64,000 nt of DNA, taken from contig NZ_JNAI01000009.1 in NCBI RefSeq assembly GCF_000759855.1, forward strand, positions 124,001 through 188,000. The letters are read 5' to 3'. Origin of the DNA: Prochlorococcus marinus str. MIT 9107 (GTDB lineage: Bacteria > Cyanobacteriota > Cyanobacteriia > PCC-6307 > Cyanobiaceae). The stretch's first letter is position 1, and each line of letters opens with the position of its first letter. The notes beneath the pieces were generated by a model that did no database searches, had not been told where the DNA came from, and saw only the letters and a program-made list of their open reading frames with translations. Positions 1 through 64,000 of this stretch are shown here, piece after piece. The translations under genes and the position numbers were made by a program.

Positions 1-728
1 CCTCTTACAGTCGTTCCAAGTGTGGCAACAACAGCAAATATTTTTTTATTTTCTATTGAACAATTGTCTAATGTTTTCCTTAGACATTGTATATCCATAC
101 ATCCTTTATTATCAGTTTTAACCCTAATGAGATTATTTTCATCGAGACCCATTATTCTTATGCATTTAATAAATGAAGAATGAGCATCTTCACTGACAAG
201 TAACACAGATTTAGGATCTGAACCTAATCCAGCATTATGTCTAGCTGCTATGAGTGCGTTCAAATTACTTAAGGTACCTCCACTTGCTGCTATACCACCT
301 GAATAATTATTAAAGCCTATTTTCTTTGCAAACCATTTGCATAATGATTCTTCAAGCAAAGTAACACTTGGAGATAACTCGTAAGCAAGAAGATTATTAT
401 TTAAACCAGCAGCAATTAAATCACCCAAAATAGAGAATATCAAAGGTGGGGGATCAAGGTGTGCTAGGGAACCGGGATGAGCCGGATTATATGAACTATT
501 CAAAAGTGATTCAATCTCAGAGAATAAATCCTCTGCGGAATTACCGTCCTCCTCAGGCATTATGCACTTGAAATTCTCTTCAAGAGGTAAAGGACCATAT
601 TTTTCTGCATTAGAGAACCAGTTACAAAGAGTTTGAGTTGCTCTATTGAGAAGAGTGGTCAAATTATTGTTAGTCCCTAAATAAGACGGGAAGTATATAT
701 CTTTTTTATTAATTAAATCTTCAGTCAT
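1..728 (-). CDS. PLP-dependent group II decarboxylase, C-terminus cut by window edge
   Basis: Read directly from the minus strand. It opens with ATG at 728 and stays open for 242 codons to the window edge, so the C-terminal half with the PLP lysine is missing. The segment PAHPGSLAHLDPPPL near residue 80 and the SGGTLSNLNALIAAR segment are typical of the glutamate/aromatic/diaminobutyrate decarboxylase fold (pyridoxal_deC), which removes the alpha-carboxyl of an amino acid. Substrate cannot be told from this half. It is divergent from tadA, with 43 bases between the two starts. Family call is firm; substrate unknown. Confidence 0.85.
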   Translation of the reverse strand, partial: MTEDLINKKDIYFPSYLGTNNNLTTLLNRATQTLCNWFSNAEKYGPLPLEENFKCIMPEEDGNSAEDLFSEIESLLNSSYNPAHPGSLAHLDPPPLIFSILGDLIAAGLNNNLLAYELSPSVTLLEESLCKWFAKKIGFNNYSGGIAASGGTLSNLNALIAARHNAGLGSDPKSVLLVSEDAHSSFIKCIRIMGLDENNLIRVKTDNKGCMDIQCLRKTLDNCSIENKKIFAVVATLGTTVR

Positions 729-771
729 CAGATAAGATATCTAATAGTAAGTCTATTCTTAATATTGGTAA

Positions 772-1287
772 ATGAGGTATATTTTTGAAAATGAAAATAG
801 TAATAGCGAACAACCAAATAGCACAAATAATTCAAACTATTCTAAATGGATGAACTTGATATTAAGAAGATCAGAAGAAATAGGACAGGTAGAATTACCA
901 ATCTGTTCTGTAATTTTAGATGAGAGAGGAAGATGTATTGGAAGAGGTATTAATAGGAGAAATATTAATAAAGATCCATTAGGTCATGCTGAAATAATGG
1001 CACTAAGGCAAGCATCCTTAATAAAAAATGATTGGAGATTTAATGAATGTATTATTATCACAAATTTAGAACCATGTACCATGTGTGCATCGGCACTTAT
1101 TCAAGCACGGATGGGTAAAGTTGTTTTTGGAGCTTATGATAAGAAAAGAGGGGGGTTAGGCGGCTCAATTGACTTATCAAAACATAAAAGTTCTCATCAC
1201 AAAATGGAGATAATAGGAGGCATTTTAGAAGATGAATGTAGTAGGCTCTTACAAATATGGTTTAAAAATTTAAGGACTAAAATATAG
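772..1287 (+). CDS. tadA: tRNA-specific adenosine-34 deaminase TadA
   Basis: Deaminates the wobble adenosine of tRNA-Arg(ACG) to inosine. The zinc and proton-shuttle motif HAE is at residues 72-74 and the PCTMC motif at 101-105 supplies the two zinc cysteines, the standard CDA-fold set. At 171 aa it is a little longer than usual because of an Asn/Ser-rich stretch of about 25 residues before KWMNLILRRSEE. The Met at residue 27 is an alternative start. The 3' end overlaps the convergent aminotransferase gene by 11 bases. The general cytosine/guanine deaminase family is the only close alternative. Confidence 0.9.
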   Translation: MRYIFENENSNSEQPNSTNNSNYSKWMNLILRRSEEIGQVELPICSVILDERGRCIGRGINRRNINKDPLGHAEIMALRQASLIKNDWRFNECIIITNLEPCTMCASALIQARMGKVVFGAYDKKRGGLGGSIDLSKHKSSHHKMEIIGGILEDECSRLLQIWFKNLRTKI

Positions 1288-2446
1288 AATGCTTCTTTAA
1301 CTCAGTATCAAAGAGGTTTAATAATCTATCTACATTTTCTTCACTTGAGTTAAAACCCATTAACCCAATACGCCATACCTTTCCAGATAATTCACCAAGT
1401 CCATTACCTATTTCTATTCCAAAGTTTCTTAAAAGATGGTTTCTAAATCCATCTCCATCAACAAATGGAGGAATCTTAACTGTTGTAAGAGTGGGCAATC
1501 TATAATCCTTTGATACATGTAATTCCAAACCCAGAATTTCTAAACCACTCCATAGTCTATTGGCATTAGTATTATGTCTATTCCAAACATTTTCTAACCC
1601 CTCATTTGCTATTAATCGTAAACCTTCTCGAATAGCAAAATTCATATTTACAGGCGCGGTATGATGGTAAACACGATCAGAACCCCAATATTTATTTAAT
1701 AAAGATAAATCTAAGTACCAATTAGGTACTTTTGTTTTTCTTAAACTTAGTTTTTCTTCAGCTCTTTTATTCATTGTAAAAGGGCTTAATCCTGGGGGGC
1801 AACTTAATCCCTTCTGACTACAACTGTATGCTAGATCAATTTTCCATTCATCTATGAATAATTCTAAAGCTCCAAGTGAAGTAACTGCATCAACTAAAAA
1901 CAAGCAGTTATTTTTTCTACATATATCACCAATCCCTTCAAGAGGCTGTAAAACACCACTTGATGTTTCAGCATGGACAATAGCAAAAATGGCTGGTTTT
2001 TTAGTCTCTATTTCAAACTTAATTTCCTCATAAGTAAAAGCCTCACCCCATGGCTTTTCCATAAAAGAAACTTGAGCTTTATATCTGGTTGCCATATCAA
2101 CTAATCTGTCTCCAAAATATCCTTTTTTAGCAATCAAAATTTTTTCTCCTTCTTCAATAAAATTAGCTATTGAAGCTTCCATCGCTGCACTACCAGTTCC
2201 GCTCATTGGAAGAGTAAGACGATTATTGCACTGCCAGGTATACCTTAAAAGCTGCTGAACATCAGACATCAATGAGATATATGCTTCATCTAAATGACCA
2301 ATAGGATTCAAAGAAAGAGCGCTTAAGACTTCTGGATGAGCATTTGAAGGACCAGGGCCTAATAAAAGTCTAGAGGGAACATATGTCTTTGAGAAATGAG
2401 ATAAATTCTCTTTATTTAATGCAGGAATAAGTTTTGCTTCTGTCAA
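1277..2446 (-). CDS. Class V aminotransferase (serine/alanine-glyoxylate type)
   Basis: A 389-aa fold-type I PLP enzyme. The probable Schiff-base lysine is K212 in SCSQKGLSCPPG, and the cofactor aspartate is D186 in VDAVTS. The N-terminal LLLGPGPSNAHPEV segment is typical of the serine-pyruvate/alanine-glyoxylate branch. In a photosynthetic cell it would pass amino groups to glyoxylate in the photorespiratory C2 route (inferred). The start at 2446 is TTG, and no in-frame ATG occurs before residue 60. It is divergent from glnA, an adjacency that may link nitrogen assimilation and photorespiration. A small-hydrogenase-like paralogue role is less likely. Confidence 0.85.
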   Translation of the reverse strand: MTEAKLIPALNKENLSHFSKTYVPSRLLLGPGPSNAHPEVLSALSLNPIGHLDEAYISLMSDVQQLLRYTWQCNNRLTLPMSGTGSAAMEASIANFIEEGEKILIAKKGYFGDRLVDMATRYKAQVSFMEKPWGEAFTYEEIKFEIETKKPAIFAIVHAETSSGVLQPLEGIGDICRKNNCLFLVDAVTSLGALELFIDEWKIDLAYSCSQKGLSCPPGLSPFTMNKRAEEKLSLRKTKVPNWYLDLSLLNKYWGSDRVYHHTAPVNMNFAIREGLRLIANEGLENVWNRHNTNANRLWSGLEILGLELHVSKDYRLPTLTTVKIPPFVDGDGFRNHLLRNFGIEIGNGLGELSGKVWRIGLMGFNSSEENVDRLLNLFDTELKKHSIF

Positions 2447-2479
2447 AGCATTAAATTCAATTACCTTTAAATTAGACTA

Positions 2480-2500
2480 ATATCGTCGCTTAAGCGATAT
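2480..2500. promoter_or_regulatory. GC-rich dyad between the aminotransferase gene and glnA
   Basis: Two nested palindromes are seen. The arms ATATCG and CGATAT sit at 2480-2485 and 2495-2500, and the perfect 12-mer TCGCTTAAGCGA sits at 2486-2497. It lies 34 bases upstream of the divergent aminotransferase start and about 170 bases upstream of glnA. It stands out because the surrounding DNA is almost pure A/T. It could be an operator or a cruciform. No T-run follows, so a terminator is unlikely. Confidence 0.35.
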
Positions 2501-2604
2501 TTATTTAAAGAAATTAATTCAATTTAAATAATTAAGTAATTAAGTAAATAATTATTAAAGTTATAACTTGAAACACTGAAAGAAGATGTCTAGTGTTGAA
2601 AAAA

Positions 2605-2646
2605 GTTACGGTTGATACATAATAAGACTCATCATGTTACTAATTT
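2605..2646 (+). promoter_or_regulatory. NtcA-activated promoter of glnA (candidate)
   Basis: GTT-N8-TAC at 2605-2618 matches the NtcA core GTA-N8-TAC with one change and fits GT-N10-AC exactly. Precisely 22 bases later comes TAATTT (2641-2646), which fits the TANNNT minus-10 box at the spacing known for NtcA class II promoters. The implied transcription start is near 2652, just ahead of the ATG at 2669. Position, spacing and target gene all agree. NtcA binding itself is inferred from the known glnA regulation of cyanobacteria. Confidence 0.65.
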
Positions 2647-2668
2647 CATAGAAGGTATTTCAAAAGTT

Positions 2669-4090
2669 ATGTCTAAGTCTCCACAAGATGTTTTAAGTCA
2701 AATTAAAGACGAAGGAATTGAACTCATCGATTTAAAATTCACAGACATCCATGGTAAATGGCAACATTTAACTCTTACATCAGACATGATAGAGGAGGAT
2801 TCATTTACAGAAGGTCTAGCCTTTGATGGTTCATCAATAAGAGGTTGGAAAGCAATTAATGCCTCAGATATGTCAATGGTTCCTGATGCAAGTACAGCAT
2901 GGATAGATCCTTTTTATAAACATAAAACTCTAAGTATGATTTGCTCTATTCAAGAGCCTAGAAGTGGTGAACCTTATGATAGGTGCCCAAGATCGTTAGC
3001 TCAAAAGGCTTTAAAGTATTTAGAATCTACTGGTATAGCTGATACAGCATTTTTTGGACCAGAACCAGAATTCTTTTTATTTGATGACGTGAGATATGAC
3101 TCAAAAGAAGGTTCCTGCTTTTACAGTGTAGATACTATTGAAGCTCCATGGAACACAGGAAGAATTGAAGAAGGTGGAAATTTAGGATACAAGATCCAAT
3201 ATAAAGAAGGTTATTTTCCAGTTTCTCCAAATGATACTGCGCAAGATATCAGATCTGAAATGCTCCTTTTAATGGGTGAATTAGGTATACCCACAGAAAA
3301 GCATCACCATGAAGTTGCTGGTGCTGGTCAACACGAACTTGGAATGAAATTCGATTCGTTAATAAATTCGGCTGATAACGTAATGACTTATAAATACGTT
3401 GTTAGGAACGTTGCAAAAAAATATGGGAAAACCGCAACGTTTATGCCCAAGCCTGTTTTTAACGATAATGGAACTGGAATGCATGTTCACCAAAGTTTAT
3501 GGAAGAGTGGGCAACCACTATTTTTTGGTGAAGGAGCATATGCAAATTTATCTCAAACGGCAAGATGGTACATCGGAGGCATACTTAAACATGCACCTTC
3601 ATTCCTAGCATTTACTAACCCAACTACAAATAGTTATAAACGATTGGTTCCAGGATTTGAAGCTCCTGTAAATCTAGTTTATTCTGAGGGCAATAGATCA
3701 GCTGCAGTAAGAATACCTTTAACAGGTCCTAGCCCTAAAGCTAAAAGATTAGAATTCAGATCAGGTGATGCACTTGCCAATCCTTACTTAGCATTCTCTG
3801 TAATGATGCTTGCTGGTATTGATGGAATAAAAAATCAAATTGATCCTGTTGATGGAGTAGATTTCGATTTATTTGAACTTCCAGCTGATGAACTTGCAAA
3901 AATAGATACAGTTCCTTCATCTCTAAATGATTCACTTAATGCGCTAAAAGCAGACAAGGATTATCTATTAGCTGGTGGAGTATTTACCGAAGATTTTATT
4001 GATAACTTTATTGATATAAAATACGAAGAGGTACAACAATTAAGACAAAGGCCTCATCCACATGAATTCTTCATGTACTACGATGCTTAG
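2669..4090 (+). CDS. glnA: Glutamine synthetase, type I
   Basis: Joins ammonium to glutamate with ATP, the entry point of nitrogen in the GS-GOGAT cycle. From ATG 2669 the protein has 473 aa, the usual GSI-beta length. Family landmarks are FDGSSIRGW (N-terminal latch), the metal-binding GPEPEFF and [14 protein letters not shown] segments, and NRSAAVRIP. The reading frame stays open upstream to a TTG at 2612, but that codon lies inside the probable NtcA box, so the ATG is preferred. A strong hairpin terminator follows, so glnA is probably monocistronic and nitrogen-regulated. Confidence 0.97.
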
Positions 4091-4113
4091 TTAATAAAAA
4101 ATTTTTTTTAATT

Positions 4114-4162
4114 AATCAATTTGAGAAATATCACAAAATATTCTCAAATTGATTTTTTTTTT
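4114..4162 (+). terminator. Rho-independent terminator of glnA
   Basis: A perfect 14-bp stem joins AATCAATTTGAGAA (4114-4127) to TTCTCAAATTGATT (4141-4154) around a 13-base loop, followed by a run of Ts to 4162. It begins 23 bases after the glnA stop and ends 28 bases before the next start. It is the clearest intrinsic terminator in the window. Confidence 0.85.
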
Positions 4163-4190
4163 GTTGGAATATAAATACATAAGTTAAAAA

Positions 4191-5246
4191 ATGACAAGGG
4201 AATCTATTTCAAAAATTGCATATAAAACGCTTCAACAGAGTAAAAGCATTGCAGGTTTTGCTCACAAACAGATCAGTTCAAGATTAATGAATTTTATTCT
4301 TCCCGATTCTAAGCTAGAAAACATTGATATAGATAAGAATCTTCTATTAGAAATTCAAAATTCTATGGATTTTTTAAGAGAAGAAGATTGGAATGATGCT
4401 GAAAAAAATATATATCCAAAAAAATTATTGTTTGATGAGCCATGGCTTAGATATTTGACTCAATATCCTAAAATTTGGTTAGATATGCCAAATACATGGG
4501 ATAGGAGGAGAAAACAAAACTTTGATGATCTTCCGAAATCCATTGAAAAAGATAACTATCCTCAATATTATTTAAGAAACTTTCATCATCAAACAGATGG
4601 TTATTTGTCCGATTTTTCAGCTAGTATTTACGACTTACAAGTAGAAATTCTTTTTAATGGAAGTGCTGACTCCATGAGGAGGAGAATAATAAAACCAATA
4701 AAAGAAGGACTTGAAAATTTTAGTAATAGAAAAAAAAGTTCTATTAAAATACTTGATGTTGCTACAGGATCAGGAAGGACATTAAAACAATTAAGAGGCG
4801 CATTTCCTAAAGAAAAAATTACAGGAATTGACTTATCTGATTCATACTTAAAAGAGGCAAGTAGATATATTTCAGATTTAGATGGCGATTTAATTGAGTT
4901 AATAAAAGGTAATGCTGAAGAACTACCTTTTGAAAATGATATTTTTCAATGCATTTCTTGTGTTTACTTATTTCATGAATTACCTAGAACAATTAGAGAT
5001 AAAGTATTAAATGAATTTTTTAGAGTTCTAGAACCCGGCGGAACTATGGTTTTAGCTGATTCGATTCAAATAAGTGATTCGCCTAACTTTACATCCATTA
5101 TGGAAAATTTCTATAAATCTTTTCATGAGCCATTCTATTGTGATTACATAAAGGATAATATAAATTCCAAAATTGAGAAGGTAGGTTTTAAAAATGTGAA
5201 ATCAAAGTCCTTTTTTATGACCAAAGTATGGTCTGCTGTAAAGTGA
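4191..5246 (+). CDS. SAM-dependent class I methyltransferase
   Basis: A 351-aa protein with a helical N-terminal part of about 180 residues and a Rossmann methyltransferase domain behind it. Motif I is ILDVATGSGRT (187-197), the acidic ribose contact is D214 in TGIDLSDSYL, and a UbiE-like post-motif ends near LEPGGTMVLADS. The substrate is not evident. The N-terminal extension is unusual compared with plain UbiE/COQ5 enzymes and resembles the larger cyanobacterial methyltransferases of unknown role. It starts just behind the glnA terminator and sits 13 bases ahead of the next small gene, likely a two-gene unit. Confidence 0.8.
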   Translation: MTRESISKIAYKTLQQSKSIAGFAHKQISSRLMNFILPDSKLENIDIDKNLLLEIQNSMDFLREEDWNDAEKNIYPKKLLFDEPWLRYLTQYPKIWLDMPNTWDRRRKQNFDDLPKSIEKDNYPQYYLRNFHHQTDGYLSDFSASIYDLQVEILFNGSADSMRRRIIKPIKEGLENFSNRKKSSIKILDVATGSGRTLKQLRGAFPKEKITGIDLSDSYLKEASRYISDLDGDLIELIKGNAEELPFENDIFQCISCVYLFHELPRTIRDKVLNEFFRVLEPGGTMVLADSIQISDSPNFTSIMENFYKSFHEPFYCDYIKDNINSKIEKVGFKNVKSKSFFMTKVWSAVK

Positions 5247-5259
5247 ATCTAAAACTTCT

Positions 5260-5523
5260 ATGACTTATTGGGATAAAGATACTATTAGGCTTGCTCAAAG
5301 TCTTAATGATAAGTTAAAAATTGATCATTTAAAATGGCATAAAGATAAAGGGAATAAATATAAGAGATCTGCAGAACTTATTTCGGCTGGGTTATGTCAA
5401 TTAATAATTTCTTGTAATGAGAAAGAAACTATTGATTATATGGAAGAAAGTATTAAATGGTTAAAAGAAATTAAGGTAGATCAGCCTTGCCCAAGTAAAA
5501 ATCACCTTTTCGAAGCCAACTGA
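5260..5523 (+). CDS. Conserved cyanobacterial protein, DUF6439-like
   Basis: An 87-aa soluble protein without signal peptide, membrane segment or catalytic motif. The layout (LAQSLNDKL near the N-terminus, a basic KWHKDKGNKYKRSAE middle, a helical tail) recalls a short cyanobacteria-only family; the DUF6439 name is from memory and tentative. It starts 13 bases after the methyltransferase stop. Its 3' end overlaps the convergent RsbW-like gene by 22 bases. Function unknown. Confidence 0.7.
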   Translation: MTYWDKDTIRLAQSLNDKLKIDHLKWHKDKGNKYKRSAELISAGLCQLIISCNEKETIDYMEESIKWLKEIKVDQPCPSKNHLFEAN

Positions 5524-5936
5524 AGTCTATTCCCCTTACTACTCCATCTGATATCATCAAAACATTCATTAATAATATATAAACCTCGTCCATTAATACT
5601 ATTTATTTTTTTTGGTAATTTATAGTCTCTTTTTTTTATTTCTAAACCATTACCTTGGTCCTGAATTTGCCATACACACCAATTAGGAGTAATTATTCTT
5701 CTCACTCTAATACTTTTTGTGGGGTCTAATTTATTACCATGTTTTACTGCATTAACAAGCGCTTCATGTAAACCAAGTTTAATAAGATAAGATGATTGAT
5801 ATTTTTTAATTGGTTCCAATAATTGATCTACAAATTCATTTAAATGTAATGAAGATTCAAATTCGTAATTTGACCAGTTAATCCTTGATCTCTTAAAAAA
5901 TTTTTTTAAAATATTTTTGCCCTGATATAAGGACAT
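5502..5936 (-). CDS. RsbW-like anti-sigma factor / serine kinase (GHKL ATPase)
   Basis: A 144-aa single-domain GHKL ATPase. The N-box is LHEALVNAVKHGN (56-68), the G1 box DQGNGLE (93-99) and the G2 box NGRGLYII (115-122). Length and layout match RsbW/SpoIIAB-type kinases, which bind a sigma factor and phosphorylate a STAS antagonist. A STAS protein is encoded separately at about 30 kb and is a possible partner (inference). No PP2C phosphatase or sigma factor gene is adjacent. The sigma factor target is unknown. Confidence 0.8.
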   Translation of the reverse strand: MSLYQGKNILKKFFKRSRINWSNYEFESSLHLNEFVDQLLEPIKKYQSSYLIKLGLHEALVNAVKHGNKLDPTKSIRVRRIITPNWCVWQIQDQGNGLEIKKRDYKLPKKINSINGRGLYIINECFDDIRWSSKGNRLQLASKR

Positions 5937-5985
5937 AATAATATTTTGATACTAACTCAATATTAACTTATTAAATACCTCAATT

Positions 5986-6705
5986 TCAAAGAATATTATC
6001 ATGTCTTTCTGCTATTGCTGGATGCCTTAGGATTGAGTCCATAAGTCTTACTCCTCTTAGTTGATTTATTAAAGGCATATGTCCATCAGGAGCGTCTAAT
6101 GACCAACAAAAAGATGTAGGATATCTTGTCCATAAACCATCTTTCTTCCAACCTATTTTAGGCCACAATAATTCATATTTTTTCCCTACTGATTTTAAAA
6201 TCTTAGCTTGTATTGAAAAACTAAATCTACCAGTAGAATAAACGGTCCATAATCTATCGATTGTTTGGAGATCTTTACCTGACATATTCTTAACCTCACT
6301 GTAGAAAACATATCCACGTTTTTCAGCTAATTTTCCAGCTAATTTTCGCAGGTATGAACTTGTTAATCTATCTGCGTCTTCAAATTTCTGCTCAATAAGC
6401 ATCAATTGTAATTCTTCATAATTAATGTCCTTATCTGAATAAGTATTAAACCAATTATTGAATTTGTTGTTTTGAAAGAATTCAGGCTTATTTTTTTTTA
6501 AAACTTGCAATAACCAACCTGCGACCCACTCATCACCATCTTTATCAAAGATTTCAAACAATTTTGGTCCAAGTTTATAAATGTTTTCGACTTCAGCTTC
6601 GATTTGAATTAATAAATTTATTCTTTTACGTTGATTAGAATCTACAAATTTATTTATAAGATCTAATGTAGCATTAGGATAGTTGTCTTGTTCTTTGTTA
6701 GTCAT
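5986..6705 (-). CDS. gun4: GUN4-domain tetrapyrrole-binding protein
   Basis: GUN4 binds protoporphyrin IX and Mg-protoporphyrin and stimulates Mg-chelatase, the first committed step to chlorophyll. The 239-aa protein has a helical N-terminal domain and then the GUN4 core from about residue 90. Core landmarks are YEELQLMLIEQKFEDAD, the TIDRLWTVYSTGRFSFSIQ segment and FCWSLDAPDGHMPLI. Its length matches the two-domain cyanobacterial form. It is divergent from mnmH. Assignment as the chelatase activator rather than a GUN4-like paralogue is likely because of the full two-domain layout. Confidence 0.9.
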   Translation of the reverse strand: MTNKEQDNYPNATLDLINKFVDSNQRKRINLLIQIEAEVENIYKLGPKLFEIFDKDGDEWVAGWLLQVLKKNKPEFFQNNKFNNWFNTYSDKDINYEELQLMLIEQKFEDADRLTSSYLRKLAGKLAEKRGYVFYSEVKNMSGKDLQTIDRLWTVYSTGRFSFSIQAKILKSVGKKYELLWPKIGWKKDGLWTRYPTSFCWSLDAPDGHMPLINQLRGVRLMDSILRHPAIAERHDNIL

Positions 6706-6740
6706 TTTAAATAAATTAACCTAAAAATAAAAAACTATCC

Positions 6741-7784
6741 ATGCATTTCAAAAGAGAAAAACTAGAGAAATTTAGAAGTTTTAACGGACCACTTATAGAT
6801 GTTAGGAGCCCGAGTGAATATTATAAAGGACATATGCCTAATTCTATTAACATTCCATTATTTGATAATGATGAGAGGGAAATAGTTGGGAAAATATATA
6901 AGATAGAAGGTAGGGAAAAAGCAGTAATAAAGGGATTACAATTTTTTGAAAAAAAATTGGATTTATTTCTTGATAATTTATTTAGTAATATTTACATTAA
7001 TAAACCTATTCCTAAAAACATTAATGATGAATTAACAATAAGAATATATTGTTCTAGAGGTGGAATGCGGTCACAAAGTATTGCTTGGTTACTAGAAAAA
7101 TATAAATTAAATTCCATCTCACTTAAAGGAGGATACAAAACCTATAGGAGATGGATATTGGATAGTTTTTCAAAAAAGTGGAATATTATTATCATAGGCG
7201 GGAAAACTGGGACTGGAAAAACAAGGTTATTGTCATTACTAGAGAAAAAAAAATATCAAACTATAGATCTTGAAGGATTTGCTTGTCATAGAGGAAGCAC
7301 ATTTGGTGGTTTAGGGATGAAAGAACAACCATCAAACGAACAATTTGAGAACAAAATTTCAGAAAAATTAAGTACTTTTAAATCAAATAAAAATATTTTT
7401 GTAGAAGCTGAAAGTGCAAATATTGGTAAATGCAAAATACCTCATGAATTCTTCAATCAGATGAAAACATCAAGGAGAATTGAAATTATAAGGAGCGAAT
7501 TAAACAGGTTAGATGAGTTAATAGAAACTTATAGTCAATTTAAGAAATCAGAACTCAAAGAATCTGTACTAAGGATAAAAAAAAGATTAGGGCCACAAAG
7601 AACAAAAAAAGCTCTTGATGGGATTAACGATGAAAAATGGGAATTAGTTTGCAGATGTGTTTTGGATTATTATGATAGATGTTATGAATTTGAAAAGGTT
7701 GGTAAAGAAAACATTAAGACATTAGATTTAACTGACATGAAATATGATGAAAAGATCTTAAAATTAATAAATTATTTTTTATAA
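6741..7784 (+). CDS. mnmH: tRNA 2-selenouridine/geranyl-2-thiouridine synthase (rhodanese + P-loop)
   Basis: MnmH/SelU acts on wobble 2-thiouridine of Lys, Glu and Gln tRNAs, geranylating the sulfur and exchanging it for selenium. The rhodanese domain carries the active-site Cys104 in YCSRGGMRS, preceded by LIDVRSPSEY. The C-terminal half has the Walker A GGKTGTGKT at 153-161. The 347 aa match the family length. Selenation needs SelD, which is not in this window, so only the thiol/geranyl chemistry can be assumed here. Confidence 0.85.
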   Translation: MHFKREKLEKFRSFNGPLIDVRSPSEYYKGHMPNSINIPLFDNDEREIVGKIYKIEGREKAVIKGLQFFEKKLDLFLDNLFSNIYINKPIPKNINDELTIRIYCSRGGMRSQSIAWLLEKYKLNSISLKGGYKTYRRWILDSFSKKWNIIIIGGKTGTGKTRLLSLLEKKKYQTIDLEGFACHRGSTFGGLGMKEQPSNEQFENKISEKLSTFKSNKNIFVEAESANIGKCKIPHEFFNQMKTSRRIEIIRSELNRLDELIETYSQFKKSELKESVLRIKKRLGPQRTKKALDGINDEKWELVCRCVLDYYDRCYEFEKVGKENIKTLDLTDMKYDEKILKLINYFL

Positions 7785-7843
7785 AATGTCAATAAACGAA
7801 AGTAAAAAATATTTCCTAAAATATAAAATATTATTTGAACATT

Positions 7844-8197
7844 ATGTCAGTAAATAAAACAGCAAAAATACAATTTTATCAAGGAACTGATGAACCAGTA
7901 GTGCCTGAAATAAGACTTACTAGGAGTAAAGATGGAACTACTGGTCAAGCATTTTTTTTATTTGAGAAACCCCAGGCATTAACTTCAATTGCAGACGGAG
8001 AGATCACAGGTATGCGTATGATTGATACTGAAGGGGAGATATTAACAAAGGATGTAAAAGTAAAATTTGTGGATGGAGAACCAATATTTTTAGAAGCAGT
8101 TTATATTTGGAAGAACACTCCAGACTTTGATCGATTTATGAGATTTGCAAATAGTTATGCCAAAACAAATGGATTAGGATATTCTGAGAAGAAGTAG
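7844..8197 (+). CDS. psb28: Photosystem II assembly protein Psb28
   Basis: Psb28 (PsbW-like) is a small soluble protein that binds PSII assembly intermediates on the cytoplasmic side near CP47. The 117-aa product has the family core [19 protein letters not shown], then FLFEKP and the C-terminal YMWKN-like [17 protein letters not shown]. The ATG at 7844 is chosen over an upstream TTG at 7835 because [11 protein letters not shown] is the usual N-terminus. Confidence 0.95.
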
Positions 8198-8210
8198 AAT
8201 ATTAATTAAG

Positions 8211-9254
8211 TTGAATAGTCCATCATATTTCAAGTTAATAGTAATTTTAATCACATCTTTAATAATATGGACTTTAAGGGACTTCCTACTTTTAATAATT
8301 TGCTCATTAGTAATTTCAAATATTGTATGTAATTTATGTAATCAAATACAAAAGGGGCTTAAAATTCCCAGATTATTATCTTTGTTTCTAGTATTAACAG
8401 CAATATCAGTTCTAGTTTTTACTATTTTTATTCTAGTCTTACCTCCGTTTGTGAAAGAATTCAATGAAATACTGGTTGATATTCCAAACGGTTTATCTAA
8501 AATAATAGATTTACTTAATACAAATCTGAATAATTTAAATAGTTTATTTTATGGCGAAGAATCAGAAAATGTTCTCGATATATTTAATCTCATAAATAAT
8601 GTAGTTACCATTCCAGACGCTGCAACTATTGCAAAGGCTATACAAGAAAGTTTTAGGAACTTAATTAATATAGCGGGGAATCTGGGCTCAGGACTTTTAA
8701 AGTTAATTTTTGTACTAGCAGTCAGTTTGATGATATCTCTTGAGCCAAAACAATATAAAGAAAATATTCTTACGTTAATTCCTAAGAATTATCGTAATAA
8801 ATTCAGAAATATTCTTGATAAATGCAATATAGCTTTAGCAAACTGGACATTCTCTATGGTAATAAGCTCTTTATCTGTAGGTATATTATCTTTAATTGTT
8901 TTATCAATACTAGATGTCAAATATGTTATTTCTAATGCTTTAATAGCAATGGTTTTAAATATAATTCCAAATATAGGTCCAGTAATTAGTGGTATATTTC
9001 CAATTTCGATTGCACTTCTAGATAATTTTTGGAAACCGATGGCAGTATTAGGAGCATATATAATTATTCAAAATATAGAAAGCTATTTAATAATGCCTTC
9101 TATAATGAAGAAAAAAGCTAATCTTCTTCCTGGTTTAACCTTAATCTCACAATTCGGATTTACTTTCATTTTTGGTCCATTAGGTTTAATCTTATCTCTT
9201 CCTTTAGCAGTAGTAATTCAGGAATTAATAAAGGAATCAATTAAAGAAAATTAA
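8211..9254 (+). CDS. AI-2E family transporter (UPF0118) membrane protein
   Basis: A 347-aa polytopic inner-membrane protein with about eight hydrophobic segments. The pattern is two N-terminal helices, one long helix pair at about 60-75, a hydrophilic middle and four to five C-terminal helices ending GPLGLILSLPLAVVIQELI. That C-terminal block with PNIGPVISGIFP is characteristic of the AI-2E/TqsA-PerM family. Members export small molecules or ions; the substrate is unknown. The start is TTG 8211, 13 bases after psb28; no early ATG exists. Confidence 0.85.
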   Translation: MNSPSYFKLIVILITSLIIWTLRDFLLLIICSLVISNIVCNLCNQIQKGLKIPRLLSLFLVLTAISVLVFTIFILVLPPFVKEFNEILVDIPNGLSKIIDLLNTNLNNLNSLFYGEESENVLDIFNLINNVVTIPDAATIAKAIQESFRNLINIAGNLGSGLLKLIFVLAVSLMISLEPKQYKENILTLIPKNYRNKFRNILDKCNIALANWTFSMVISSLSVGILSLIVLSILDVKYVISNALIAMVLNIIPNIGPVISGIFPISIALLDNFWKPMAVLGAYIIIQNIESYLIMPSIMKKKANLLPGLTLISQFGFTFIFGPLGLILSLPLAVVIQELIKESIKEN

Positions 9255-9257
9255 ATC

Positions 9258-9440
9258 TTACTTGTTTAATTTTTTATATAAATAGGGATAGGATAAAAGT
9301 ATAAAGAAAGCTAAGGGATGTCTACTAAAAGCAAAGTGTAATGAATTAAAAGTAAAATGATCAAATAATATTCTCAATTCAGTAGAAAGATCTATTAATA
9401 CTAAAGAAAGTAAAATCATTAAATAGTAATTCAATTTCAT
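9258..9440 (-). CDS. Small membrane protein of unknown function, 60 aa
   Basis: Sixty residues with two hydrophobic stretches (5-16 and 44-53) and a basic C-terminus ending KKLNK. It lies 17 bases upstream of secF on the same strand and converges with the AI-2E gene (3 bases between stops), a position that favours a real gene. No family is recognised. Confidence 0.5.
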   Translation of the reverse strand: MKLNYYLMILLSLVLIDLSTELRILFDHFTFNSLHFAFSRHPLAFFILLSYPYLYKKLNK

Positions 9441-9457
9441 AAAATTCGAAATATGTT

Positions 9458-10375
9458 TTAATCTTTAAGCAAAAAAGATGGAGCTAATAAAATACTTGAA
9501 TAACTTCCAACTATAATTCCTATTGATAAGGACAAAGAAAACCAAAATAGTGAGTAAGAACCAAACAAAATTAGAGTCAATAAAGGGATTAAGGTTGTAA
9601 TGCTTGTAAAAGTTGTTCGCCTGAATGATTCATTAACTGATAATTGAATAGTGTCGTTATAGTCTTCTTTTTTTAATTTTAAATTTTCACGAATTCTATC
9701 AAATATAACAACAGTATCATTTACAGAATAACCTGCAATAGTTAATAAGGATACCGCAAATAAGCTATTTACCTCGACAGATAATATAATTCCTAACCAA
9801 GAAAAGATACCGAAAACTATTAATAAATCATGGAATAAAGCTAATAATGCAAATAAAGCATATTTTCTATCAAATCTAATAGTTATATATAAAGATATTG
9901 CAAATAAAGAAACCAACAATGAAGTAACACAGTTAGTTAGTAATCTTTTTCCAAGCTTTGGACCAATTAATCTTGAATCTTTACTCTCATAGTTTAAAGG
10001 CCCAATAATTTTATCAAGATTAGTAATTAGATTATTAGATTCTTCAATACTCAAGTAAGGTGTTCTTATTGATATTAATTTATTATTATTTTGAAATTGT
10101 AATTTAACATTATTTAAAATATTTTTATTTTTAGAAAACTCTCTTAAATTTTCTAAAACCGAATCAGGAGAAATATCAGAACATGACTCTTCACAAAATC
10201 TCTCAATTCTTAATTCATTTCCCCCAACAAAATCCATCCCTAGATTAATAGGTTTCTTATATGAAGTATTAAATGTGGAATATAAGATACCTAAAAGACT
10301 GAACAAAATAAGAAATGTTGAAAACCCAATTATCTTTTTTTTATTTTTTATTAGTTCAAGATTAAATAATTTCAT
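9458..10375 (-). CDS. secF: Preprotein translocase accessory subunit SecF
   Basis: SecDF uses the proton gradient to pull secreted proteins out of SecYEG in plasma and thylakoid membranes. SecF here has 305 aa and six predicted helices. The family signature LGMDFVGGNEL lies at 45-55, directly after the first helix, and the second RND-type motif SVNDTVVIFDRIREN sits in TM4. It follows secD by 22 bases, one operon. Confidence 0.95.
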   Translation of the reverse strand: MKLFNLELIKNKKKIIGFSTFLILFSLLGILYSTFNTSYKKPINLGMDFVGGNELRIERFCEESCSDISPDSVLENLREFSKNKNILNNVKLQFQNNNKLISIRTPYLSIEESNNLITNLDKIIGPLNYESKDSRLIGPKLGKRLLTNCVTSLLVSLFAISLYITIRFDRKYALFALLALFHDLLIVFGIFSWLGIILSVEVNSLFAVSLLTIAGYSVNDTVVIFDRIRENLKLKKEDYNDTIQLSVNESFRRTTFTSITTLIPLLTLILFGSYSLFWFSLSLSIGIIVGSYSSILLAPSFLLKD

Positions 10376-10397
10376 AGAAAGATAAGAAATAAAAGAT

Positions 10398-11867
10398 TTA
10401 ATTAGTAAAGTTGTTCCTGGGTAGGTAAAGATTTTTTTGTCTTAAGGATTGATATGTTGTAAAAAATCGCAGAATAGTTTTTGAACAATTTAATGATGTA
10501 AATAAGCTTATTAAAACTCCAATACCTAATGTTGCTGAAAAACCCTTAACAAAATTTGTACCTAATAAAAATAATACAAAACAACTTAGAAGAGTTGTAA
10601 TGTGTCCATCCACAATGGATGAATTTGCTCTTTGAAAACCGCTATCAATAGATCTTATAAGAGTATTACCGTCATTTAATTCTTCTCTAATTCTCTCAAA
10701 TATTAGTATATTCGCATCAACAGCCATGCCAATACTTAGTATGAGACCCGAGATTCCAGGTAATGTTATAGTCACAGGTATTAAGGAATAAAGAGCCAAG
10801 TTAAAGAAACCATAAAGAATTAGAGATAAAACTGAAACAAAACCTAAAATTCTATAATTAAAAATCATAAATATACCAACAATAATTAATCCACTAACGG
10901 CTGCATAAAGACTTTTTAAAATATTATTTAATCCAAGCAATGCTCCTATGGTATTAGTTTCTACTATTTCAATTGGCAAGGGTAATGAACCTCCTTTAAG
11001 TTGTACTTCTAATTCTCTAGCATTTTCAGCGTTAAAATTACCACTTATTGTTGCTGACCCACCTGTAATGCCAGTATTAGCGAACTGACTACCAACACTA
11101 GCTTCACTTATAGATTCTCCATCAAGAATGATTGCTAAAAGTTGATTAGTACCAGCAATTGATTTTGTGATTTCGGCAAATTTATCACCTCCTGTATTAC
11201 TAAAAGTTAATAAAACTTCCCAATTACTATTTGTTTGTTCTTGTCTCCTTCCTGCATTAATAAGATCCTTACCAGACAAATCTGTTTTGATAAATAAATT
11301 TGTAATTTTTTTATCAACATATTTTTTAATTTCAATTAATTTGCCATATAAATCTTGACTATTAGAAGAATAATTTAATTTTTGTTCAATATCTTTGATT
11401 CTATCTTGAATGGTTTTTAAGAACTCATCTGACTTTTGATTTTTTTCTAAAGAGGAAAATTCATCTATTAAATCTTTAATATTCAATCTCTGAAGTTGCA
11501 ATTCCTTTAAATCTGAAGATGTTCCTAATTTTTGGGTTCTAAACTCCAATAAAGCTGTCTTACCTAGAACTCTTGAAGCAACTAATGGATTCTGTTCTCC
11601 AGGTAACTCTAAAATCAATTGATCGCCACCAAGTGTTTGCAAGTTAGATTCGGAAACACCTAAATTGTTAACTCGTCTATCGATAACAGAATTAACTGCG
11701 TCAAGTTCGTCCTTGGTTACCTTACCTTCCTCTTTAATAATTTGCAGTGTAAGTTGAGAACCACCTTGTAAATCCAATCCCAACTGGAGAGGGTAATTTA
11801 ATAATAAATAAACAGATAAAGTAAGTATAAATATTATAAAAAAAAGCCAACCTTGCCTTCTTTTCAT
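10398..11867 (-). CDS. secD: Preprotein translocase accessory subunit SecD
   Basis: 489 aa with the SecD hallmark LGLDLQGGS at 29-37 after the first helix. A periplasmic/lumenal domain of about 250 residues contains a coiled, charged insert near 110-190, and the C-terminal five helices carry GMAVDANILIFERIREEL, the proton-relay motif. It is placed between pdhB (3 bases upstream) and secF. The pdhB-secD-secF linkage is typical of this group. Confidence 0.95.
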   Translation of the reverse strand: MKRRQGWLFFIIFILTLSVYLLLNYPLQLGLDLQGGSQLTLQIIKEEGKVTKDELDAVNSVIDRRVNNLGVSESNLQTLGGDQLILELPGEQNPLVASRVLGKTALLEFRTQKLGTSSDLKELQLQRLNIKDLIDEFSSLEKNQKSDEFLKTIQDRIKDIEQKLNYSSNSQDLYGKLIEIKKYVDKKITNLFIKTDLSGKDLINAGRRQEQTNSNWEVLLTFSNTGGDKFAEITKSIAGTNQLLAIILDGESISEASVGSQFANTGITGGSATISGNFNAENARELEVQLKGGSLPLPIEIVETNTIGALLGLNNILKSLYAAVSGLIIVGIFMIFNYRILGFVSVLSLILYGFFNLALYSLIPVTITLPGISGLILSIGMAVDANILIFERIREELNDGNTLIRSIDSGFQRANSSIVDGHITTLLSCFVLFLLGTNFVKGFSATLGIGVLISLFTSLNCSKTILRFFTTYQSLRQKNLYLPRNNFTN

Positions 11868-11870
11868 TGA

Positions 11871-12854
11871 CTATATACTCCCACTTATTAAATGTTCAAC
11901 ATTTTCAACTATTTGATGAGGTTGGATTATTGTCAAATTCTCAAGATTTCCATTATATGGAGTTGGTATATCCTGACTAGATAACCTTATTGGTCTGGCG
12001 TCAAGATCATCGAAACACTCTTCTGTTATCAAAGCAATCAATTCTGCGCCAATGCCGCCCGTCTTCATACATTCTTCAACAATAATTACTTTATTTGTTT
12101 TTCTTATTGATTTTGCGATAGTTTCCATATCAAATGGTTTTAAACTTATCAAATCAATTAGCTCTACATCTATTCCTTTTTTATCTAATTCTTCAACAGC
12201 GTTAAGGCAATGATGTCTCATTCTAGAATAAGTTAATAAGGTAACATCTTTACCTTCTCTTACAACGTCAGCCTGATCTAAAGCACAAGTATATTCTCCC
12301 TCAGGCAATTCTTCAGACAAGTTGTAGAGAAGTACATGTTCGAAAAACAGAACAGGATTATCATCTCTAATCGCTGCTTTCATTAAACCTTTAGCATTTG
12401 TAGGAGTACTGCATGCCACAATTTTTATACCAGGAACTGCATGAAAATATGCTTCAAGTCGTTGACTATGTTCTGCTCCAAGTTGTCTCCCAACTCCGCC
12501 TGGACCTCTTACTACTGTAGGAATCTTATAATTTCCTCCACTTGTATATCTAAGCATTCCCATATTATTAGATATCTGATTAAAGGCTAAAAGCAAAAAT
12601 CCCATATTCATTCCTTCTACTATTGGTCTTAACCCAGTCATTGCTGCACCTACAGCCATACCTGTAAAACTATTCTCTGCAATTGGAGTATCTAATACTC
12701 TTAATTCCCCATATTTTTCATATAAATCCTTAGTTACCTTATAAGAGCCTCCATATTGACCAACATCTTCACCCATAACGCAAACATTAACATCATTTGC
12801 CATTTCCTCATCAATTGCTTCTCTTAAAGCGTTAAACAATAATGTTCCAGCCAC
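11871..12854 (-). CDS. pdhB: Pyruvate dehydrogenase E1 component, beta subunit
   Basis: The beta chain of the alpha2beta2 E1 decarboxylates pyruvate with thiamine diphosphate in the PDH complex. 327 aa with conserved [33 protein letters not shown] and the transketolase C-domain segment [17 protein letters not shown]. Start GTG 12854. It is three bases upstream of secD, so probably co-transcribed with it. The alpha subunit is not in the window. Confidence 0.95.
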
Positions 12855-12902
12855 AATTAATTTCCTTATTAATCACACAATAATCTTACCATTTTAATTA
12901 AT

Positions 12903-12998
12903 TTATCCTCCCTCTGCAAAGGTTATAAGCAGTAATATTGACAAAATCATTCCTGGTGAGAGCAAAAGAATTAAAAGACCTAGGTCATGTATAGACAT
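12903..12998 (-). CDS. Hidden 31-residue single-helix membrane peptide
   Basis: Read by eye on the minus strand: ATG 12998 to TAA 12903. The peptide starts MSIHDLGLL and is almost wholly one hydrophobic helix ending LITFAEGG, the size and form of small photosystem, cytochrome b6f or NDH-1 subunits, though none is matched by name. It lies between the DUF3082 gene (35 bases away) and pdhB, on the same strand. Codons are not the poly-A/T filler of true gaps. Function unknown. Confidence 0.5.
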   Translation of the reverse strand: MSIHDLGLLILLLSPGMILSILLLITFAEGG

Positions 12999-13033
12999 TC
13001 AAAAAAAAGTATTTTTTTAATGATATTGGCAAT

Positions 13034-13351
13034 TCAACTTTTCTTCAGAAAAAAACTGCGAATAAATACAATGAAAAGTCCAATCCCAATAAAAGCAAAA
13101 GAAAAAGTTAGCAAAAAAGATAATCCAATTATTAAAGTATTAAGACTAGAAGAAATATTTTGGACTATTTCAGAAGAATTAGATGGTTTATGTATTGAAA
13201 AATATATTGCAATTTTATTACTCAAGAAATAAAAAAAGATAAATAATAAAAAACTAGTTAATGAGCCAACTATGAAATTTATTGGCCCTTTTTCGGGAAT
13301 ATTGTTATTTTCAATATTCTCATTATTTTTATATTCGCTATTATCAGGCAC
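13034..13351 (-). CDS. DUF3082 family membrane protein
   Basis: 105 aa with a hydrophilic Asn/Glu-rich N-terminus of about 22 residues and two membrane helices, at 25-45 and 73-98. The arrangement, with an SSLNTLIIGLSFLLTF second helix, matches the cyanobacterium/chloroplast DUF3082 family. Start GTG 13351. It follows ispE by 26 bases on the same strand, probably the last larger gene of an rsmA-ispE transcript. Biochemical role unknown. Confidence 0.75.
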   Translation of the reverse strand: MPDNSEYKNNENIENNNIPEKGPINFIVGSLTSFLLFIFFYFLSNKIAIYFSIHKPSNSSEIVQNISSSLNTLIIGLSFLLTFSFAFIGIGLFIVFIRSFFLKKS

Positions 13352-13377
13352 AATAAAATATTTGTTAATAGAGTAAT

Positions 13378-14313
13378 TTATATAAATGTTATTCCCTTTT
13401 CAAGTAAAGTACAAACCCAAGAATCATAACCTTTATCTTTAAATAATTCGTAATTTACGCTTAATTCTTTTTTAGCCGTTTCAGTATCTTTAAATAATGC
13501 AAAGCAAGTAGGGCCTGATCCACTCATAGAAAATGTCAAACAATTATTTAACTTAGAAAGTAAATATAATGCCTGCTTTACAGAATCATTCTCCTTCTCT
13601 ACAACTAATTGCAAATCGTTTTTTATATTCATTTTTTGATTAAAAAAACTTAATCTATTTAAGCCATTATCTCTAAGATTGTTTCTTATCTTCGCGATCA
13701 TTTCTTTACTAGTAAGATAATCATTACAAAATCTATTACTATATTTTTTATAAGTCTCAGCAGTAGATACTGATACATCAGGATTTTTTAAAAGAAGTAC
13801 TCCATATTCAAATTTTGAATCTAATTTCTCCAAAATTTCGCCTCTTCCAAAACATAACTGAATACCACCATTAATAAAGAAAGGAACATCTGACCCTAAC
13901 TTTGATGCCAAGGTAGTTAGTGTGTTTTGATCAAGGTTCAAATTCCATAATTTATTAAGTCCAATTAATGTTCCTGCTGCATTACTAGATCCACCAGCTA
14001 ATCCTGCCCCTATTGGAATGTTTTTTCTTAAAAATATATTTGCTCCTAAATCTAAATTTGATTTTTCTCTTAGTAAATTTGCTGATTTAACTATTAAGTT
14101 ATCCCTTGAAACACTTAAATCATTACAATCAGATGCAAGTTTAATTAAACCTTCATTATTAATTTCCAATTCCAAGTAATCAGAAAGATCAATATTTTGC
14201 ATAATCATTGCTAATTCATGGAAACCATCCTCTCTTTTGCCTATAACTTCAAGGTGCAAATTTATCTTGGCAGGAGATTTTATAATGATTTTTCCATTAG
14301 TCAAATCTTGCAT
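13378..14313 (-). CDS. ispE: 4-diphosphocytidyl-2-C-methyl-D-erythritol kinase IspE
   Basis: A GHMP kinase of the MEP isoprenoid route, feeding phytol and carotenoid synthesis. The substrate motif SPAKINLHLEVIGKR is at 13-27 and the ATP loop PIGAGLAGGSSNAA at 100-113. The C-terminal GHMP motif MSGSGPTCFALF is also present. 311 aa, normal length. It follows rsmA by 4 bases, a pairing common in cyanobacteria. Confidence 0.95.
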   Translation of the reverse strand: MQDLTNGKIIIKSPAKINLHLEVIGKREDGFHELAMIMQNIDLSDYLELEINNEGLIKLASDCNDLSVSRDNLIVKSANLLREKSNLDLGANIFLRKNIPIGAGLAGGSSNAAGTLIGLNKLWNLNLDQNTLTTLASKLGSDVPFFINGGIQLCFGRGEILEKLDSKFEYGVLLLKNPDVSVSTAETYKKYSNRFCNDYLTSKEMIAKIRNNLRDNGLNRLSFFNQKMNIKNDLQLVVEKENDSVKQALYLLSKLNNCLTFSMSGSGPTCFALFKDTETAKKELSVNYELFKDKGYDSWVCTLLEKGITFI

Positions 14314-14317
14314 GTAT

Positions 14318-15148
14318 TTAAATTTTACTTTTTATTTTAATACAATTTACTGCTAGATTAATCCATTGTTCAATTGAAATATCTTGTGGTCTTAAATTAA
14401 AACAAACTCTTGAAGATTCAGATAATTTATTTATCTCTTCATTTGAAAGTATTGAATTAAGAGTATTTCTAAGCATTTTTCTTCTTGAGTTAAACGAAAT
14501 TCGAAGAAGTTTATCTATATATTTTTCTACACTTATGTCTAATCTTAAATCTTTTTTTATAGGTTCGAAAACTACTAAGGATGAATGAACTTTAGGAGGC
14601 GGACGAAATGAATTGGGTGCTACATCGCAAATTTTTTTTATTTTTGATAGAAGTTGTATCCTTATACTAAGCGCCCCTGCATTGGAACTCCCCTCTTTTG
14701 ACAAAATCCTATCCACAACGTCTTTCTGCATTAAAAAAATAATTTTTGCATAATTATAGTTTTTTATGACACCTAATCTCCCTATAAAAATATCTAATAT
14801 TGGGCCAGTTATATTGTATGGAATATTTGCAACTACTTTTGTAATCTTATTGTTAATAGAGTTTAAATTTACAGATAGAATATCTCCCTGCTGAAGTGAA
14901 AACTTATCATTATTATTGAATTTAATTTTCAACAAATTAATTAAATCTTTATCTAATTCAATTGCGTGTAATTTCCTAATTTTTGAATCTAATAACTTAG
15001 AGGTTAAAGCTCCTCTTCCTGGACCAATTTCTAAAATAAAGTCATTTTCATTAAGATCAGCTACTTCCTTGATTTTTTCTAATATTTTGCTATTTACTAA
15101 CCAATGTTGTCCAAATCTTTTTTTTTGATGATAGTTTTTAGAATCCAT
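14318..15148 (-). CDS. rsmA: 16S rRNA dimethyladenosine transferase RsmA (KsgA)
   Basis: Dimethylates A1518 and A1519 of 16S rRNA during 30S maturation. 276 aa with the family start [12 protein letters not shown] motif [13 protein letters not shown] (39-50), the acidic AIELDKDL and catalytic NIPY at 108-111. The C-terminal RNA-binding part with [13 protein letters not shown] is intact. First gene of a minus-strand unit with ispE. Confidence 0.95.
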
Positions 15149-15204
15149 CTAAAAGATAAATAATATGTTTAAATTAAATATGAATTTATTTAATATTTTA
15201 TATC

Positions 15205-15537
15205 ATGAGCTTATCCAAAAAAAATTTAGATAAACTTAATAACTATAAAATAAATAAAAATTTAAATAACTATAGAAATAATATTAGTAATTATACAAAA
15301 ATAGATAACAATAAGAACTTAACTAAAATTCCACTTAAATCTCAAGATCCCAATGAAATTTTTTATTCTTTAATCGACAATTCAGAATCTCTAGACGAAA
15401 CTTCTAAAGTCAATAATTTACTAAGAAATACTGAGATCAATCAATTTAATATTAATTCTAGAAAAGCTAATTTTTCTAAGAAACTAACAACTGAAGAGGA
15501 AATGTATGATGAATTTAATTATCTTCTTGATGAATAA
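15205..15537 (+). CDS. Conserved hypothetical protein, Asn/Lys-rich
   Basis: 110 aa, strongly biased to Asn, Lys, Ser and Leu, with no signal peptide, helix for the membrane or known domain. The more ordered part is the C-terminal third (TEEEMYDEFNYLLDE), acidic and helical. It starts 56 bases from the divergent rsmA and is 19 bases upstream of rlmH on the same strand. That spacing and the acidic tail argue for a real gene. Not recognised. Confidence 0.55.
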   Translation: MSLSKKNLDKLNNYKINKNLNNYRNNISNYTKIDNNKNLTKIPLKSQDPNEIFYSLIDNSESLDETSKVNNLLRNTEINQFNINSRKANFSKKLTTEEEMYDEFNYLLDE

Positions 15538-15556
15538 TTAAATTTATTATTTACTT

Positions 15557-15973
15557 ATGCTTCAGAGTAATAGATTAGCAATTTATGCTATCGGCAAAAT
15601 AAAGAAAATTTGGATTAGAGATGGAATTAACCAATACAAAAAAAGAATGCCCGAACTTATAATTAATGAGTTAAAGACTTTTAATATAAAAAGTCTTAAA
15701 ACCAATAATAATATTATTGTCTGCCTTAGTGAGGAAGGAAAGCAGTTTACTTCAGTTGAACTATCTTCTTTACTCTTGAATTTTAAAAATAAACAAATTA
15801 ATTTTTTAATCGGTGATCCTGATGGAATTAGTTCAGATATAAAAGAAAAATCTGATATTATACTTAGCCTTTCTCCTTTAACTTTTCCTCATGAATTAGC
15901 TAGATTAATACTAATCGAGCAAATCTATAGAGCTATTTCCATATCTAATAACTCCCCTTATCATCGTTTTTAA
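15557..15973 (+). CDS. rlmH: 23S rRNA pseudouridine-1915 N3-methyltransferase RlmH
   Basis: A SPOUT methyltransferase acting on m3-pseudouridine 1915 in helix 69 of assembled ribosomes. 138 aa; the trefoil-knot motif [10 protein letters not shown] lies near 92-101 in place of the more common GGADG, then [22 protein letters not shown] and a C-terminal PYHRF. The terminal YHR is the family's catalytic end. Confidence 0.9.
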
Positions 15974-16036
15974 AAGATTAGATTTAATCTAAAATTAATC
16001 TACAAAAGCTTAACAAATAACTATTTTTTTAGTTTT

Positions 16037-16058
16037 TACTGTACAGTACATATATACT
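16037..16058 (+). promoter_or_regulatory. LexA-type operator ahead of umuD
   Basis: AGTACATATATACT at 16045-16058 fits the cyanobacterial LexA box AGTACWNWTGTACT at 13 of 14 positions. Overlapping it is a perfect palindrome TACTGTACAGTA at 16037-16048. TATACT (16053-16058) within the box could be the minus-10 element, so bound LexA would block transcription. The site is 13 bases ahead of the umuD start. The consensus is from memory; binding is inferred. Confidence 0.65.
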
Positions 16059-16071
16059 ATTAATTTAAGTT

Positions 16072-16488
16072 TTGGATTCCTTTGGCTCAGCGGCTAAAAA
16101 GTTTAAACTCCCCTTATTAGCGGATTCTGTATCAGCAGGATTTCCCTCTCCTGCAGATGATCATACAGAAGAAAATATTGATTTAAATGAACATTTAATA
16201 TCTCATCCTTTTAGTACTTTTTTTCTTAGAGTCAAAGGCGACTCAATGATAAATGCAGGAATTAAAGATAAAGATTTAATAATAGTAGACAAGAGTTTAA
16301 CCGCCAGACCGGGGAATATTATTATTGCAATGATAGACGGAGAATTTACAATAAAAAGATTATCTATAAGAAATAATGAATTATATTTAAAAGCAGAAAA
16401 TCATAATTATCCTGATTTTAGATTTAAAAACCATATTGATTTACAGATATGGGGGGTTGTCATTTATTCAATACATAGCTATTTATGA
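16072..16488 (+). CDS. umuD: UmuD-like S24 peptidase, polymerase V accessory subunit
   Basis: RecA-stimulated self-cleavage makes UmuD', the partner of UmuC in translesion synthesis. The 138-aa protein has the cleavage pair A22-G23 in VSAGFPSPADD, nucleophile S58 in KGDSMINAGI and base K95 in FTIKRL. All three are in place, so it should be processed. Start TTG 16072, because LPLLADSVSAGFPSP sits at the expected depth from it. A LexA box lies just upstream. It overlaps umuC by 4 bases (ATGA). Confidence 0.92.
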   Translation: MDSFGSAAKKFKLPLLADSVSAGFPSPADDHTEENIDLNEHLISHPFSTFFLRVKGDSMINAGIKDKDLIIVDKSLTARPGNIIIAMIDGEFTIKRLSIRNNELYLKAENHNYPDFRFKNHIDLQIWGVVIYSIHSYL

Positions 16489-17771
16489 GAATCTCAAGTA
16501 TTGAGGCTATAGCTCTTATAGATGCTAATAATTTTTACGCGTCATGTGAACAAAATATCAATCCTCATTTAAGAAATAAACCAGTAGTAGTTTTATCTAA
16601 TAATGACGGATGTATTATTGCGAGAAGTCCTGAAGCGCGAGCTTTAAAAATTAAAATGGGAACTCCTTATTTTAAAGTGAAAGAAAGATTAAATAAATTA
16701 GATGTAGCAGTCTTAAGCTCAAACTACTCGCTTTACGGCGATATGAGCAGAAGACTAATGAATTTACTAAAAAACTACTGTGAACAGATAGAAATTTATT
16801 CTATTGACGAAGCATTTGTCTCAATTTCTAGACCTAATGATAAAAATCTATATCCTTGGGCAAGAAGCGTAAGATCATTAATATATCAGAATCTAGGGAT
16901 TACCATAACAGTAGGAATAGGAGAGAATAAAGTAAGAGCAAAGATTGCTAATAAATTAGCTAAAAATATTGATTATTCAGCTGGAATATTTGATTTAGCT
17001 AGAACCAGAAATGAGAATAATTATTTGAAAAGAATTAGTGTAGATAAGATCTGGGGAGTCGGGAAACAAACCTCTAATTGGTTACAAAGTAAAGGGATTA
17101 AAAATGCGAGAGAACTAAGAGATATGGAAGAAAATGAAATTATTAAGAAACTAGGCATCGTATGGACAAGATTGCAATTAGAACTGAAAGGTCATAAATG
17201 TCTGCCTATAGAAAAAAACAAGAAATCAAGAAAAGAAATTCAGGTAAGCAGGAGTTTCGGTACTCCTGTCACAAAATTAGAAGACTTAACTCAAGCACTG
17301 GCGACTCACGCAATAAAAGCGTCTGAAAAAATGAGAAGTCAGAATTTACAATCATCTAATATTAGAGTATTTGCCAGAACCAGTAAATATTCAAGTCAAA
17401 ATTATCAAAGAAGTGCTCATAGAAAGCTTACAAATGCAACAGATGACACAAATAATATTTTAAAAATAGTAGTTGAATTATCTAAAGAAATTTATAATCC
17501 CGAATATAAATTCTCAAAAGCTGGTGTTTTAATGCAGGATTTAACTAATAACGAATATTTACAGCAATCAGTTATCAATTACAAATCTCATAAAGACCTA
17601 AAAAAATCAACAAATCTCATGAGAACAATTGATTCATTAAATAAAAGATTTAATAACAATGCAATTACATGGGCTATTACAAAAAAACCACAAAGTTGGA
17701 CGATGAATAAGAATTTCTTAAGTCGCTCATCTACAACTGACATAGAACAAATCCCAACTATAGTAAAGTAA
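16485..17771 (+). CDS. umuC: DNA polymerase V catalytic subunit UmuC
   Basis: A Y-family error-prone polymerase for lesion bypass. 428 aa with the catalytic D13 in ALIDANNFYASCE and D108-E109 in YSIDEAFVS. A helix-hairpin-helix thumb (KIWGVGKQT) and little-finger domain follow. The C-terminal tail ends with the usual UmuC DUF4113-like region (SWTMNKNFLSRSSTTD). It is translationally coupled to umuD by an ATGA overlap and followed after 10 bases by an HExxH-protein gene. Confidence 0.93.
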   Translation: MRISSIEAIALIDANNFYASCEQNINPHLRNKPVVVLSNNDGCIIARSPEARALKIKMGTPYFKVKERLNKLDVAVLSSNYSLYGDMSRRLMNLLKNYCEQIEIYSIDEAFVSISRPNDKNLYPWARSVRSLIYQNLGITITVGIGENKVRAKIANKLAKNIDYSAGIFDLARTRNENNYLKRISVDKIWGVGKQTSNWLQSKGIKNARELRDMEENEIIKKLGIVWTRLQLELKGHKCLPIEKNKKSRKEIQVSRSFGTPVTKLEDLTQALATHAIKASEKMRSQNLQSSNIRVFARTSKYSSQNYQRSAHRKLTNATDDTNNILKIVVELSKEIYNPEYKFSKAGVLMQDLTNNEYLQQSVINYKSHKDLKKSTNLMRTIDSLNKRFNNNAITWAITKKPQSWTMNKNFLSRSSTTDIEQIPTIVK

Positions 17772-17781
17772 ACAAAATAAA

Positions 17782-18249
17782 ATGGAATTTATTATATTTT
17801 TAAGCAAATTAGATAAAGAGATTCTTGAATTATTAATAAAAGCAAACTACATAGTTGAAGAAAACAAAATTGAATGTCTCGTAAACAAAGAAATAAAAGG
17901 ACTACATAACTTTGAAGAAAATAAAATAATAATATGTACTGAGAATGCAAAAAGGAAAACAAATTATAGAGTAACTAAACAAAAACGAAATAAAGATAAC
18001 TTCAAAACAGAATTGGCAATAAGAAAAGCATTGAGACATGAAGCCACTCATGCTATACAAAAATGTAATAACAATAAAACAGTGGGGAATATAAAAAATT
18101 TAGAAGGTAAATTACATCAAAGGAAGAAGAAGGCATTAGAATTTTCTACTTCAAATTTTTCTGGGACTTATGCAAAAGAAGTGGAAGCTTATGTTCTTGA
18201 AGATAAACCCAAAAAGGTAAAAAACCTTATTAAAAAATACTGCCTATAA
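17782..18249 (+). CDS. Putative HExxH metalloprotease-like protein downstream of umuC
   Basis: A 155-aa Lys-rich protein with HEATH at residues 86-90 in a helix (LRHEATHAIQ) and a later AKEVEAYVLED helix near 131-141 whose E133 or E135 could be the third zinc ligand. This pattern recalls Atp23-type gluzincins, but the match is only motif-level. No signal peptide or membrane helix. Ten bases separate it from umuC, so it probably belongs to the SOS operon. It could cleave a damage-response factor or be a catalytically unrelated zinc protein. Confidence 0.6.
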   Translation: MEFIIFLSKLDKEILELLIKANYIVEENKIECLVNKEIKGLHNFEENKIIICTENAKRKTNYRVTKQKRNKDNFKTELAIRKALRHEATHAIQKCNNNKTVGNIKNLEGKLHQRKKKALEFSTSNFSGTYAKEVEAYVLEDKPKKVKNLIKKYCL

Positions 18250-18265
18250 ATTTAAATAAAAAATG

Positions 18266-20299
18266 TTAACTAGCAACGAAATTACCACAGCGTTGTTTAT
18301 CTAAAAAATTAATATGTTGTCTTTCTAAATAATATAATTCCTGAAATTTAATCGCATCTGAATTTAAATCCTTAAAAAGATCGTCTATCTCTTTATTAGT
18401 ATTTGATGAACCTGAAGAAGGATTATCAATTAAGATGGATATACAATTTTCTAAAGTTTTTAATCTTTGAGATCCCCAAGATTCGATCAAGTGTCTACAT
18501 CTTTTTAGAGAATTATATTTCTCAAGAAGTGATAAAGTTCCGAGTAAATTATCTTTAGGATTACTCAGCAATGTTAAAAACAACTCATTTGGATTAATAA
18601 AAATATTAATCTTATTTGATGAGTCAGGATCATTAAGAGCTAAGTAGTCAGGCAGATGTGAGATTAAGTTAATAGCAGAAAAGTCTTTTTGAAGAATTTG
18701 ACTATTTGATTTTTTTAAATCATTTAAATAATTTGAACCCAAATTATTTTGTTCGATTTTTGAAATGGCTTCCCATAAATTTTGTATATAATTAGTATTA
18801 AAACTGGTTATTTCTCTTTTGAGAAATTCATCACGAATAAATAGTCTAAGATCTGGGCAATGTAAATAATAAAAAATTATTTCCGATTCATTTTTCTCAC
18901 GCCGAGAAATTTCATTTGGTTGTTCAAATTTTTTTGATCTACCATGCCAACGAAATCCCTTAACTTGATTTCTTAAATCTTGTTCAAACTGTATTGCCAA
19001 CCTAGCTTGTCCTTTACTTAATTGTTCGGCAACTTTCTGTAAGTAATGAGTTCTGGTTGATGATTGAGGTAATTTACTCAATAACTTTACTAATGAAGAA
19101 ATAACACTCTGGAAAATTTCAGACTTAGTTAAATCTTTATCTTTAAAGATCTGATCAATCTCCCAATCAATCCAAAATGATGAATTATCAATTAAATTAA
19201 AATAATCTTCAGGAGTATGACTATTCAAATATTCGTCAGGATCTTTAAAATCACTTAGTTGAAGTATTTTAAGATTAATTTGATCATGAAGAGAGAGACT
19301 TTCAACTTCTTTAATTACTCTTTTTGTAGCTAATATCCCTGCATTATCAGAATCAAAATTCAAAATTATATTTTTATTATCTGTACATCTACATAGTTGA
19401 GAAATTTGATATTTATTTAATGCGGTGCCTAGAGACGCAACAGAATTAGTAATACCTTTTGAATGAAGAGAAATTACATCAAAATAGCCTTCAACAATAA
19501 TAGCTTTATCTCTTTTTCTAATATTGCTAGAAGCTTTTTCGAATGCAAACAACATTTTTCCCTTTTCAAATATCTCTGATTCAGGAGAATTAAGATATTT
19601 AGGTTCCTGTCCATCAAGAGATCTACCCCCAAAGGCAACTACTCTTCCCTGCATATCATGAATAGGAACAATTAATCTATTTCTAAAACGATCATAAATC
19701 TTGTCAGAATTATCTTTAGAAATTGCAAGACCTGAAGCTAAAATTTGATTAATATGAAATTTTTCTACCTTAGATAGATAATTAAATAAATCATTCCATG
19801 AATTTGGAGCGAAACCTAATTCAAAGTTATCAATAATTTTGTTATTTAAGTTTCTATTTGAGGTTAAATATTTCATTGCTTCAACACCAAGAGAATTATT
19901 TAATTGAGACTTAAACCAATTTTTAGTGACTCTTAGTATTTTATAAAGTTCTTCCTTTCGAGATAATTGTTTTTTATATGCTTCAACTTGGTGACCCTCA
20001 AGATTTTCAACATTAATATTGTTTTTCTTAGCGAGAGAAAGTACCACATCAGAAAAATTTGCACGAGTAAATTCCATTAAAAATTTAATGGAATTACCAC
20101 CCGCACCACAAGAGAAACAGTAATAGAATTGTTTAGTTGGTGATACTGTCATGGAGGGCTTAGTATCATCATGAAAAGGACAAATTCCAACAAATTCCTT
20201 CCCTTTCTTCTTAAGAACAACATGTTCAGATATAACATCAACAATATCTGCCTTTTCTTTAACCTCTTGAATAGTTCTTGGATGTATAGAATGAACCAT
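18266..20299 (-). CDS. dnaG: DNA primase DnaG
   Basis: Makes RNA primers at the replication fork. 677 aa with an N-terminal CHC2 zinc finger (CPFHDDTKPS through CFSCGAGG), a TOPRIM core (IIVEGYFDVISLH, then NFDSDNAG) and a C-terminal DnaB-interacting region. ATG 20299 (MVHSIHPRTIQEV) is chosen over TTG 20317 because primases usually start just before this segment. It converges on the HExxH gene, with 16 bases between stops, and is divergent from the EamA gene. Confidence 0.95.
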   Translation of the reverse strand: MVHSIHPRTIQEVKEKADIVDVISEHVVLKKKGKEFVGICPFHDDTKPSMTVSPTKQFYYCFSCGAGGNSIKFLMEFTRANFSDVVLSLAKKNNINVENLEGHQVEAYKKQLSRKEELYKILRVTKNWFKSQLNNSLGVEAMKYLTSNRNLNNKIIDNFELGFAPNSWNDLFNYLSKVEKFHINQILASGLAISKDNSDKIYDRFRNRLIVPIHDMQGRVVAFGGRSLDGQEPKYLNSPESEIFEKGKMLFAFEKASSNIRKRDKAIIVEGYFDVISLHSKGITNSVASLGTALNKYQISQLCRCTDNKNIILNFDSDNAGILATKRVIKEVESLSLHDQINLKILQLSDFKDPDEYLNSHTPEDYFNLIDNSSFWIDWEIDQIFKDKDLTKSEIFQSVISSLVKLLSKLPQSSTRTHYLQKVAEQLSKGQARLAIQFEQDLRNQVKGFRWHGRSKKFEQPNEISRREKNESEIIFYYLHCPDLRLFIRDEFLKREITSFNTNYIQNLWEAISKIEQNNLGSNYLNDLKKSNSQILQKDFSAINLISHLPDYLALNDPDSSNKINIFINPNELFLTLLSNPKDNLLGTLSLLEKYNSLKRCRHLIESWGSQRLKTLENCISILIDNPSSGSSNTNKEIDDLFKDLNSDAIKFQELYYLERQHINFLDKQRCGNFVAS

Positions 20300-20392
20300 T
20301 GAGATTTTTATCAACAAATAAATAATGTTTATTTGTTATAGTTCAAAATCAATTAAGAATCTACATAATTTCACAATAAAACTATTTATTAA

Positions 20393-21283
20393 ATGATAAA
20401 TATCGCAAAATTAGAAAAAAAGTTAAATTCATTTAATAAGTTTAATTTGGTATTTGCCTCATTCTTCTTTAGTTTGATGACTTTGTGCGTAAAAAATATT
20501 GATAAAAGGATACCTATTTATGAATTAGTTTTCTTCAGGTCTTTGCTAAGTTTAATGATTACATTATTCATAATTAATCTAAAAAATATAAACCCTTTAG
20601 GTAACAATAGACCATTACTTATTTTAAGAGGTGTTTTAGGAACTCTAGCTTTGGTTTGTATTTTTTATGCGATAAGAAATATGCCTCTTAGTATATCTAC
20701 TGTCATTCAGTACACATATCCTATTTTTATATCTATATTTGCTGGAATATTTATAAACGAAAAAATAACTCGGAATTTGGTTTTTGCTTTAATTATTGGC
20801 TGGATTGGAATATTAGTAATATTAAATCCATCTCAGTTATCAAATATAAACGTTGAAATTGAAAATATTTCTATTATATTGGCATTTCTTGGATCAATTT
20901 GTACTGCATTGGCTTACGTAACGGTTAAGGAACTTTCATTAACTGAAGATGTTTATGTAATTATTGAATATTTTCCACTTGTATCTTTTATAACATTATT
21001 GCCAATTGTATTAATCAACTGGGTTACCCCAAATTGGGATGAAATAGTTTGGATATTTGGAATTGGGCTATTTACTCAATTAGGTCAGACTTTCTTGACT
21101 ATAGGATTAAAAAACTTACCTGCGTCTGAAGCCTCGACAATTAACTATTTACAAGTATTATTCGGATCAATATGGGGAATTTTATTTTTCAGTGAAATGA
21201 TAAACATAAATTTTTTATTAGGGGCTTCACTAGTTTTATTAGGAACTATTATATCTACTACCAAAATAATCAAAAGGACATAG
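20393..21283 (+). CDS. EamA/DMT-superfamily transporter
   Basis: 296 aa with ten predicted helices in two EamA repeats. The first repeat has FRSLLSLMIT and LRGVLGTLALV, and the second ends with EASTINYLQVLFGSIWGILFFSE, the classic tail of this family. These proteins usually export metabolites or amino acids; the substrate is not predictable. It is divergent from dnaG, with 93 bases between starts. Confidence 0.85.
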   Translation: MINIAKLEKKLNSFNKFNLVFASFFFSLMTLCVKNIDKRIPIYELVFFRSLLSLMITLFIINLKNINPLGNNRPLLILRGVLGTLALVCIFYAIRNMPLSISTVIQYTYPIFISIFAGIFINEKITRNLVFALIIGWIGILVILNPSQLSNINVEIENISIILAFLGSICTALAYVTVKELSLTEDVYVIIEYFPLVSFITLLPIVLINWVTPNWDEIVWIFGIGLFTQLGQTFLTIGLKNLPASEASTINYLQVLFGSIWGILFFSEMININFLLGASLVLLGTIISTTKIIKRT

Positions 21284-21309
21284 AATGTTATAAGTATTAA
21301 ACAAAAACA

Positions 21310-21663
21310 GTGAAATTCTTTTATTTAACTTTGTTGTTTTGTTTTTCTCCTATTCTTCAAGTTAAAGCTACAACTCCAAAGTCAGTAACTTGTACAAGAA
21401 CTGAATATAGAGAAGAATATATTCCTGGAACAAAATCAAATCCCGGATATGTAAGAAGTTATGAAGTAGATGTAGAAATACCTTGTGGAGGATCAAAAGC
21501 GAAGAGAATTAACGATGATGACTGTACTGATGGGAAGATAGCTGGTGCATTACTTGGGGGAGGAGTAGGTGGTGCTATTTCAAGAAAAGAGGGTCGATGG
21601 TGGGCAGTACCACTTGGTGCAGTTACAGGAGCAGCTATTGGTTGCCAAGTGGATGGTGGTTAA
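21310..21663 (+). CDS. Secreted glycine-zipper protein
   Basis: 117 aa. A signal peptide of about 20 residues (MKFFYLTLLFCFSPILQVKA) is followed by a hydrophilic domain with Cys28, Cys58 and Cys72, then a glycine-zipper region (GKIAGALLGGGVGGAIS and PLGAVTGAAIGCQ). Such zippers insert into or associate with membranes. Start GTG 21310. The stop codon abuts the ruvA start at 21664. Function unknown. Confidence 0.7.
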   Translation: MKFFYLTLLFCFSPILQVKATTPKSVTCTRTEYREEYIPGTKSNPGYVRSYEVDVEIPCGGSKAKRINDDDCTDGKIAGALLGGGVGGAISRKEGRWWAVPLGAVTGAAIGCQVDGG

Positions 21664-22341
21664 TTGATTAGTTGGATAACTGGAGAACTTGTTGAATTTT
21701 GGCAAACCAATCAAAAATATTTCGTTTTAATAAATTGCCAAGGATTAGGGTACGAAATTCAAATACTAGAATCCTTTTTTATTAAATTAAAAACAAATAA
21801 AAGATCTAATACAAACATTACTCTTTGGATAAAACATATCAAGAAAGAAGATTCAGATTTACTTTTTGGCTTTACATTGAAGGATCAAAAGAATTTTTTT
21901 ATTGAAATTTTAAATGTAAGAGGTGTTGGATCTCAAATTGGTATGGGGATATTAAATAAATTTTCCATTAGTGAACTCATCAATGCAATAAAAACACAAA
22001 ATAAAAAACTAATTAGTTCTGTCCCCGGTATAGGTCAAAAAATGAGTGATAGATTAATTTTAGAATTAAAAAGTAAATTTAAAAATGAAATAAAAATTGA
22101 AGGAGAAAAAGGCAAAAATGAAGTTGAGGTTAAGAATCCTGAAATCAAGAAGATGGTTGAAGACCTTCAGTTAACTTTAGAGTCTTTAAATTACACCAAG
22201 AATGAAATTAAAAGTATTTTGCCAGTAATTGTCAAAGAAACTGATGACCTTTCTAAAAAAGAAAAAAAAGCATCATTTGAGAATTTATTAAAATTAGCTA
22301 TGAATCATTTAGACAACGTTAGTAGTAATATCGTCAGATAA
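21664..22341 (+). CDS. ruvA: Holliday junction DNA helicase subunit RuvA
   Basis: The junction-recognition subunit that loads RuvB for branch migration. 225 aa with an N-terminal OB fold (MISWITGELVEFW), helix-hairpin-helix motifs (LNVRGVGSQIGMGIL and SSVPGIGQKMSDRLILEL) and a C-terminal RuvB-contact domain. Start TTG 21664, directly after the preceding stop. The linker (100-150) is unusually Lys/Glu-rich. It lies upstream of rpsO. Confidence 0.9.
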   Translation: MISWITGELVEFWQTNQKYFVLINCQGLGYEIQILESFFIKLKTNKRSNTNITLWIKHIKKEDSDLLFGFTLKDQKNFFIEILNVRGVGSQIGMGILNKFSISELINAIKTQNKKLISSVPGIGQKMSDRLILELKSKFKNEIKIEGEKGKNEVEVKNPEIKKMVEDLQLTLESLNYTKNEIKSILPVIVKETDDLSKKEKKASFENLLKLAMNHLDNVSSNIVR

Positions 22342-22374
22342 CATAGTAATATAGGTTTAAGAAAAACAAATTTT

Positions 22375-22644
22375 ATGTCATTAGATACAGCTGAAAAACA
22401 GGAGCTTATTAAAAACCATCAAGTACATGCGACCGATACAGGCTCAGCAGAAGTTCAAATCGCAATGCTCTCTAAAAGAATTTCGAAATTAAGTGACCAT
22501 CTTCAAGGAAATATTCATGATTTCGCTTCAAGGCAAGGATTATTAAAAATGATTGGTAAAAGGAAAAGATTGCTATCTTATATAAAAGACAAAAATATAC
22601 AAAAATTTCAAGATCTAGTAAAGAAAATTGGAATCAGAGGTTGA
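22375..22644 (+). CDS. rpsO: 30S ribosomal protein S15
   Basis: 89 aa, the normal length, with the helical S15 pattern ([37 protein letters not shown]). S15 binds the 16S central domain early in assembly. It lies 33 bases behind ruvA and 9 bases ahead of the PAM68-like gene. No leader hairpin for autoregulation is evident. Confidence 0.98.
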
Positions 22645-22653
22645 TTTCAATTA

Positions 22654-23103
22654 ATGAAAAAAAAACAATCAAAAAAAAAGATACAAAATAAAAAGAAAAA
22701 AATTTATTCTGAGAAAACTGCGTTTGCTAATCTAGAAAAAACATCTAATACAGTCACAACCCCAAATAGATCAACTAGTGGGATACCTAAATATGTTGCT
22801 GATAGAATGGCAAGAAGAATATTTTTTACAGCTGGAATACCGACAATATTAGGAATGTCTGTTTTTGTTGTTAGCTACATTATTGTTACAAAAAATATTG
22901 CTGAAATACCTCCTTCCTCAACAATCGCAATTTCAGCGTTGTTTTTCTTATTAGGTCTTGCAGGATTAAGTTTTGGAATATTATCAGCTAGTTGGGATAA
23001 GGAGCCTGGATCTTTTTTCGGTATTGAAAACATCCCAATGAACATTCAACGAGCAAAAGCAGCTTTTAAGCCAGCAACTCAAAATTTTGAAAAGAATAGT
23101 TAA
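22654..23103 (+). CDS. PAM68-like protein (DUF3464), PSII assembly factor
   Basis: 149 aa: a very basic N-terminus, then KYVADRMARRIFFTAGIP, and two membrane helices at about 68-90 and 97-120. The order basic tail, (V)xxRM, two helices and a short tail with EPGSFFG matches DUF3464/PAM68. PAM68 helps insert CP43/CP47 into the thylakoid in plants and cyanobacteria. It is 9 bases downstream of rpsO. Confidence 0.8.
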   Translation: MKKKQSKKKIQNKKKKIYSEKTAFANLEKTSNTVTTPNRSTSGIPKYVADRMARRIFFTAGIPTILGMSVFVVSYIIVTKNIAEIPPSSTIAISALFFLLGLAGLSFGILSASWDKEPGSFFGIENIPMNIQRAKAAFKPATQNFEKNS

Positions 23104-23104
23104 T

Positions 23105-26100
23105 TCAGGAAACTAAAGATTTCAAATTAACTTTGAACGATTTATCTTCCAACAATTTACATGCTCCTTGGATATCTCCAATACAGAATTGTTCCCCAAA
23201 TTTAACGTAGGTAACGTTATTTTTATTTCTCACTGCAGCTAAAACTGGTATCTTGATTCCACATTTACCTTTATCTGGCTTAAATTTGATTAAACAGTCT
23301 CTTAATGTATTTTGAACTCTTACATCTGATGCTTGAAAACTTTCAAGATTAATAATAAGCAATTTAAGGTTATCTATTTCTCTACAATCATCAATTATTA
23401 ACTGAGTTTTATCACTTTTTTTGTCTATCGTTCCCCAGACCAATAATCTTGTATCAGTAAATAAAAATTCTGATAATCTGAGATAAGTCTTAGGAAAAAC
23501 TATTGCTTCGCAACTACCAGAAAGATCTTCCAGCTGAACTATCGCCATCCTATCACCTTTTCTCGTAGTGATTTGCTTTAACTCAGGGATCATCCCAACT
23601 AATGAGACTTTGGATCTATCTTTTGTTTCTTCTAACTGAGAAATACTTATTGGGGATACAAGTTTTGCTGGCTTAGTTAAATGTTTTAGAGGATGATCAG
23701 ATAAGTAAAAACCCAAAAGCTGCTTTTCCAACTTTAACTTCTCAATAAGCGAATAATCATCCACCTTAGCTAATTGTGGATCTGAAAATGCTACATTTGA
23801 GAACTCTTCATTAGAATCAAATAGATTTCCTTGGCCGGACAATCTATCACGATTTCTTGAAGAGGCCCATTCAATAACATATTCTAAATCTGACAATAAT
23901 TGAGCTCTATTATTATTATTTGAAAACTCATCTAGTGCTCCACAATGAATTAATGATTCAAGGCTTCTTTTGTTGAGAAGATTAGAAGGTAATCGCTCGC
24001 ATAAATCTGATAATGACTTAAAACTTCCATAATTATTACGATTTTCAATTATATTTTTTATTGCAGAATCTCCTAAATTTTTAATAGCAGATAGGCCAAA
24101 TAAGATCTGATTATTCTTAATCGTGAAATCAATTCCAGAGAAATTAATGCTTGGTGAAATGACTTCTATTCCCATCGAATAACAATTAGAAATATATCTT
24201 TGCATCTTGTCGCTGGAGCCAGAGTTTACGCTTAAGAGAGCTGCCATATATGCAACAGGAAAATGGGCTTTTAAAAATGCTGTTTGATAAGTTACTGCAC
24301 CATAAGCAGTTGAGTGGCTTTTATTAAAACAATATTCTGCGAATAAAACCATTTGATCAAAAAGATCATTTGCTAATTTTTCATCTACACCCTTCTTCAT
24401 AGAACCGTCTACAAAAATATTCCTATGTTTTACCATCTCTGATACTTTCTTTTTCCCCATTGCTCTTCGAAGTAAATCAGCATCACCCAGTGAATAACCC
24501 GCTAAGTCTTGAGCAATTTTCATGATTTGTTCTTGGTAAACCATAATTCCGTAGGTTTCGGTAAGAATTGACTTTATAAAAGGATGAGGAAAATCAACCT
24601 TTTCGTTCCCATTTTTTCGTTTTATGAACTTTGGTATAAGTCCAGCATCAAGAGGACCAGGTCTATAAAGAGCTAAGATAGATGAAATATCCTCAAGAGA
24701 GTTAGGTTTAAAGTCTTTTACAACTTGTTTCATCCCAGAAGATTCAAGTTGAAATATACCTTCAAGATCTCCTCTCCCAATAAGCTCAAAAGTCTTTACA
24801 TCATTTTGAGGTAAATTATCAATATTTATTGTCTTTCCAGTGGATTGATGAATCAGAGAAACTGTCTTTTCAATCATCGTAAGATTCTTAAGACCCAAAA
24901 AATCCATTTTCAATAATCCAAGTGATTCAATATCATCCATAGAATATTGGGTTATTATTTGTCCTTCATTATTTCTTTGAAGAGGTACAAGCTCATCAAG
25001 AGGATCTGATGCAATAACAACTCCTGCAGCATGAACTCCATATGTTTTATTAGTTCCTTCAATTCTTAAAGCCAAATCAATCCATTTTTTTACCCTATTT
25101 TCATTAATATATTTATCTCTAAACTCTTGACTAGGAGAATTCTTATCAATCATTTCATTAAGTTTATAAGGTTTTCCTCTTACAACCGGTATTAACTTAG
25201 CTAATTTATCTGCCTCTCCATAAGGAATATCTAGAACCCTCGCAACATCCTTTAGAACCGCCTTAGAAGTCATCTTATTGAAAGTAATTATTTGAGCAAC
25301 TTTATCCTCTCCATATCGATTAGAAACATAATCAATAACTTCATTTCTCCTATCAATGCAAAAGTCGGTATCAATATCTGGCATAGACTTTCTTGCCGGA
25401 TTTAAAAATCTCTCGAACAATAATCCATGCTGAACAGGGTCTATATTTGTAATTTGAAGAGCATATGCTACTAGAGAGCCTGCTGCAGAACCTCTACCTG
25501 GTCCTACTGGGATAGAGTTATCTCTAGCAAATTTGATATAGTCCCAAACAACCAAGAAATAATCTGGAAAACCCATATCTTTTATGATTTTTAATTCCGA
25601 AGATAGTCTTTTTTTATAATTCTCATCAACTTCTGTAAGAGAGCGTTTTTTAAGTCTTTTTAAAAGTCCTTCATTAGATAATTCTGTTAGTAGAGAAAAA
25701 GAATCTTTGTGTTGATTAAGAGGGAATTTTGGCATTCTATATTTACCAAACAAATCAAATACTTCAATTTTTTGAGAAATTTCTACCGTATTATTCACAG
25801 CCTCTTTAATTGATTCGTCATCAATATGATCTTTAAAAAGTTCAAGCATTTCATTTTCACTTTTAATATATTCAGTGCCGGTATATCTCAATCTTTTTTC
25901 ATCGCTTATTAGTTTTCCCGTTAATACACAAAGCAAGGCATCATGTGCTTCAACATCCATATTTGATATGTAGTGAGCATCATTAGTGGCGATGACTTTT
26001 ATTTCGTGCTTCTTCCCAATTTTTAATAGTTCAATGTTAACAATTCTATCCTCAATAGAACCGTGATCTTGTATTTCAAGATAAAAATCATCTGCAAATA

Positions 26101-26602
26101 ATTTTTTATACCAAAGAGCTATATCCTCTGCTATATCTAATCTTCCTTTCAAGATGGCCTGAGGTATCTCTCCACCAAGACAAGCTGTAGAAATAATAAG
26201 ACCCTCACTATATTTACTTAAAAGAAATTTATCAATACATGGTCTAGAAAAAATACCTCGGCCTCTCATCCCATTTAAGTGACTAATTGTAGTTAACTTT
26301 ACGAGATTCTTATAGCCTGTATGATTTTTTGCTAAGACTACCAAATGATATCTTTTTTCTTTTTTAGGCTGAGGATCATCAATAGATCCATTAATCACAT
26401 ACATTTCATTACCAATTATTGGTTTTATACCTTTCTCATTACACTTCTTGACCAAATCAAGGACTCCATACATAACTCCATGATCGGTCAGAGCGATAGA
26501 ATCCATTCCAAGATCAACAGCTCTATCTACAATTTTAGAAATTTGACTTGCTCCATCAAGGAGACTGTAATCACTATGATTATGAAGCGGAACGAAACCC
26601 AT
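23105..26602 (-). CDS. dnaE: DNA polymerase III alpha subunit
   Basis: The replicative polymerase catalytic chain. 1165 aa from ATG 26602, where FVPLHNHSDYSLLDG opens the PHP domain. An extra TTG two codons upstream is not preferred. The catalytic PDIDTDF lies near residue 410, and the OB-fold near the C-terminus (SLVGMIPELKQITTRKGDRM) is intact. The chain is continuous: it is not split and contains no intein, unlike the split-intein dnaE of Synechocystis and Nostoc. It follows gatA on the same strand by 84 bases. Confidence 0.97.
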   Translation of the reverse strand: MGFVPLHNHSDYSLLDGASQISKIVDRAVDLGMDSIALTDHGVMYGVLDLVKKCNEKGIKPIIGNEMYVINGSIDDPQPKKEKRYHLVVLAKNHTGYKNLVKLTTISHLNGMRGRGIFSRPCIDKFLLSKYSEGLIISTACLGGEIPQAILKGRLDIAEDIALWYKKLFADDFYLEIQDHGSIEDRIVNIELLKIGKKHEIKVIATNDAHYISNMDVEAHDALLCVLTGKLISDEKRLRYTGTEYIKSENEMLELFKDHIDDESIKEAVNNTVEISQKIEVFDLFGKYRMPKFPLNQHKDSFSLLTELSNEGLLKRLKKRSLTEVDENYKKRLSSELKIIKDMGFPDYFLVVWDYIKFARDNSIPVGPGRGSAAGSLVAYALQITNIDPVQHGLLFERFLNPARKSMPDIDTDFCIDRRNEVIDYVSNRYGEDKVAQIITFNKMTSKAVLKDVARVLDIPYGEADKLAKLIPVVRGKPYKLNEMIDKNSPSQEFRDKYINENRVKKWIDLALRIEGTNKTYGVHAAGVVIASDPLDELVPLQRNNEGQIITQYSMDDIESLGLLKMDFLGLKNLTMIEKTVSLIHQSTGKTINIDNLPQNDVKTFELIGRGDLEGIFQLESSGMKQVVKDFKPNSLEDISSILALYRPGPLDAGLIPKFIKRKNGNEKVDFPHPFIKSILTETYGIMVYQEQIMKIAQDLAGYSLGDADLLRRAMGKKKVSEMVKHRNIFVDGSMKKGVDEKLANDLFDQMVLFAEYCFNKSHSTAYGAVTYQTAFLKAHFPVAYMAALLSVNSGSSDKMQRYISNCYSMGIEVISPSINFSGIDFTIKNNQILFGLSAIKNLGDSAIKNIIENRNNYGSFKSLSDLCERLPSNLLNKRSLESLIHCGALDEFSNNNNRAQLLSDLEYVIEWASSRNRDRLSGQGNLFDSNEEFSNVAFSDPQLAKVDDYSLIEKLKLEKQLLGFYLSDHPLKHLTKPAKLVSPISISQLEETKDRSKVSLVGMIPELKQITTRKGDRMAIVQLEDLSGSCEAIVFPKTYLRLSEFLFTDTRLLVWGTIDKKSDKTQLIIDDCREIDNLKLLIINLESFQASDVRVQNTLRDCLIKFKPDKGKCGIKIPVLAAVRNKNNVTYVKFGEQFCIGDIQGACKLLEDKSFKVNLKSLVS

Positions 26603-26686
26603 ACTCAATTAATTTCTATATATAAGATAGAGAAATTTTCTAAAAGGTCTATGTTTTTTGATTACAAATTAATTATTAATACAAAT

Positions 26687-28135
26687 TTAAAATAAAGATC
26701 TATTTTTAATTACTTGAGCATCAATTTCGAAAATATGTGCGGCATTCAATATTCTATTCTCTTCCAATACATTACCTATTAGTTGAAGTCCTATAGGCAA
26801 GCCTTTAGTATCAAACCCACAAGGAATACTAATAGCAGGAAGACCGGCTAAATTAGCCGGCACAGTTAAGAGATCAGACAAATACATAGAAAGTGGATCA
26901 TTTACAAAATCTCCCTTTAAAAAAGCAGTAGTTGGACAAGTAGGAGTTAATAAAATATCAACTTTTTTAAAAGCTTTATCAAAATCATTTCTTATTAAAG
27001 TTCTCACTTTTTGTGCTTTCTTGTAGTAGGCGTCAGTGTATCCTGCGGACAAAGCATAAGTTCCTATCAGTATTCTTCTTTGAACTTCATCTCCAAACCC
27101 TTCAGCCCTGCTTTTTGAAGTCATCTCTAAAAGATTAGTCCCTTCATTTGATCTATAGCCATATTTAACTCCATCGTATCTGGCTAAATTTGCAGATGCT
27201 TCACATGGCGCGATTACATAATATGTAGCTATTCCGTCATTAAACCTAGGGCATTCAACTTCGATAATTTCAGCTCCTAAAGTTTTAAATCTCTCAACTC
27301 CGGAAAGAACAGATTCCTTAACCTCTGGATTAAGTCCTGGATGTTCAAAGCACTCTTTGATTATTCCAATTTTTAAATCTTTTATAGATTTATTTAAATC
27401 ACTTATATAATTTGGCACTGGTTTATCAAGACATGTTGAATCTAAGGGGTCTTTACCAGATATTGAATAAAGGATTTCAGCAGCATCTGAAACAGTATTT
27501 GTAATTGGGCCAATTTGATCAAGAGAGCTAGCAAATGCTACTAGTCCCCATCTACTTACTCTTCCATAGGTAGGCTTAAGTCCAACAACGCCACAAAAAG
27601 AAGCTGGTTGCCTTATTGATCCGCCGGTATCAGAACCTATGGCAGCAACACATAGTCCAGCAGCAACTGAAGCAGCACTTCCACCTGAACTTCCTCCTGG
27701 AACTCTATTAATATCCCAAGGATTTGAAGTAACACCAAATATAGAAGTTTCTGTTGAACTACCCATTGCAAATTCATCCAAATTTGTTTTACCTAAACAA
27801 ATACCGCCTGAATACAATAATTTACTTGAAGCCGTGGATTCATAAGGTGCTACAAAGCTTTTAAGCATTTTACTTGCACAAGTTGTTACGACTCCCTTAG
27901 TGCAAATATTATCTTTAATTGCTATTGGCATTCCAGCAAGGTTTGGAAGTTTTTCTTCATTTTGAATTAATTTATCAATATTTTCAGCTTGAGCAATTGC
28001 ATTATCTTTTGTAGTACAAATAAATGAATTAATTTGAGGATCTATAGTGTCGATTTTTGTAAAAAAATCATTAATTAATTCCTTAACAGAAGCGTTTTTA
28101 CTATTAATTTCCTTTCTTAAAATACTAAAGTTCAT
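26687..28135 (-). CDS. gatA: Glutamyl-tRNA(Gln) amidotransferase subunit A
   Basis: Amidase subunit of GatCAB, which turns Glu-tRNA(Gln) into Gln-tRNA(Gln). 482 aa with the amidase triad K74 (PIAIKDNI), S149 (PGGSSGGS) and S173 ([13 protein letters not shown]), all intact. GatB and GatC are not in the window. It lies upstream of dnaE on the same strand, and 33 bases after the DUF1816 gene. Confidence 0.97.
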
Positions 28136-28168
28136 TAATAAATCTATTTATCTTTTAATTAAAGAATA

Positions 28169-28387
28169 TCAAAAAGTTAATGGTTCTTCTTTTTTGCAAC
28201 GAACTAAACTATGTTTAATATTTGTCGCACCTTCATCAGAAAGATCCTTAATAAAAGAGGACATATTTGCATTTAAACTGCTTTTTGTAATAAATGGACC
28301 AAACCAGTATGTAGTACTACTAGGTTGATCTGTCTCAATTTTAGCCCACCAAGCTAAGCCGAGTTTGTTTCCAAAATGTCTAATCAA
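28169..28387 (-). CDS. DUF1816 family protein
   Basis: 72 aa with the family core LGLAWWAKIETDQP followed by TYWFGPF. DUF1816 proteins are small, soluble and confined to cyanobacteria; some relatives occur next to phycobilisome linkers, but no function is fixed. Start TTG 28387 gives MIRHFGNKLG. It lies upstream of gatA by 33 bases on the same strand. Confidence 0.8.
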   Translation of the reverse strand: MIRHFGNKLGLAWWAKIETDQPSSTTYWFGPFITKSSLNANMSSFIKDLSDEGATNIKHSLVRCKKEEPLTF

Positions 28388-28535
28388 ATTTTATTTGCCC
28401 CATATGGAGGTCAATTCTTGTTAAATTCTATACAATTTTGAAGTGAAAATTCAAAAAATTTTCATTAATTAAATAAATGTATTGAAATAACAATATTTTA
28501 GAGAATCCTAAATACAGTAATTACAAAGAAATAAA

Positions 28536-29540
28536 TTATTTACCTGTTAGGTGAAATAGTGATATTGCCGCTGCCACAGAGGCATTTAGACTAGATGTTC
28601 TCCCTTTAAGAGGGATCCTTAGCAAGAAGTCGCATTTTTTTTGAGTCAGCAAAGAAATGCCTTTATCTTCAGCACCGATTATTACTACCAATGGAGTTTT
28701 TTCATGAAAGTCTGAGATTGATAATTGACCATCGCCAGTTAATCCAATAATAAGAAACCCATTTTTCTTTAGTTCCTCTAATGCCCTATTTAAATTAACA
28801 ACTCTACTTACTTGCAAATGTTCCAAAGCTCCTGCTGCCACCTTTGCAACTGTTCCCGTTAAGCCAGCGGATCTTCTTTGAGGAATGATAATACCCTTAC
28901 AATCAAATGCTTCTGCAGATCTTATAATCGCACCAACATTATGAGGATCAGTTATACCATCTAGGGCCAGAATAATAGGATTTGATGATTTTTTTAATGA
29001 AAAATCAATCAATTTATCTAATGAAATTGTTTTAGAGCATGCCAACTGCAATGCTACTCCTTGATGAGAAGCACTAAAAGTTAATTGCGAAAGTCTGTTC
29101 CAAGAAACTTCTTCAATGAGAACTCCTTTTGATTTGATTTCCTTTAGTAAAATATAGAATTTCTCTGAAGAAAAAATTTCTGAAGTACACCAAATCCTAT
29201 TAATAGCTCTTTTACTTATGAGAGTCTCATAAACTGAATGTTTTCCCCATATCCAATCATCCAAATTTTTTTTATTTATATGTTCTTGATAAATATCAGA
29301 CACTTTATTAGAGGGTTCTATATTAAATTGATTTATTGATTTTCTATTTTTTAAAGAATAATAGTTATTTTTCTTTTTATAACTATCATCTATAAAGTTA
29401 ACATCCTTATTTTTAGGAGATTTGGTAGAAAATCTATTTTTATTTTTTGAAGAATTTAAATTTTTTGAGTAAAAATTAGAATTTTTTTTGTGTTGTTTAC
29501 TATTTTTTCCAGAATGATTATTTTTTGAGAAGTTTTTCAT
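28536..29540 (-). CDS. rlmB: TrmH-family 23S rRNA 2'-O-methyltransferase (RlmB-like)
   Basis: A SPOUT enzyme that methylates ribose on 23S rRNA (Gm2251 in E. coli). 334 aa. The first 90 residues are a low-complexity Asn/Lys/Ser segment with no fold, followed by the substrate domain (IWGKHSVYETLISKR). The knot motifs are DPHNVGAIIRSAEAFD, IIGAEDKGIS and LKGRTSSLNASVAAAI. The basic tail may hold RNA and is longer than in E. coli RlmB. Last gene of a minus-strand run, 5 bases after mrnC. Confidence 0.85.
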   Translation of the reverse strand: MKNFSKNNHSGKNSKQHKKNSNFYSKNLNSSKNKNRFSTKSPKNKDVNFIDDSYKKKNNYYSLKNRKSINQFNIEPSNKVSDIYQEHINKKNLDDWIWGKHSVYETLISKRAINRIWCTSEIFSSEKFYILLKEIKSKGVLIEEVSWNRLSQLTFSASHQGVALQLACSKTISLDKLIDFSLKKSSNPIILALDGITDPHNVGAIIRSAEAFDCKGIIIPQRRSAGLTGTVAKVAAGALEHLQVSRVVNLNRALEELKKNGFLIIGLTGDGQLSISDFHEKTPLVVIIGAEDKGISLLTQKKCDFLLRIPLKGRTSSLNASVAAAISLFHLTGK

Positions 29541-29545
29541 AAAAT

Positions 29546-29944
29546 TTAATCAATTTTAATTTCAAGATGTTCAAAAAGAGCTGATAATCTTTGAGGATCT
29601 TTTAGAAATAACCAACCTATAAGAGTTTCAAAACCTGTTGCTCTTGAATATATGGTAGGGTCTGCAGACTTCGGGTATCTTTTCGTTTTATTTCTAGCAC
29701 GTCTAATTAAATCAATTTCATTTGTATTTAATAGATGTTCAATTTGACTTAAAGATTTTGATTGTGATTTTGCTTTTACTTCGTTTACTACAGATAAATG
29801 AAGTTCTTTTGACTTTAAGGGAAAATGTACATGTCTAAGTCTTTGATGAAGTTCCCATACCGAATCACCAAGCCAAGCAAGTTGAATAACACCAATTTCT
29901 TCAGGGGATCCATATGGGACCAAGTTTTGAATCCAATAATTCAA
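29546..29944 (-). CDS. mrnC: Mini-ribonuclease III (MrnC)
   Basis: 132 aa, a lone RNase III catalytic domain without a dsRNA-binding domain. Signature parts are LAWLGDSVWELHQRLR, AKSQSKSL, and RRARNKTKRYPKSADPTIYSRATGFETLIGWLFL. In Bacillus this enzyme trims 23S rRNA precursors; in cyanobacteria the same is likely. Start TTG 29944 overlaps the STAS stop by 4 bases (TTGA), which suggests coupling. Confidence 0.88.
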   Translation of the reverse strand: MNYWIQNLVPYGSPEEIGVIQLAWLGDSVWELHQRLRHVHFPLKSKELHLSVVNEVKAKSQSKSLSQIEHLLNTNEIDLIRRARNKTKRYPKSADPTIYSRATGFETLIGWLFLKDPQRLSALFEHLEIKID

Positions 29945-30303
29945 TTTTTTAAATAAGTTAATGCATCTTCGAGACTTGACTTTAAGTTAAGAAAATCACC
30001 TAAACGCACAAGTTTAATTGTTTGAGCAACTCTCGAATTGCCTACAACTGAGAAACCTAACTTCAACTTTTTACATTCTTTAGCAGTCTGAACAAGAGCT
30101 CCAAGACCGGAAGAATCTACAAAATCAATTTTTGTAAGATCAATAATGAAAGGAAGCTTATTCTTTAAATTATTCGTAACAAAAGTCTTAAATTGTTTTT
30201 CTGAGAAAGCATCAAGTTGACCTTTAAAAGTAAAAACAATAATATTTGTTTTTATATCGAGGTTTCCTCTCAAAGAAACCGTTAGCTTCTGGAAATCTTC
30301 TAT
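29941..30303 (-). CDS. STAS-domain anti-sigma factor antagonist, non-ATG start likely
   Basis: A SpoIIAA/RsbV-type STAS domain with the phosphoacceptor motif VDSSGLGALVQ. RsbW-like kinases phosphorylate it to release or hold a sigma factor. The coordinates use an ATA codon at 30303 (120 aa, IEDFQKLTVSLRG), with ATC at 30306 equally possible. GGAGG lies 6-9 bases upstream (30313-30317 in plus coordinates). No ATG, GTG or TTG sits closer than a TTG at 30363 giving 140 aa, whose extra residues are hydrophobic and atypical. Neighbours are carA upstream and mrnC downstream. Confidence 0.75.
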   Translation of the reverse strand: MEDFQKLTVSLRGNLDIKTNIIVFTFKGQLDAFSEKQFKTFVTNNLKNKLPFIIDLTKIDFVDSSGLGALVQTAKECKKLKLGFSVVGNSRVAQTIKLVRLGDFLNLKSSLEDALTYLKN

Positions 30304-30367
30304 GATGAAATTCCTCCAAAAAATTAATATATCAAATGTAATTATCAAATCAAAAGAAAACAATATG

Positions 30368-31507
30368 TCAACATCTTTCTAACATTAGAGAAACAAATTT
30401 TTTAAATAAATAATCTGAATCATGTGGACCAGGGCCTGCTTCTGGATGATATTGAACACTAAATATCGGCTTATTTTTAACCTCTAATCCAGCAACAGTA
30501 TTATCGTTAAGGTTATAGTGAGTTATATCTACAATGTCCTTAGGTAAGGAATTGGGGTCTAGGGCAAAACCATGATTCTGACTAGTTATTTCAATTTTAT
30601 TATCTTTTCCACAAGGATGATTTAGGCCACGATGTCCAAAAGAAAGTTTATATGTTAAACCTCCTAAGGCTAATCCAAATATTTGATGACCTAGGCATAT
30701 TCCAAACATAGGAATTTCACCATGTTCAATAAGTGATCTTGCTAAATCTATACCTTCAGTAACAGAAGAGGGGTCTCCAGGTCCATTTGAGAAGAATATT
30801 CCATCAGGCTTATTAGACAGAACTTCCTTCAATGAAGATCGGGAGGGTAGAACTAAAATTTCACAACCATGAGAGACAAGCCTATTTAAAATTGATTTTT
30901 TTATTCCAAAATCTATTGCTACAATTTTTAATTTATAGGGCTTTTCTGAATATCTTTTCCTAATGTCAAAATCTGTTTTTGTAGGATTTTGCCAAGAATA
31001 ATGTTCATTTGTGGAAACTACTTTTGATAAATTTAATCCCTCCATTTTTGGAGTTTCATAAATTATTTCTAAACAACTTTCGGGAGTTTTATCTTCAGAG
31101 GTAAGAACTCCATTCATCGAGCCGTTAGATCTTAATATCTTAACAAGTGCTCTTGTATCAATTCCAAAAAGGCCTATTATATTTTTTTCAATTAACCATT
31201 GATTAAAACTCTTTAGGGATCTCCAGTTACTATTGTTAGTTGAATAATTTCTAACTATTATTCCTTTAACATTCATATTAGATTCTGAATCTTCAAGATT
31301 AATACCAGTGTTACCAATTTCTGGATAAGTGAATGTTAATATTTGTCCATAGTAACTTGGATCAGTGATAACTTCCTGATATCCCGTCATACCTGTATTA
31401 AAAACTATTTCGCCAATAGCCGTACCCGAAGCACCAAAAGAAAAGCCTGGAAATACAATTCCATTACTTAGAACTAATTTTGCATTTTTCTTATATGGAT
31501 TAATCAT
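30368..31507 (-). CDS. carA: Carbamoyl-phosphate synthase small chain
   Basis: The glutaminase subunit that feeds ammonia to CarB for arginine and pyrimidine synthesis. 379 aa from ATG 31507 (MINPYKKN); a TTG one codon earlier is ignored. The N-terminal half carries GIVFPGFSFGASGTAIGEI, and the GATase half has the nucleophile in GICLGHQIFG and the HPEAGPG triad segment. It follows trpD by 11 bases. Confidence 0.97.
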   Translation of the reverse strand: MINPYKKNAKLVLSNGIVFPGFSFGASGTAIGEIVFNTGMTGYQEVITDPSYYGQILTFTYPEIGNTGINLEDSESNMNVKGIIVRNYSTNNSNWRSLKSFNQWLIEKNIIGLFGIDTRALVKILRSNGSMNGVLTSEDKTPESCLEIIYETPKMEGLNLSKVVSTNEHYSWQNPTKTDFDIRKRYSEKPYKLKIVAIDFGIKKSILNRLVSHGCEILVLPSRSSLKEVLSNKPDGIFFSNGPGDPSSVTEGIDLARSLIEHGEIPMFGICLGHQIFGLALGGLTYKLSFGHRGLNHPCGKDNKIEITSQNHGFALDPNSLPKDIVDITHYNLNDNTVAGLEVKNKPIFSVQYHPEAGPGPHDSDYLFKKFVSLMLERC

Positions 31508-31518
31508 CAATTTGACAT

Positions 31519-32556
31519 TTATTCATTTGAGGATAAATAATTTTTTAAAAGTAAAAATTTTTTCAAAGGGTTACCTTGATTAATGGAAAGTAAAGCTCTA
31601 TTAAATCCTGAATGTAAATCATCCTCAATCCCTGCTGCCCAAAGGACTAATGAAGTATTCAAGGCAACGACTTCTTTGTGCGATTTTTGACCAGAACCAT
31701 TTAAAACAGAATTTAATATTTCCTCATTAGAGTCACTTTCTAAAACTACAAGCTTTTCATTTGAGATGTTTTCATGATTAAAATCAGATATATTTATTTT
31801 TGAAAATCGTAATTCACCATTTTCGATTAAAACCAATTTATTTTCACCTTGAAGTGAGGCTTCATCAAGACCGCCAAAACCGTGGACTACTATAGCTCTA
31901 TTCATCCCCATATTTAATAGTGCTCTTCCCATCGGCTCTAAGAGATCCTCAGAAGCAACTCCTAATACTTGGGCATTGGGTCTTAAAGGATTTACCAATG
32001 GTCCAAGTTGATTAAATACAGTCCTTATACCAAGGGCTTTTCTTAATGGAGCAAGCTTTATTAAAGCTTTATGCCAAGCAGGTGCAAACAAAAAAGTTAT
32101 TCCAATATCATTCACGGCAGATATTACTTTTTCTAATGAACAATTCAAATTCAAACCAAGATTCAACAAAACATCTGCAGAGCCAACTTTTCCACTAGCA
32201 CTTTTATTTCCGTGTTTAGCAATATTTACACCACATGAAGCGGCTACAAATGCTACCGCCGTGGAAATATTAAAGGTATTAGCTCCATCACCTCCAGTTC
32301 CACAAGTATCTACCATATACAAATTTGGTCTTGATACTGGCAATTCGCAAACATTTAAAAGTTCCTCAGCCATAGAACTTAATTCAATCCCTGTACAGCC
32401 CTTAGCTCTCAAAGCACTCAAAAAAGCTCCTGTTTGAACATCAGATATTTCACCATTAAGCCATCTTTGCATTAATGATCTAGCATTTAAATCATCAAGA
32501 TTTTTTCCTTCTAATAAAAGATTTAGGATTTCAATGTTGGATAGATTAGTAGACAT
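31519..32556 (-). CDS. trpD: Anthranilate phosphoribosyltransferase
   Basis: Second step of tryptophan synthesis, joining anthranilate and PRPP. 345 aa with the PRPP loop [18 protein letters not shown], the [17 protein letters not shown] anthranilate region and HNPL-like [11 protein letters not shown]. It opens the minus-strand run trpD-carA-STAS-mrnC-trmH. Confidence 0.96.
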
Positions 32557-32588
32557 TTATTTTTTAAAGAAAATTATGCAGACAAATT

Positions 32589-32885
32589 TTAATTTGAAGT
32601 ATCAAAACCTGACCCAACTAAATCTTTATTTGTATTAGAGGGTCTAAAGCCTTTTGACCAAATATTTTTTGTTTTTGAAAAAAGTTCATTTTTAGAAATT
32701 TTCCAAAATTTTAAAATTTTTTCAATATCATTTTTAATCTCAACTTCACCAAGGAAGTTAGTATAGCGATTTATTAATCTAGCTAAATTTATAAAATCAA
32801 GATCTTCTGGTTTTTCTTTAGTTATAAGAGAATCTATAATGTTCTTGTCTCTAGCATGTAATGGATGAGTTTGATCGTTACTCAT
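32589..32885 (-). CDS. DUF3288 family protein
   Basis: 98 aa, soluble, with the N-terminal DQTHPLHARDKNIIDSLI and a helical LARLINRYTNFLGEVEIKNDI core that recalls the cyanobacterial DUF3288 family. No catalytic motif. It lies 32 bases upstream of trpD on the same strand and is divergent from the ABC exporter. Family name is from memory. Confidence 0.7.
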   Translation of the reverse strand: MSNDQTHPLHARDKNIIDSLITKEKPEDLDFINLARLINRYTNFLGEVEIKNDIEKILKFWKISKNELFSKTKNIWSKGFRPSNTNKDLVGSGFDTSN

Positions 32886-32965
32886 AGATAATTACTGAAT
32901 TATTTATAAAACTAGCTCACATATTTAAAAATGAAACATTATCTTAATCATATAGGCAAAATTAA

Positions 32966-34711
32966 ATGAAAAATCTAAAGTTTAAAGTTATATCTAGATA
33001 CATAAGACCATACAAAAAAGAATTTCTATATGGTGCTTTAGCACTCTTGTTGGTTAATATATTGAGCGTTGTAATCCCACTAGAAGTGAAAAATATAATT
33101 GACCAATTACAAAATGGTTTCTCTTCAGATTTTGTAATTACTAAATCATTGTGGTTAATCTTATTAGCAACTTTTATGGGTTTAATTAGACTATTCTCTA
33201 GACAAATTGTGTTTGGGATAGGTAGAAAAGTTGAGGTGAATCTTCGCCAAAAACTTTTTGATCATTTGCTTATTCAAGACCCTGAATGGATACAAAAAAA
33301 AGGTAGTGGGGATATTATTAGTAGAGCTACAAGCGATATTGAAAATATAAGAAGACTTTTAGGTTTTACGATTTTAAGTTTATGCAATATTGTCTTAGCT
33401 TATTTACTCACCATTCCATCGATGTTTTCCATAAACAAAACACTGACAATATCCGCATTAATGATATTTCCATTAATTCTTGGAATTGTAAGCTTATTCG
33501 GAGGTCGAATGGTTAATCAAAGAAAAGCTCAACAAGAATATTTATCTAAACTTAGTGATCTTATACAAGAAGATCTTTCTGGCATAAGCGCTATTAAAAT
33601 TTATGCACAAGAAAATGCCGAGAAGAAAGAATTTAATCTTTACAATAGAGCTTATCGAAATTCAGCCATAAAACTTGCAAGAACTGCAAGTACACTGTTC
33701 CCATTGCTGCAAGGCATTTCCTCAATTTCATTATTAATTTTATTAGGTTTAGGAAGTTTTCAACTAGAGAGCGGATTTATTTCAATTGGTGGCTTAGTAG
33801 CATTAATTCTTTATGTTGAAAGACTAGTTTTCCCAACAGCTCTCTTAGGTTTTACACTAAATACTTTTCAACTCGGTCAAGTAAGTTTAGATCGTGTAGA
33901 GGAAATATTTCAGAATAAGCCAAATATTGTAGATGGACTAAACACCAAATATTTAAAAAGAAAAGTAAATGGATTTTTAGAAGCAAGAAACTTAACCATA
34001 AAATTTCCAGGATCAAAATTCAATTCTTTAAATGGTCTAAATTTTAAAATTTATCCTGGAGAGCTTATTGCAATAGTTGGCCCTGTAGGTTGTGGCAAAA
34101 CGACACTTGCGAAGTCTCTTGGAAGAACTATTGATATTCCCGAGGGTCAATTATTTTTAGATGAAATTGATGTAAAAAAAATTAAATTAGGAGATCTAAG
34201 AAAAAATATTGCAATCGTACCACAAGAAGCATTTTTATTTACTTCTACAATCTCGGAAAACCTAAGTTTTGGCGAACCTAAAGCTTCTAAGGGATTAGTC
34301 AAAAAAAGTGCAACAAAAGCTAGATTAATCGATGATATAAATAATTTTCCTCAAAAATTTAAAACAATTGTTGGAGAAAGAGGTATTACACTTAGTGGTG
34401 GACAGAGACAAAGAACTGCTCTTGGAAGAGCATTACTTGTAAATTCTCCTATTATTGTTCTTGATGATGCTTTGGCAAGTGTAGACAATAAAACAGCCTC
34501 AAGAATAATTGATGAAATGCGAGAAAGAAGTAACAAAACTATTCTAATGATTAGTCACCAACTATCAGTAGCAGCTTCATGTGACAGGGTTCTAGTAATG
34601 GAAAAAGGAGAAATAGTACAAGAAGGAAAACATAAAGATTTAGTAAAAGAGAAAGGACTATATAAACAACTTTGGGAAAGAGAACTAGCTACAAAAGTTG
34701 TTAAGAGCTAA
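32966..34711 (+). CDS. ABC transporter, fused permease and ATPase (exporter type)
   Basis: 581 aa. Six helices in the first 310 residues form the exporter half (FGIGRKVEVNLRQKLFDHLL is the typical first coupling region), followed by the nucleotide-binding domain. Walker A GPVGCGKTT is near 370, signature LSGGQRQRTALGRALL, Walker B IIVLDDALASVD, and the switch His in MISHQLS. A homodimer would export lipids, drugs or peptides; substrate unknown. Confidence 0.92.
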   Translation: MKNLKFKVISRYIRPYKKEFLYGALALLLVNILSVVIPLEVKNIIDQLQNGFSSDFVITKSLWLILLATFMGLIRLFSRQIVFGIGRKVEVNLRQKLFDHLLIQDPEWIQKKGSGDIISRATSDIENIRRLLGFTILSLCNIVLAYLLTIPSMFSINKTLTISALMIFPLILGIVSLFGGRMVNQRKAQQEYLSKLSDLIQEDLSGISAIKIYAQENAEKKEFNLYNRAYRNSAIKLARTASTLFPLLQGISSISLLILLGLGSFQLESGFISIGGLVALILYVERLVFPTALLGFTLNTFQLGQVSLDRVEEIFQNKPNIVDGLNTKYLKRKVNGFLEARNLTIKFPGSKFNSLNGLNFKIYPGELIAIVGPVGCGKTTLAKSLGRTIDIPEGQLFLDEIDVKKIKLGDLRKNIAIVPQEAFLFTSTISENLSFGEPKASKGLVKKSATKARLIDDINNFPQKFKTIVGERGITLSGGQRQRTALGRALLVNSPIIVLDDALASVDNKTASRIIDEMRERSNKTILMISHQLSVAASCDRVLVMEKGEIVQEGKHKDLVKEKGLYKQLWERELATKVVKS

Positions 34712-34749
34712 ATTAATGTTTTTTCACTTATGATATAAAAATTTAAGTT

Positions 34750-35478
34750 ATGTTTAAATTTCTAAAAAAAATCATGAATAATGAAGACTCAACTTTAACT
34801 AATGATTTTAATACAGTTCATAGAATCTTAAAAACAGATATCAAAAGAAAACCCAATCCTCAAGAAGATGAAATTATTTTTGGATGTGGTTGTTTCTGGG
34901 GTGCTGAAAAATGTTTCTGGAAACTTCCAGGAGTTGTTACAACTTCCGTAGGCTATGCTGGTGGGAATAAAAGTAACCCAACTTATTATGAAGTATGTTC
35001 TGGTTTAACTGGTCATTCAGAAGTTGTTAGAGTTATCTGGGATAAAATTGAAATAGATATAAGTGATTTATTAAAAATGTTTTGGGAATGTCATGACCCT
35101 ACTCAAAAAAATAGACAAGGTAATGATATTGGGACTCAATATAGATCAGCGATATATTACAAAAATGAAAATAATAAAAAAATCATATTAGCCAGTAAAG
35201 AACAATATCAAAAAGAACTTAATAAAAAAAATCTTGGTTTAATTGAAACAGAAATAAAAATGATTGATACCTATTTTTATGCAGAAAATTACCATCAACA
35301 ATATCTTGCATCTGCTGGCAGCAGGCAGTATTGTTCTGCTTCTCCTACAAAGGTTAAGCTAGGAGGTTTTACTGGAAGTAATTACAAATTAGAAGACTAT
35401 ATATGGGAAAATTTTAATTGGGAAGTTGATAAGTGTGTATTGAGATCTGATAACAATCCTATAAAGAATAAGATTTAA
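34750..35478 (+). CDS. msrA: Peptide methionine sulfoxide reductase MsrA
   Basis: Reduces methionine-S-sulfoxide in proteins and free Met. 242 aa. The catalytic Cys48 sits in FGCGCFWGAEK, and GYAGG, HDPTQ and GTQYRSAIYY are present. The C-terminus has the resolving-Cys region (SRQYCSASPTKVKL). A 40-residue N-terminal extension is extra to the minimal enzyme but is not a clear signal peptide. It lies 27 bases ahead of tRNA-Pro. Confidence 0.95.
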   Translation: MFKFLKKIMNNEDSTLTNDFNTVHRILKTDIKRKPNPQEDEIIFGCGCFWGAEKCFWKLPGVVTTSVGYAGGNKSNPTYYEVCSGLTGHSEVVRVIWDKIEIDISDLLKMFWECHDPTQKNRQGNDIGTQYRSAIYYKNENNKKIILASKEQYQKELNKKNLGLIETEIKMIDTYFYAENYHQQYLASAGSRQYCSASPTKVKLGGFTGSNYKLEDYIWENFNWEVDKCVLRSDNNPIKNKI

Positions 35479-35505
35479 ACCCATCTTATCTTTATAGTAA
35501 TAATA

Positions 35506-35579
35506 CGGGGCGTAGCGCAGTTTGGTAGCGCACCACTTTGGGGTAGTGGGGGTCGTGGGTTCAAATCCCGCCGTTCCGA
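35506..35579 (+). tRNA. tRNA-Pro (anticodon GGG)
   Basis: A cloverleaf of 74 nt folds well. Acceptor arms CGGGGCG (35506-35512) and CGTTCCG (35572-35578) pair with two G-U pairs. The D-stem is GCGC, and the anticodon stem CCACT/AGTGG carries loop TTGGGGT with anticodon GGG (35540-35542). The T-loop is TTCAAAT on a GTGGG/CCCGC stem. The discriminator is A and no CCA is encoded. Confidence 0.95.
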
Positions 35580-35732
35580 TTACTTGTCTTCATCATTTAT
35601 TAGGGATTTATATAGTTTATATGAGCTTATTCCAACAGCTATAAAAGTAAAAGATGAAAAAAAAGCAAGCACTAAAATGGTAAGGTTTGAAACTTCAACT
35701 TCACCTAGCTGGAATGATATGAAAATATTCAT
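35580..35732 (-). CDS. Hidden 50-residue membrane protein beside tRNA-Pro
   Basis: Read from the minus strand: ATG 35732 to TAA 35580, opening MNIFISFQLGEVEV. One membrane helix spans about 17-38, followed by a basic/acidic tail ending NDEDK. Start, length and helix are typical of small subunits of PSII, b6f or NDH-1, but no name is supported. Its stop codon begins directly beyond the tRNA 3' end on the other strand. It follows uppP by 60 bases on the same strand. Codon use resembles neighbours. Confidence 0.65.
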   Translation of the reverse strand: MNIFISFQLGEVEVSNLTILVLAFFSSFTFIAVGISSYKLYKSLINDEDK

Positions 35733-35792
35733 AAGACATTATTTTTTTTTTTTTAACATTAACATAATGGAAAAAATTTTTACCATAAAGAA

Positions 35793-36599
35793 TTATAAAT
35801 TCAGAAGAATTACAACCCCAAAGACAAACCGATAGATAATAAATAATTTTAACCCGCTTGATGATAAATACTTTAATAAGAAATCAATAGCTAATAATGA
35901 AGATAAAAATGTCGTAGTAAGACCAACAATTAGAGGTAGAAAACCATATGAGAAGAAATCATTTAGAGAAGAAATCAGCTCAACAATAGCAGCGATAGAG
36001 ATAGCCGGCATTCCTAAAAGAAAAGAGAATTTTGCAGCGTCACCTCTTTCCCAACCAGATACTAAAGCGGTAGAAATTGTAACACCAGATCTTGAAACGC
36101 CGGGAAAAACAGCAAATGCTTGAGCAAGACCTATCAAAATACTATCTGAAAATTTATGATTCTTTAAATTTATTGAACCTTTTTTCGAACTATCAGCTAT
36201 GTACATAAAAATTCCCATAAGAAAAGAAATAAATGCTATTGATACATTTGAGCGAAGAAATTTATCAAAAAAATATGGTAAATATAGTTTTATTATTCCA
36301 CCAAGAAAAATAATTGGGATAGTACCAATCAAAATTGATTTAAATAATTTTTTATTTAATAAATTATCAATTATAGTTTTTGAAGATTTACTTCTTAATT
36401 TAAAAATTTCGTTCCTAAAATACCAAACTAAGGCCAAAACACTTCCAAGTTGAAAAATTGCAGACAATGAAGGTCCAGGATCTTCAATTCCAAAAAAAAT
36501 AGATATAACTTTTAAATGAGCAGTACTACTTACAGGGATAAATTCTGTTAAACCTTGAATTAAGCCATATAAAATAAATTCTAAATATTCCAAAAACAT
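35793..36599 (-). CDS. uppP: Undecaprenyl-diphosphatase UppP (BacA)
   Basis: Regenerates undecaprenyl phosphate for peptidoglycan and O-antigen synthesis. 268 aa with about eight helices. The active-site regions are GLTEFIPVSSTAHL near the N-terminus and the PGVSRSG-containing segment at about 165-175, both complete. It is divergent from the 93-aa secreted protein gene. Confidence 0.95.
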   Translation of the reverse strand: MFLEYLEFILYGLIQGLTEFIPVSSTAHLKVISIFFGIEDPGPSLSAIFQLGSVLALVWYFRNEIFKLRSKSSKTIIDNLLNKKLFKSILIGTIPIIFLGGIIKLYLPYFFDKFLRSNVSIAFISFLMGIFMYIADSSKKGSINLKNHKFSDSILIGLAQAFAVFPGVSRSGVTISTALVSGWERGDAAKFSFLLGMPAISIAAIVELISSLNDFFSYGFLPLIVGLTTTFLSSLLAIDFLLKYLSSSGLKLFIIYRFVFGVVILLNL

Positions 36600-36676
36600 T
36601 TTAAAATTAACTCATTTATTAATAGCAATTTAGAAAATACAATATACATTGAATAAGTAAAAGCTAATATAATTTA

Positions 36677-36958
36677 ATGAAAAAAAAATTTATTTTAATA
36701 ACGTTATTTCTTTTCTCTCTTTTATTTTCATCTAATACCTTAAACGCAAATTATTTGTTAATTATAGGAACTTATAGACAAGGACCAGGAGGGAGGCCAG
36801 AAGTTAGTGGAATAACCAGTCCATCGTTACATTCTATTCCTATGGAAAACTTGGAAACATGTAATAAGGCAGGCGCAAAAATTACAAATGAAATATATAA
36901 GCCTGTTTGGCAATTTGATAGTAAATGGACTTGTGTGTTTAGCGGTAATACGAAATAA
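36677..36958 (+). CDS. Small secreted protein of unknown function
   Basis: 93 aa with a clear signal peptide of about 24 residues (FILITLFLFSLLF, then SNTLNA) and a mature part with two cysteines (C55, C88) that could form a disulfide. The mature protein starts NYLLIIGTYRQGPGG, a segment seen in short Prochlorococcus secreted proteins. Divergent from uppP and convergent with the 44-residue gene. Confidence 0.65.
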   Translation: MKKKFILITLFLFSLLFSSNTLNANYLLIIGTYRQGPGGRPEVSGITSPSLHSIPMENLETCNKAGAKITNEIYKPVWQFDSKWTCVFSGNTK

Positions 36959-36960
36959 AG

Positions 36961-37095
36961 TTACCTTTTAACATCGTGAGCGCAGCCATCTCCTTTGTAA
37001 TTTTCACTTTCATAAAAATCATTTTTCGTGCCAAAGTAAATAGTTAGCAATACGAATGGCAAACTTAAAATAAATAAAATAGTTGTTAAATCCAT
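36961..37095 (-). CDS. Hidden 44-residue membrane protein
   Basis: Minus strand, ATG 37095 to TAA 36961. An N-terminal helix (ILFILSLPFVLLTIYFG) is followed by a hydrophilic tail ending DGCAHDVKR. It lies 66 bases after the 41-residue gene on the same strand and converges with the secreted-protein gene, leaving only 2 bases between stops. Function unknown. The tight packing and the helix-plus-tail form support a real gene. Confidence 0.55.
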   Translation of the reverse strand: MDLTTILFILSLPFVLLTIYFGTKNDFYESENYKGDGCAHDVKR

Positions 37096-37161
37096 GATTA
37101 GATAATTGGATTAAGAATATTATAAAAATTTAAAATATATATTTCTTAATTAACTTTAGCT

Positions 37162-37287
37162 TTAATAATCCGTAGGCCCTTTGAAACCAAGATAAAAGAA
37201 GTCTCCTAAACCAACTAAAAGTAAAACTCCTGCAATAGCAGCAGAAGGAACAAAACCTCCAATCGCAAAAGAAGAAAAGTAATGCAT
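37162..37287 (-). CDS. Hidden 41-residue membrane protein
   Basis: Minus strand, ATG 37287 to TAA 37162. It opens MHYFSSFAIGGFVPS, has one helix of about 22 residues (AAIAGVLLLVGLGDFFYLG), and ends FKGPTDY. The Gly-rich helix and short lumen-side tail resemble small photosystem subunits. It lies between the DUF1830 gene (87 bases upstream) and the 44-residue gene. No name can be assigned. Confidence 0.6.
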   Translation of the reverse strand: MHYFSSFAIGGFVPSAAIAGVLLLVGLGDFFYLGFKGPTDY

Positions 37288-37374
37288 CTATAAAAACTAA
37301 ACTAGTTTATGATATCAACAAAAGATAGTAATTTGTAATAAATTTTGACTCGAAGACAAATAGAGAGTTTTGTT

Positions 37375-37602
37375 CTAGGCGACTAAAGTAGAATCTTCAT
37401 TATCTGATGAAACTCTTATTCTCTCTTCCAACTTAGGGCCGTATAGTTCATTTCCCCAGATTTCAACTTTTGAGTCGTTTGGAGCCATAAAAGTAAGGAT
37501 ATCAGTTGGAAATAAAACTCTCTCTAAAAAAAAATTTGATGGACCAATACATCTCAAAACCACCATTCTGCATCCTTTATTTTTGTAGGAGAACTCAACC
37601 AT
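37375..37602 (-). CDS. DUF1830 family protein
   Basis: 75 aa with the DUF1830 pattern: an N-terminal Cys in YKNKGCRMVVLRCIG, NFFLERVLFPTD, then APNDSKVEIWG. A short soluble beta-rich protein limited to cyanobacteria, no known function. It heads a minus-strand group with the two hidden small membrane-protein genes. Confidence 0.75.
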   Translation of the reverse strand: MVEFSYKNKGCRMVVLRCIGPSNFFLERVLFPTDILTFMAPNDSKVEIWGNELYGPKLEERIRVSSDNEDSTLVA

Positions 37603-37692
37603 TCATAAACTAAAATTTAAACTAATTAAACACTATTTGTTGCTAAAAAAAATGTATAAAAATTTACTGAAAAAATTTTTTTTTTTAAAAAA

Positions 37693-38637
37693 CTACAAAT
37701 TTAATCCAACATCAACTAAATTTCTCTCTTGATCTATTAATAACAAAGCATAGGAATTCAAAATATCAAAACTTTGATGTGGAATGGAAACATTAAGCAT
37801 TCTCAAGAAATTAGATAATTTTTCATCTTGAAGCGCATAACCTTTTTGTGAAAACATCTCTTTTTCTTGATTTGACTTCCACATATTCATGTATTCAAAC
37901 TTCAAAGGTTTTAAGTGCCAAATGTTATCTATTAAACTCCAAACATCTAAATATTTGTATAAATTCTTTTGAATGTTGAATCTATAATGGACTTCATTAG
38001 AACTCAAATTTGCAGATTTCATGTATTGAACATTAATATCGGTAAATAAAGGTTCAATTCCCAAAAACCATCCTTCAAGAATCAATAAATCAGGATTATC
38101 TGATCTCCAATGTGATCTATCTCCTAAACCATTTCTTAAAGATTTATCGAAAACAGGCACATTTAATTCTCCATTTTTTTTCCAACATGATAATTTTTCA
38201 TACATTAATTTTACGGAGTGACTACCAGGGAAACCCCTAGAAACATTCCAAGGGTTATTCTTAATTGCTGTTTCCATTTCATCTGAAGGAAGATAAAAAT
38301 CGTCAATTGATATAACAGCTATCTTGAAATTTAATTTCAACGATATTGCTTCAAGCCATTTACCTAATGTTGTTTTTCCAGTTCCAGGAAGAGCTGAGAT
38401 TCCTATTATTTTTCTATTACAAAATTTAGTTTGTAATCTATAAGCCTGACCTAGAATAGGTAAAGCCAAACCCCAAATCCAATCATCATTTACTTTATTA
38501 TTCCAGAAATGATTAATTGAAAGCATTTTTTTTTGATTATTCCAAAAATAAAACCAATCATCCAAAGATTCCCAGCCAATATCAATAATTAATCTTTCAA
38601 ATTTATCAAGTGGAAAATTAATATTTAAATCTTTCAT
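37693..38637 (-). CDS. glyK: D-glycerate 3-kinase (plant/cyanobacterial GLYK type)
   Basis: Phosphorylates D-glycerate to 3-phosphoglycerate, the last photorespiratory step. 314 aa, P-loop GISALPGTGKTTLGKW at 79-94, then ISIDDFYLPSDEM and PWNVSRGFPGSHS, all characteristic of GLYK. It is 4 bases downstream of the phosphatase gene in the glucosylglycerate cluster, so it may also salvage glycerate released from that compound (inference). Confidence 0.9.
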   Translation of the reverse strand: MKDLNINFPLDKFERLIIDIGWESLDDWFYFWNNQKKMLSINHFWNNKVNDDWIWGLALPILGQAYRLQTKFCNRKIIGISALPGTGKTTLGKWLEAISLKLNFKIAVISIDDFYLPSDEMETAIKNNPWNVSRGFPGSHSVKLMYEKLSCWKKNGELNVPVFDKSLRNGLGDRSHWRSDNPDLLILEGWFLGIEPLFTDINVQYMKSANLSSNEVHYRFNIQKNLYKYLDVWSLIDNIWHLKPLKFEYMNMWKSNQEKEMFSQKGYALQDEKLSNFLRMLNVSIPHQSFDILNSYALLLIDQERNLVDVGLNL

Positions 38638-38641
38638 ATTT

Positions 38642-39439
38642 TTAAATTAGATCTAGCTTATTTATTAATTTGTTAACTTCATTTCTCCAACCAAAACCGT
38701 TAGGTTCAGAAGCTATAGTGAAATCCAAATTTTTCAATTGATCTATTAAATTTAAATTAGGTCCGTTTATGCCTGGAATAACAATTCTAATATCTGAGTT
38801 TAAAAGTAAAGGCAAATCATTTGGAGAGTCCCCCAAACCTATAATTTGAATATTTTGATTATTTGAATAATTTTTAAGGGCATTTATTGCTTTTCCTTTA
38901 TTAGAGTCGGTAGATAATAAATGACTCATTCTATTTCCTTTAAAAATATCAACTTTGAATTTTTCACAACAGATATTAATTCTCTCTTCTAAAAAAGATG
39001 GTGGATTTAAAAAAGGCATACTCCAATGCCTATCTCTCATTAAGTTTAATGAGTCACCTTTTAAGCCTGTAAGCTTAGTGGCTTCTTGATCAGAAATATT
39101 ATTAAGAGGAATTAGCTTATAATTAATTTCCTTAGAAATGTAATTCAGGATTTCTTCAAGAATTTCGTAACTTTTTCCAAGAATAATTTGTCCATCAACT
39201 TTTTTAAGAGATTCTCCATATATTGCTGCACCATTCTCTACGATGTATGGGTCAGTCAAGCTAAGTTCTTTTCTAATAACTTTTACTTCAGCAGCTGTCT
39301 TACTTGTGCAAAGAATTACAGGTATAGATAATCTCTGTAGCGTTTTTATTGTTTTTTTAGCAGGAGTTAAATCATATGAATGATCCATTAAAGTACCATC
39401 TACATCACTAACTACCCAAATAGAAGAATTTTCAATCAT
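38642..39439 (-). CDS. gpgP: Glucosyl-3-phosphoglycerate phosphatase (HAD-IIB)
   Basis: Dephosphorylates glucosyl-3-phosphoglycerate to glucosylglycerate, a compatible solute of nitrogen-poor marine picocyanobacteria. 265 aa with HAD motif I VVSDVDGTLMD (D12, D14) and the C-terminal IIGLGDSPNDLPLL. The family includes mannosyl-3-phosphoglycerate phosphatases. ATG 39439 is chosen, as a longer frame from 39478 would overlap the upstream gene heavily. Two bases lie between it and the upstream stop. Confidence 0.85.
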   Translation of the reverse strand: MIENSSIWVVSDVDGTLMDHSYDLTPAKKTIKTLQRLSIPVILCTSKTAAEVKVIRKELSLTDPYIVENGAAIYGESLKKVDGQIILGKSYEILEEILNYISKEINYKLIPLNNISDQEATKLTGLKGDSLNLMRDRHWSMPFLNPPSFLEERINICCEKFKVDIFKGNRMSHLLSTDSNKGKAINALKNYSNNQNIQIIGLGDSPNDLPLLLNSDIRIVIPGINGPNLNLIDQLKNLDFTIASEPNGFGWRNEVNKLINKLDLI

Positions 39440-39440
39440 T

Positions 39441-41201
39441 TTAAATAGAACCAAGCCAAACAACTTGAAAAGGATCAAGACTAATATTTTTACAATTGTA
39501 TTTAGTGGATGTTAAAAAATCTTGCATGTTAAAATCATTAACTATTAATTTTGGCAGATCAATATCATTCAATTGATAATTAATTTTATTTTCTGTGATA
39601 TTATGGATTGCGAAAATGGGATCAGAACCTTTACCTCTTTTGATTACAACAATATCGCTTCTACCTCTAGATAAACAATCCATGTCTGAACAAGGATGAA
39701 ATTGCTTTAATTCTGATCTCACATCCATAGCATTATGGAGAAATTTTAGGTTTTTATTAGCATTAGATTCAGGATTATTTAAAACGGATAAAAGAGTGTC
39801 TGATTTAAATTTTTCTCTATTGAGGTCTCTTCTTTGCCCTGTCATGGAAAAACTTTTAATATCATTTTTGGAAGCCAGCAATGCTGGCAAATAAAATGCA
39901 GGAATACCTTTTAGAGCCATTACTAACAATTGAGTCAGGATAAATCTCTCAAATTGAAATCGATTAGAATCTCTACTAGAGTCTTCCATTGCGCTCCACC
40001 AACTAATATTTAATTCATAAGGCTTATCATCACCATTTGATAAACGCCTATGACTTACTAGTCCACCTCTTTTCTCACAACTAATTAATAAATCTGTAAT
40101 TCTCTCCTCATTCATTAGACCCTCGAGGGCTCTTAAACCTATGCCATCGTGTGATGCAGTGAAATTAAAAAGAGTAGTATTATCAGGTAATTTTGGCCAA
40201 TCAAAAATCCATGAATTTAGTATATCAGCTCTAGAAGTAATAATTGCTTCTAGAAGAAGAGGAGGCAAAGGGAAGTTATATGCCATATGGGCTTCATCTT
40301 CTGGAATAAGATAAGATAAATTTTCTTTCTGAGGAACATTTGTTTCTGTAATTAAAACTCCTTTGTAAATAAGATAATTTAAAAGAAGTCTTAAAATTTT
40401 TACAATTGAGTGCGCTTTTGGCAAATGTAAGCAAGTTGTCCCTGACTCCTTCCAAATAAAACCTACAGCATCAAGCCTAAACCATTTAATTCCATTAGAT
40501 AAATAAGTAATGATTAAATTTAAGAACTCAAGAGTCATTTTTGGATTATGCCAATTCAAATCAATTTGATCTGGACCAAAAGTTGTCCAAACTTGTCTAG
40601 GACCATCTTCTGTATTAATTTGAGAAAACAAAGATGAACTTCTTGGTCTTACAACATTTGACCAGTCAAGATTTTGTTCCGGTGAAAAAACATTTGAGAT
40701 TCCAGGTTCTTGGGATTTAATAAATTGTTGAACCCATGGATGAGAAGACGAAACATGGTTAAGAACCAAATCTGCCATCAAAACATGATTTTTGGAAATG
40801 CTCTTGAGATCGTCCCAATCACCAAATTTTTCTTCTAGGGCATCATAACTAGAGACTGCAAAACCTCCATCACTTGTGGATTTAAGAAAAGGAAGAATAT
40901 GAACAACTCTTGAAAGGCTGCCAAAATGTTTACTTAACAAATCTCGAAGAGTAATTAATGTTGGCTCCCCAGTTTTATAAATACTATCTGCATAAGTTAT
41001 TAAAACCGAATGAGATTGATTCCATTTTTCTTTATTACCAATTTCTTCATAAGAAGATTTCTCTGAGAAATCATCTAAAATCTGTAATAATTGATTTGAA
41101 ATAAAATTAATTTCTTCTGTAGTATTATTTGAATAAATTGTTTTCAACAATTTATAAAGTTTTAATCTATCTAATTTTTTCTCTGAATCAATTTGCTTCA
41201 C
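39441..41201 (-). CDS. GH13_18 sucrose-phosphorylase-like enzyme, probable glucosylglycerate phosphorylase
   Basis: 586 aa with the GH13 set: nucleophile D244 in FRLDAVGFIW, acid/base E286 in LITETNVPQ, and the later ASHDGIGLR aspartate. The overall form is the sucrose phosphorylase/GH13_18 group, some members of which split glucosylglycerate to glucose 1-phosphate and glycerate. The linkage to gpgS, gpgP and glycerate kinase favours that substrate over sucrose. Start GTG 41201. Divergent from gpgS by 50 bases. Confidence 0.75.
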   Translation of the reverse strand: MKQIDSEKKLDRLKLYKLLKTIYSNNTTEEINFISNQLLQILDDFSEKSSYEEIGNKEKWNQSHSVLITYADSIYKTGEPTLITLRDLLSKHFGSLSRVVHILPFLKSTSDGGFAVSSYDALEEKFGDWDDLKSISKNHVLMADLVLNHVSSSHPWVQQFIKSQEPGISNVFSPEQNLDWSNVVRPRSSSLFSQINTEDGPRQVWTTFGPDQIDLNWHNPKMTLEFLNLIITYLSNGIKWFRLDAVGFIWKESGTTCLHLPKAHSIVKILRLLLNYLIYKGVLITETNVPQKENLSYLIPEDEAHMAYNFPLPPLLLEAIITSRADILNSWIFDWPKLPDNTTLFNFTASHDGIGLRALEGLMNEERITDLLISCEKRGGLVSHRRLSNGDDKPYELNISWWSAMEDSSRDSNRFQFERFILTQLLVMALKGIPAFYLPALLASKNDIKSFSMTGQRRDLNREKFKSDTLLSVLNNPESNANKNLKFLHNAMDVRSELKQFHPCSDMDCLSRGRSDIVVIKRGKGSDPIFAIHNITENKINYQLNDIDLPKLIVNDFNMQDFLTSTKYNCKNISLDPFQVVWLGSI

Positions 41202-41251
41202 TTTGAAAAAATCATCGAAGTATTAACACCATTCTGCACATCAATTAGAAA

Positions 41252-42478
41252 ATGGACTTTCAACAAGGTTTAATCACAACAATACATGAATACGGTGTCA
41301 CAAGCGATCTACTTAAAGAATTAAATAAAAGTCTTACAAAAAGACCCACAAGTATTTTAATTCCTTGCTTATATGAAGAATTTGAAAGACCTGCTTTGAA
41401 AGATATTAGAGAAGTTTTAAAAAATCTTACAGGATTAAATGAATTGGTAATAGCTCTCTCTGCAAAAACCATTCAGCAAGTTAAAGCAGCAAAGTCATTT
41501 TTTGACTCAATGCCATATCCAGTTCATGTGCAGTGGACAAATTCTCCTTCAGTCATAGAGCTATTAAAAAGCCAAGAAAGAAATGGATTAGAACTTTTGG
41601 GAACCCCTGGGAAAGGTTGGGCAGTCTGGCAAGGCATAGGTGTTGCCACTAGAAAATCAGATGTTGTTGCTCTTTTTGATGCCGACATAAGGACTTTTAG
41701 TCCATTGTATCCTTCAAGGATGATACTTCCTCTTCTGGATGATTCATATGGAATATCATATGTAAAAGCTTTTTACAGTAGATTATCTCTAGAGACAAAC
41801 CAATTACAAGGTAGGGCAACAAGATTATTTGTTGGTCCTCTACTAGCAAGTCTCGAGCAATTAGTTGGGAAGGGTCCTTTTTTAAAGTATCTCCAATCAT
41901 TTAGATATCCATTAGCGGGTGAGTTTGCCTTTACTAAAGATCTCGCTATGAATTTAAGAATACCTTGTGACTGGGGTTTAGAAATAGGTTTATTATCCGA
42001 AGTTTATAGAAACGTAAGGACCTCCAAAATAGCCCAAGTTGATCTAGGTTTGTTTGATCATAAACATAAAAACATTGGTAATTCTTCTAGAGAAGGATTG
42101 CAAAAAATGTGCACCGAAATACTTTCAAGTGTTTTGAGAGGCCTTATGGAGCATCAAGCAGAGACCTTGACTAGCACTCAGCTAGCAACTTTAGAAGTTC
42201 TTTATAAAAGAGTAGGAGAGGATAGGGTAAAAAAATTCGGATTAGATTCAGCAGTTAATCAACTCCCATACGATAGGCACGAAGAAGAGTTATCCGTCCA
42301 AAAATTTGCAAAATTATTGAGACCTGCTACAGAAGATTACCTCGCTTGCCCTACAACACAGCAGTTACCAAGTTGGTCGAGAGTTCTCTCTTGTGAAAAC
42401 AAAATGCAAGAAGATTTGGCAATTGCGGGTTCAAAATATATAAATAGAAGTGAAAAAGAATTAATTAATAATATCTAA
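41252..42478 (+). CDS. gpgS: Glucosyl-3-phosphoglycerate synthase
   Basis: Transfers glucose from NDP-glucose to 3-phosphoglycerate. 408 aa, GT-A fold; the metal-binding DAD is at 143-145 in LFDADIRTF, preceded by TPGKGWAVWQGI. The length and SILIPCLYEEFERPAL start fit bacterial GpgS/GT81-type proteins (family number from memory). Divergent from the GH13_18-gpgP-glyK set, with 50 bases between starts, an arrangement that allows joint control. Confidence 0.9.
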   Translation: MDFQQGLITTIHEYGVTSDLLKELNKSLTKRPTSILIPCLYEEFERPALKDIREVLKNLTGLNELVIALSAKTIQQVKAAKSFFDSMPYPVHVQWTNSPSVIELLKSQERNGLELLGTPGKGWAVWQGIGVATRKSDVVALFDADIRTFSPLYPSRMILPLLDDSYGISYVKAFYSRLSLETNQLQGRATRLFVGPLLASLEQLVGKGPFLKYLQSFRYPLAGEFAFTKDLAMNLRIPCDWGLEIGLLSEVYRNVRTSKIAQVDLGLFDHKHKNIGNSSREGLQKMCTEILSSVLRGLMEHQAETLTSTQLATLEVLYKRVGEDRVKKFGLDSAVNQLPYDRHEEELSVQKFAKLLRPATEDYLACPTTQQLPSWSRVLSCENKMQEDLAIAGSKYINRSEKELINNI

Positions 42479-42597
42479 AGCAAAATCTCTTCTGATCAAT
42501 TTGGGCTTCGTCAAAAGTTTTACAAGAAGGAAGTTCTCCATCTTAAAACTTAGCAAATTTCACGATCGGATAATTTTTTTAAAATTAAGGTACAATT

Positions 42598-42780
42598 TTA
42601 TTCTTTTTCACACCTTATAAGATCAATACTGTTTGGATGTTCTTTAATATATTTATTAAATTCCATTGCTAGTGTTCTAGCTTCATAAGCATCAAAAGCA
42701 TAAAAACAATTTTCTAGTCTTATATTTTGAAAGTCACGATAATGTACGGTGTATGGCTTCAAAGTGTCATCTTTATTCAT
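42598..42780 (-). CDS. Small conserved hypothetical protein, 60 aa
   Basis: Sixty soluble residues, no membrane helix. The order YTVHYRDFQNIRLENCFYAFD then ARTLAMEFNKYI has the look of a compact alpha/beta domain seen in picocyanobacterial hypotheticals. It stands alone in a low-density stretch, 117 bases from the end of gpgS. No function recognised. Confidence 0.6.
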   Translation of the reverse strand: MNKDDTLKPYTVHYRDFQNIRLENCFYAFDAYEARTLAMEFNKYIKEHPNSIDLIRCEKE

Positions 42781-42918
42781 TGTAATTTGCTAAAAAGCAA
42801 TTAGTTCATATTTAAACAATGCATAAGATTAAAAATAAAAAAAATATCTTTTGTTGTTATCAAAATATATTTATTTTTAATTATGTATAAAAAAATACTT
42901 TATGAATCCAAATGAAAA

Positions 42919-43035
42919 TTAATTTCTTTTTTTTTTATTTTTAGAATAATTCTTTTTACCTTCTATTAAAAAAACAAATTTAGATAATATATAGCCAAAA
43001 AAAGGTACCCAAAACCTATCATATAAAAATTTCAT
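42919..43035 (-). CDS. Hidden 38-residue basic membrane peptide
   Basis: Minus strand, ATG 43035 to TAA 42919. Starts MKFLYDRFWVPFFG, one short helix (residues 9-23), then a strongly basic tail ending KNKKKKRN. It is 7 bases downstream of the 57-residue gene, so the pair may be one transcript. Low codon complexity at the tail makes the call uncertain. Unknown function. Confidence 0.35.
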   Translation of the reverse strand: MKFLYDRFWVPFFGYILSKFVFLIEGKKNYSKNKKKRN

Positions 43036-43042
43036 AAGAAAA

Positions 43043-43216
43043 TTAAGCAGCTATTGAATCTTTACTTCTAAATTCAGGAGTTTTAATAACCCTTAAGTCA
43101 ATTGAATTAAATAAGTGTTGCATAAGCAAAAAATCAAGTTCACCATTTAATAAATCAATATCAGAAGAAAGCAGATCGTCAACAAAATAATCAAAAGTAT
43201 CGGGAAGAGGATTCAC
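43043..43216 (-). CDS. Hidden 57-residue soluble protein, GTG start
   Basis: Minus strand, GTG 43216 to TAA 43043. Acidic N-terminal half (PLPDTFDYFVDDLLSSD) and a basic end (RSKDSIAA), all soluble. In-frame stop codon 12 bases upstream of GTG limits the start. Codon use is regular, unlike the flanking gap. Function unknown. Confidence 0.5.
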   Translation of the reverse strand: MNPLPDTFDYFVDDLLSSDIDLLNGELDFLLMQHLFNSIDLRVIKTPEFRSKDSIAA

Positions 43217-43669
43217 AATTAAAATTTATTTTTGTCATTATCATCGCATATACAAAAAAAGTCAACAAAATATACAAATGAAAATAATTCTCACAAAAGT
43301 GAAAGATAGATTGATTTTTAATTTTTTATGGTGTTTTGATTAGGAAGTTTGAAACTAAAATTTCAAATTTAAAATAATCTAAATAACAAAAATAAGGACA
43401 AAAAATAAAATATTTAATATTAAATTCAATTCTTTTGAATTAAACTTCATTTATCTTGCAGTATATAATTTAATATCCTTCATAAATTAGGACATATAAA
43501 AACAACAAAAACAAATATTTTCAAAAAAATCAAATGAAAGTATCATCATTTAATATAACAAGATTCTTGACGTGATCATTAGTAAACAATCGCTTAAATT
43601 TTTTTTGATACTTTATAAATTAACGTGAAAGATTATAATTTTAAAAGTAAAGGATTGATTTTTTATTAA
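43217..43669. other. 453-base gap without a supported gene
   Basis: Very AT-rich. The longest coding-like piece is a 23-codon minus-strand frame at 43379-43450 (MKFNSKELNLI then a hydrophobic run), too short to accept. No tRNA, terminator or known small-RNA element was seen. A TTGACG minus-35-like hexamer at about 43568 has no clear minus-10 partner. Confidence 0.5.
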
Positions 43670-43984
43670 TTATTTTTTAATTAGTTCAAAGTAACCATTT
43701 TTATTTAATAAGTACTTGTCAAACCAAAGGCTTAATAGATTGTCTAATCCTATTCCATACATTTTATTTATTTGAGAAGTCTTATAGTCAGATAGAGCTA
43801 GCAATAAATAAGGAAAAATCATATCAGAAACCCCTTTTGGGAGTTTATCTAAAGGAACTCCATGCGCTCTATCCCATAAAATTTGCATATCTTGAGAGAA
43901 CAAAGTACTCCAATAATTAAAGTTGCAATGCAATTTTTCAGGAGGTAATAAATTTATAGATGAAATTGAGAATGATGAATTCAT
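43670..43984 (-). CDS. Conserved hypothetical protein, 104 aa
   Basis: A soluble protein with an N-terminal SSINLLPPEKLH segment, then a helical core (FSQDMQILWDRAHGVPLD) and a C-terminal domain (LSDYKTSQINKMYGIGLDNLLSLWFDKYLL). No signal peptide or catalytic motif. It lies downstream of the CopG-like gene on the same strand. Function unknown. Confidence 0.6.
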   Translation of the reverse strand: MNSSFSISSINLLPPEKLHCNFNYWSTLFSQDMQILWDRAHGVPLDKLPKGVSDMIFPYLLLALSDYKTSQINKMYGIGLDNLLSLWFDKYLLNKNGYFELIKK

Positions 43985-43998
43985 AATAGATTGATAAT

Positions 43999-44109
43999 TT
44001 ATGGATTAATTGATTTCAGTATTTGAAATGGAAAGAAATAATTTCTAATGAGTAAATCTCCTACAAATAAATACATACAAAAGATAACGCACAGTGCTGC
44101 ACTTAGCAA
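43999..44109 (-). CDS. Possible 36-residue membrane peptide, TTG start
   Basis: Minus strand, TTG 44109 to TAA 43999. A helix of about 18 residues (LLSAALCVIFCMYLFVGD) is followed by a polar tail. An in-frame stop lies two codons upstream of the TTG. It is 6 bases after the CopG-like gene on the same strand, overlapped by the 11-base palindrome at 44093-44103. Weak call. Confidence 0.25.
   Translation of the reverse strand: MLSAALCVIFCMYLFVGDLLIRNYFFPFQILKSINP
44093..44103. promoter_or_regulatory. Palindrome AGTGCTGCACT downstream of the CopG-like gene
   Basis: A perfect dyad (AGTGC-T-GCACT), unusually G/C-rich for this region, 12 bases beyond the 3' end of the CopG-like gene. A near copy occurs on the other side of that gene at 44552-44562. 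See the paired site. Confidence 0.35.
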
Positions 44110-44115
44110 TAGTTT

Positions 44116-44514
44116 TTAATCATGGTATTCATCCACCATTTCTTGAAACTTAAGGAACGATAAGAACTTTTTATAAGTTTCAAAATCAAAGCCTTCCTTA
44201 TTATTTTTTTTAAATATGTTTGAATTGCAAGCTTCTATATTACTTCCTAAATTAGTATTCATTGTAAATTTTTCATTAACTTTACAATTTCCAGAATCTT
44301 TTGATAATGTCTTTGAATTATTATTAATCTCATTATATGATTTAGTTGTTTTACCAGTTTTATTGTTAAATATTCCTCTTCTAGATAGTGCTTCCTCTAC
44401 TAAAATACTTATAATTTTTGAATTACTTAAATTATTCTCTAAGCTCAATTTATCAATTAGTTTCATGACATCCTCCCTTGGAATAAAACCAACTCTTTTT
44501 TTCTTAGTAGGCAT
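44116..44514 (-). CDS. CopG-like ribbon-helix-helix protein
   Basis: 132 aa. The N-terminal 45 residues (KRVGFIPREDVMKLIDKLS, then SNSKIISILVEEALSRRG) form a strand plus two helices, the ribbon-helix-helix DNA-binding pattern. The rest is an Asn/Lys-rich linker and a helical C-terminus (ETYKKFLSFLKFQEMV). It probably dimerises on short palindromes. No toxin-like gene is adjacent, so it is more likely a lone regulator than an antitoxin. Confidence 0.55.
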   Translation of the reverse strand: MPTKKKRVGFIPREDVMKLIDKLSLENNLSNSKIISILVEEALSRRGIFNNKTGKTTKSYNEINNNSKTLSKDSGNCKVNEKFTMNTNLGSNIEACNSNIFKKNNKEGFDFETYKKFLSFLKFQEMVDEYHD

Positions 44515-44835
44515 CTGAAAATGATGTAAAGTTCAGCACTTAATTATTATTAGTGTTGCACTATATTCAATATAAGTCAATTAAATTCTTGTGATCTTTT
44601 ATAGACAGTCTTACAATTTTGGTCTCATTGGATATCTTTATCTACAATCTAAAAATTGCTCGCACTGGATAATGATTTCTATTTAGAAGGATCTAAAGAG
44701 AATGAATATCTCAGAAAAGACCAGTAAAATCTATTTTTTTTAAATAACTAGATAAAATATAAGAACTTTGTTTCTTAACGAATTATATACAAAATCTAAA
44801 CCATAATTAGAATAAATTTTAAAGCCATAAAATCT
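44515..44835. other. 321-base gap holding the CopG-like upstream region
   Basis: Contains the 11-base palindrome at 44552-44562 and an imperfect repeat CACTTAATTATTATTAGTG (44537-44555). A 23-codon TTG frame at about 44659-44730 (LLALDNDFYLEGSKENEYL) has coding-like composition but is too short to accept. No RNA gene seen. Confidence 0.45.
44552..44562. promoter_or_regulatory. Palindrome AGTGTTGCACT upstream of the CopG-like gene
   Basis: One base different from AGTGCTGCACT at 44093-44103. It lies 38 bases upstream of the start at 44514, a normal position for an operator. The two copies flank the gene, 459 bases apart, which suggests autoregulation (inference). Confidence 0.4.
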
Positions 44836-45132
44836 ATGACTGTTCATCAAGACTACGAAATAAAAATCAATCTAAACGAATTGATTGAGAAGAGAATTCC
44901 ATGCTGTGACTTACTGCATCCAAATCATTGTTTAACAGAAAAACAAGTATCTGAAATTGCAAATAATATTCATATGAATTTAAATTTGCATGATCTTTAT
45001 AAACAGGTAGATAAGCAAATCTTGAATTATGTAAATGCAGCTGGTATTGATAATAAAGATCATTGGGTTGAACCGCAACTGCCTGATTTAGAAAGAGATT
45101 TAAAAGAAGAAGTGGGGATAGAGTTTGATTAA
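44836..45132 (+). CDS. Conserved hypothetical protein, 98 aa
   Basis: Soluble. An N-terminal strand-helix (YEIKINLNELIEKRIPCCDLL), then CLTEKQVSEIANNIHMNLN, and a C-terminal acidic stretch (PDLERDLKEEVGIEFD). Three cysteines, CC at about 23-24 and C32, could bind metal, but no standard motif is formed. It is the only plus-strand gene before 45.4 kb in this stretch. Function unknown. Confidence 0.6.
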   Translation: MTVHQDYEIKINLNELIEKRIPCCDLLHPNHCLTEKQVSEIANNIHMNLNLHDLYKQVDKQILNYVNAAGIDNKDHWVEPQLPDLERDLKEEVGIEFD

Positions 45133-45156
45133 TCTTTTCCCTTATTATAAAAACTT

Positions 45157-45297
45157 TTAATATATATATTTTTTTTCTAAATCATCTATCAATTTATAAA
45201 TACTTTTAGCTGATTTCTTTCTTTTTCTTAATATTGAAAAAAATATAAATCCAATCAATGTGATTAAAAAAGGAGTTATGATGTAATTTATAGTCAT
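45157..45297 (-). CDS. Hidden 46-residue membrane protein
   Basis: Minus strand, ATG 45297 to TAA 45157. One helix (IITPFLITLIGFIFFSIL, 6-23), then a basic patch (RKRKKSAK) and a helical tail ending KKYIY. Positive-inside charge pattern is clear. It converges with the 98-aa gene, 24 bases between stops. Function unknown. Confidence 0.4.
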   Translation of the reverse strand: MTINYIITPFLITLIGFIFFSILRKRKKSAKSIYKLIDDLEKKYIY

Positions 45298-45467
45298 GAA
45301 TTATAATTTATCTATTATTTAAATTATTAAAAAGTTTGCCAGAATAAAATAGGTACTTTATACAAATAACATTCACAATAAATAATTAAGATTTTTTATA
45401 AAAAAAGAGAAAAAGTAAAGTAGATTATATAAATTAAGAATTAAATGGCTTTAATTTAATGTAGGTA

Positions 45468-45650
45468 ATGGTTAATTATTTCGCACTAACAATAAACGAG
45501 ATGGGGATAGGTACGATGGAGATAGTCGTTATTGGAGTGGTAACTTTATTATTTCCAATAATGTTTGTTTATGCATCTAAAAACCTAGATGCCAAAGGTG
45601 TTTTCGAGTGGATGATGGAGAAACCTAATGATTGGATAGGACGAAAATAA
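45468..45650 (+). CDS. Small membrane protein, 60 aa
   Basis: One helix at about 18-36 (EIVVIGVVTLLFPIMFVYA) preceded by a short N-terminus, then KNLDAKGVFEWMMEKPND and an Arg-Lys end. Met17 is an alternative start. The helix followed by a short cytoplasmic tail is a repeating theme of this region. Unknown function, but consistent codon use. Confidence 0.6.
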   Translation: MVNYFALTINEMGIGTMEIVVIGVVTLLFPIMFVYASKNLDAKGVFEWMMEKPNDWIGRK

Positions 45651-45672
45651 GACGCGAATAATTTCCATATAT

Positions 45673-46014
45673 CTAATCAAAATCTAATTTTTCTAAACTA
45701 TTAACAGGAAAATCATAAACTTGGCATTTATTTTCTAAATCATTAACTATTGAATTTTTTAGTAATGAGTAGTCTATTAACTTATTGAGTTTATTATTTT
45801 TAAATTCCTTATTAGTTTCTCCAATCGCGAATGCCAAAGCGCCATCAGAAGAAATCCCAAATCGGGAAGTATTGCAGTAAGTTCTAGTGAATTTATTAGA
45901 AATCCTTTTGGTATATTTATCAATAGTTTTAAAGGAAGTATCTAATGAGTAAACAGGACTAATAAATACTAGAAGCAAAGTTAAAATAAAAATCCAAAAA
46001 ATTCTTTTGATCAT
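45673..46014 (-). CDS. Secreted protein of unknown function, 113 aa
   Basis: A signal peptide of about 23 residues (FWIFILTLLLVFISPVYS) is followed by a 90-residue mature part with two cysteines (C47 and C97) that could form one disulfide. No lipobox. Core segment RTYCNTSRFGISSDGALAFAIGETNKEF is typical of a small cyanobacterial family whose role is not known. Confidence 0.65.
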   Translation of the reverse strand: MIKRIFWIFILTLLLVFISPVYSLDTSFKTIDKYTKRISNKFTRTYCNTSRFGISSDGALAFAIGETNKEFKNNKLNKLIDYSLLKNSIVNDLENKCQVYDFPVNSLEKLDFD

Positions 46015-46359
46015 AATATTTTCTGAAATGAAAATTTAATATAATTTGGAATAAAACTGAGATGACTATATTTTATTAAAAATTATAAAATTGATAATTT
46101 AAATATCTAGAAAAATTGTTTTTGATATTTTTGAAGTTAAACAAACTAAAGGATTATCTAAAAGTTTAAATTTCCTTTAATGATTTTTTGAAAAACCGCT
46201 AAAAGCTTTTCCATATTAAAAATTAATTTTACTCGTTAGGAATTCAATGAATAAATAATTAAAAAATAAGTAAATTAATTATTAAAAATATGGCTTGCGC
46301 TATGTAAATCTTCTAGCACTTGAATTATTGTTTATATAGGAATTAAACACAAAAAAAAT
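46015..46359. other. 345-base gap without a supported gene
   Basis: Very AT-rich. The longest coding-like frame seen is 18 codons (MEKLLAVFQ, minus strand near 46150-46210). A patch near 46190-46225 (AAAACCGCTAAAAGC) is the only GC-richer spot. No tRNA-like fold or terminator is evident. It probably holds the promoter of the 64-aa gene. Confidence 0.5.
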
Positions 46360-46554
46360 ATGGCATTACCAGAGTTAATATATTCCCCTATTGATGGGGG
46401 AACTATACATAGATATGAAATTAGTGGTGGCAAGAGGAAATACTTAAGGTTTATTGGTTGTTATCTCGGCCAATGCAATTTCTACAAAGATGTTGATGAT
46501 GCCATTGATTACATAAAAAATCTAAAGAAATTACAAAAGATACAAAAATTCTGA
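46360..46554 (+). CDS. Small conserved hypothetical protein, 64 aa
   Basis: Soluble. PELIYSPIDGGTIHRYEI, then GGKRKYLRFIGCYLGQCNFYKDVDDAIDYI: a small beta-rich domain followed by a helix, the pattern of short picocyanobacterial hypotheticals. Two cysteines. It is followed after 159 bases by the Rieske gene. Not recognised. Confidence 0.6.
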   Translation: MALPELIYSPIDGGTIHRYEISGGKRKYLRFIGCYLGQCNFYKDVDDAIDYIKNLKKLQKIQKF

Positions 46555-46713
46555 ACTAAAGATACAAAAACCTTCCCTTAATAAAGTATTTATTTAGACC
46601 GACATAATTATTGCTACAAATAATAGAGAATTTTATTTTTATGAGAAATTGATTATTTCCTTGGGTTATAGTTCCGAAAGATAACTTGTCAATTAAAAAA
46701 AAGAAATTAATTT

Positions 46714-48036
46714 ATGGAAAACAGACAAATTAATTTTTTTAAATCAAAAGACTTTAATACCGTTCTTAATCCTCTAAAGAAAGGAACGGTAGTAAAAATT
46801 GACTCGTTTGATATTAGAGAAAATCAAAAAGAATTAAATATAGGTTTATTTGGTTGGTATGCAATTTGTCCTTCAAAAGAACTTAAAAAAAATACTCTTC
46901 ATTATTTTTCACTATATGATGAGCCTCTTGTTCTCTATAGAGATGAGAATGAAACCATTAGGTGTATTAAAAATATTTGTCCACATAGGGGGGCCTCCTT
47001 TTATGGAGGGACATTATCAAATGGAGTAATAACATGTCCATATCATGGAGCTAAATTCTCATCAGAAGGAAGTTGTCAAAATCTAGATCGAATAACCTGC
47101 AGCCACATAGTTGATAATAATTACGATAACTACGCAAAAAGAATACATTTATATCAATACAAAGCTTTAGAAAAAGATGAATATATTTTTGTGCATTTTT
47201 CAAAGAAATCTGAGACTGATTTAAATAATCTAAATGTAGATTCACCTATAAGTAACTACGATTTATCTGCTAATGGTTTTTCACAAGAAGATTATGTATC
47301 TGAGGAGGTATTAGTTGACTTCAAATGTGATTGGTCAAGAATAATTGAAAATCACTTAGATATACTTCATATTTTTTGGGTTCATGGAGATACAATTCCT
47401 GATAAAGATGTTAATAAAAACGTACTTGTTAGTTTTAACCAAAAAATTAATGTTACTCCGAAATACATTGAAAGTATTTATTCATACAAGAATGAACCTA
47501 CCAAAGAATTTATTAGAATAAGATTCATAGCACCTGGCAGGATATTAATTTATAAAGGAGATCCTACCGTATCAAGATATTTACAAGTTTTAGATCATAT
47601 TCCACTAGGAAATAATAAAGCAAGAGTAATAGTTAGACACTACAGGAAATTTTTGAAAAATAAACTACTTAATAACCTTATCTTATTTAAAGAAACACAA
47701 AGAAAGATTTTTTATAAGATATTTGATGAGGATTATATGATTTTAAAGACCCAAACATACAATCACAACTTGGGATTTATAAAAAAAGATGAAATAAAAT
47801 TATTGGGAGAAGACAGAATAATAAATTACTTTTGGAAATGGTACAAGAAGTCTGAAGATAAAGATAACCCTTGGAAAAATATTAATAAAAAAGATGATCT
47901 TACAGTATACGACAAAGTCATATTTAAATATCCCCCTGAGATAAAAAAATTAGAAGTTATAAATAATATTGACATTATTAGAAAAACATTTATAAGATTT
48001 GCTGCTCCACTACTAATTTTCATGTTAATCATATAA
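46714..48036 (+). CDS. Rieske oxygenase, pheophorbide a oxygenase/PTC52-like
   Basis: A non-haem iron monooxygenase. The Rieske cluster ligands are C89-x-H91 and C108-x2-H111 (CPHRGASFYGG, then CPYHG). The catalytic iron site is N213, D216, H219 and H224 in IIENHLDILHIFWVHGD. The 440-aa chain ends with a hydrophobic segment (425-440), so it is probably membrane-anchored. Relatives act on chlorophyll precursors or breakdown products; the substrate here is unknown. It is followed immediately by a 33-codon gene and an ABC ATPase. Confidence 0.85.
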   Translation: MENRQINFFKSKDFNTVLNPLKKGTVVKIDSFDIRENQKELNIGLFGWYAICPSKELKKNTLHYFSLYDEPLVLYRDENETIRCIKNICPHRGASFYGGTLSNGVITCPYHGAKFSSEGSCQNLDRITCSHIVDNNYDNYAKRIHLYQYKALEKDEYIFVHFSKKSETDLNNLNVDSPISNYDLSANGFSQEDYVSEEVLVDFKCDWSRIIENHLDILHIFWVHGDTIPDKDVNKNVLVSFNQKINVTPKYIESIYSYKNEPTKEFIRIRFIAPGRILIYKGDPTVSRYLQVLDHIPLGNNKARVIVRHYRKFLKNKLLNNLILFKETQRKIFYKIFDEDYMILKTQTYNHNLGFIKKDEIKLLGEDRIINYFWKWYKKSEDKDNPWKNINKKDDLTVYDKVIFKYPPEIKKLEVINNIDIIRKTFIRFAAPLLIFMLII

Positions 48037-48039
48037 TTT

Positions 48040-48141
48040 ATGAAAAAAGTGAATAGACCTTCATGGTTGAATTGGCTTTATCTTTTTATATTTATTTTAA
48101 GTTCAATTCAATTAATTATATTTTGGAGCAATAAGTTTTAG
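48040..48141 (+). CDS. Hidden 33-residue membrane peptide between Rieske and ABC genes
   Basis: ATG 48040 to TAG 48141. It starts MKKVNRPSWLNWL and then has one helix of about 18 residues ending IFWSNKF. It begins 3 bases after the Rieske stop and its stop shares a base with the GTG start of the ABC gene, so the three genes look like one transcript. Function unknown. It could anchor or regulate either neighbour. Confidence 0.6.
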   Translation: MKKVNRPSWLNWLYLFIFILSSIQLIIFWSNKF

Positions 48142-48932
48142 TGTTAAATGAATTTTGGTTTGAAGCAAAAAATATTAATTGTTTTAAGTGCGGTTTCAGA
48201 GTAATTAAAGATTTAAATTTAAAGATAGCATATTCAGAAAATGTAATATTAATTGGTCCAAATGGTTCAGGGAAATCATCCTTAATAGAAGTAATTAATA
48301 GAAATATATATCCAATAGCAGCTAATGAATCATTCATAAAAATTTTTGACGAAGAACTCATAAATTTATGGGAACTAAGAAAAAGAATTAGTACCGTAAA
48401 TAATGATATTAAAAATAGAATAAATCCAAATCTACGAGTTTTTGATTTAATTTTAAGTGGGCTATATGGAAAATATTGTTTTATATCAACTAAAACAGAA
48501 GAGGATAATTATAAAGTTCAATGTCTAATAAAAAATATGAATATATTAGATTTATCAAAAAAGATTTTTTCTAATTTATCAGATGGGGAAAAACAAATTG
48601 CTCTATTTGCCAGAGCGTTAATTAAAAAACCAGATATATTGATTTTAGATGAACCAATTGCAAATTTAGACTATAAATCAAAATTTCTTGTAATTGATAA
48701 AATTGATGAATTATCAAAATTAAATACTAAAATTTTTTGTGTAACACACGATATTTCAATGATTACTGAAATTTATGACAGAGTCATAATGCTAAAAGAT
48801 GGCGAGATATTCGCTGATGGGAATCAAGAGGAAGTTATAAATAGTGAGAATCTTAAAAATTTGTATGGTATCAATGTCGAAGTAATTAAAAATAATGGAT
48901 TTTGGATAATTAAAAAATTTTCTAAAAAATAA
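48141..48932 (+). CDS. ABC-type ATPase, orphan
   Basis: 263 aa. Walker A GPNGSGKSS (39-47), signature LSDGEKQ, Walker B DILILDEPIANLD, and switch His in VTHDISM. Length and the C-terminal pattern (IYDRVIMLKDGEIFADG) fit metal/iron-chelate type importers, but no permease gene adjoins. Start GTG 48141. Directly preceded by a 33-residue membrane peptide. Its 3' end overlaps the convergent zinc-ribbon gene by 11 bases. Confidence 0.8.
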   Translation: MLNEFWFEAKNINCFKCGFRVIKDLNLKIAYSENVILIGPNGSGKSSLIEVINRNIYPIAANESFIKIFDEELINLWELRKRISTVNNDIKNRINPNLRVFDLILSGLYGKYCFISTKTEEDNYKVQCLIKNMNILDLSKKIFSNLSDGEKQIALFARALIKKPDILILDEPIANLDYKSKFLVIDKIDELSKLNTKIFCVTHDISMITEIYDRVIMLKDGEIFADGNQEEVINSENLKNLYGINVEVIKNNGFWIIKKFSKK

Positions 48933-49122
48933 TTATCAATATAGCTACACAAATAACAATAAAAATGAATTTATTATTACTAAAAAATGTTAAAGGTTTG
49001 TTTCTAAATGAATTTCTAAATGAAGAAGAACCACATTTAGAGCAGACTATCTTGCCACCTAACGATCGATCTGAAACGAAGGAAGAACTTCCACAATTAA
49101 TACAAATTTTATTTACGCTCAT
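48922..49122 (-). CDS. Zinc-ribbon membrane protein
   Basis: 66 aa. Two CxxC knuckles, C7-x2-C10 and C27-x2-C30 in ICINCGSS and VCSKCGSS, form a zinc-ribbon-like site. A C-terminal helix (IFIVICVAILIIIF, 52-66) anchors it. A tail-anchored metal-binding protein, function unknown. It shares the region upstream with the Crp-like gene, which is divergent. Confidence 0.65.
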   Translation of the reverse strand: MSVNKICINCGSSSFVSDRSLGGKIVCSKCGSSSFRNSFRNKPLTFFSNNKFIFIVICVAILIIIF

Positions 49123-49145
49123 AACTTAAAAAATATCAAAAGAAT

Positions 49146-49180
49146 CATATGTAAATTATATTCCTAGAAACATATGTAAA
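49146..49180. repeat. Direct repeat of CATATGTAAA between zinc-ribbon and Crp-like genes
   Basis: Two identical 10-base copies at 49146-49155 and 49171-49180, 25 bases apart, both containing the palindrome CATATG. They lie in the shared control region between divergent genes. Could be a double operator. Not a known box. Confidence 0.35.
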
Positions 49181-49200
49181 GATTAACTTCAAAAAATAAT

Positions 49201-49215
49201 TTGATAATGAGAATC
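49201..49215. promoter_or_regulatory. Partial Fur-type site upstream of the Crp-like gene
   Basis: TTGATAATGAGAATC holds one good Fur half (GATAATGAGAATC). It sits 32 bases before the full box at 49246-49268 and is followed by the palindrome TGTTGCAACA (49216-49225). Possible second or distal Fur site. Confidence 0.4.
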
Positions 49216-49245
49216 TGTTGCAACAAGCAATTTAATAGTGCATAA

Positions 49246-49268
49246 TTGATAATAATTCTCATTATCAA
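49246..49268. promoter_or_regulatory. Fur box ahead of the Crp-like gene
   Basis: Perfect 8-base arms TTGATAAT (49246-49253) and ATTATCAA (49261-49268) around AATTCTC. The inner 19-mer agrees with the Fur consensus GATAATGATAATCATTATC at 16 of 19 positions. It ends 11 bases ahead of the start at 49280, so Fur would repress the gene while iron is present (inferred). Confidence 0.65.
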
Positions 49269-49279
49269 TCATTAAATAA

Positions 49280-49867
49280 ATGAATTTCCATACTTATGGA
49301 GAACCTCCTTCAAAATCAGTAAGAATAATAACTGGGCAATCCGTTTTAATAGATCCTTCATCAAGGCCAAAAGGCACATGCCTAGAAGTTGAAAGTGGTA
49401 TTGCAAGAGTATATTGCCCTTGTGAAGAAACTGAAGGCATGACACTTGCATTTTTACAATCAGGAGATCAATTAAGAACTGACCTTTTATGTAGTGAGGG
49501 TGTATGTGTTGAAGCCTTAACAGATTTGTCTTTTCATAGCAATGTAAATATTGATGAGAATATTGGCTACGATGCAGTAAATGAGTGGACTTTGCAACTC
49601 CTAAGAATTAGACACTTGGGTAATGCGGAACAAAGATTACAAGCTTTATTTTCAATCCTAGTAAATCGTTTAGGAAGAAGATGCGGTCAATGGTGTGAGC
49701 TACCTTTTAGGCTAACTCATGAAAGGATAGGCGAATTAATAGGTTCTACACGAGTAACCTCCACAAGGTTGATTTCTAAACTAAGGTCATCTGAGTTATT
49801 AATAGCACCAATTGGCACCCAAACAGTAAGTGTTGCCCCTTCTTTTATTGAAACTTCTCCATTATAG
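49280..49867 (+). CDS. Cys-rich Crp/Fnr-family transcription regulator
   Basis: 195 aa. A cyclic-nucleotide-fold N-terminal domain (about 15-90), a dimer helix (VNEWTLQLLRIRHL, 100-113) and a winged helix at about 145-172 (LTHERIGELIGSTRVTSTRL) that fits HTH_Crp. There are seven cysteines (34, 46, 48, 71, 76, 135, 139), including CPC and Cx4C, unusual for a Crp protein and consistent with metal or redox sensing. A Fur box lies 11 bases upstream. Identity of its regulon is unknown. Confidence 0.85.
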   Translation: MNFHTYGEPPSKSVRIITGQSVLIDPSSRPKGTCLEVESGIARVYCPCEETEGMTLAFLQSGDQLRTDLLCSEGVCVEALTDLSFHSNVNIDENIGYDAVNEWTLQLLRIRHLGNAEQRLQALFSILVNRLGRRCGQWCELPFRLTHERIGELIGSTRVTSTRLISKLRSSELLIAPIGTQTVSVAPSFIETSPL

Positions 49868-49871
49868 AAAC

Positions 49872-50165
49872 ATGAAGGAATCACAATCATTAACTAACAA
49901 CCTATTAATGGAAGTTGATGTATTAACTAATAGACTAAGAAATATAAAGCAATCTTATATAACTACGAACAATCAAGGATTAAAAGAAAGGCTATTCTCG
50001 GAAAATAAAAATATTTTCAAAAGAATTAATGAGATATTTACAGTAGCTGAGCAATTAAATAAAACAAGTAAATTTGAAAAATTTAGTTTTTCAAATTTGC
50101 TTATTGAAAAAACAAAAAGGGCATTGAATGAAAATAAGTTTGAAAGTAATTTATTTTTTCCTTAA
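49872..50165 (+). CDS. Conserved hypothetical protein, helical, 97 aa
   Basis: Start at ATG 49872, five bases after the Crp-like stop; a longer frame from 49830 would overlap that gene. A helical, Asn/Lys-rich protein (LLMEVDVLTNRLRNIKQSY, KRINEIFTVAEQLN) with no known domain. It overlaps the convergent ferritin gene by 15 bases. Probably co-transcribed with the regulator, so it may be iron-responsive. Function unknown. Confidence 0.6.
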   Translation: MKESQSLTNNLLMEVDVLTNRLRNIKQSYITTNNQGLKERLFSENKNIFKRINEIFTVAEQLNKTSKFEKFSFSNLLIEKTKRALNENKFESNLFFP

Positions 50166-50705
50166 ATCACTGTCAATCAATAAAATTGCAGAAGGTTGAT
50201 TAGACGCAAACTTAACTTTACCTAGTATGTTAGCAAATTCATCTTCTGATTTTGTTTGAGCCTCTACAACTGGATCCAGAAAAACGTTAGTTCTTGTATC
50301 GGAAAATCTTTCTGAAATGGAATAAAGTTGTTGCAGAGATGAAGTTAAATCAGCCTCCATGTTGAAAGAATAAGAAATCAAATCCTCAATTGAATCCCAT
50401 TTTTGAACTGGTGCTGGAAGCTCATTTAATTTTACGCTTTGCCCTCTAGCAATTAAGTAATCTGCAAATTTTTGAGCATGTTCCATTTCACCCTGTGATT
50501 CATTTAAAAAATAAGAAGCAAATCCATTTAAATCTCTCTCCTGAAACCAAAGGTATATTGAAAAATATTGCACATTAGCATATCTTTCCATTGTTAGATG
50601 TTCAAAAAAATTATCTAATAAGCTATCGTCCATCGGTTGGGCAATAGCTCTTCCGGATGGGCCAAAATTAATTAATTTCTGTGTTTTTAGATTATTTTCA
50701 TTCAT
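50151..50705 (-). CDS. ftn: Ferritin
   Basis: A 24-mer iron store. 184 aa with the four-helix ferroxidase pattern, including ERYANVQYFSIYLWFQE, then SQGEMEHAQKFADYLIARGQ and EAQTKSEDEFANILGKV (diiron Glu/His ligands in place). Closest layout is the bacterial non-haem ferritin. Its start is 86 bases from a Fur-type site at 50791-50809. Neighbours are the Crp-like operon and the iron-type ABC ATPase. Confidence 0.92.
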   Translation of the reverse strand: MNENNLKTQKLINFGPSGRAIAQPMDDSLLDNFFEHLTMERYANVQYFSIYLWFQERDLNGFASYFLNESQGEMEHAQKFADYLIARGQSVKLNELPAPVQKWDSIEDLISYSFNMEADLTSSLQQLYSISERFSDTRTNVFLDPVVEAQTKSEDEFANILGKVKFASNQPSAILLIDSDLRKK

Positions 50706-50790
50706 GATTACATTATTAAACTACATAAATTATACAACAATATGTATAAATTAGTAACTTATTAATCCTTAAATTTAAATAACTCAATAT

Positions 50791-50809
50791 GATAATGAAT
50801 ATCAATAGC
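50791..50809. promoter_or_regulatory. Fur-type box between ferritin and the hidden Cys-rich gene
   Basis: GATAATGAATATCAATAGC agrees with the 19-mer Fur consensus at 15 of 19 positions. It lies 11 bases ahead of the 40-residue gene at 50820 and 86 bases upstream of the divergent ferritin start. Either gene, or both, may be controlled. Confidence 0.5.
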
Positions 50810-50819
50810 AATATAATAA

Positions 50820-50942
50820 ATGAATCTAGAATATGATTTTTCAGAACTGCTCTTAACTAATAAAATATACTTAAGTAAAAAAAAGAAATGTAAAAAGAAA
50901 AAATGTTCAAAATGGAAAGGGGGAAATTGTAATTGCCTATAA
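50820..50942 (+). CDS. Hidden 40-residue Cys/Lys-rich protein
   Basis: ATG 50820 to TAA 50942. An N-terminal acidic-helical part (MNLEYDFSELLLTNKIY) leads to a basic, Cys-rich end with C24-x4-C29-x7-C37-x-C39 (KKKCKKKKCSKWK). Four cysteines and eight or more lysines in 40 residues look like a metal-binding peptide. A Fur-type site lies 11 bases before the start, and ferritin is divergent. Stop is 8 bases from the convergent FutC-like stop. No known family. Confidence 0.6.
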   Translation: MNLEYDFSELLLTNKIYLSKKKKCKKKKCSKWKGGNCNCL

Positions 50943-50949
50943 AAAAATC

Positions 50950-52026
50950 TTAAATATAAACCTTTTGTGCTCCTGGATATAAAAAATAATAACTATCTTT
51001 GTTAATAGAAAGAGAACATTTTTCACCACTATTTAGTTGATTATTAATATTAGTTCTAACCCTTAATATTTCCTCATTAATAGATACTTTATATATAAGA
51101 AATTCACCAAGAAATTCTTTAGATATTACAGTAGAATCGCCAGATTTAGATTTTTTAATAGATATAAATTTAGGAGCAATTGACATAATTTTGATATTTT
51201 TATTATTTGATAACCTTGAACTATTTATTTCACCTAAACAAGACATATATGAATTACCGTTTTTATGGAGATTAAGAATATTATTTCCTAAAATAAAACT
51301 ACTAACAAATATCGTCTTGGGATTATTTAGAAGATTTATTGGGGTATCAATTTGATGTATTTCACCTTCATTCATAACTGCAACTTTATCGCATATTGAC
51401 ATAGCTTCTTCAGGATCATGCGTAACCATTAATCCACTTGCATTGCAACTTCTAAGAATATTTGGAAGTTCGCTTCTCAATTTAAGTTTGACGTGCATAT
51501 CAAGACTACAAAAGGGTTCATCCAATAGAATAAAATTTGTGCCTGGAGCAAGAGCCCTTGCAATTGCGAGTCTTTGTTTTTGACCTCCAGACAATTCGTG
51601 TGGGTACCTTCCAACAAAGCTATCAAGACCTACAACATTTAATAAATAATCAACTCTAGATCTATTTTTTTTGTTTTTCAAACCAAACATTACATTTTCC
51701 AAAACAGTTAGGTGAGGGAAAAGTGCATAATCTTGAAAAACCATACCAATATTTCTTTTCTCAGGACTAAGGATTCTATTACTACTTGAGATTTCCTTAT
51801 CATTTAAAGTAATTTTTCCTTTAGAAGGATATTCGAAGCCTGCGATCAATCTCAAAAGTGTGGTCTTTCCGCAACCAGAAAGACCAAGTAAACCTAGTAA
51901 TTCGCCACTTTCAATTTTTAGGTTAATTTCATTTAATATCCAATTCGAATGTTCTTGCTTATCATATCTATGATGCAGATCATCAATTATTAAAGCATCA
52001 TTTTTCACAAAATACTTCTTATTCAA
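50950..52026 (-). CDS. futC: Iron(III)-type ABC importer ATPase (FutC-like)
   Basis: 358 aa. Walker A GLSGCGKTT (48-56), Q-loop MVFQDYALFP, signature LSGGQKQRLAIARAL, Walker B FILLDEPFCSLD and a C-terminal TOBE-like domain. This is the FbpC/FutC/PotA subgroup that powers iron or polyamine import. The ferritin and Fur context favours iron. The start is TTG 52026; no ATG precedes the Walker region, so the start is uncertain. Its permease and binding-protein genes are not here. Confidence 0.8.
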   Translation of the reverse strand: MNKKYFVKNDALIIDDLHHRYDKQEHSNWILNEINLKIESGELLGLLGLSGCGKTTLLRLIAGFEYPSKGKITLNDKEISSSNRILSPEKRNIGMVFQDYALFPHLTVLENVMFGLKNKKNRSRVDYLLNVVGLDSFVGRYPHELSGGQKQRLAIARALAPGTNFILLDEPFCSLDMHVKLKLRSELPNILRSCNASGLMVTHDPEEAMSICDKVAVMNEGEIHQIDTPINLLNNPKTIFVSSFILGNNILNLHKNGNSYMSCLGEINSSRLSNNKNIKIMSIAPKFISIKKSKSGDSTVISKEFLGEFLIYKVSINEEILRVRTNINNQLNSGEKCSLSINKDSYYFLYPGAQKVYI

Positions 52027-52067
52027 GTATTTTAAATTAGCAGATAAAATTCACCTAAAATATCTCT

Positions 52068-52083
52068 CGTATAATTTTATACG
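52068..52083. promoter_or_regulatory. Inverted repeat between futC-like gene and nth
   Basis: CGTATAA and TTATACG arms with a 2-base centre, between divergent genes (42 bases from the futC start and 20 from nth). Not a match to Fur, LexA or NtcA boxes. Possible operator or overlapping minus-10 elements. Confidence 0.3.
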
Positions 52084-52103
52084 CCAATTAATCTATTAAA
52101 TTA

Positions 52104-52757
52104 ATGAGGAAGGCTGAAAGAGCAAAAATAATACTTAGGGAACTAAAAAAACTATACCCATCGCCTCCAATTCCTCTTGATCATACAAATGCCTATACAC
52201 TTCTTATCGCAGTAGTTTTAAGTGCTCAATCAACAGATAAAAAAGTCAATGAATTAACAAAGAGCCTGTTTAAGCTTGCAGATAATCCAGAAAAGATGGT
52301 AAAGCTAGGTATTAGTGGCATATATGAATATATAAAGTTTTTAGGTCTATCTAATCAAAAATCGAAGAACATTTATAACCTATCTAAACTTTTAATTGAG
52401 AAACATAAAAGTATAGTTCCAAACACTTTTGAGCAGCTTGAATCTCTTCCAGGGGTAGGTCATAAAACAGCCTCAGTTGTAATGTCACAAGTGTTTAAAA
52501 TCCCCTCATTCCCAGTTGATACTCACATTCACAGATTGTCACAAAGATGGGGTCTAACAAATGGAGATAGCGTAGTTCAAACAGAAAAAGACTTAAAAAA
52601 AATATTTCCTATTAATGATTGGAATACCTTACATTTGCAAATAATCTTTTATGGCAGAGAGTATTGCACCGCAAGAGGCTGTGATGGAACAAAATGTTAT
52701 TTATGCCGAACTCTTTATCCCAAAAGAAAAAAGAAATTTATATGTAAAAAACCCTAA
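52104..52757 (+). CDS. nth: Endonuclease III (DNA glycosylase/AP lyase) Nth
   Basis: Removes oxidised pyrimidines. 217 aa. The HhH motif LPGVGHKTA carries catalytic K121, and the GPD aspartate is D139 in FPVDTHIHR. Near the C-terminus the Cys spacing is C188-x4-C193-x4-C198-x2-C201, with one more at 214, not the usual C-x6-C-x2-C-x5-C of the 4Fe-4S loop. The cluster may be altered or absent; activity of the glycosylase core is still expected. Confidence 0.9.
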   Translation: MRKAERAKIILRELKKLYPSPPIPLDHTNAYTLLIAVVLSAQSTDKKVNELTKSLFKLADNPEKMVKLGISGIYEYIKFLGLSNQKSKNIYNLSKLLIEKHKSIVPNTFEQLESLPGVGHKTASVVMSQVFKIPSFPVDTHIHRLSQRWGLTNGDSVVQTEKDLKKIFPINDWNTLHLQIIFYGREYCTARGCDGTKCYLCRTLYPKRKKKFICKKP

Positions 52758-52792
52758 GAAATTTATATAATAATTGAATTAGTTTTTTAATC

Positions 52793-53452
52793 ATGAAAAT
52801 AGCAATTACTGGTGCTTCGGGGAAAACAGGTTACAGAATTTCTGAAGAGGCCGTTATGAAAGGATTTAAAGTAAGGCAAATAATCAGAAAGAACTCTAAA
52901 GTCAAAGAAGGTCTAAAAAATTTAGAAACAATTAGAGTTTCATTAGACAAAAAAGAAGACTTAGATAAAGCTTTAAAAGATATGGATGCTTTAGTAATTG
53001 CCACTGGGGCGAGAGCATCTTTAGATTTAACTGGTCCCGCAAAGGTTGATGCATTAGGTGTATACAGGCAATTAGAAAGTTGCAAAAGAGTTGGTATTAA
53101 GAGAGTCATTTTAGTTAGTTCTCTTTGTACTGGTAAATTATTTCATCCATTAAACTTGTTTGGTCTAATTCTCATTTGGAAGAAAATTGGTGAAAACTTT
53201 CTACAGAACTCAAATTTCGAATGGACTATTATTAGACCTGGAGGATTAAAAGAAAATGAAAATATTGAATCTGAAAATATAAATTATACAAAGGAGGATA
53301 CTCAAATAAATGGATCAATCCCAAGAAGACTAGTAGCGCAATGTTGTATAGATTCTTTAAAAAACAAAGAAGCTATAAATAAATTAATAGAAGTAACAAG
53401 TTCAATTGATAATAAAAAGATATCTTTTAAAAAAGCTATGCAAATGATTTAA
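52793..53452 (+). CDS. NAD(P)-binding atypical SDR (NmrA-like)
   Basis: 219 aa. The Rossmann GITGASGKTGY-type glycine loop (ITGASGKTGYRIS) opens the chain, then ALVIATGARASLD and VILVSSLCTGK and the sugar-epimerase-like WTIIRPGGLKENE. Missing the standard YxxxK, as in the atypical SDRs that serve as isoflavone-reductase-like or photosystem-linked proteins. Substrate unknown. Follows nth. Confidence 0.75.
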   Translation: MKIAITGASGKTGYRISEEAVMKGFKVRQIIRKNSKVKEGLKNLETIRVSLDKKEDLDKALKDMDALVIATGARASLDLTGPAKVDALGVYRQLESCKRVGIKRVILVSSLCTGKLFHPLNLFGLILIWKKIGENFLQNSNFEWTIIRPGGLKENENIESENINYTKEDTQINGSIPRRLVAQCCIDSLKNKEAINKLIEVTSSIDNKKISFKKAMQMI

Positions 53453-53478
53453 AAAATGTAAAGATATAAAATAAAACT

Positions 53479-53667
53479 ATGAAAATAAGTCCAAAGATAG
53501 ACGCATTACAATTAATGCTTACTGATTTGAGAACAAGGAATGAACCAATAAGGCATAAAGCTGCATTTAAAGGATGTCAACCTGAATTTCAAAGTCTTGT
53601 ATCAAGGTTAATAAAGCAGTTAGAGGAAGAATTAATTTCTGAAAAGCTCACAAATCGCGATACTTAA
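53479..53667 (+). CDS. Small conserved hypothetical protein, 62 aa
   Basis: Soluble, helical: PKIDALQLMLTDLRTRNEPI, then QSLVSRLIKQLEEELISEK. No catalytic residues and no membrane helix. It starts 26 bases after the SDR gene and is 10 bases from the convergent fusion gene. Function unknown. Confidence 0.6.
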   Translation: MKISPKIDALQLMLTDLRTRNEPIRHKAAFKGCQPEFQSLVSRLIKQLEEELISEKLTNRDT

Positions 53668-53677
53668 AAGATTTAGA

Positions 53678-54289
53678 TCACTTAAATGAACTTAATTTAT
53701 CTAATTTAGCTTGTTCTGATAGTTCATCATATCCCCCAAAAAAATTATTGTCTAAAAATATTTGAGGAAAAGTATTGTGGTTACTTTTCACCATTATTTT
53801 TCGAAAGCTTTCATCATTGTCGATCAAAATGACTTCATAAGGAATAGACAAAGAATTAAGTAACCTAATTGCTCTTTTAGACCAAGGACAGTCCTTTAAA
53901 ATATAAGCTTTGACACGTGATTGATTTGTAATTAAATCATTATTTGAGATATTGATAATTTTTTGTTCAAAAGAAAGTAATAATATATCAGTCCCTTTTT
54001 TTACAATACAACCCTCCTCAAGATGCCCGCCAAAGACATTACATCCCTCATCTGCAAAACTCAAATGTAAATGAGCATCACCTTTATTAAAATGACCATT
54101 AAGAGATACTATCTCTAAATTACCTTCAAATTTATTTATTTTTAGATTTCCTGGGCATTGAATACAAACTGTTCTGAGATTACCAACCACTCCCGAAACA
54201 TAGCCATATAAATCATTCGATAAAGAATATTCTTTAATTGAATTTATCAAATCTGATTCTGGAGATAGCTTTAGGCTATGAGGCTGCAT
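53678..54289 (-). CDS. PPC (DUF296) - glutaredoxin fusion protein
   Basis: 203 aa with two domains. Residues 1-115 match the plant-and-prokaryote conserved (PPC/DUF296) fold, with GDAHLHLS (70-77) and GGHL (87-90). Residues 126-203 are a glutaredoxin: active site CPWS (134-137), TFPQIF cis-proline (173-178) and GGYDEL (185-190). PPC domains bind DNA or small ligands in other proteins. The fusion suggests redox control of that activity (inference). No partner gene adjoins. Confidence 0.8.
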   Translation of the reverse strand: MQPHSLKLSPESDLINSIKEYSLSNDLYGYVSGVVGNLRTVCIQCPGNLKINKFEGNLEIVSLNGHFNKGDAHLHLSFADEGCNVFGGHLEEGCIVKKGTDILLLSFEQKIINISNNDLITNQSRVKAYILKDCPWSKRAIRLLNSLSIPYEVILIDNDESFRKIMVKSNHNTFPQIFLDNNFFGGYDELSEQAKLDKLSSFK

Positions 54290-54474
54290 TAGAAATTATG
54301 AATAATTTTGTAATATAAATCATCATGAATCACAAAGAGAAGTTGAGTTCATATTCTTTAGGATTCAAATTTGAATTGAGTTTTGGAATTTAGCATTAAT
54401 ATAATTAATACTAGTTTTCCTTATAAATTAAGCTTCTTTAGAGTGTAATATATTTTTTAAATAGAGAAATTAAT

Positions 54475-55014
54475 TTGTTAGTTAGAAAAAATCTTCAAAG
54501 ATTGGCATTAAATATTCCTAATATATTATCAATATCTCGTCTTTTACTTGTATTTCCTCTAATCCTTTTTTTAGAAATTAATAGACCTTTTTATGTTTTT
54601 ATATTGATAATTATTGGTGGTTTAACTGATTATTTTGACGGACTAATTGCAAGAAAATTTGATCTTAAAACTAGATTAGGTGCTATTCTTGATCCCTTAA
54701 GCGATAAAGTATTCTATTTAATTCCTTTAGTTTTCCTCTGCAAAAATAATTTAATCCCATTCTGGTCTTTAACATTAATTTTATTTAGAGAATTAATAAT
54801 CTCTAGCCTGAGGAACATCACAAAAGACGGTTTGCCAGCATCTCATTTAGGCAAAATTAAAACATTTTTCTTTTTTATTTCAGTAATCACCTTCTTTGCA
54901 CCATTAAAAGTAAGCTTATTAAATTATTTAGCTTTAGTTTTTTATTGGATAGGATTCATCCTGACTTTTTTGACTTTATTTGGATATTTAAGAATTAAAA
55001 AGAATCTTATCTGA
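54475..55014 (+). CDS. pgsA: CDP-diacylglycerol-glycerol-3-phosphate 3-phosphatidyltransferase
   Basis: Makes phosphatidylglycerol phosphate, needed for the PG of thylakoids. 179 aa, about six helices. The CDP-alcohol motif is complete: D52, D55-G56, A59-R60, G69, D73 and D77 in TDYFDGLIARKF and LGAILDPLSDK. Start TTG 54475. It overlaps the convergent epimerase gene by 27 bases. Confidence 0.9.
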   Translation: MLVRKNLQRLALNIPNILSISRLLLVFPLILFLEINRPFYVFILIIIGGLTDYFDGLIARKFDLKTRLGAILDPLSDKVFYLIPLVFLCKNNLIPFWSLTLILFRELIISSLRNITKDGLPASHLGKIKTFFFFISVITFFAPLKVSLLNYLALVFYWIGFILTFLTLFGYLRIKKNLI

Positions 55015-55908
55015 ATTTTCATCAAATCCATCACCCTTTTTATGATTAAAATCCTTCAAAAAACTATCCTTTAAACCATTAAGTAAATCAAAATTCGGTT
55101 CCCAATCCAAATCATTCTTGATTTTAGAAATATCAGTCTGATAATGATTTAATCTAATTGGAAATCCCTTTCGCGATTTAGTATCTAATTTTTGATAATC
55201 AAATGTTCTTAAAGAAATCTCATTTTGGTTTAATCCAAGAACTCTTGCACAGAAATAAATCAATCCCTTAATAGTAACTCCTTTTTTGCCTGAACAGTTA
55301 TATATATTATTCTTAGAATTTTCAAAATTTATGCACCTAATCATTACATCAGTAAGATCTGAAACGTGTCCTAGCTGAGTAATTAAAGAACCATCCCCTG
55401 GGATTGGGATGGATTTATAAGTAAATAACCTTTCAAAAAACCAATTTTCAATTTTATTATAATTTCCTGGTCCATAAATATAAGTAGGTCTAAAACTTGT
55501 AAAAGGAATTTTTTCGTTTATCAACCAGTTTTCTGTCTCAAACTTTCCTTTGTGACGACTATTTGGGTCAATCGGATCATCTTCAGATAAGGGGAGTTCA
55601 GAATTATCTTTATAAACTCCTGCAGAGCTTACATATATATATCTCTGGAAAGAATTATCTAAATTTTCTATAAGAAGTTTCGTTTGTTTTAACTCTCGTC
55701 CAGAGATATCATAAACAACATCATACTTTTTATTTTTTAGCTTATTTATACTTTCTAAATTATTCCTATCACCCTTAATTAAATTTGTTTTTTCAGGATT
55801 AGCTTTATTACCTCTTGTGAAAATATCAATATCATAATTTTGGTTTAATAACTTTCCAACCAAAGACTTGCCGACAAATCTAGTGCCACCCATTACAAGA
55901 ATTTTCAT
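54988..55908 (-). CDS. NAD-dependent epimerase/dehydratase-like protein (extended SDR)
   Basis: 306 aa, starting at ATG 55908 (MKILVMGGTRFVG). Glycine loop GGTRFVGKSLV, catalytic-type YVSSAGVY, then SFRPTYIYGPGNYN. The form is that of chloroplast CSP41/stem-loop-binding protein relatives, which lost enzymatic role and bind RNA, as well as ordinary sugar epimerases. The ATG is two codons inside a TTG start. Which of these roles applies cannot be told. Confidence 0.8.
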   Translation of the reverse strand: MKILVMGGTRFVGKSLVGKLLNQNYDIDIFTRGNKANPEKTNLIKGDRNNLESINKLKNKKYDVVYDISGRELKQTKLLIENLDNSFQRYIYVSSAGVYKDNSELPLSEDDPIDPNSRHKGKFETENWLINEKIPFTSFRPTYIYGPGNYNKIENWFFERLFTYKSIPIPGDGSLITQLGHVSDLTDVMIRCINFENSKNNIYNCSGKKGVTIKGLIYFCARVLGLNQNEISLRTFDYQKLDTKSRKGFPIRLNHYQTDISKIKNDLDWEPNFDLLNGLKDSFLKDFNHKKGDGFDENSDKILFNS

Positions 55909-56000
55909 ATTCAAAAAATATTAAAATGAAGTAGTAATCTTAAATAGAATTACATATTGAATAGTACTACTAAGAAGTAATTAATGAAAAGGATGATTCT

Positions 56001-56768
56001 ATGGAACTAATACCAGCTATTGATTTAATGAATGGCAAGTGCGTAAGGCTTCTTAAGGGTGATTTTAATAAAAGAAAAGACTTCAAAAAAGAGCCACATG
56101 AGCAGGCAAAATCTTGGGAAAGAGAAGGAGCCAAATATATACATATAGTTGATTTGGATGCTGCAAAAACTGGATCCCCAACAAACGACAAGCAAATAAA
56201 AAAGATTTCGGAAACGGTTAATATACCTATTCAAATTGGTGGAGGGATAAGGTCTAAAGAAAGAATAGAACAATTATTTTCTTATGGTATTGAGAAAGTT
56301 ATAATGGGGACTTCGGCGATAGAAAATAAAGAATTAGTTAAAGACTTATCAAATAAATTTCCTGGAAGGATAATTGTAGGTATTGATGCAAAAGAAGGAA
56401 AAGTTAGTACAAGAGGTTGGCTGGAACAATCTAATATTTTAGCCACAGATCTAGTAAAGGAGTTTTCTTCATTTAAAATCGCTAGTTTTATTGTTACAGA
56501 TATAAATACCGATGGGACTTTAGAAGGAACAAATGAAAAATTCATAAAAAGTATTCTTGAGATTACTGATATTCCAGTAATAGCATCAGGAGGTGTAGGG
56601 TCAATTTCTGATTTATTATCCTTAGTTAAATTTGAGAAATCTGGTCTATTTGGTGTAATTGTAGGTAAAGCTCTATATGAAAATAAATTTACAATTAATG
56701 AAGCGAGGAATGTATTGTCATCAGAGAGGCTAAATGACTTTGATTTAAAAAACAATTACTACGCTTAA
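56001..56768 (+). CDS. hisA: ProFAR isomerase HisA
   Basis: Fourth step of histidine synthesis, an Amadori isomerisation on a TIM barrel. 255 aa with IPAIDLMNGKCVRLLKGD (D8), QIGGGIRSKE, and VTDINTDGTLEG carrying the second aspartate. Start ATG 56001, preceded by a fair GGATG-type Shine-Dalgarno. No other his gene is nearby. Confidence 0.96.
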   Translation: MELIPAIDLMNGKCVRLLKGDFNKRKDFKKEPHEQAKSWEREGAKYIHIVDLDAAKTGSPTNDKQIKKISETVNIPIQIGGGIRSKERIEQLFSYGIEKVIMGTSAIENKELVKDLSNKFPGRIIVGIDAKEGKVSTRGWLEQSNILATDLVKEFSSFKIASFIVTDINTDGTLEGTNEKFIKSILEITDIPVIASGGVGSISDLLSLVKFEKSGLFGVIVGKALYENKFTINEARNVLSSERLNDFDLKNNYYA

Positions 56769-56847
56769 AAGAGAATAAAAATTTATTTAAGACTGGTATT
56801 TGCAGTAATTGTTAGTTAATTTTGTATAAGAGATAAGAAATCTAGTC

Positions 56848-58464
56848 TTGGAATTAATTTCAAAAAAATCAATATTCATTATTGCTCCAAGCTTAATAGC
56901 AGAATCTTTATCGCTTAAGTTATCATCACTAGACCAAAATCTAGAAATTAATTTTAATAAAGGAATAGGTAATAAAACGCCGGATTTAGTTATATGGAAT
57001 ATTCTTAATTTACAATCAGAAGATCTTATAAGGTTAGAATTATTAAAATTAAGAGAAAGATATGATGAGTCAAAGTTTTTAATAATACTCTCTGGTGAAC
57101 TTGTTTATGAATCAAAAAACAATCCTTCTTTAAATGCTGAGGGCTTTCTTTTAAATCCCAGTTCAGAAAAGGTTCTAGAATCTATTGATACCATTTTAGA
57201 TGGCGGAAGAGTATTTGATATTGAAAATAATTCTAGTGTTAAATTAAACAAAAATAAGCCTCTTTCTTTTAGTCAAAAAATACTAACTTCAGGCCTGAAA
57301 CAAATAGATACTGAAATTAACTATATATTCAAATATGTTAATTCTGATTCAACTCCAGAATTTTATAAATTTATTTTGAAAGGAAGATTAAGAGAACTTA
57401 TTACTGCTAAATCTTTTCTTATTTTCTTATGGGGCAATTCGCTAGAGCTTTATACAGAGGCAATTTACACTGAAAATAGAATTAATCTTGAAAATAAGAA
57501 TACTGTATTCATTAAAGATAAAAATACTATAGAAATTTGGAATTTAATTTTTAATAGGCTAAAAGAAAGATATTGTGCCACTAACTTACAAGTTGAATTT
57601 AATAATTCATCAATAATTCTTTCTGGTATAAAGAAAGAGTTCATTGCTCGTTTAATATGCAAAATGTTAGATGAGTTAGATAATTTAGTAAAAAATATTA
57701 AGGAAAACTATAAAGAGAAAGATTTTAAAGATGATTTAAATTCTCTTATAAAAGAACTTAAAGTTAATACAATTTCAAATATCACAGACGGCTATTTTAG
57801 ATTAAAAAAAGGAAGCGATTCTATTTCAATAAATGATTTTATTTATAGTGAAGTAAGTTGTGAAGAGACAGATAGAGAATCTCATGACTCATTAATGTTT
57901 ATCGAGCCAATTATTAAAAATGAAGCTCTTGACTATGATGGGAAATTATTACCTCTATATGAAACAGAATCTTTTTTAATCCTTGAAAATATTATTTCAA
58001 ATTGGATAATAAGGAACTGTAATTTATTAGCTTCTGAAATCTTTAATATTTGTTCATCTTGGCCTGAATTAAGAACTCTACTTATAAATCCTGAATTACA
58101 GTCAACAAGAAATTTTGAAAGATTTAGAAATAATATTAATAATTACAATCGCTGGCATGACTATATTTATATGCCTATCTACTTATATGAGAGTAAACGA
58201 GAATATATTGATATTATCGATAAAAAATTTACCCGATACTTTAAAAATGAAAATAGAGAGAATGAATTAGAGAATCTAGAATGGCTACAAAAACAAGTTA
58301 CATTGTTAGTTGAGATAAGAGATGCCGTAGCACCACAGTTAGAAGTTGCTGTAAAATATATAGGTAATCTTTTCGTAACTTTCTTAACAAAAGTTGTGGG
58401 CAAAGCAATAGGTTTGGTTGGGAAAGGAATCCTACAAGGATTAGGAAGATCAAGTTCCAAGTAA
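56848..58464 (+). CDS. DUF3685 family protein (Ycf55-related)
   Basis: 538 aa. The first 120 residues look like a degenerate response-regulator receiver (IIAPSLIAESLSLKL). The rest is a long helical cyanobacterial domain with VTLLVEIRDAVAPQLE and a C-terminal hydrophobic LFVTFLTKVVGKAIGLVGK. The family is found in cyanobacteria and red-algal plastids. Start TTG 56848. The next gene begins 14 bases later. Confidence 0.7.
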   Translation: MELISKKSIFIIAPSLIAESLSLKLSSLDQNLEINFNKGIGNKTPDLVIWNILNLQSEDLIRLELLKLRERYDESKFLIILSGELVYESKNNPSLNAEGFLLNPSSEKVLESIDTILDGGRVFDIENNSSVKLNKNKPLSFSQKILTSGLKQIDTEINYIFKYVNSDSTPEFYKFILKGRLRELITAKSFLIFLWGNSLELYTEAIYTENRINLENKNTVFIKDKNTIEIWNLIFNRLKERYCATNLQVEFNNSSIILSGIKKEFIARLICKMLDELDNLVKNIKENYKEKDFKDDLNSLIKELKVNTISNITDGYFRLKKGSDSISINDFIYSEVSCEETDRESHDSLMFIEPIIKNEALDYDGKLLPLYETESFLILENIISNWIIRNCNLLASEIFNICSSWPELRTLLINPELQSTRNFERFRNNINNYNRWHDYIYMPIYLYESKREYIDIIDKKFTRYFKNENRENELENLEWLQKQVTLLVEIRDAVAPQLEVAVKYIGNLFVTFLTKVVGKAIGLVGKGILQGLGRSSSK

Positions 58465-58478
58465 TTTTTTAAAATTTA

Positions 58479-59027
58479 ATGAAAATAATTCAATGCATCC
58501 TAATTTTATTAATCTTCTTAAATCCATATAAAGCAAATGCCTCCAGAGATAATAATAGTTACGATGGGAACATCTTTCCTATATACGCAGGCAATGGGGC
58601 AATAGTTCCTCCAAATACAACACTTCAGGAATCATTAAAAAACAAAAGAGTCGCAGTTTTATTTTTTTATCTTGATGACAGTTCTGATAGTAAAAAAATG
58701 GCTCCGATAATATCTGGTTTAGATTTGATATGGAGAAATAATATAGATATTATTGCTCTAACTACAGATGAATTACAGGATAAAGAAAAGTCTGATTTTC
58801 CAAATGAACCAAATTATTATTGGAATGGATTAATTCCACAAACCATTATTATTAATAGTGATGGTGAAGTTAAATATGATAAAAATGGAATGATTAATAT
58901 CGATGAATTAAACAATGTTGTAGCAGAACTAAAAGGAATTGAAATTAAAGATACTAAATTTTCTTTGGAAAGTTTTAACGAATATAACAGTATCATTTCT
59001 GAAAAAACAGATAGAAATAAAACCTAA
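58479..59027 (+). CDS. Thioredoxin-fold lumenal protein (PSI accumulation factor-like)
   Basis: 182 aa. A signal peptide (IIQCILILLIFLNPYKANA) leads to a thioredoxin-like domain with RVAVLFFYLDDSSDSKKMAP and TIIINSDGEVKYDKNG. No CxxC active site remains, so it is not a redox thioredoxin. It resembles thylakoid membrane proteins reported to support PSI accumulation; that name is tentative. Between DUF3685 and the CofE-like gene. Confidence 0.65.
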   Translation: MKIIQCILILLIFLNPYKANASRDNNSYDGNIFPIYAGNGAIVPPNTTLQESLKNKRVAVLFFYLDDSSDSKKMAPIISGLDLIWRNNIDIIALTTDELQDKEKSDFPNEPNYYWNGLIPQTIIINSDGEVKYDKNGMINIDELNNVVAELKGIEIKDTKFSLESFNEYNSIISEKTDRNKT

Positions 59028-59039
59028 TTATTAAAGAAA

Positions 59040-60209
59040 ATGATATTAGTAAATATCCTATTAGTACTTTTAGTTTTTTTAATTATATCCGATTTTTATA
59101 TTCAAAAATCACCCAAATCAAAATTAATTCTAGAACCTTTAAATTACAAAATCAAAAAAAAAGATGGTTTAAACGAATTAACTATTGATTTTAAAATAAC
59201 TAATAAAAGTAAAACCAAAGAAACTATGGTAACTAGTATAAATTTTGAATTAGATTTTTTAAAAAGTAAAGGAAATGACTATTTCCAAAATTTAAACTAT
59301 CAGGAAGATATCTATATATATGATAAAAATAAAGAAAAAAATTTAAATAATTATTGGCCAACAACAATTATCAAGTCAAATTCGGATTTATTTATTAAAG
59401 TAGTCTTTAAATTTAGTAATAACAATTTTAGAAAAAAAATAAAATATGTATGGTTAAAAGTATTTTGGGATAACTATGGCCATTTTGGTATTAAAAAAAG
59501 AAAGGATTGTTTCTTAATCAATTTAGATGGTCAAAAACGAGGTCCTAAAGAAGTTTTCGAAATCCCAATAAATAATAAATATAATGCTTTAGCTATTAAA
59601 ACTGACTTACTCGGTAGCTTTGATGACCCAGTGCATACTGTGATTGAAAACTGTAAAGGAATCGTAGAAAAAAATGATATTTTAACAATTGGTGAAAGTC
59701 CTCTTGCGATTATGCAAAATAGATATATTTCCCCTCAAAATTTAGAATATAGTTTATTTTCGAAAGCATTATGTTATTTTTTTCACCCCACAAGTAGTCT
59801 TGCAACTGCTTGCGGCATGCAATTATTAATTAATAAAATTGGCGTCACAAGAATAACCTTTTCATTAATCGTTGGATTCTTATTTAAATTAGTTTCCATT
59901 AAGGGAATTTTTTACAGATTAACTGGTTCAGAATCATCTCTGATTGATGATATAAGTGGAACTGTCACTCCCTATGACAAAAGTATAGTTATGGGTCCTC
60001 TCAATGCCGATATATTTTGTAAGGAGCTATCAAAATATCTAAGAATAGATGTAGCTGTAGTCGATGTTAATGATCTTGGAGGTGTAAAAATATTAGCTAG
60101 TTCAAATAAAACAATAAATAAAATACTCAAAAGAAACTTAATATCTAATCCTGCTGGCAATGGTGATGAAAAAACTCCTATAGTATTAATAAGAAAAATA
60201 ATTAAATGA
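59040..60209 (+). CDS. CofE-like protein (F420-0:gamma-glutamyl ligase family)
   Basis: 389 aa. A single N-terminal helix (ILLVLLVFLIISDFYI), a beta-rich domain of about 170 residues, and then a CofE-type domain with FEIPINNKYNALAIKTDLLG, ENCKGIVEKNDILTIGES and VMGPLNADIFCKELSKYL. Cyanobacteria are not known to make F420, so this homologue probably ligates glutamate, or another residue, to something else. Overlaps the next gene by 4 bases (ATGA). Confidence 0.7.
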   Translation: MILVNILLVLLVFLIISDFYIQKSPKSKLILEPLNYKIKKKDGLNELTIDFKITNKSKTKETMVTSINFELDFLKSKGNDYFQNLNYQEDIYIYDKNKEKNLNNYWPTTIIKSNSDLFIKVVFKFSNNNFRKKIKYVWLKVFWDNYGHFGIKKRKDCFLINLDGQKRGPKEVFEIPINNKYNALAIKTDLLGSFDDPVHTVIENCKGIVEKNDILTIGESPLAIMQNRYISPQNLEYSLFSKALCYFFHPTSSLATACGMQLLINKIGVTRITFSLIVGFLFKLVSIKGIFYRLTGSESSLIDDISGTVTPYDKSIVMGPLNADIFCKELSKYLRIDVAVVDVNDLGGVKILASSNKTINKILKRNLISNPAGNGDEKTPIVLIRKIIK

Positions 60210-61261
60210 AAAAAGATACCTCTAATTCTTTTAAGTCTGAGAAAGGAATGGAAGTAACTTATGAAGAACTCCATATTCGTCACATTAAACTTTTAATAGA
60301 TATCAAAAATAAGGAATTGAATAATTGGTTTTTCAAGATGGCCATTATTAGTACCTTTGATGATTTAAAAATATTTTTAAAAAATCTTAAGAAAAATAAG
60401 AATAAATGCATAATCGCTATATCTGGGAACGAAATCATTGGCTATATAAATATTTTCCCTTTGAACAAAAAAGAGACTTGCTTAAAAATATCTAAACCTA
60501 AGTTAATTAACCACGATTGTTCTTTAACAGAGAAACAATTAACTTTAGGATTGATTAAAAAATCAATCTCAATAACAGATATCAAGACATCAAGTTGGAT
60601 AATTAACGCCGATATAAACAATATTGACCTTATATCAACCTCAAGAGAATTAGGCTTTCAACCTTTAGGTGAGATTATACTTTGGGATGGTATTGATCTA
60701 AATAAATCCATAAAGCAAAATAACCAAGGCTTAGCATTAATTAATGAATTCCAAAAAATTAATAAACTAAATATATTGAAAATAGTAAATTTTATAAGAT
60801 CAAATCAATCCCCTTTAATAAGAAATATTTTAGATTTTGATCAAGACGATATTCTTAAGAGAAACGACTTTAAAAGCGGTGCCTTAATATATGAAAATTC
60901 TGTTTTATGTACAATTTTACAAGATATAAATTATCAAAACGAAGAAATTTATACTTTAACTATAAGTAGATATTGGGACAATAGATTCAATCCTATTTTA
61001 AAAGAATTTATAAAAAGATTTTTTGTAAAACCTCCTATCTCTAATCTAAAAACATATAAAGAGAATTCTCAAATAAATGCCTTTCTTGCAGAATGTAATC
61101 TAAAAGAAAAAAATCAAGAAATGATCCTTATTAGAAACACAATAGTTAAAAATGAAGCCAAGCAAGTAAATAAAATAAATCAATCTTTGGAATCAATCTT
61201 TGAAAAATTAAATCCACAAGGGAATCCATATCCATCCCCTTTTCCATTAAAAACTAAGTGA
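60206..61261 (+). CDS. GNAT-like acetyltransferase, divergent
   Basis: 351 aa. An N-terminal GNAT-like domain has [17 protein letters not shown] and the helix-rich remainder ends [32 protein letters not shown] second half without a known fold ends with SPFPLKTK. No clear acetyl-CoA loop Q/RxxGxG/A is seen, so activity is uncertain. It overlaps the CofE-like gene and ruvX by 4 bases each, so the three are translationally coupled. Confidence 0.55.
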
Positions 61262-61701
61262 AATTTTTGAAACCTAAACCTAGGTCAATTTTAAGTTTGG
61301 ATGTAGGTATCAAAAGAGTAGGATTGGCTTATTGTGATCCCCTATGCATAACATCAAATATACTGCCAGCCTTAAAAAGGTTTGCAAATAATCAAGAGAT
61401 TAAAATCATTAAAAATCATATAGATGAATTTAATTTGTCTGGTTTTATTGTTGGTCTTCCTCTTGATGAGGAAGGGAGAATGACTCCTCAAGCTATTGAC
61501 TGTAAGAACTACGGAAAATTACTTTCAAAAGAATTAACGCTCCCATTTTCTTTCGTCAACGAGCATAGTTCAACATGGGAATCTTCAAATAGATTTGGAA
61601 TTAAAAAAGATAAATCTGGATTGATTGATAGTTTTTCAGCAAAAATAATACTTGAACAATGGATTGAAGAAGGTCCTGAATTAGAAGAATTATATTGGTA
61701 A
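61258..61701 (+). CDS. ruvX: Putative pre-16S rRNA nuclease / Holliday junction resolvase-like RuvX
   Basis: 147 aa, RNase H fold. [14 protein letters not shown] holds the catalytic D15, VGLPLDEEG and the [11 protein letters not shown] acidic segment follow. YqgF proteins process the 5' end of 16S rRNA in E. coli. Start GTG 61258 in a GTGA overlap with the preceding gene. Confidence 0.9.
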
Positions 61702-61745
61702 AAATCAGATAAAATATTAATATAAAAAGAACTAGATGATTTCAA

Positions 61746-62282
61746 ATGCAAGATACTAATTCAAATGATAATTATGAGGCGCAGACGATTATATTAAAAG
61801 ATAGCAGTGGGAAAGAATTATTCTGCTTCCTTGAGCAAATAGTTGAAGTTGAAACCAAAGAATATGGATTGCTGACCCCTGTAGATACACCTGTATGTTT
61901 ATTCAAAATAAATAGTGAAGAGGATATTCAAGAGATTATTGATTTAGATGAAGATGACGAGATCCTTAAAAATGCTGATTCAGTCTTACAAGAACAAAAC
62001 TTAAAACTAATTAGATCAGCTTCAACATTAACTGTTTCTGGTGATCTTGATGAGCCAATATATGATGAGTTAGAGGAGGACTATCTTGATGATGATGAAG
62101 AGGAATATGATCATTTAGTAAGTTTCAATGTAAATGATGATAAATATGAAATACTAATGCCTACTTTTCCTTATTTTATTTTAGGAGAACTCAGAGATGA
62201 AGGTGCTTTTCTTTTAGATAAAGAGGATGAAGAAAGGATTGGACCATTAGTTGAAGCAGAGTATGAAAAAAGCTTAGTTTAA
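61746..62282 (+). CDS. DUF3727 family acidic protein
   Basis: 178 aa, rich in Asp and Glu. Family pattern LFCFLEQIVEVETKEYGLLTPVDTPV, a strongly acidic middle (DELEEDYLDDDEEEYD), then LVSFNVNDDKYEILMPTFPYF. Cyanobacteria and plants share it; the function is not settled. It sits after ruvX (44 bases) and 3 bases ahead of the YqeG-type gene. Confidence 0.8.
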   Translation: MQDTNSNDNYEAQTIILKDSSGKELFCFLEQIVEVETKEYGLLTPVDTPVCLFKINSEEDIQEIIDLDEDDEILKNADSVLQEQNLKLIRSASTLTVSGDLDEPIYDELEEDYLDDDEEEYDHLVSFNVNDDKYEILMPTFPYFILGELRDEGAFLLDKEDEERIGPLVEAEYEKSLV

Positions 62283-62285
62283 GGC

Positions 62286-62780
62286 ATGAATTCTCTCATA
62301 AGAATAACTTGGGAATCAAATTTACCAATATATGAAATTTCTCAATCTGAATTACAAAAAAAAGGAATTCAATGTTTATTAATTGACATCGATGGAACTC
62401 TTGTAAGTAGAAAGTCAACTAAGATCGCAAATGCAGTAAAAAAATGGATATCTGAATCTAAAAAATATTTTTCATTATATCTGATAAGTAATAATCCATC
62501 AAAAAAAAGGATTGCAAAAATAGCAAAAGAATTAAAATTAAAATATAAATACAATGCTTCAAAACCAAGAAAAAATGTAACTTTATCAGCTATCAAAGAA
62601 GTTGGTTTTGAATCAAAAAATATAGCAATAATTGGCGATAGGATTTTTACAGATATTATTGTTGGAAATAGATGTAATATAAAAACAATATTAGTAAAGC
62701 GATTAAACAGAGATGGCTTTCCTATTAAATTTAATTTAACTTTAAAAATAGAGAAATTAATTTCTTTTTTTATAAAATGA
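62286..62780 (+). CDS. YqeG-family HAD phosphatase
   Basis: 164 aa. HAD motif [11 protein letters not shown] (D34, D36), motif II ISNN, and the C-terminal [16 protein letters not shown]. The TIGR01668-type YqeG group acts on phosphatidylglycerophosphate in chloroplast and cyanobacterial relatives (PTPMT1-like function). It overlaps proB by 4 bases (ATGA). Confidence 0.85.
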
Positions 62781-63862
62781 AAATTTGGGTTATAAAAATT
62801 GGTACTAGTATTTTAAGAGGCACAGAGGAAAGATCTACTGAAGAAATTATTGAAACCCTTTGTAGCTCTTTTTCAAGTTTTCTTTTAAAAGGGAACAAAT
62901 TGGTTTTAGTGACTAGTGGAGCCGTTGGGTTAGGTTGCCAAAAATTAAATATTAAAACAAGACCAAATGATTTAAGTACTCTTCAAGCTACTGCAGCAGT
63001 AGGTCAAGTTAATTTAATGTCTTTATACGATAAAATATTTAATAAATCAGGTCACAATGTTGCTCAAATTTTAATAACAAAAAACGACTTTAATTCGAGA
63101 GAATCTTTCAATAACGCTTCTAAAACTCTAAAAAAATTAATAGATTTAAATGTTATTCCAATAGTAAATGAAAACGATACAGTAGCTAATGAAGAGCTTA
63201 AATATGGAGATAATGACACCCTATCCGCCTTAGTTGCCTTAGCTATAAATGCTAATAAGCTTATTTTATTAACTGATATTGAAAATCTATATTCAAAAGA
63301 TCCACGAAAAAATAAAGATGCCCATCCAATTAAAGAGGTTCATAATAGTGAATTAAAAGAAATTAAAGATAAAAATATTCAAAACATGAATAATGAATGG
63401 GGAACAGGTGGAATTTCTACAAAACTAATTTCTGCAGAAATAGCAACAAAAGGGGGCGTTCAAGTACAACTTGTTGATGGAAGGAATAAAAAAAATTTAA
63501 TTGAAATTTTTAATAATAATAATAAAATTGGGACTTTATTTTATCCAGTAGAAAAACCTATAGGTAACAAAAAAAGTTGGCTTTCTCATGCAATTCAAAC
63601 AGTTGGGAAAATCACTTTAGATGATGGTGCTTGTTTCGCAATTAAAAAAAAAGGTGCTTCACTCTTGGCGGTTGGTGTAAAGAATATAGATGGAAATTTT
63701 ACAGTTAATCAAGCTGTTAAAATCGTAAATACAGATGATAAAGAAGTAGCAAAAGGTTTAGTATCAATAAGTAGCGACAAATTAAGAACTATCTTAAATA
63801 ATAAAGAAATTAAATGCTCCTCGATAATTGTCGTCCATAGGGATGTTCTAGCACTCTCTTAG
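62777..63862 (+). CDS. proB: Glutamate 5-kinase ProB
   Basis: First step of proline synthesis. 361 aa. [10 protein letters not shown] opens the amino-acid-kinase fold, [20 protein letters not shown] and [10 protein letters not shown] follow, and a C-terminal PUA domain (from about 270) is present as in the full-length enzyme. Start ATG 62777, coupled to the preceding gene. Confidence 0.96.
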
Positions 63863-63882
63863 AAAAAAAATTAAACTGACAA

Positions 63883-64000
63883 ATGATTTTAAGTGATTTA
63901 ATTGATCTAATTAAAAAAGGAAATTCAGATTTTATTGGTGCAAATATTTTTGAAGATCTAAATATAGAGGATGCTGCCTCTTTAGATAAAGCAGATAATC
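63883..64000 (+). CDS. lpxD: LpxD, UDP-3-O-acyl-glucosamine N-acyltransferase, N-terminus only
   Basis: ATG 63883, 20 bases after proB, opens a frame to the window end (39 codons). The N-terminal MILSDLIDLIKKGNSDFIGAN has the LpxD uridine-binding domain pattern, and the visible part ends DLNIEDAASLDKADN. The hexapeptide repeat domain is beyond the window. Lipid A synthesis. Confidence 0.75.
   Translation, partial: MILSDLIDLIKKGNSDFIGANIFEDLNIEDAASLDKADN

Follow-up and report, generated by a model that had tools for sequence, protein, structure and literature searches.

In Synechococcus elongatus, the IdiB/idiA circuit ties a CRP-family regulator to idiA and to iron starvation. Cyanobacteria furthermore possess the metallothioneins BmtA/SmtA, which are small, cysteine-bearing, and metal-regulated. 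In Bacillus subtilis, the Fur-regulated proteins FbpA (54 aa), FbpB (48 aa), and FbpC (29 aa) are small and basic and have been postulated to be RNA chaperones, whereby the RNA binding itself is unconfirmed according to excerpts of one source (PMC8464778). The small [2Fe-2S] ferredoxin Bfd interacts with bacterioferritin, which is thought to promote reductive core release, and marine picocyanobacteria have a distinct ferritin class, SynFtn, which possibly serves in oxidative or general stress (both from passages of PMC7762939). Here, we describe a locus from Prochlorococcus marinus str. MIT 9107, in which a small protein of 40 aa is encoded divergently from a ferritin gene (Table 1). The window, i.e., the whole stretch of DNA that was analyzed, comprises 64,000 nucleotides of a genome of 1.70 Mb in 13 contigs. 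The gene names idiA, piuC, znu, and clpP were read from the sequences, unless they were named by Pfam.

Table 1. Features of the 40-aa gene and its surroundings; positions refer to the window, unless residues or another locus are named.
Feature	Position	Strand	Remarks
40-aa Cys4/Lys-rich protein MNLEYDFSELLLTNKIYLSKKKKCKKKKCSKWKGGNCNCL	50820..50942	+	ATG to TAA, 123 nt
Core KKKKCKKKKCSKWKGGNCNC of the 40-aa protein	residues 20-39		
Fur-type box TGATAATGAATATCA	50790..50804	.	7-1-7 pattern TGATAATNATTATCA, 13/14
-10-like element TATGAT	50788..50793	+	overlapped by the Fur-type box; 79/79 loci; putative promoter element
CRP-spaced palindrome ATACA-N6-TGTAT (block 1)	50732..50747	.	strict in 75/79 loci
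CRP-family regulator	49280..49867	+	Pfam Crp + HTH_Crp_2; conserved synteny
Fur-type box TGATAATAATTCTCA	49247..49261	.	18 bases 5' of the CRP-family regulator
Ferritin, divergent	50151..50705	-	Pfam PF00210, E 1.1e-26
ABC transporter ATPase, convergent	50950..52026	-	family models
74-75-aa protein copies	L189 2273-2500; L235 4560-4784; L236 4026-4250		

The easily missed frame of 41 codons and its cysteine spacing, C24-x4-C29-x7-C37-x-C39, are both as an earlier sequence-only reading had described them. An in-frame TAA is located directly 5' of the ATG, so that the frame cannot begin further upstream. Strong matches to the protein were found in 33 of 36 genomes of the same genus, the three misses being genomes that are 84, 83, and 58% complete (G001, G016, and G032). 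A search with the ferritin gave 162 relatives, and 80 loci were kept (78 titled Prochlorococcus and 2 Synechococcaceae). In 78 of these the 40-aa frame lies divergent from ferritin, and the remaining two (L048 and L077) stop at a contig edge on the peptide side. All 79 copies, including that of the window, have 123 nt and a TAA stop, whereby the ATG giving 40 aa was chosen for copies with several possible ATGs. The dN/dS ratio calculated according to Nei-Gojobori from 70 distinct sequences is 0.25 overall, with 0.72 for residues 1-19 versus 0.028 for residues 20-40. The copies differ from the majority sequence by 89 distinct single-site variants, which comprise 39 synonymous ones, 49 that replace a residue, and one stop, the latter being a stop only in the majority context while every copy is open; 2000 position-randomised nulls gave a mean of 20.6 synonymous variants, and none of them reached the observed 39. 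The sequence-only reading had staked the gene on its fate in related genomes, and there the frame and the cysteines are kept and evolution is non-neutral. A chance ORF is ruled out by selection, constant length, and conserved synteny, and it is as good as certain that the frame encodes a real protein; to the existence of the gene and the selection on its core the alignment itself attests.

Two other origins of the conserved stretch were rejected. A structured RNA instead of a peptide found no backing, as there was no Rfam match at 50000-51300 and the transcript structure is ordinary, folding no better than shuffles (z 1.22), results that do not bear on a trans sRNA. For a phage origin, no match was obtained in annotated phages, PHROG, or IMG/VR, where a scan with one peptide pattern gave 10 stretches, none of which was confirmed. 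A separate observation concerns the codons at 50862-50939. From residue 15 on, two-fold-degenerate codons vary far less than those of the ferritin genes at these loci (the minor codon has a mean frequency of 0.013 in 17 columns versus 0.083 in 50 columns; Mann-Whitney p 0.0015), and AAG codons interrupt long A runs in this stretch. Slippage avoidance or a constraint at the RNA level are possible reasons for the low variability.

The core follows the consensus KKxCKKxKCS[NKA]WKGGxCxC. In 18 diverse members, residues K20, K22, C24, K25, K28, C29, S30, W32, K33, G34, G35, C37, and C39 (window numbering) are invariant, and the N-termini vary in length and sequence. Changes at such positions are rare, with K33 altered in 2 and G35 in 1 of the 79 copies and K33 replaced by Q in L238, whereas K31 and N36 are each unique to the copy of the window among the 79. 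A profile of the protein matched 280 of the 400 family genomes and 49 of 59 genera. With completeness of at least 90% and contamination of no more than 5% required, 205 of 251 family genomes had a match. At least two of the 280 peptide matches (G062 and G250) contain a stop. A class-wide draw of 388 genomes gave 57 matches, 56 of them in the family of the window and one weak match elsewhere (E 0.003). Judged by these searches, which reached class level, the protein appears to be a genuine picocyanobacteria-specific microprotein. NCBIfam, Pfam, and PHROG contained no family match above cut-off, and the profile of the protein matched no PDB sequence at E<=5; the sole Pfam match, RNF180_C (E 0.027, below cut-off), was dismissed as composition. 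In the literature searched, none of the motif strings CSNWKGG, CSKWKGG, and KKCKKKKCS occurred, and no description of the protein was found in it, including the accessible parts of PMC4788461, PMC3475125, and PMC7170224. A description may sit in the supplementary tables of the MED4 array study of Steglich 2008, which according to excerpts (PMC2518516) contain 113 new MED4 ORFs. With neither a family above cut-off, nor a PDB sequence, nor a motif text match in the literature searched, the protein can still be called possibly undescribed, as had been suggested at the outset.

Upstream of the frame, the 19-mer GATAATGAATATCAATAGC at 50791-50809 matches GATAATGATAATCATTATC, which we take to be the Fur consensus, at 15 of 19 positions. 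This match had been noted before, together with a spacing of 11 bases to the ATG that has to be corrected to 10. Alignment of the control region of 79 loci revealed two conserved blocks between ferritin and peptide. Block 2, TGATAATGAA[AT]ATCA, stays within two mismatches of the 7-1-7 Fur-type pattern in 79/79 loci, and in 78 of them the box begins at position -30 relative to the ATG. A box that overlaps the putative promoter, as it would be expected for a member of the Fur regulon, is therewith present, whereby a Zur box would look alike. Sites as good as this one (13/14) amount to seven listed in the 1.70-Mb genome, or ~2.5e-4 per 60-bp stretch. Three of them lie inside long ORFs and are therefore probably due to chance. 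Of the other four, one each precedes a 94-aa ORF, the CRP-family gene, and the 40-aa frame, and the fourth is found between the znuA-like and znuC-like genes. At up to three mismatches, the pattern is not commoner in the genome than its reversed control (549 vs. 581), and therefore weight was placed on sites with at most one mismatch or on conserved ones. The upstream regions of flavodoxin and fur, read by eye, had no obvious box. In loci of other genera where ferritin adjoins the peptide, a box within four mismatches is present in 11 of 13 (within three in 8), and, relative to the first Cys of the motif, these 11 boxes are located at -105 to -120; at L142 and L153, with ferritin adjoining, no box within four mismatches was found. 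Where ferritin does not adjoin, a box within four mismatches occurs in 2 of 7 loci, both at other positions, and within three in none. The genome encodes two FUR-type proteins, one of them beside the znu-like genes, and the znuA-like/znuC-like intergenic box, TGATAATCATTTTCA, closely resembles that of the peptide. Fur and Zur boxes are indistinguishable here by sequence alone, so that we infer Fur rather than Zur control from the context.

Block 1 is a CRP-spaced palindrome that lies 58 bp from the Fur-type box in 78/79 loci. If TATGAT is the -10 element, transcription would start near 50800 and the palindrome would be centred near -61, which we take to be the classical class I CRP position. 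ATACA-N6-TGTAT occurs four times in the whole genome versus 0 for the reversed control, and 81 versus 16 times over 24 genomes. The four genomic copies are located before the peptide gene, between the idiA-like and piuC-like genes, overlapping a clpP-like gene, and among small ORFs; the copy within the clpP-like gene means that not every copy is regulatory. The idiA/piuC palindrome is strict in 10, has one mismatch in 5, and two mismatches in 1 of the 16 same-genus genomes with a piuC match (the window's own included), whereby genome G015 of the same genus has no piuC match. Two g62 genomes carry a strict or one-mismatch palindrome at a different offset from piuC. The CRP-family regulator encoded past the ferritin would be the candidate activator of the peptide promoter. 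Within 49202-49261, a second Fur-like stretch, TGATAATGAGAATC, begins at 49202, ~45 bases upstream of the strict box of this regulator, which suggests tandem boxes. Divergent from the regulator gene, a 66-aa protein is encoded at 48922-49122 (minus strand), which has a zinc-ribbon-like N-terminus (C-x2-C-x16-C-x2-C) and a hydrophobic tail and whose Pfam matches are all below cut-off.

The assignment of the divergent neighbor as ferritin was borne out by Pfam (Table 1). The ATPase had been called FutC-like and convergent. It is indeed a convergent ABC ATPase, but the family models do not single out one substrate: NCBIfam ranks phosphonate, sugar, polyamine, and ferric ATPases highest, each of them below cut-off. 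A context sample of 20 loci from other genera and paralogue sites showed the order CRP-family gene, ferritin, peptide in 13 loci, by which the synteny with ferritin seen in 78/80 ferritin loci extends to other genera. In four loci (L138, L141, L143, and L145) a CRP paralogue adjoins the peptide, and three of these also have a porin; no Fur-type box was found at the four, and ferritin lies ~4 kb off in the genomes of L141 and L143. The remaining three loci harbor 28-aa paralogues with neither ferritin nor CRP gene. In L235 and L236 from genus g28, which we read as marine Synechococcus, the order is ferritin, idiA, piuC, 74-aa protein, SLH porin, peptide, and CRP paralogue; porin and 2OG-Fe(II) oxygenase were named by Pfam in the related locus L141. 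The conserved 74-75-aa protein between the piuC-like and porin genes, found in the genome of the window and in g28, looks secreted. Across the 400 family genomes, both peptide and ferritin were found in 263, the peptide only in 17, a ferritin match only in 17, and neither in 103, a count that ignores phylogeny and assembly gaps and is based on a ferritin search (E <= 1e-20) that also takes in ferritin paralogues. Fisher's test on the genomes outside the genus plus three same-genus genomes with neither gave p 3e-49, again ignoring phylogeny. Among the matches listed, 39 genomes of other genera have peptide and ferritin on one contig, whereby 30 have them at most 500 bp apart, 5 at ~4-5 kb, and 4 far apart (G115, G145, G230, and G062, with a stop in the peptide match of G062); also among the matches listed, 6 more genomes have them on different contigs. 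In genus g79, ferritin has no adjoining peptide (gap ~126 bp, L233), and a 28-aa copy is located elsewhere, with residue 31 being A in this short form.

The iron-responsive control that the sequence-only reading had proposed thus receives support from the footprinted Fur-type box on the -10-like element, the palindrome shared with idiA/piuC, and the iron-gene clusters elsewhere, and induction of the 40-aa gene at low iron is very likely. The conserved control sites and the iron-gene context can be seen directly in the genomes compared, and from them we infer the direction of regulation and the binding of the CRP-family protein. When iron is plentiful, Fur would occupy the box overlapping the -10 element and thereby keep the gene off. 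When iron falls, Fur would depart, and the CRP-family regulator, itself behind a Fur-type box, would then be made, bind ATACA-N6-TGTAT, and activate the promoter. The four cysteines of the protein might hold one metal ion (Fe2+ or Zn2+), which would order the SNWKGG turn, and the lysine arm could dock on a partner of acidic charge, for which the co-inherited ferritin is the best candidate, whereby the docked protein would help to remove iron from ferritin or hand it on. A metal site is likely, and a metal-binding or iron-delivery peptide, as originally suggested, is plausible in view of the four conserved cysteines. Ferritin is a tentative choice of partner, made because of linkage, co-occurrence, and charge: it carries -10 per subunit and ranks second in acidity among the 57 long ORFs of the window (11 further ferritins lie between -4 and -15), and the 40-aa protein has a net charge of +8, with +10 in the 21 residues of the core. 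AlphaFold2, at low confidence (mean pLDDT 63.5), predicted a helix of residues 3-26 and a Cys region without order. In passages of PMC7762939, picocyanobacterial SynFtn is tied not to iron homeostasis but to oxidative or general stress, which counts against the reading given above. Excerpts of a field study (PMC9723758) report some Synechococcus ferritin transcripts to be more abundant when iron is low and others when it is high, and excerpts of PMC12274634 report that iron limitation raises idiA, afuB, and afuC in two Synechococcus strains, which fits the context of the 40-aa gene without bearing on the gene itself. Overall, we assign a probability of roughly 0.36 to a low-iron microprotein that is Fur-repressed, CRP-activated, metal-binding, and ferritin-docking.

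It could also be that the protein is an RNA-binding, iron-sparing factor, i.e., that a basic peptide with a metal knuckle aids small RNAs or RNases acting on mRNAs of iron-rich proteins. By analogy, a role in RNA binding of the kind proposed for FbpA/B/C might be nearly as likely as the ferritin reading, as the protein is likewise small, basic, and located behind a Fur-type box. Furthermore, paralogues of 26-28 aa (L154, L156, L157, L232, L234, L238, and L239) consist of the core alone, and the 28-aa paralogues imply that the Lys/Cys core can exist by itself without ferritin nearby. Those at L154, L156, and L157 are set in unrelated surroundings with neither a ferritin nor a CRP-family neighbor and without a Fur-type box within three mismatches; a PD-(D/E)XK nuclease and an amidohydrolase (Pfam) are among the neighbors of L154 and L156. 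However, RNA binding does not predict the linkage to ferritin and iron-uptake genes and is unconfirmed for the Fbp proteins themselves, and to our knowledge Fbp proteins have not been described as having conserved cysteines, which also counts against it, so that we regard this explanation as doubtful.

A metallothionein-like buffer or carrier, which would hold Fe2+, Zn2+, or Cu+ in the cytosol under metal stress with no specific partner, could account for the four conserved cysteines and the metal-type control sites, and the up-regulation of SynFtn by copper (excerpts of PMC7762939) would be in line with it. We nevertheless consider it improbable, since the cysteines are only four, the conserved W, S, GG, and lysines would be left unexplained, and the metallothionein gene bmtA of WH8102 has Zur boxes (excerpts of PMC9337993). 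Still less probable is a role as a small co-regulator acting on Fur or on the CRP-family regulator, whereby the Cys site would read iron and tune DNA binding: a CRP-family gene adjoins the peptide or sits just past ferritin in 17 of 20 loci, but the L154, L156, and L157 paralogues have no such neighbor among the ORFs matching window proteins. Zur control, with a zinc box and a protein that takes part in zinc homeostasis, would suit the two FUR-type proteins and the very similar znuA-like/znuC-like box, but is highly improbable in view of the palindrome common to idiA-like/piuC-like genes, the linkage to ferritin, idiA, piuC, and porin, and the same box type at the CRP-family gene of the same cluster.

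Prochlorococcus and marine Synechococcus contribute a large share of ocean photosynthesis and are iron-limited across wide regions. A ferritin-docking, iron-responsive microprotein would bear on how picocyanobacteria recover iron from ferritin and how they run an iron response with few regulators. The 40-aa gene, which is conserved but easy to overlook and has an iron-type promoter that is itself strongly conserved, is a concrete test object for both questions. It could also serve as a field marker of iron stress, and together with idiA/piuC it constitutes a candidate CRP-family regulon. In comparison with the known systems, the IdiB/idiA circuit likewise links a CRP-family regulator to idiA, a likeness by family and context only. 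With BmtA/SmtA, the protein shares small size, cysteines, and metal-type regulation, but it is polybasic, has only four cysteines, presumably far fewer than BmtA/SmtA, and lacks a Pfam or NCBIfam match above cut-off. FbpA/FbpB/FbpC, which act with the sRNA FsrA, are likewise very small (<60 aa), strongly basic, and behind a Fur-type box, whereas the 40-aa protein has four conserved cysteines and a ferritin/idiA linkage; here, the likeness is one of description only. Bfd is likewise a small Cys4 protein beside a ferritin-type cage and is expressed separately from the cage. However, it is larger, carries a [2Fe-2S] cluster, and works with heme-containing bacterioferritin, whereas the 40-aa protein has polylysine and the spacing C-x4-C-x7-C-x-C, which we take to differ from that of Bfd, gave no Pfam Fer2_BFD match, and would have a partner ferritin that is presumably heme-free. 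Bfd is thus a functional model for the protein and not a relative. That it represents a new ferritin partner, of ~40 residues, heme-independent, controlled by Fur and CRP, unrelated to Bfd in sequence, and docking electrostatically to mobilise iron in starvation, is unlikely when all parts are taken together. Fur-controlled small basic proteins are already known, and it is the Cys4 core that we rate as new.
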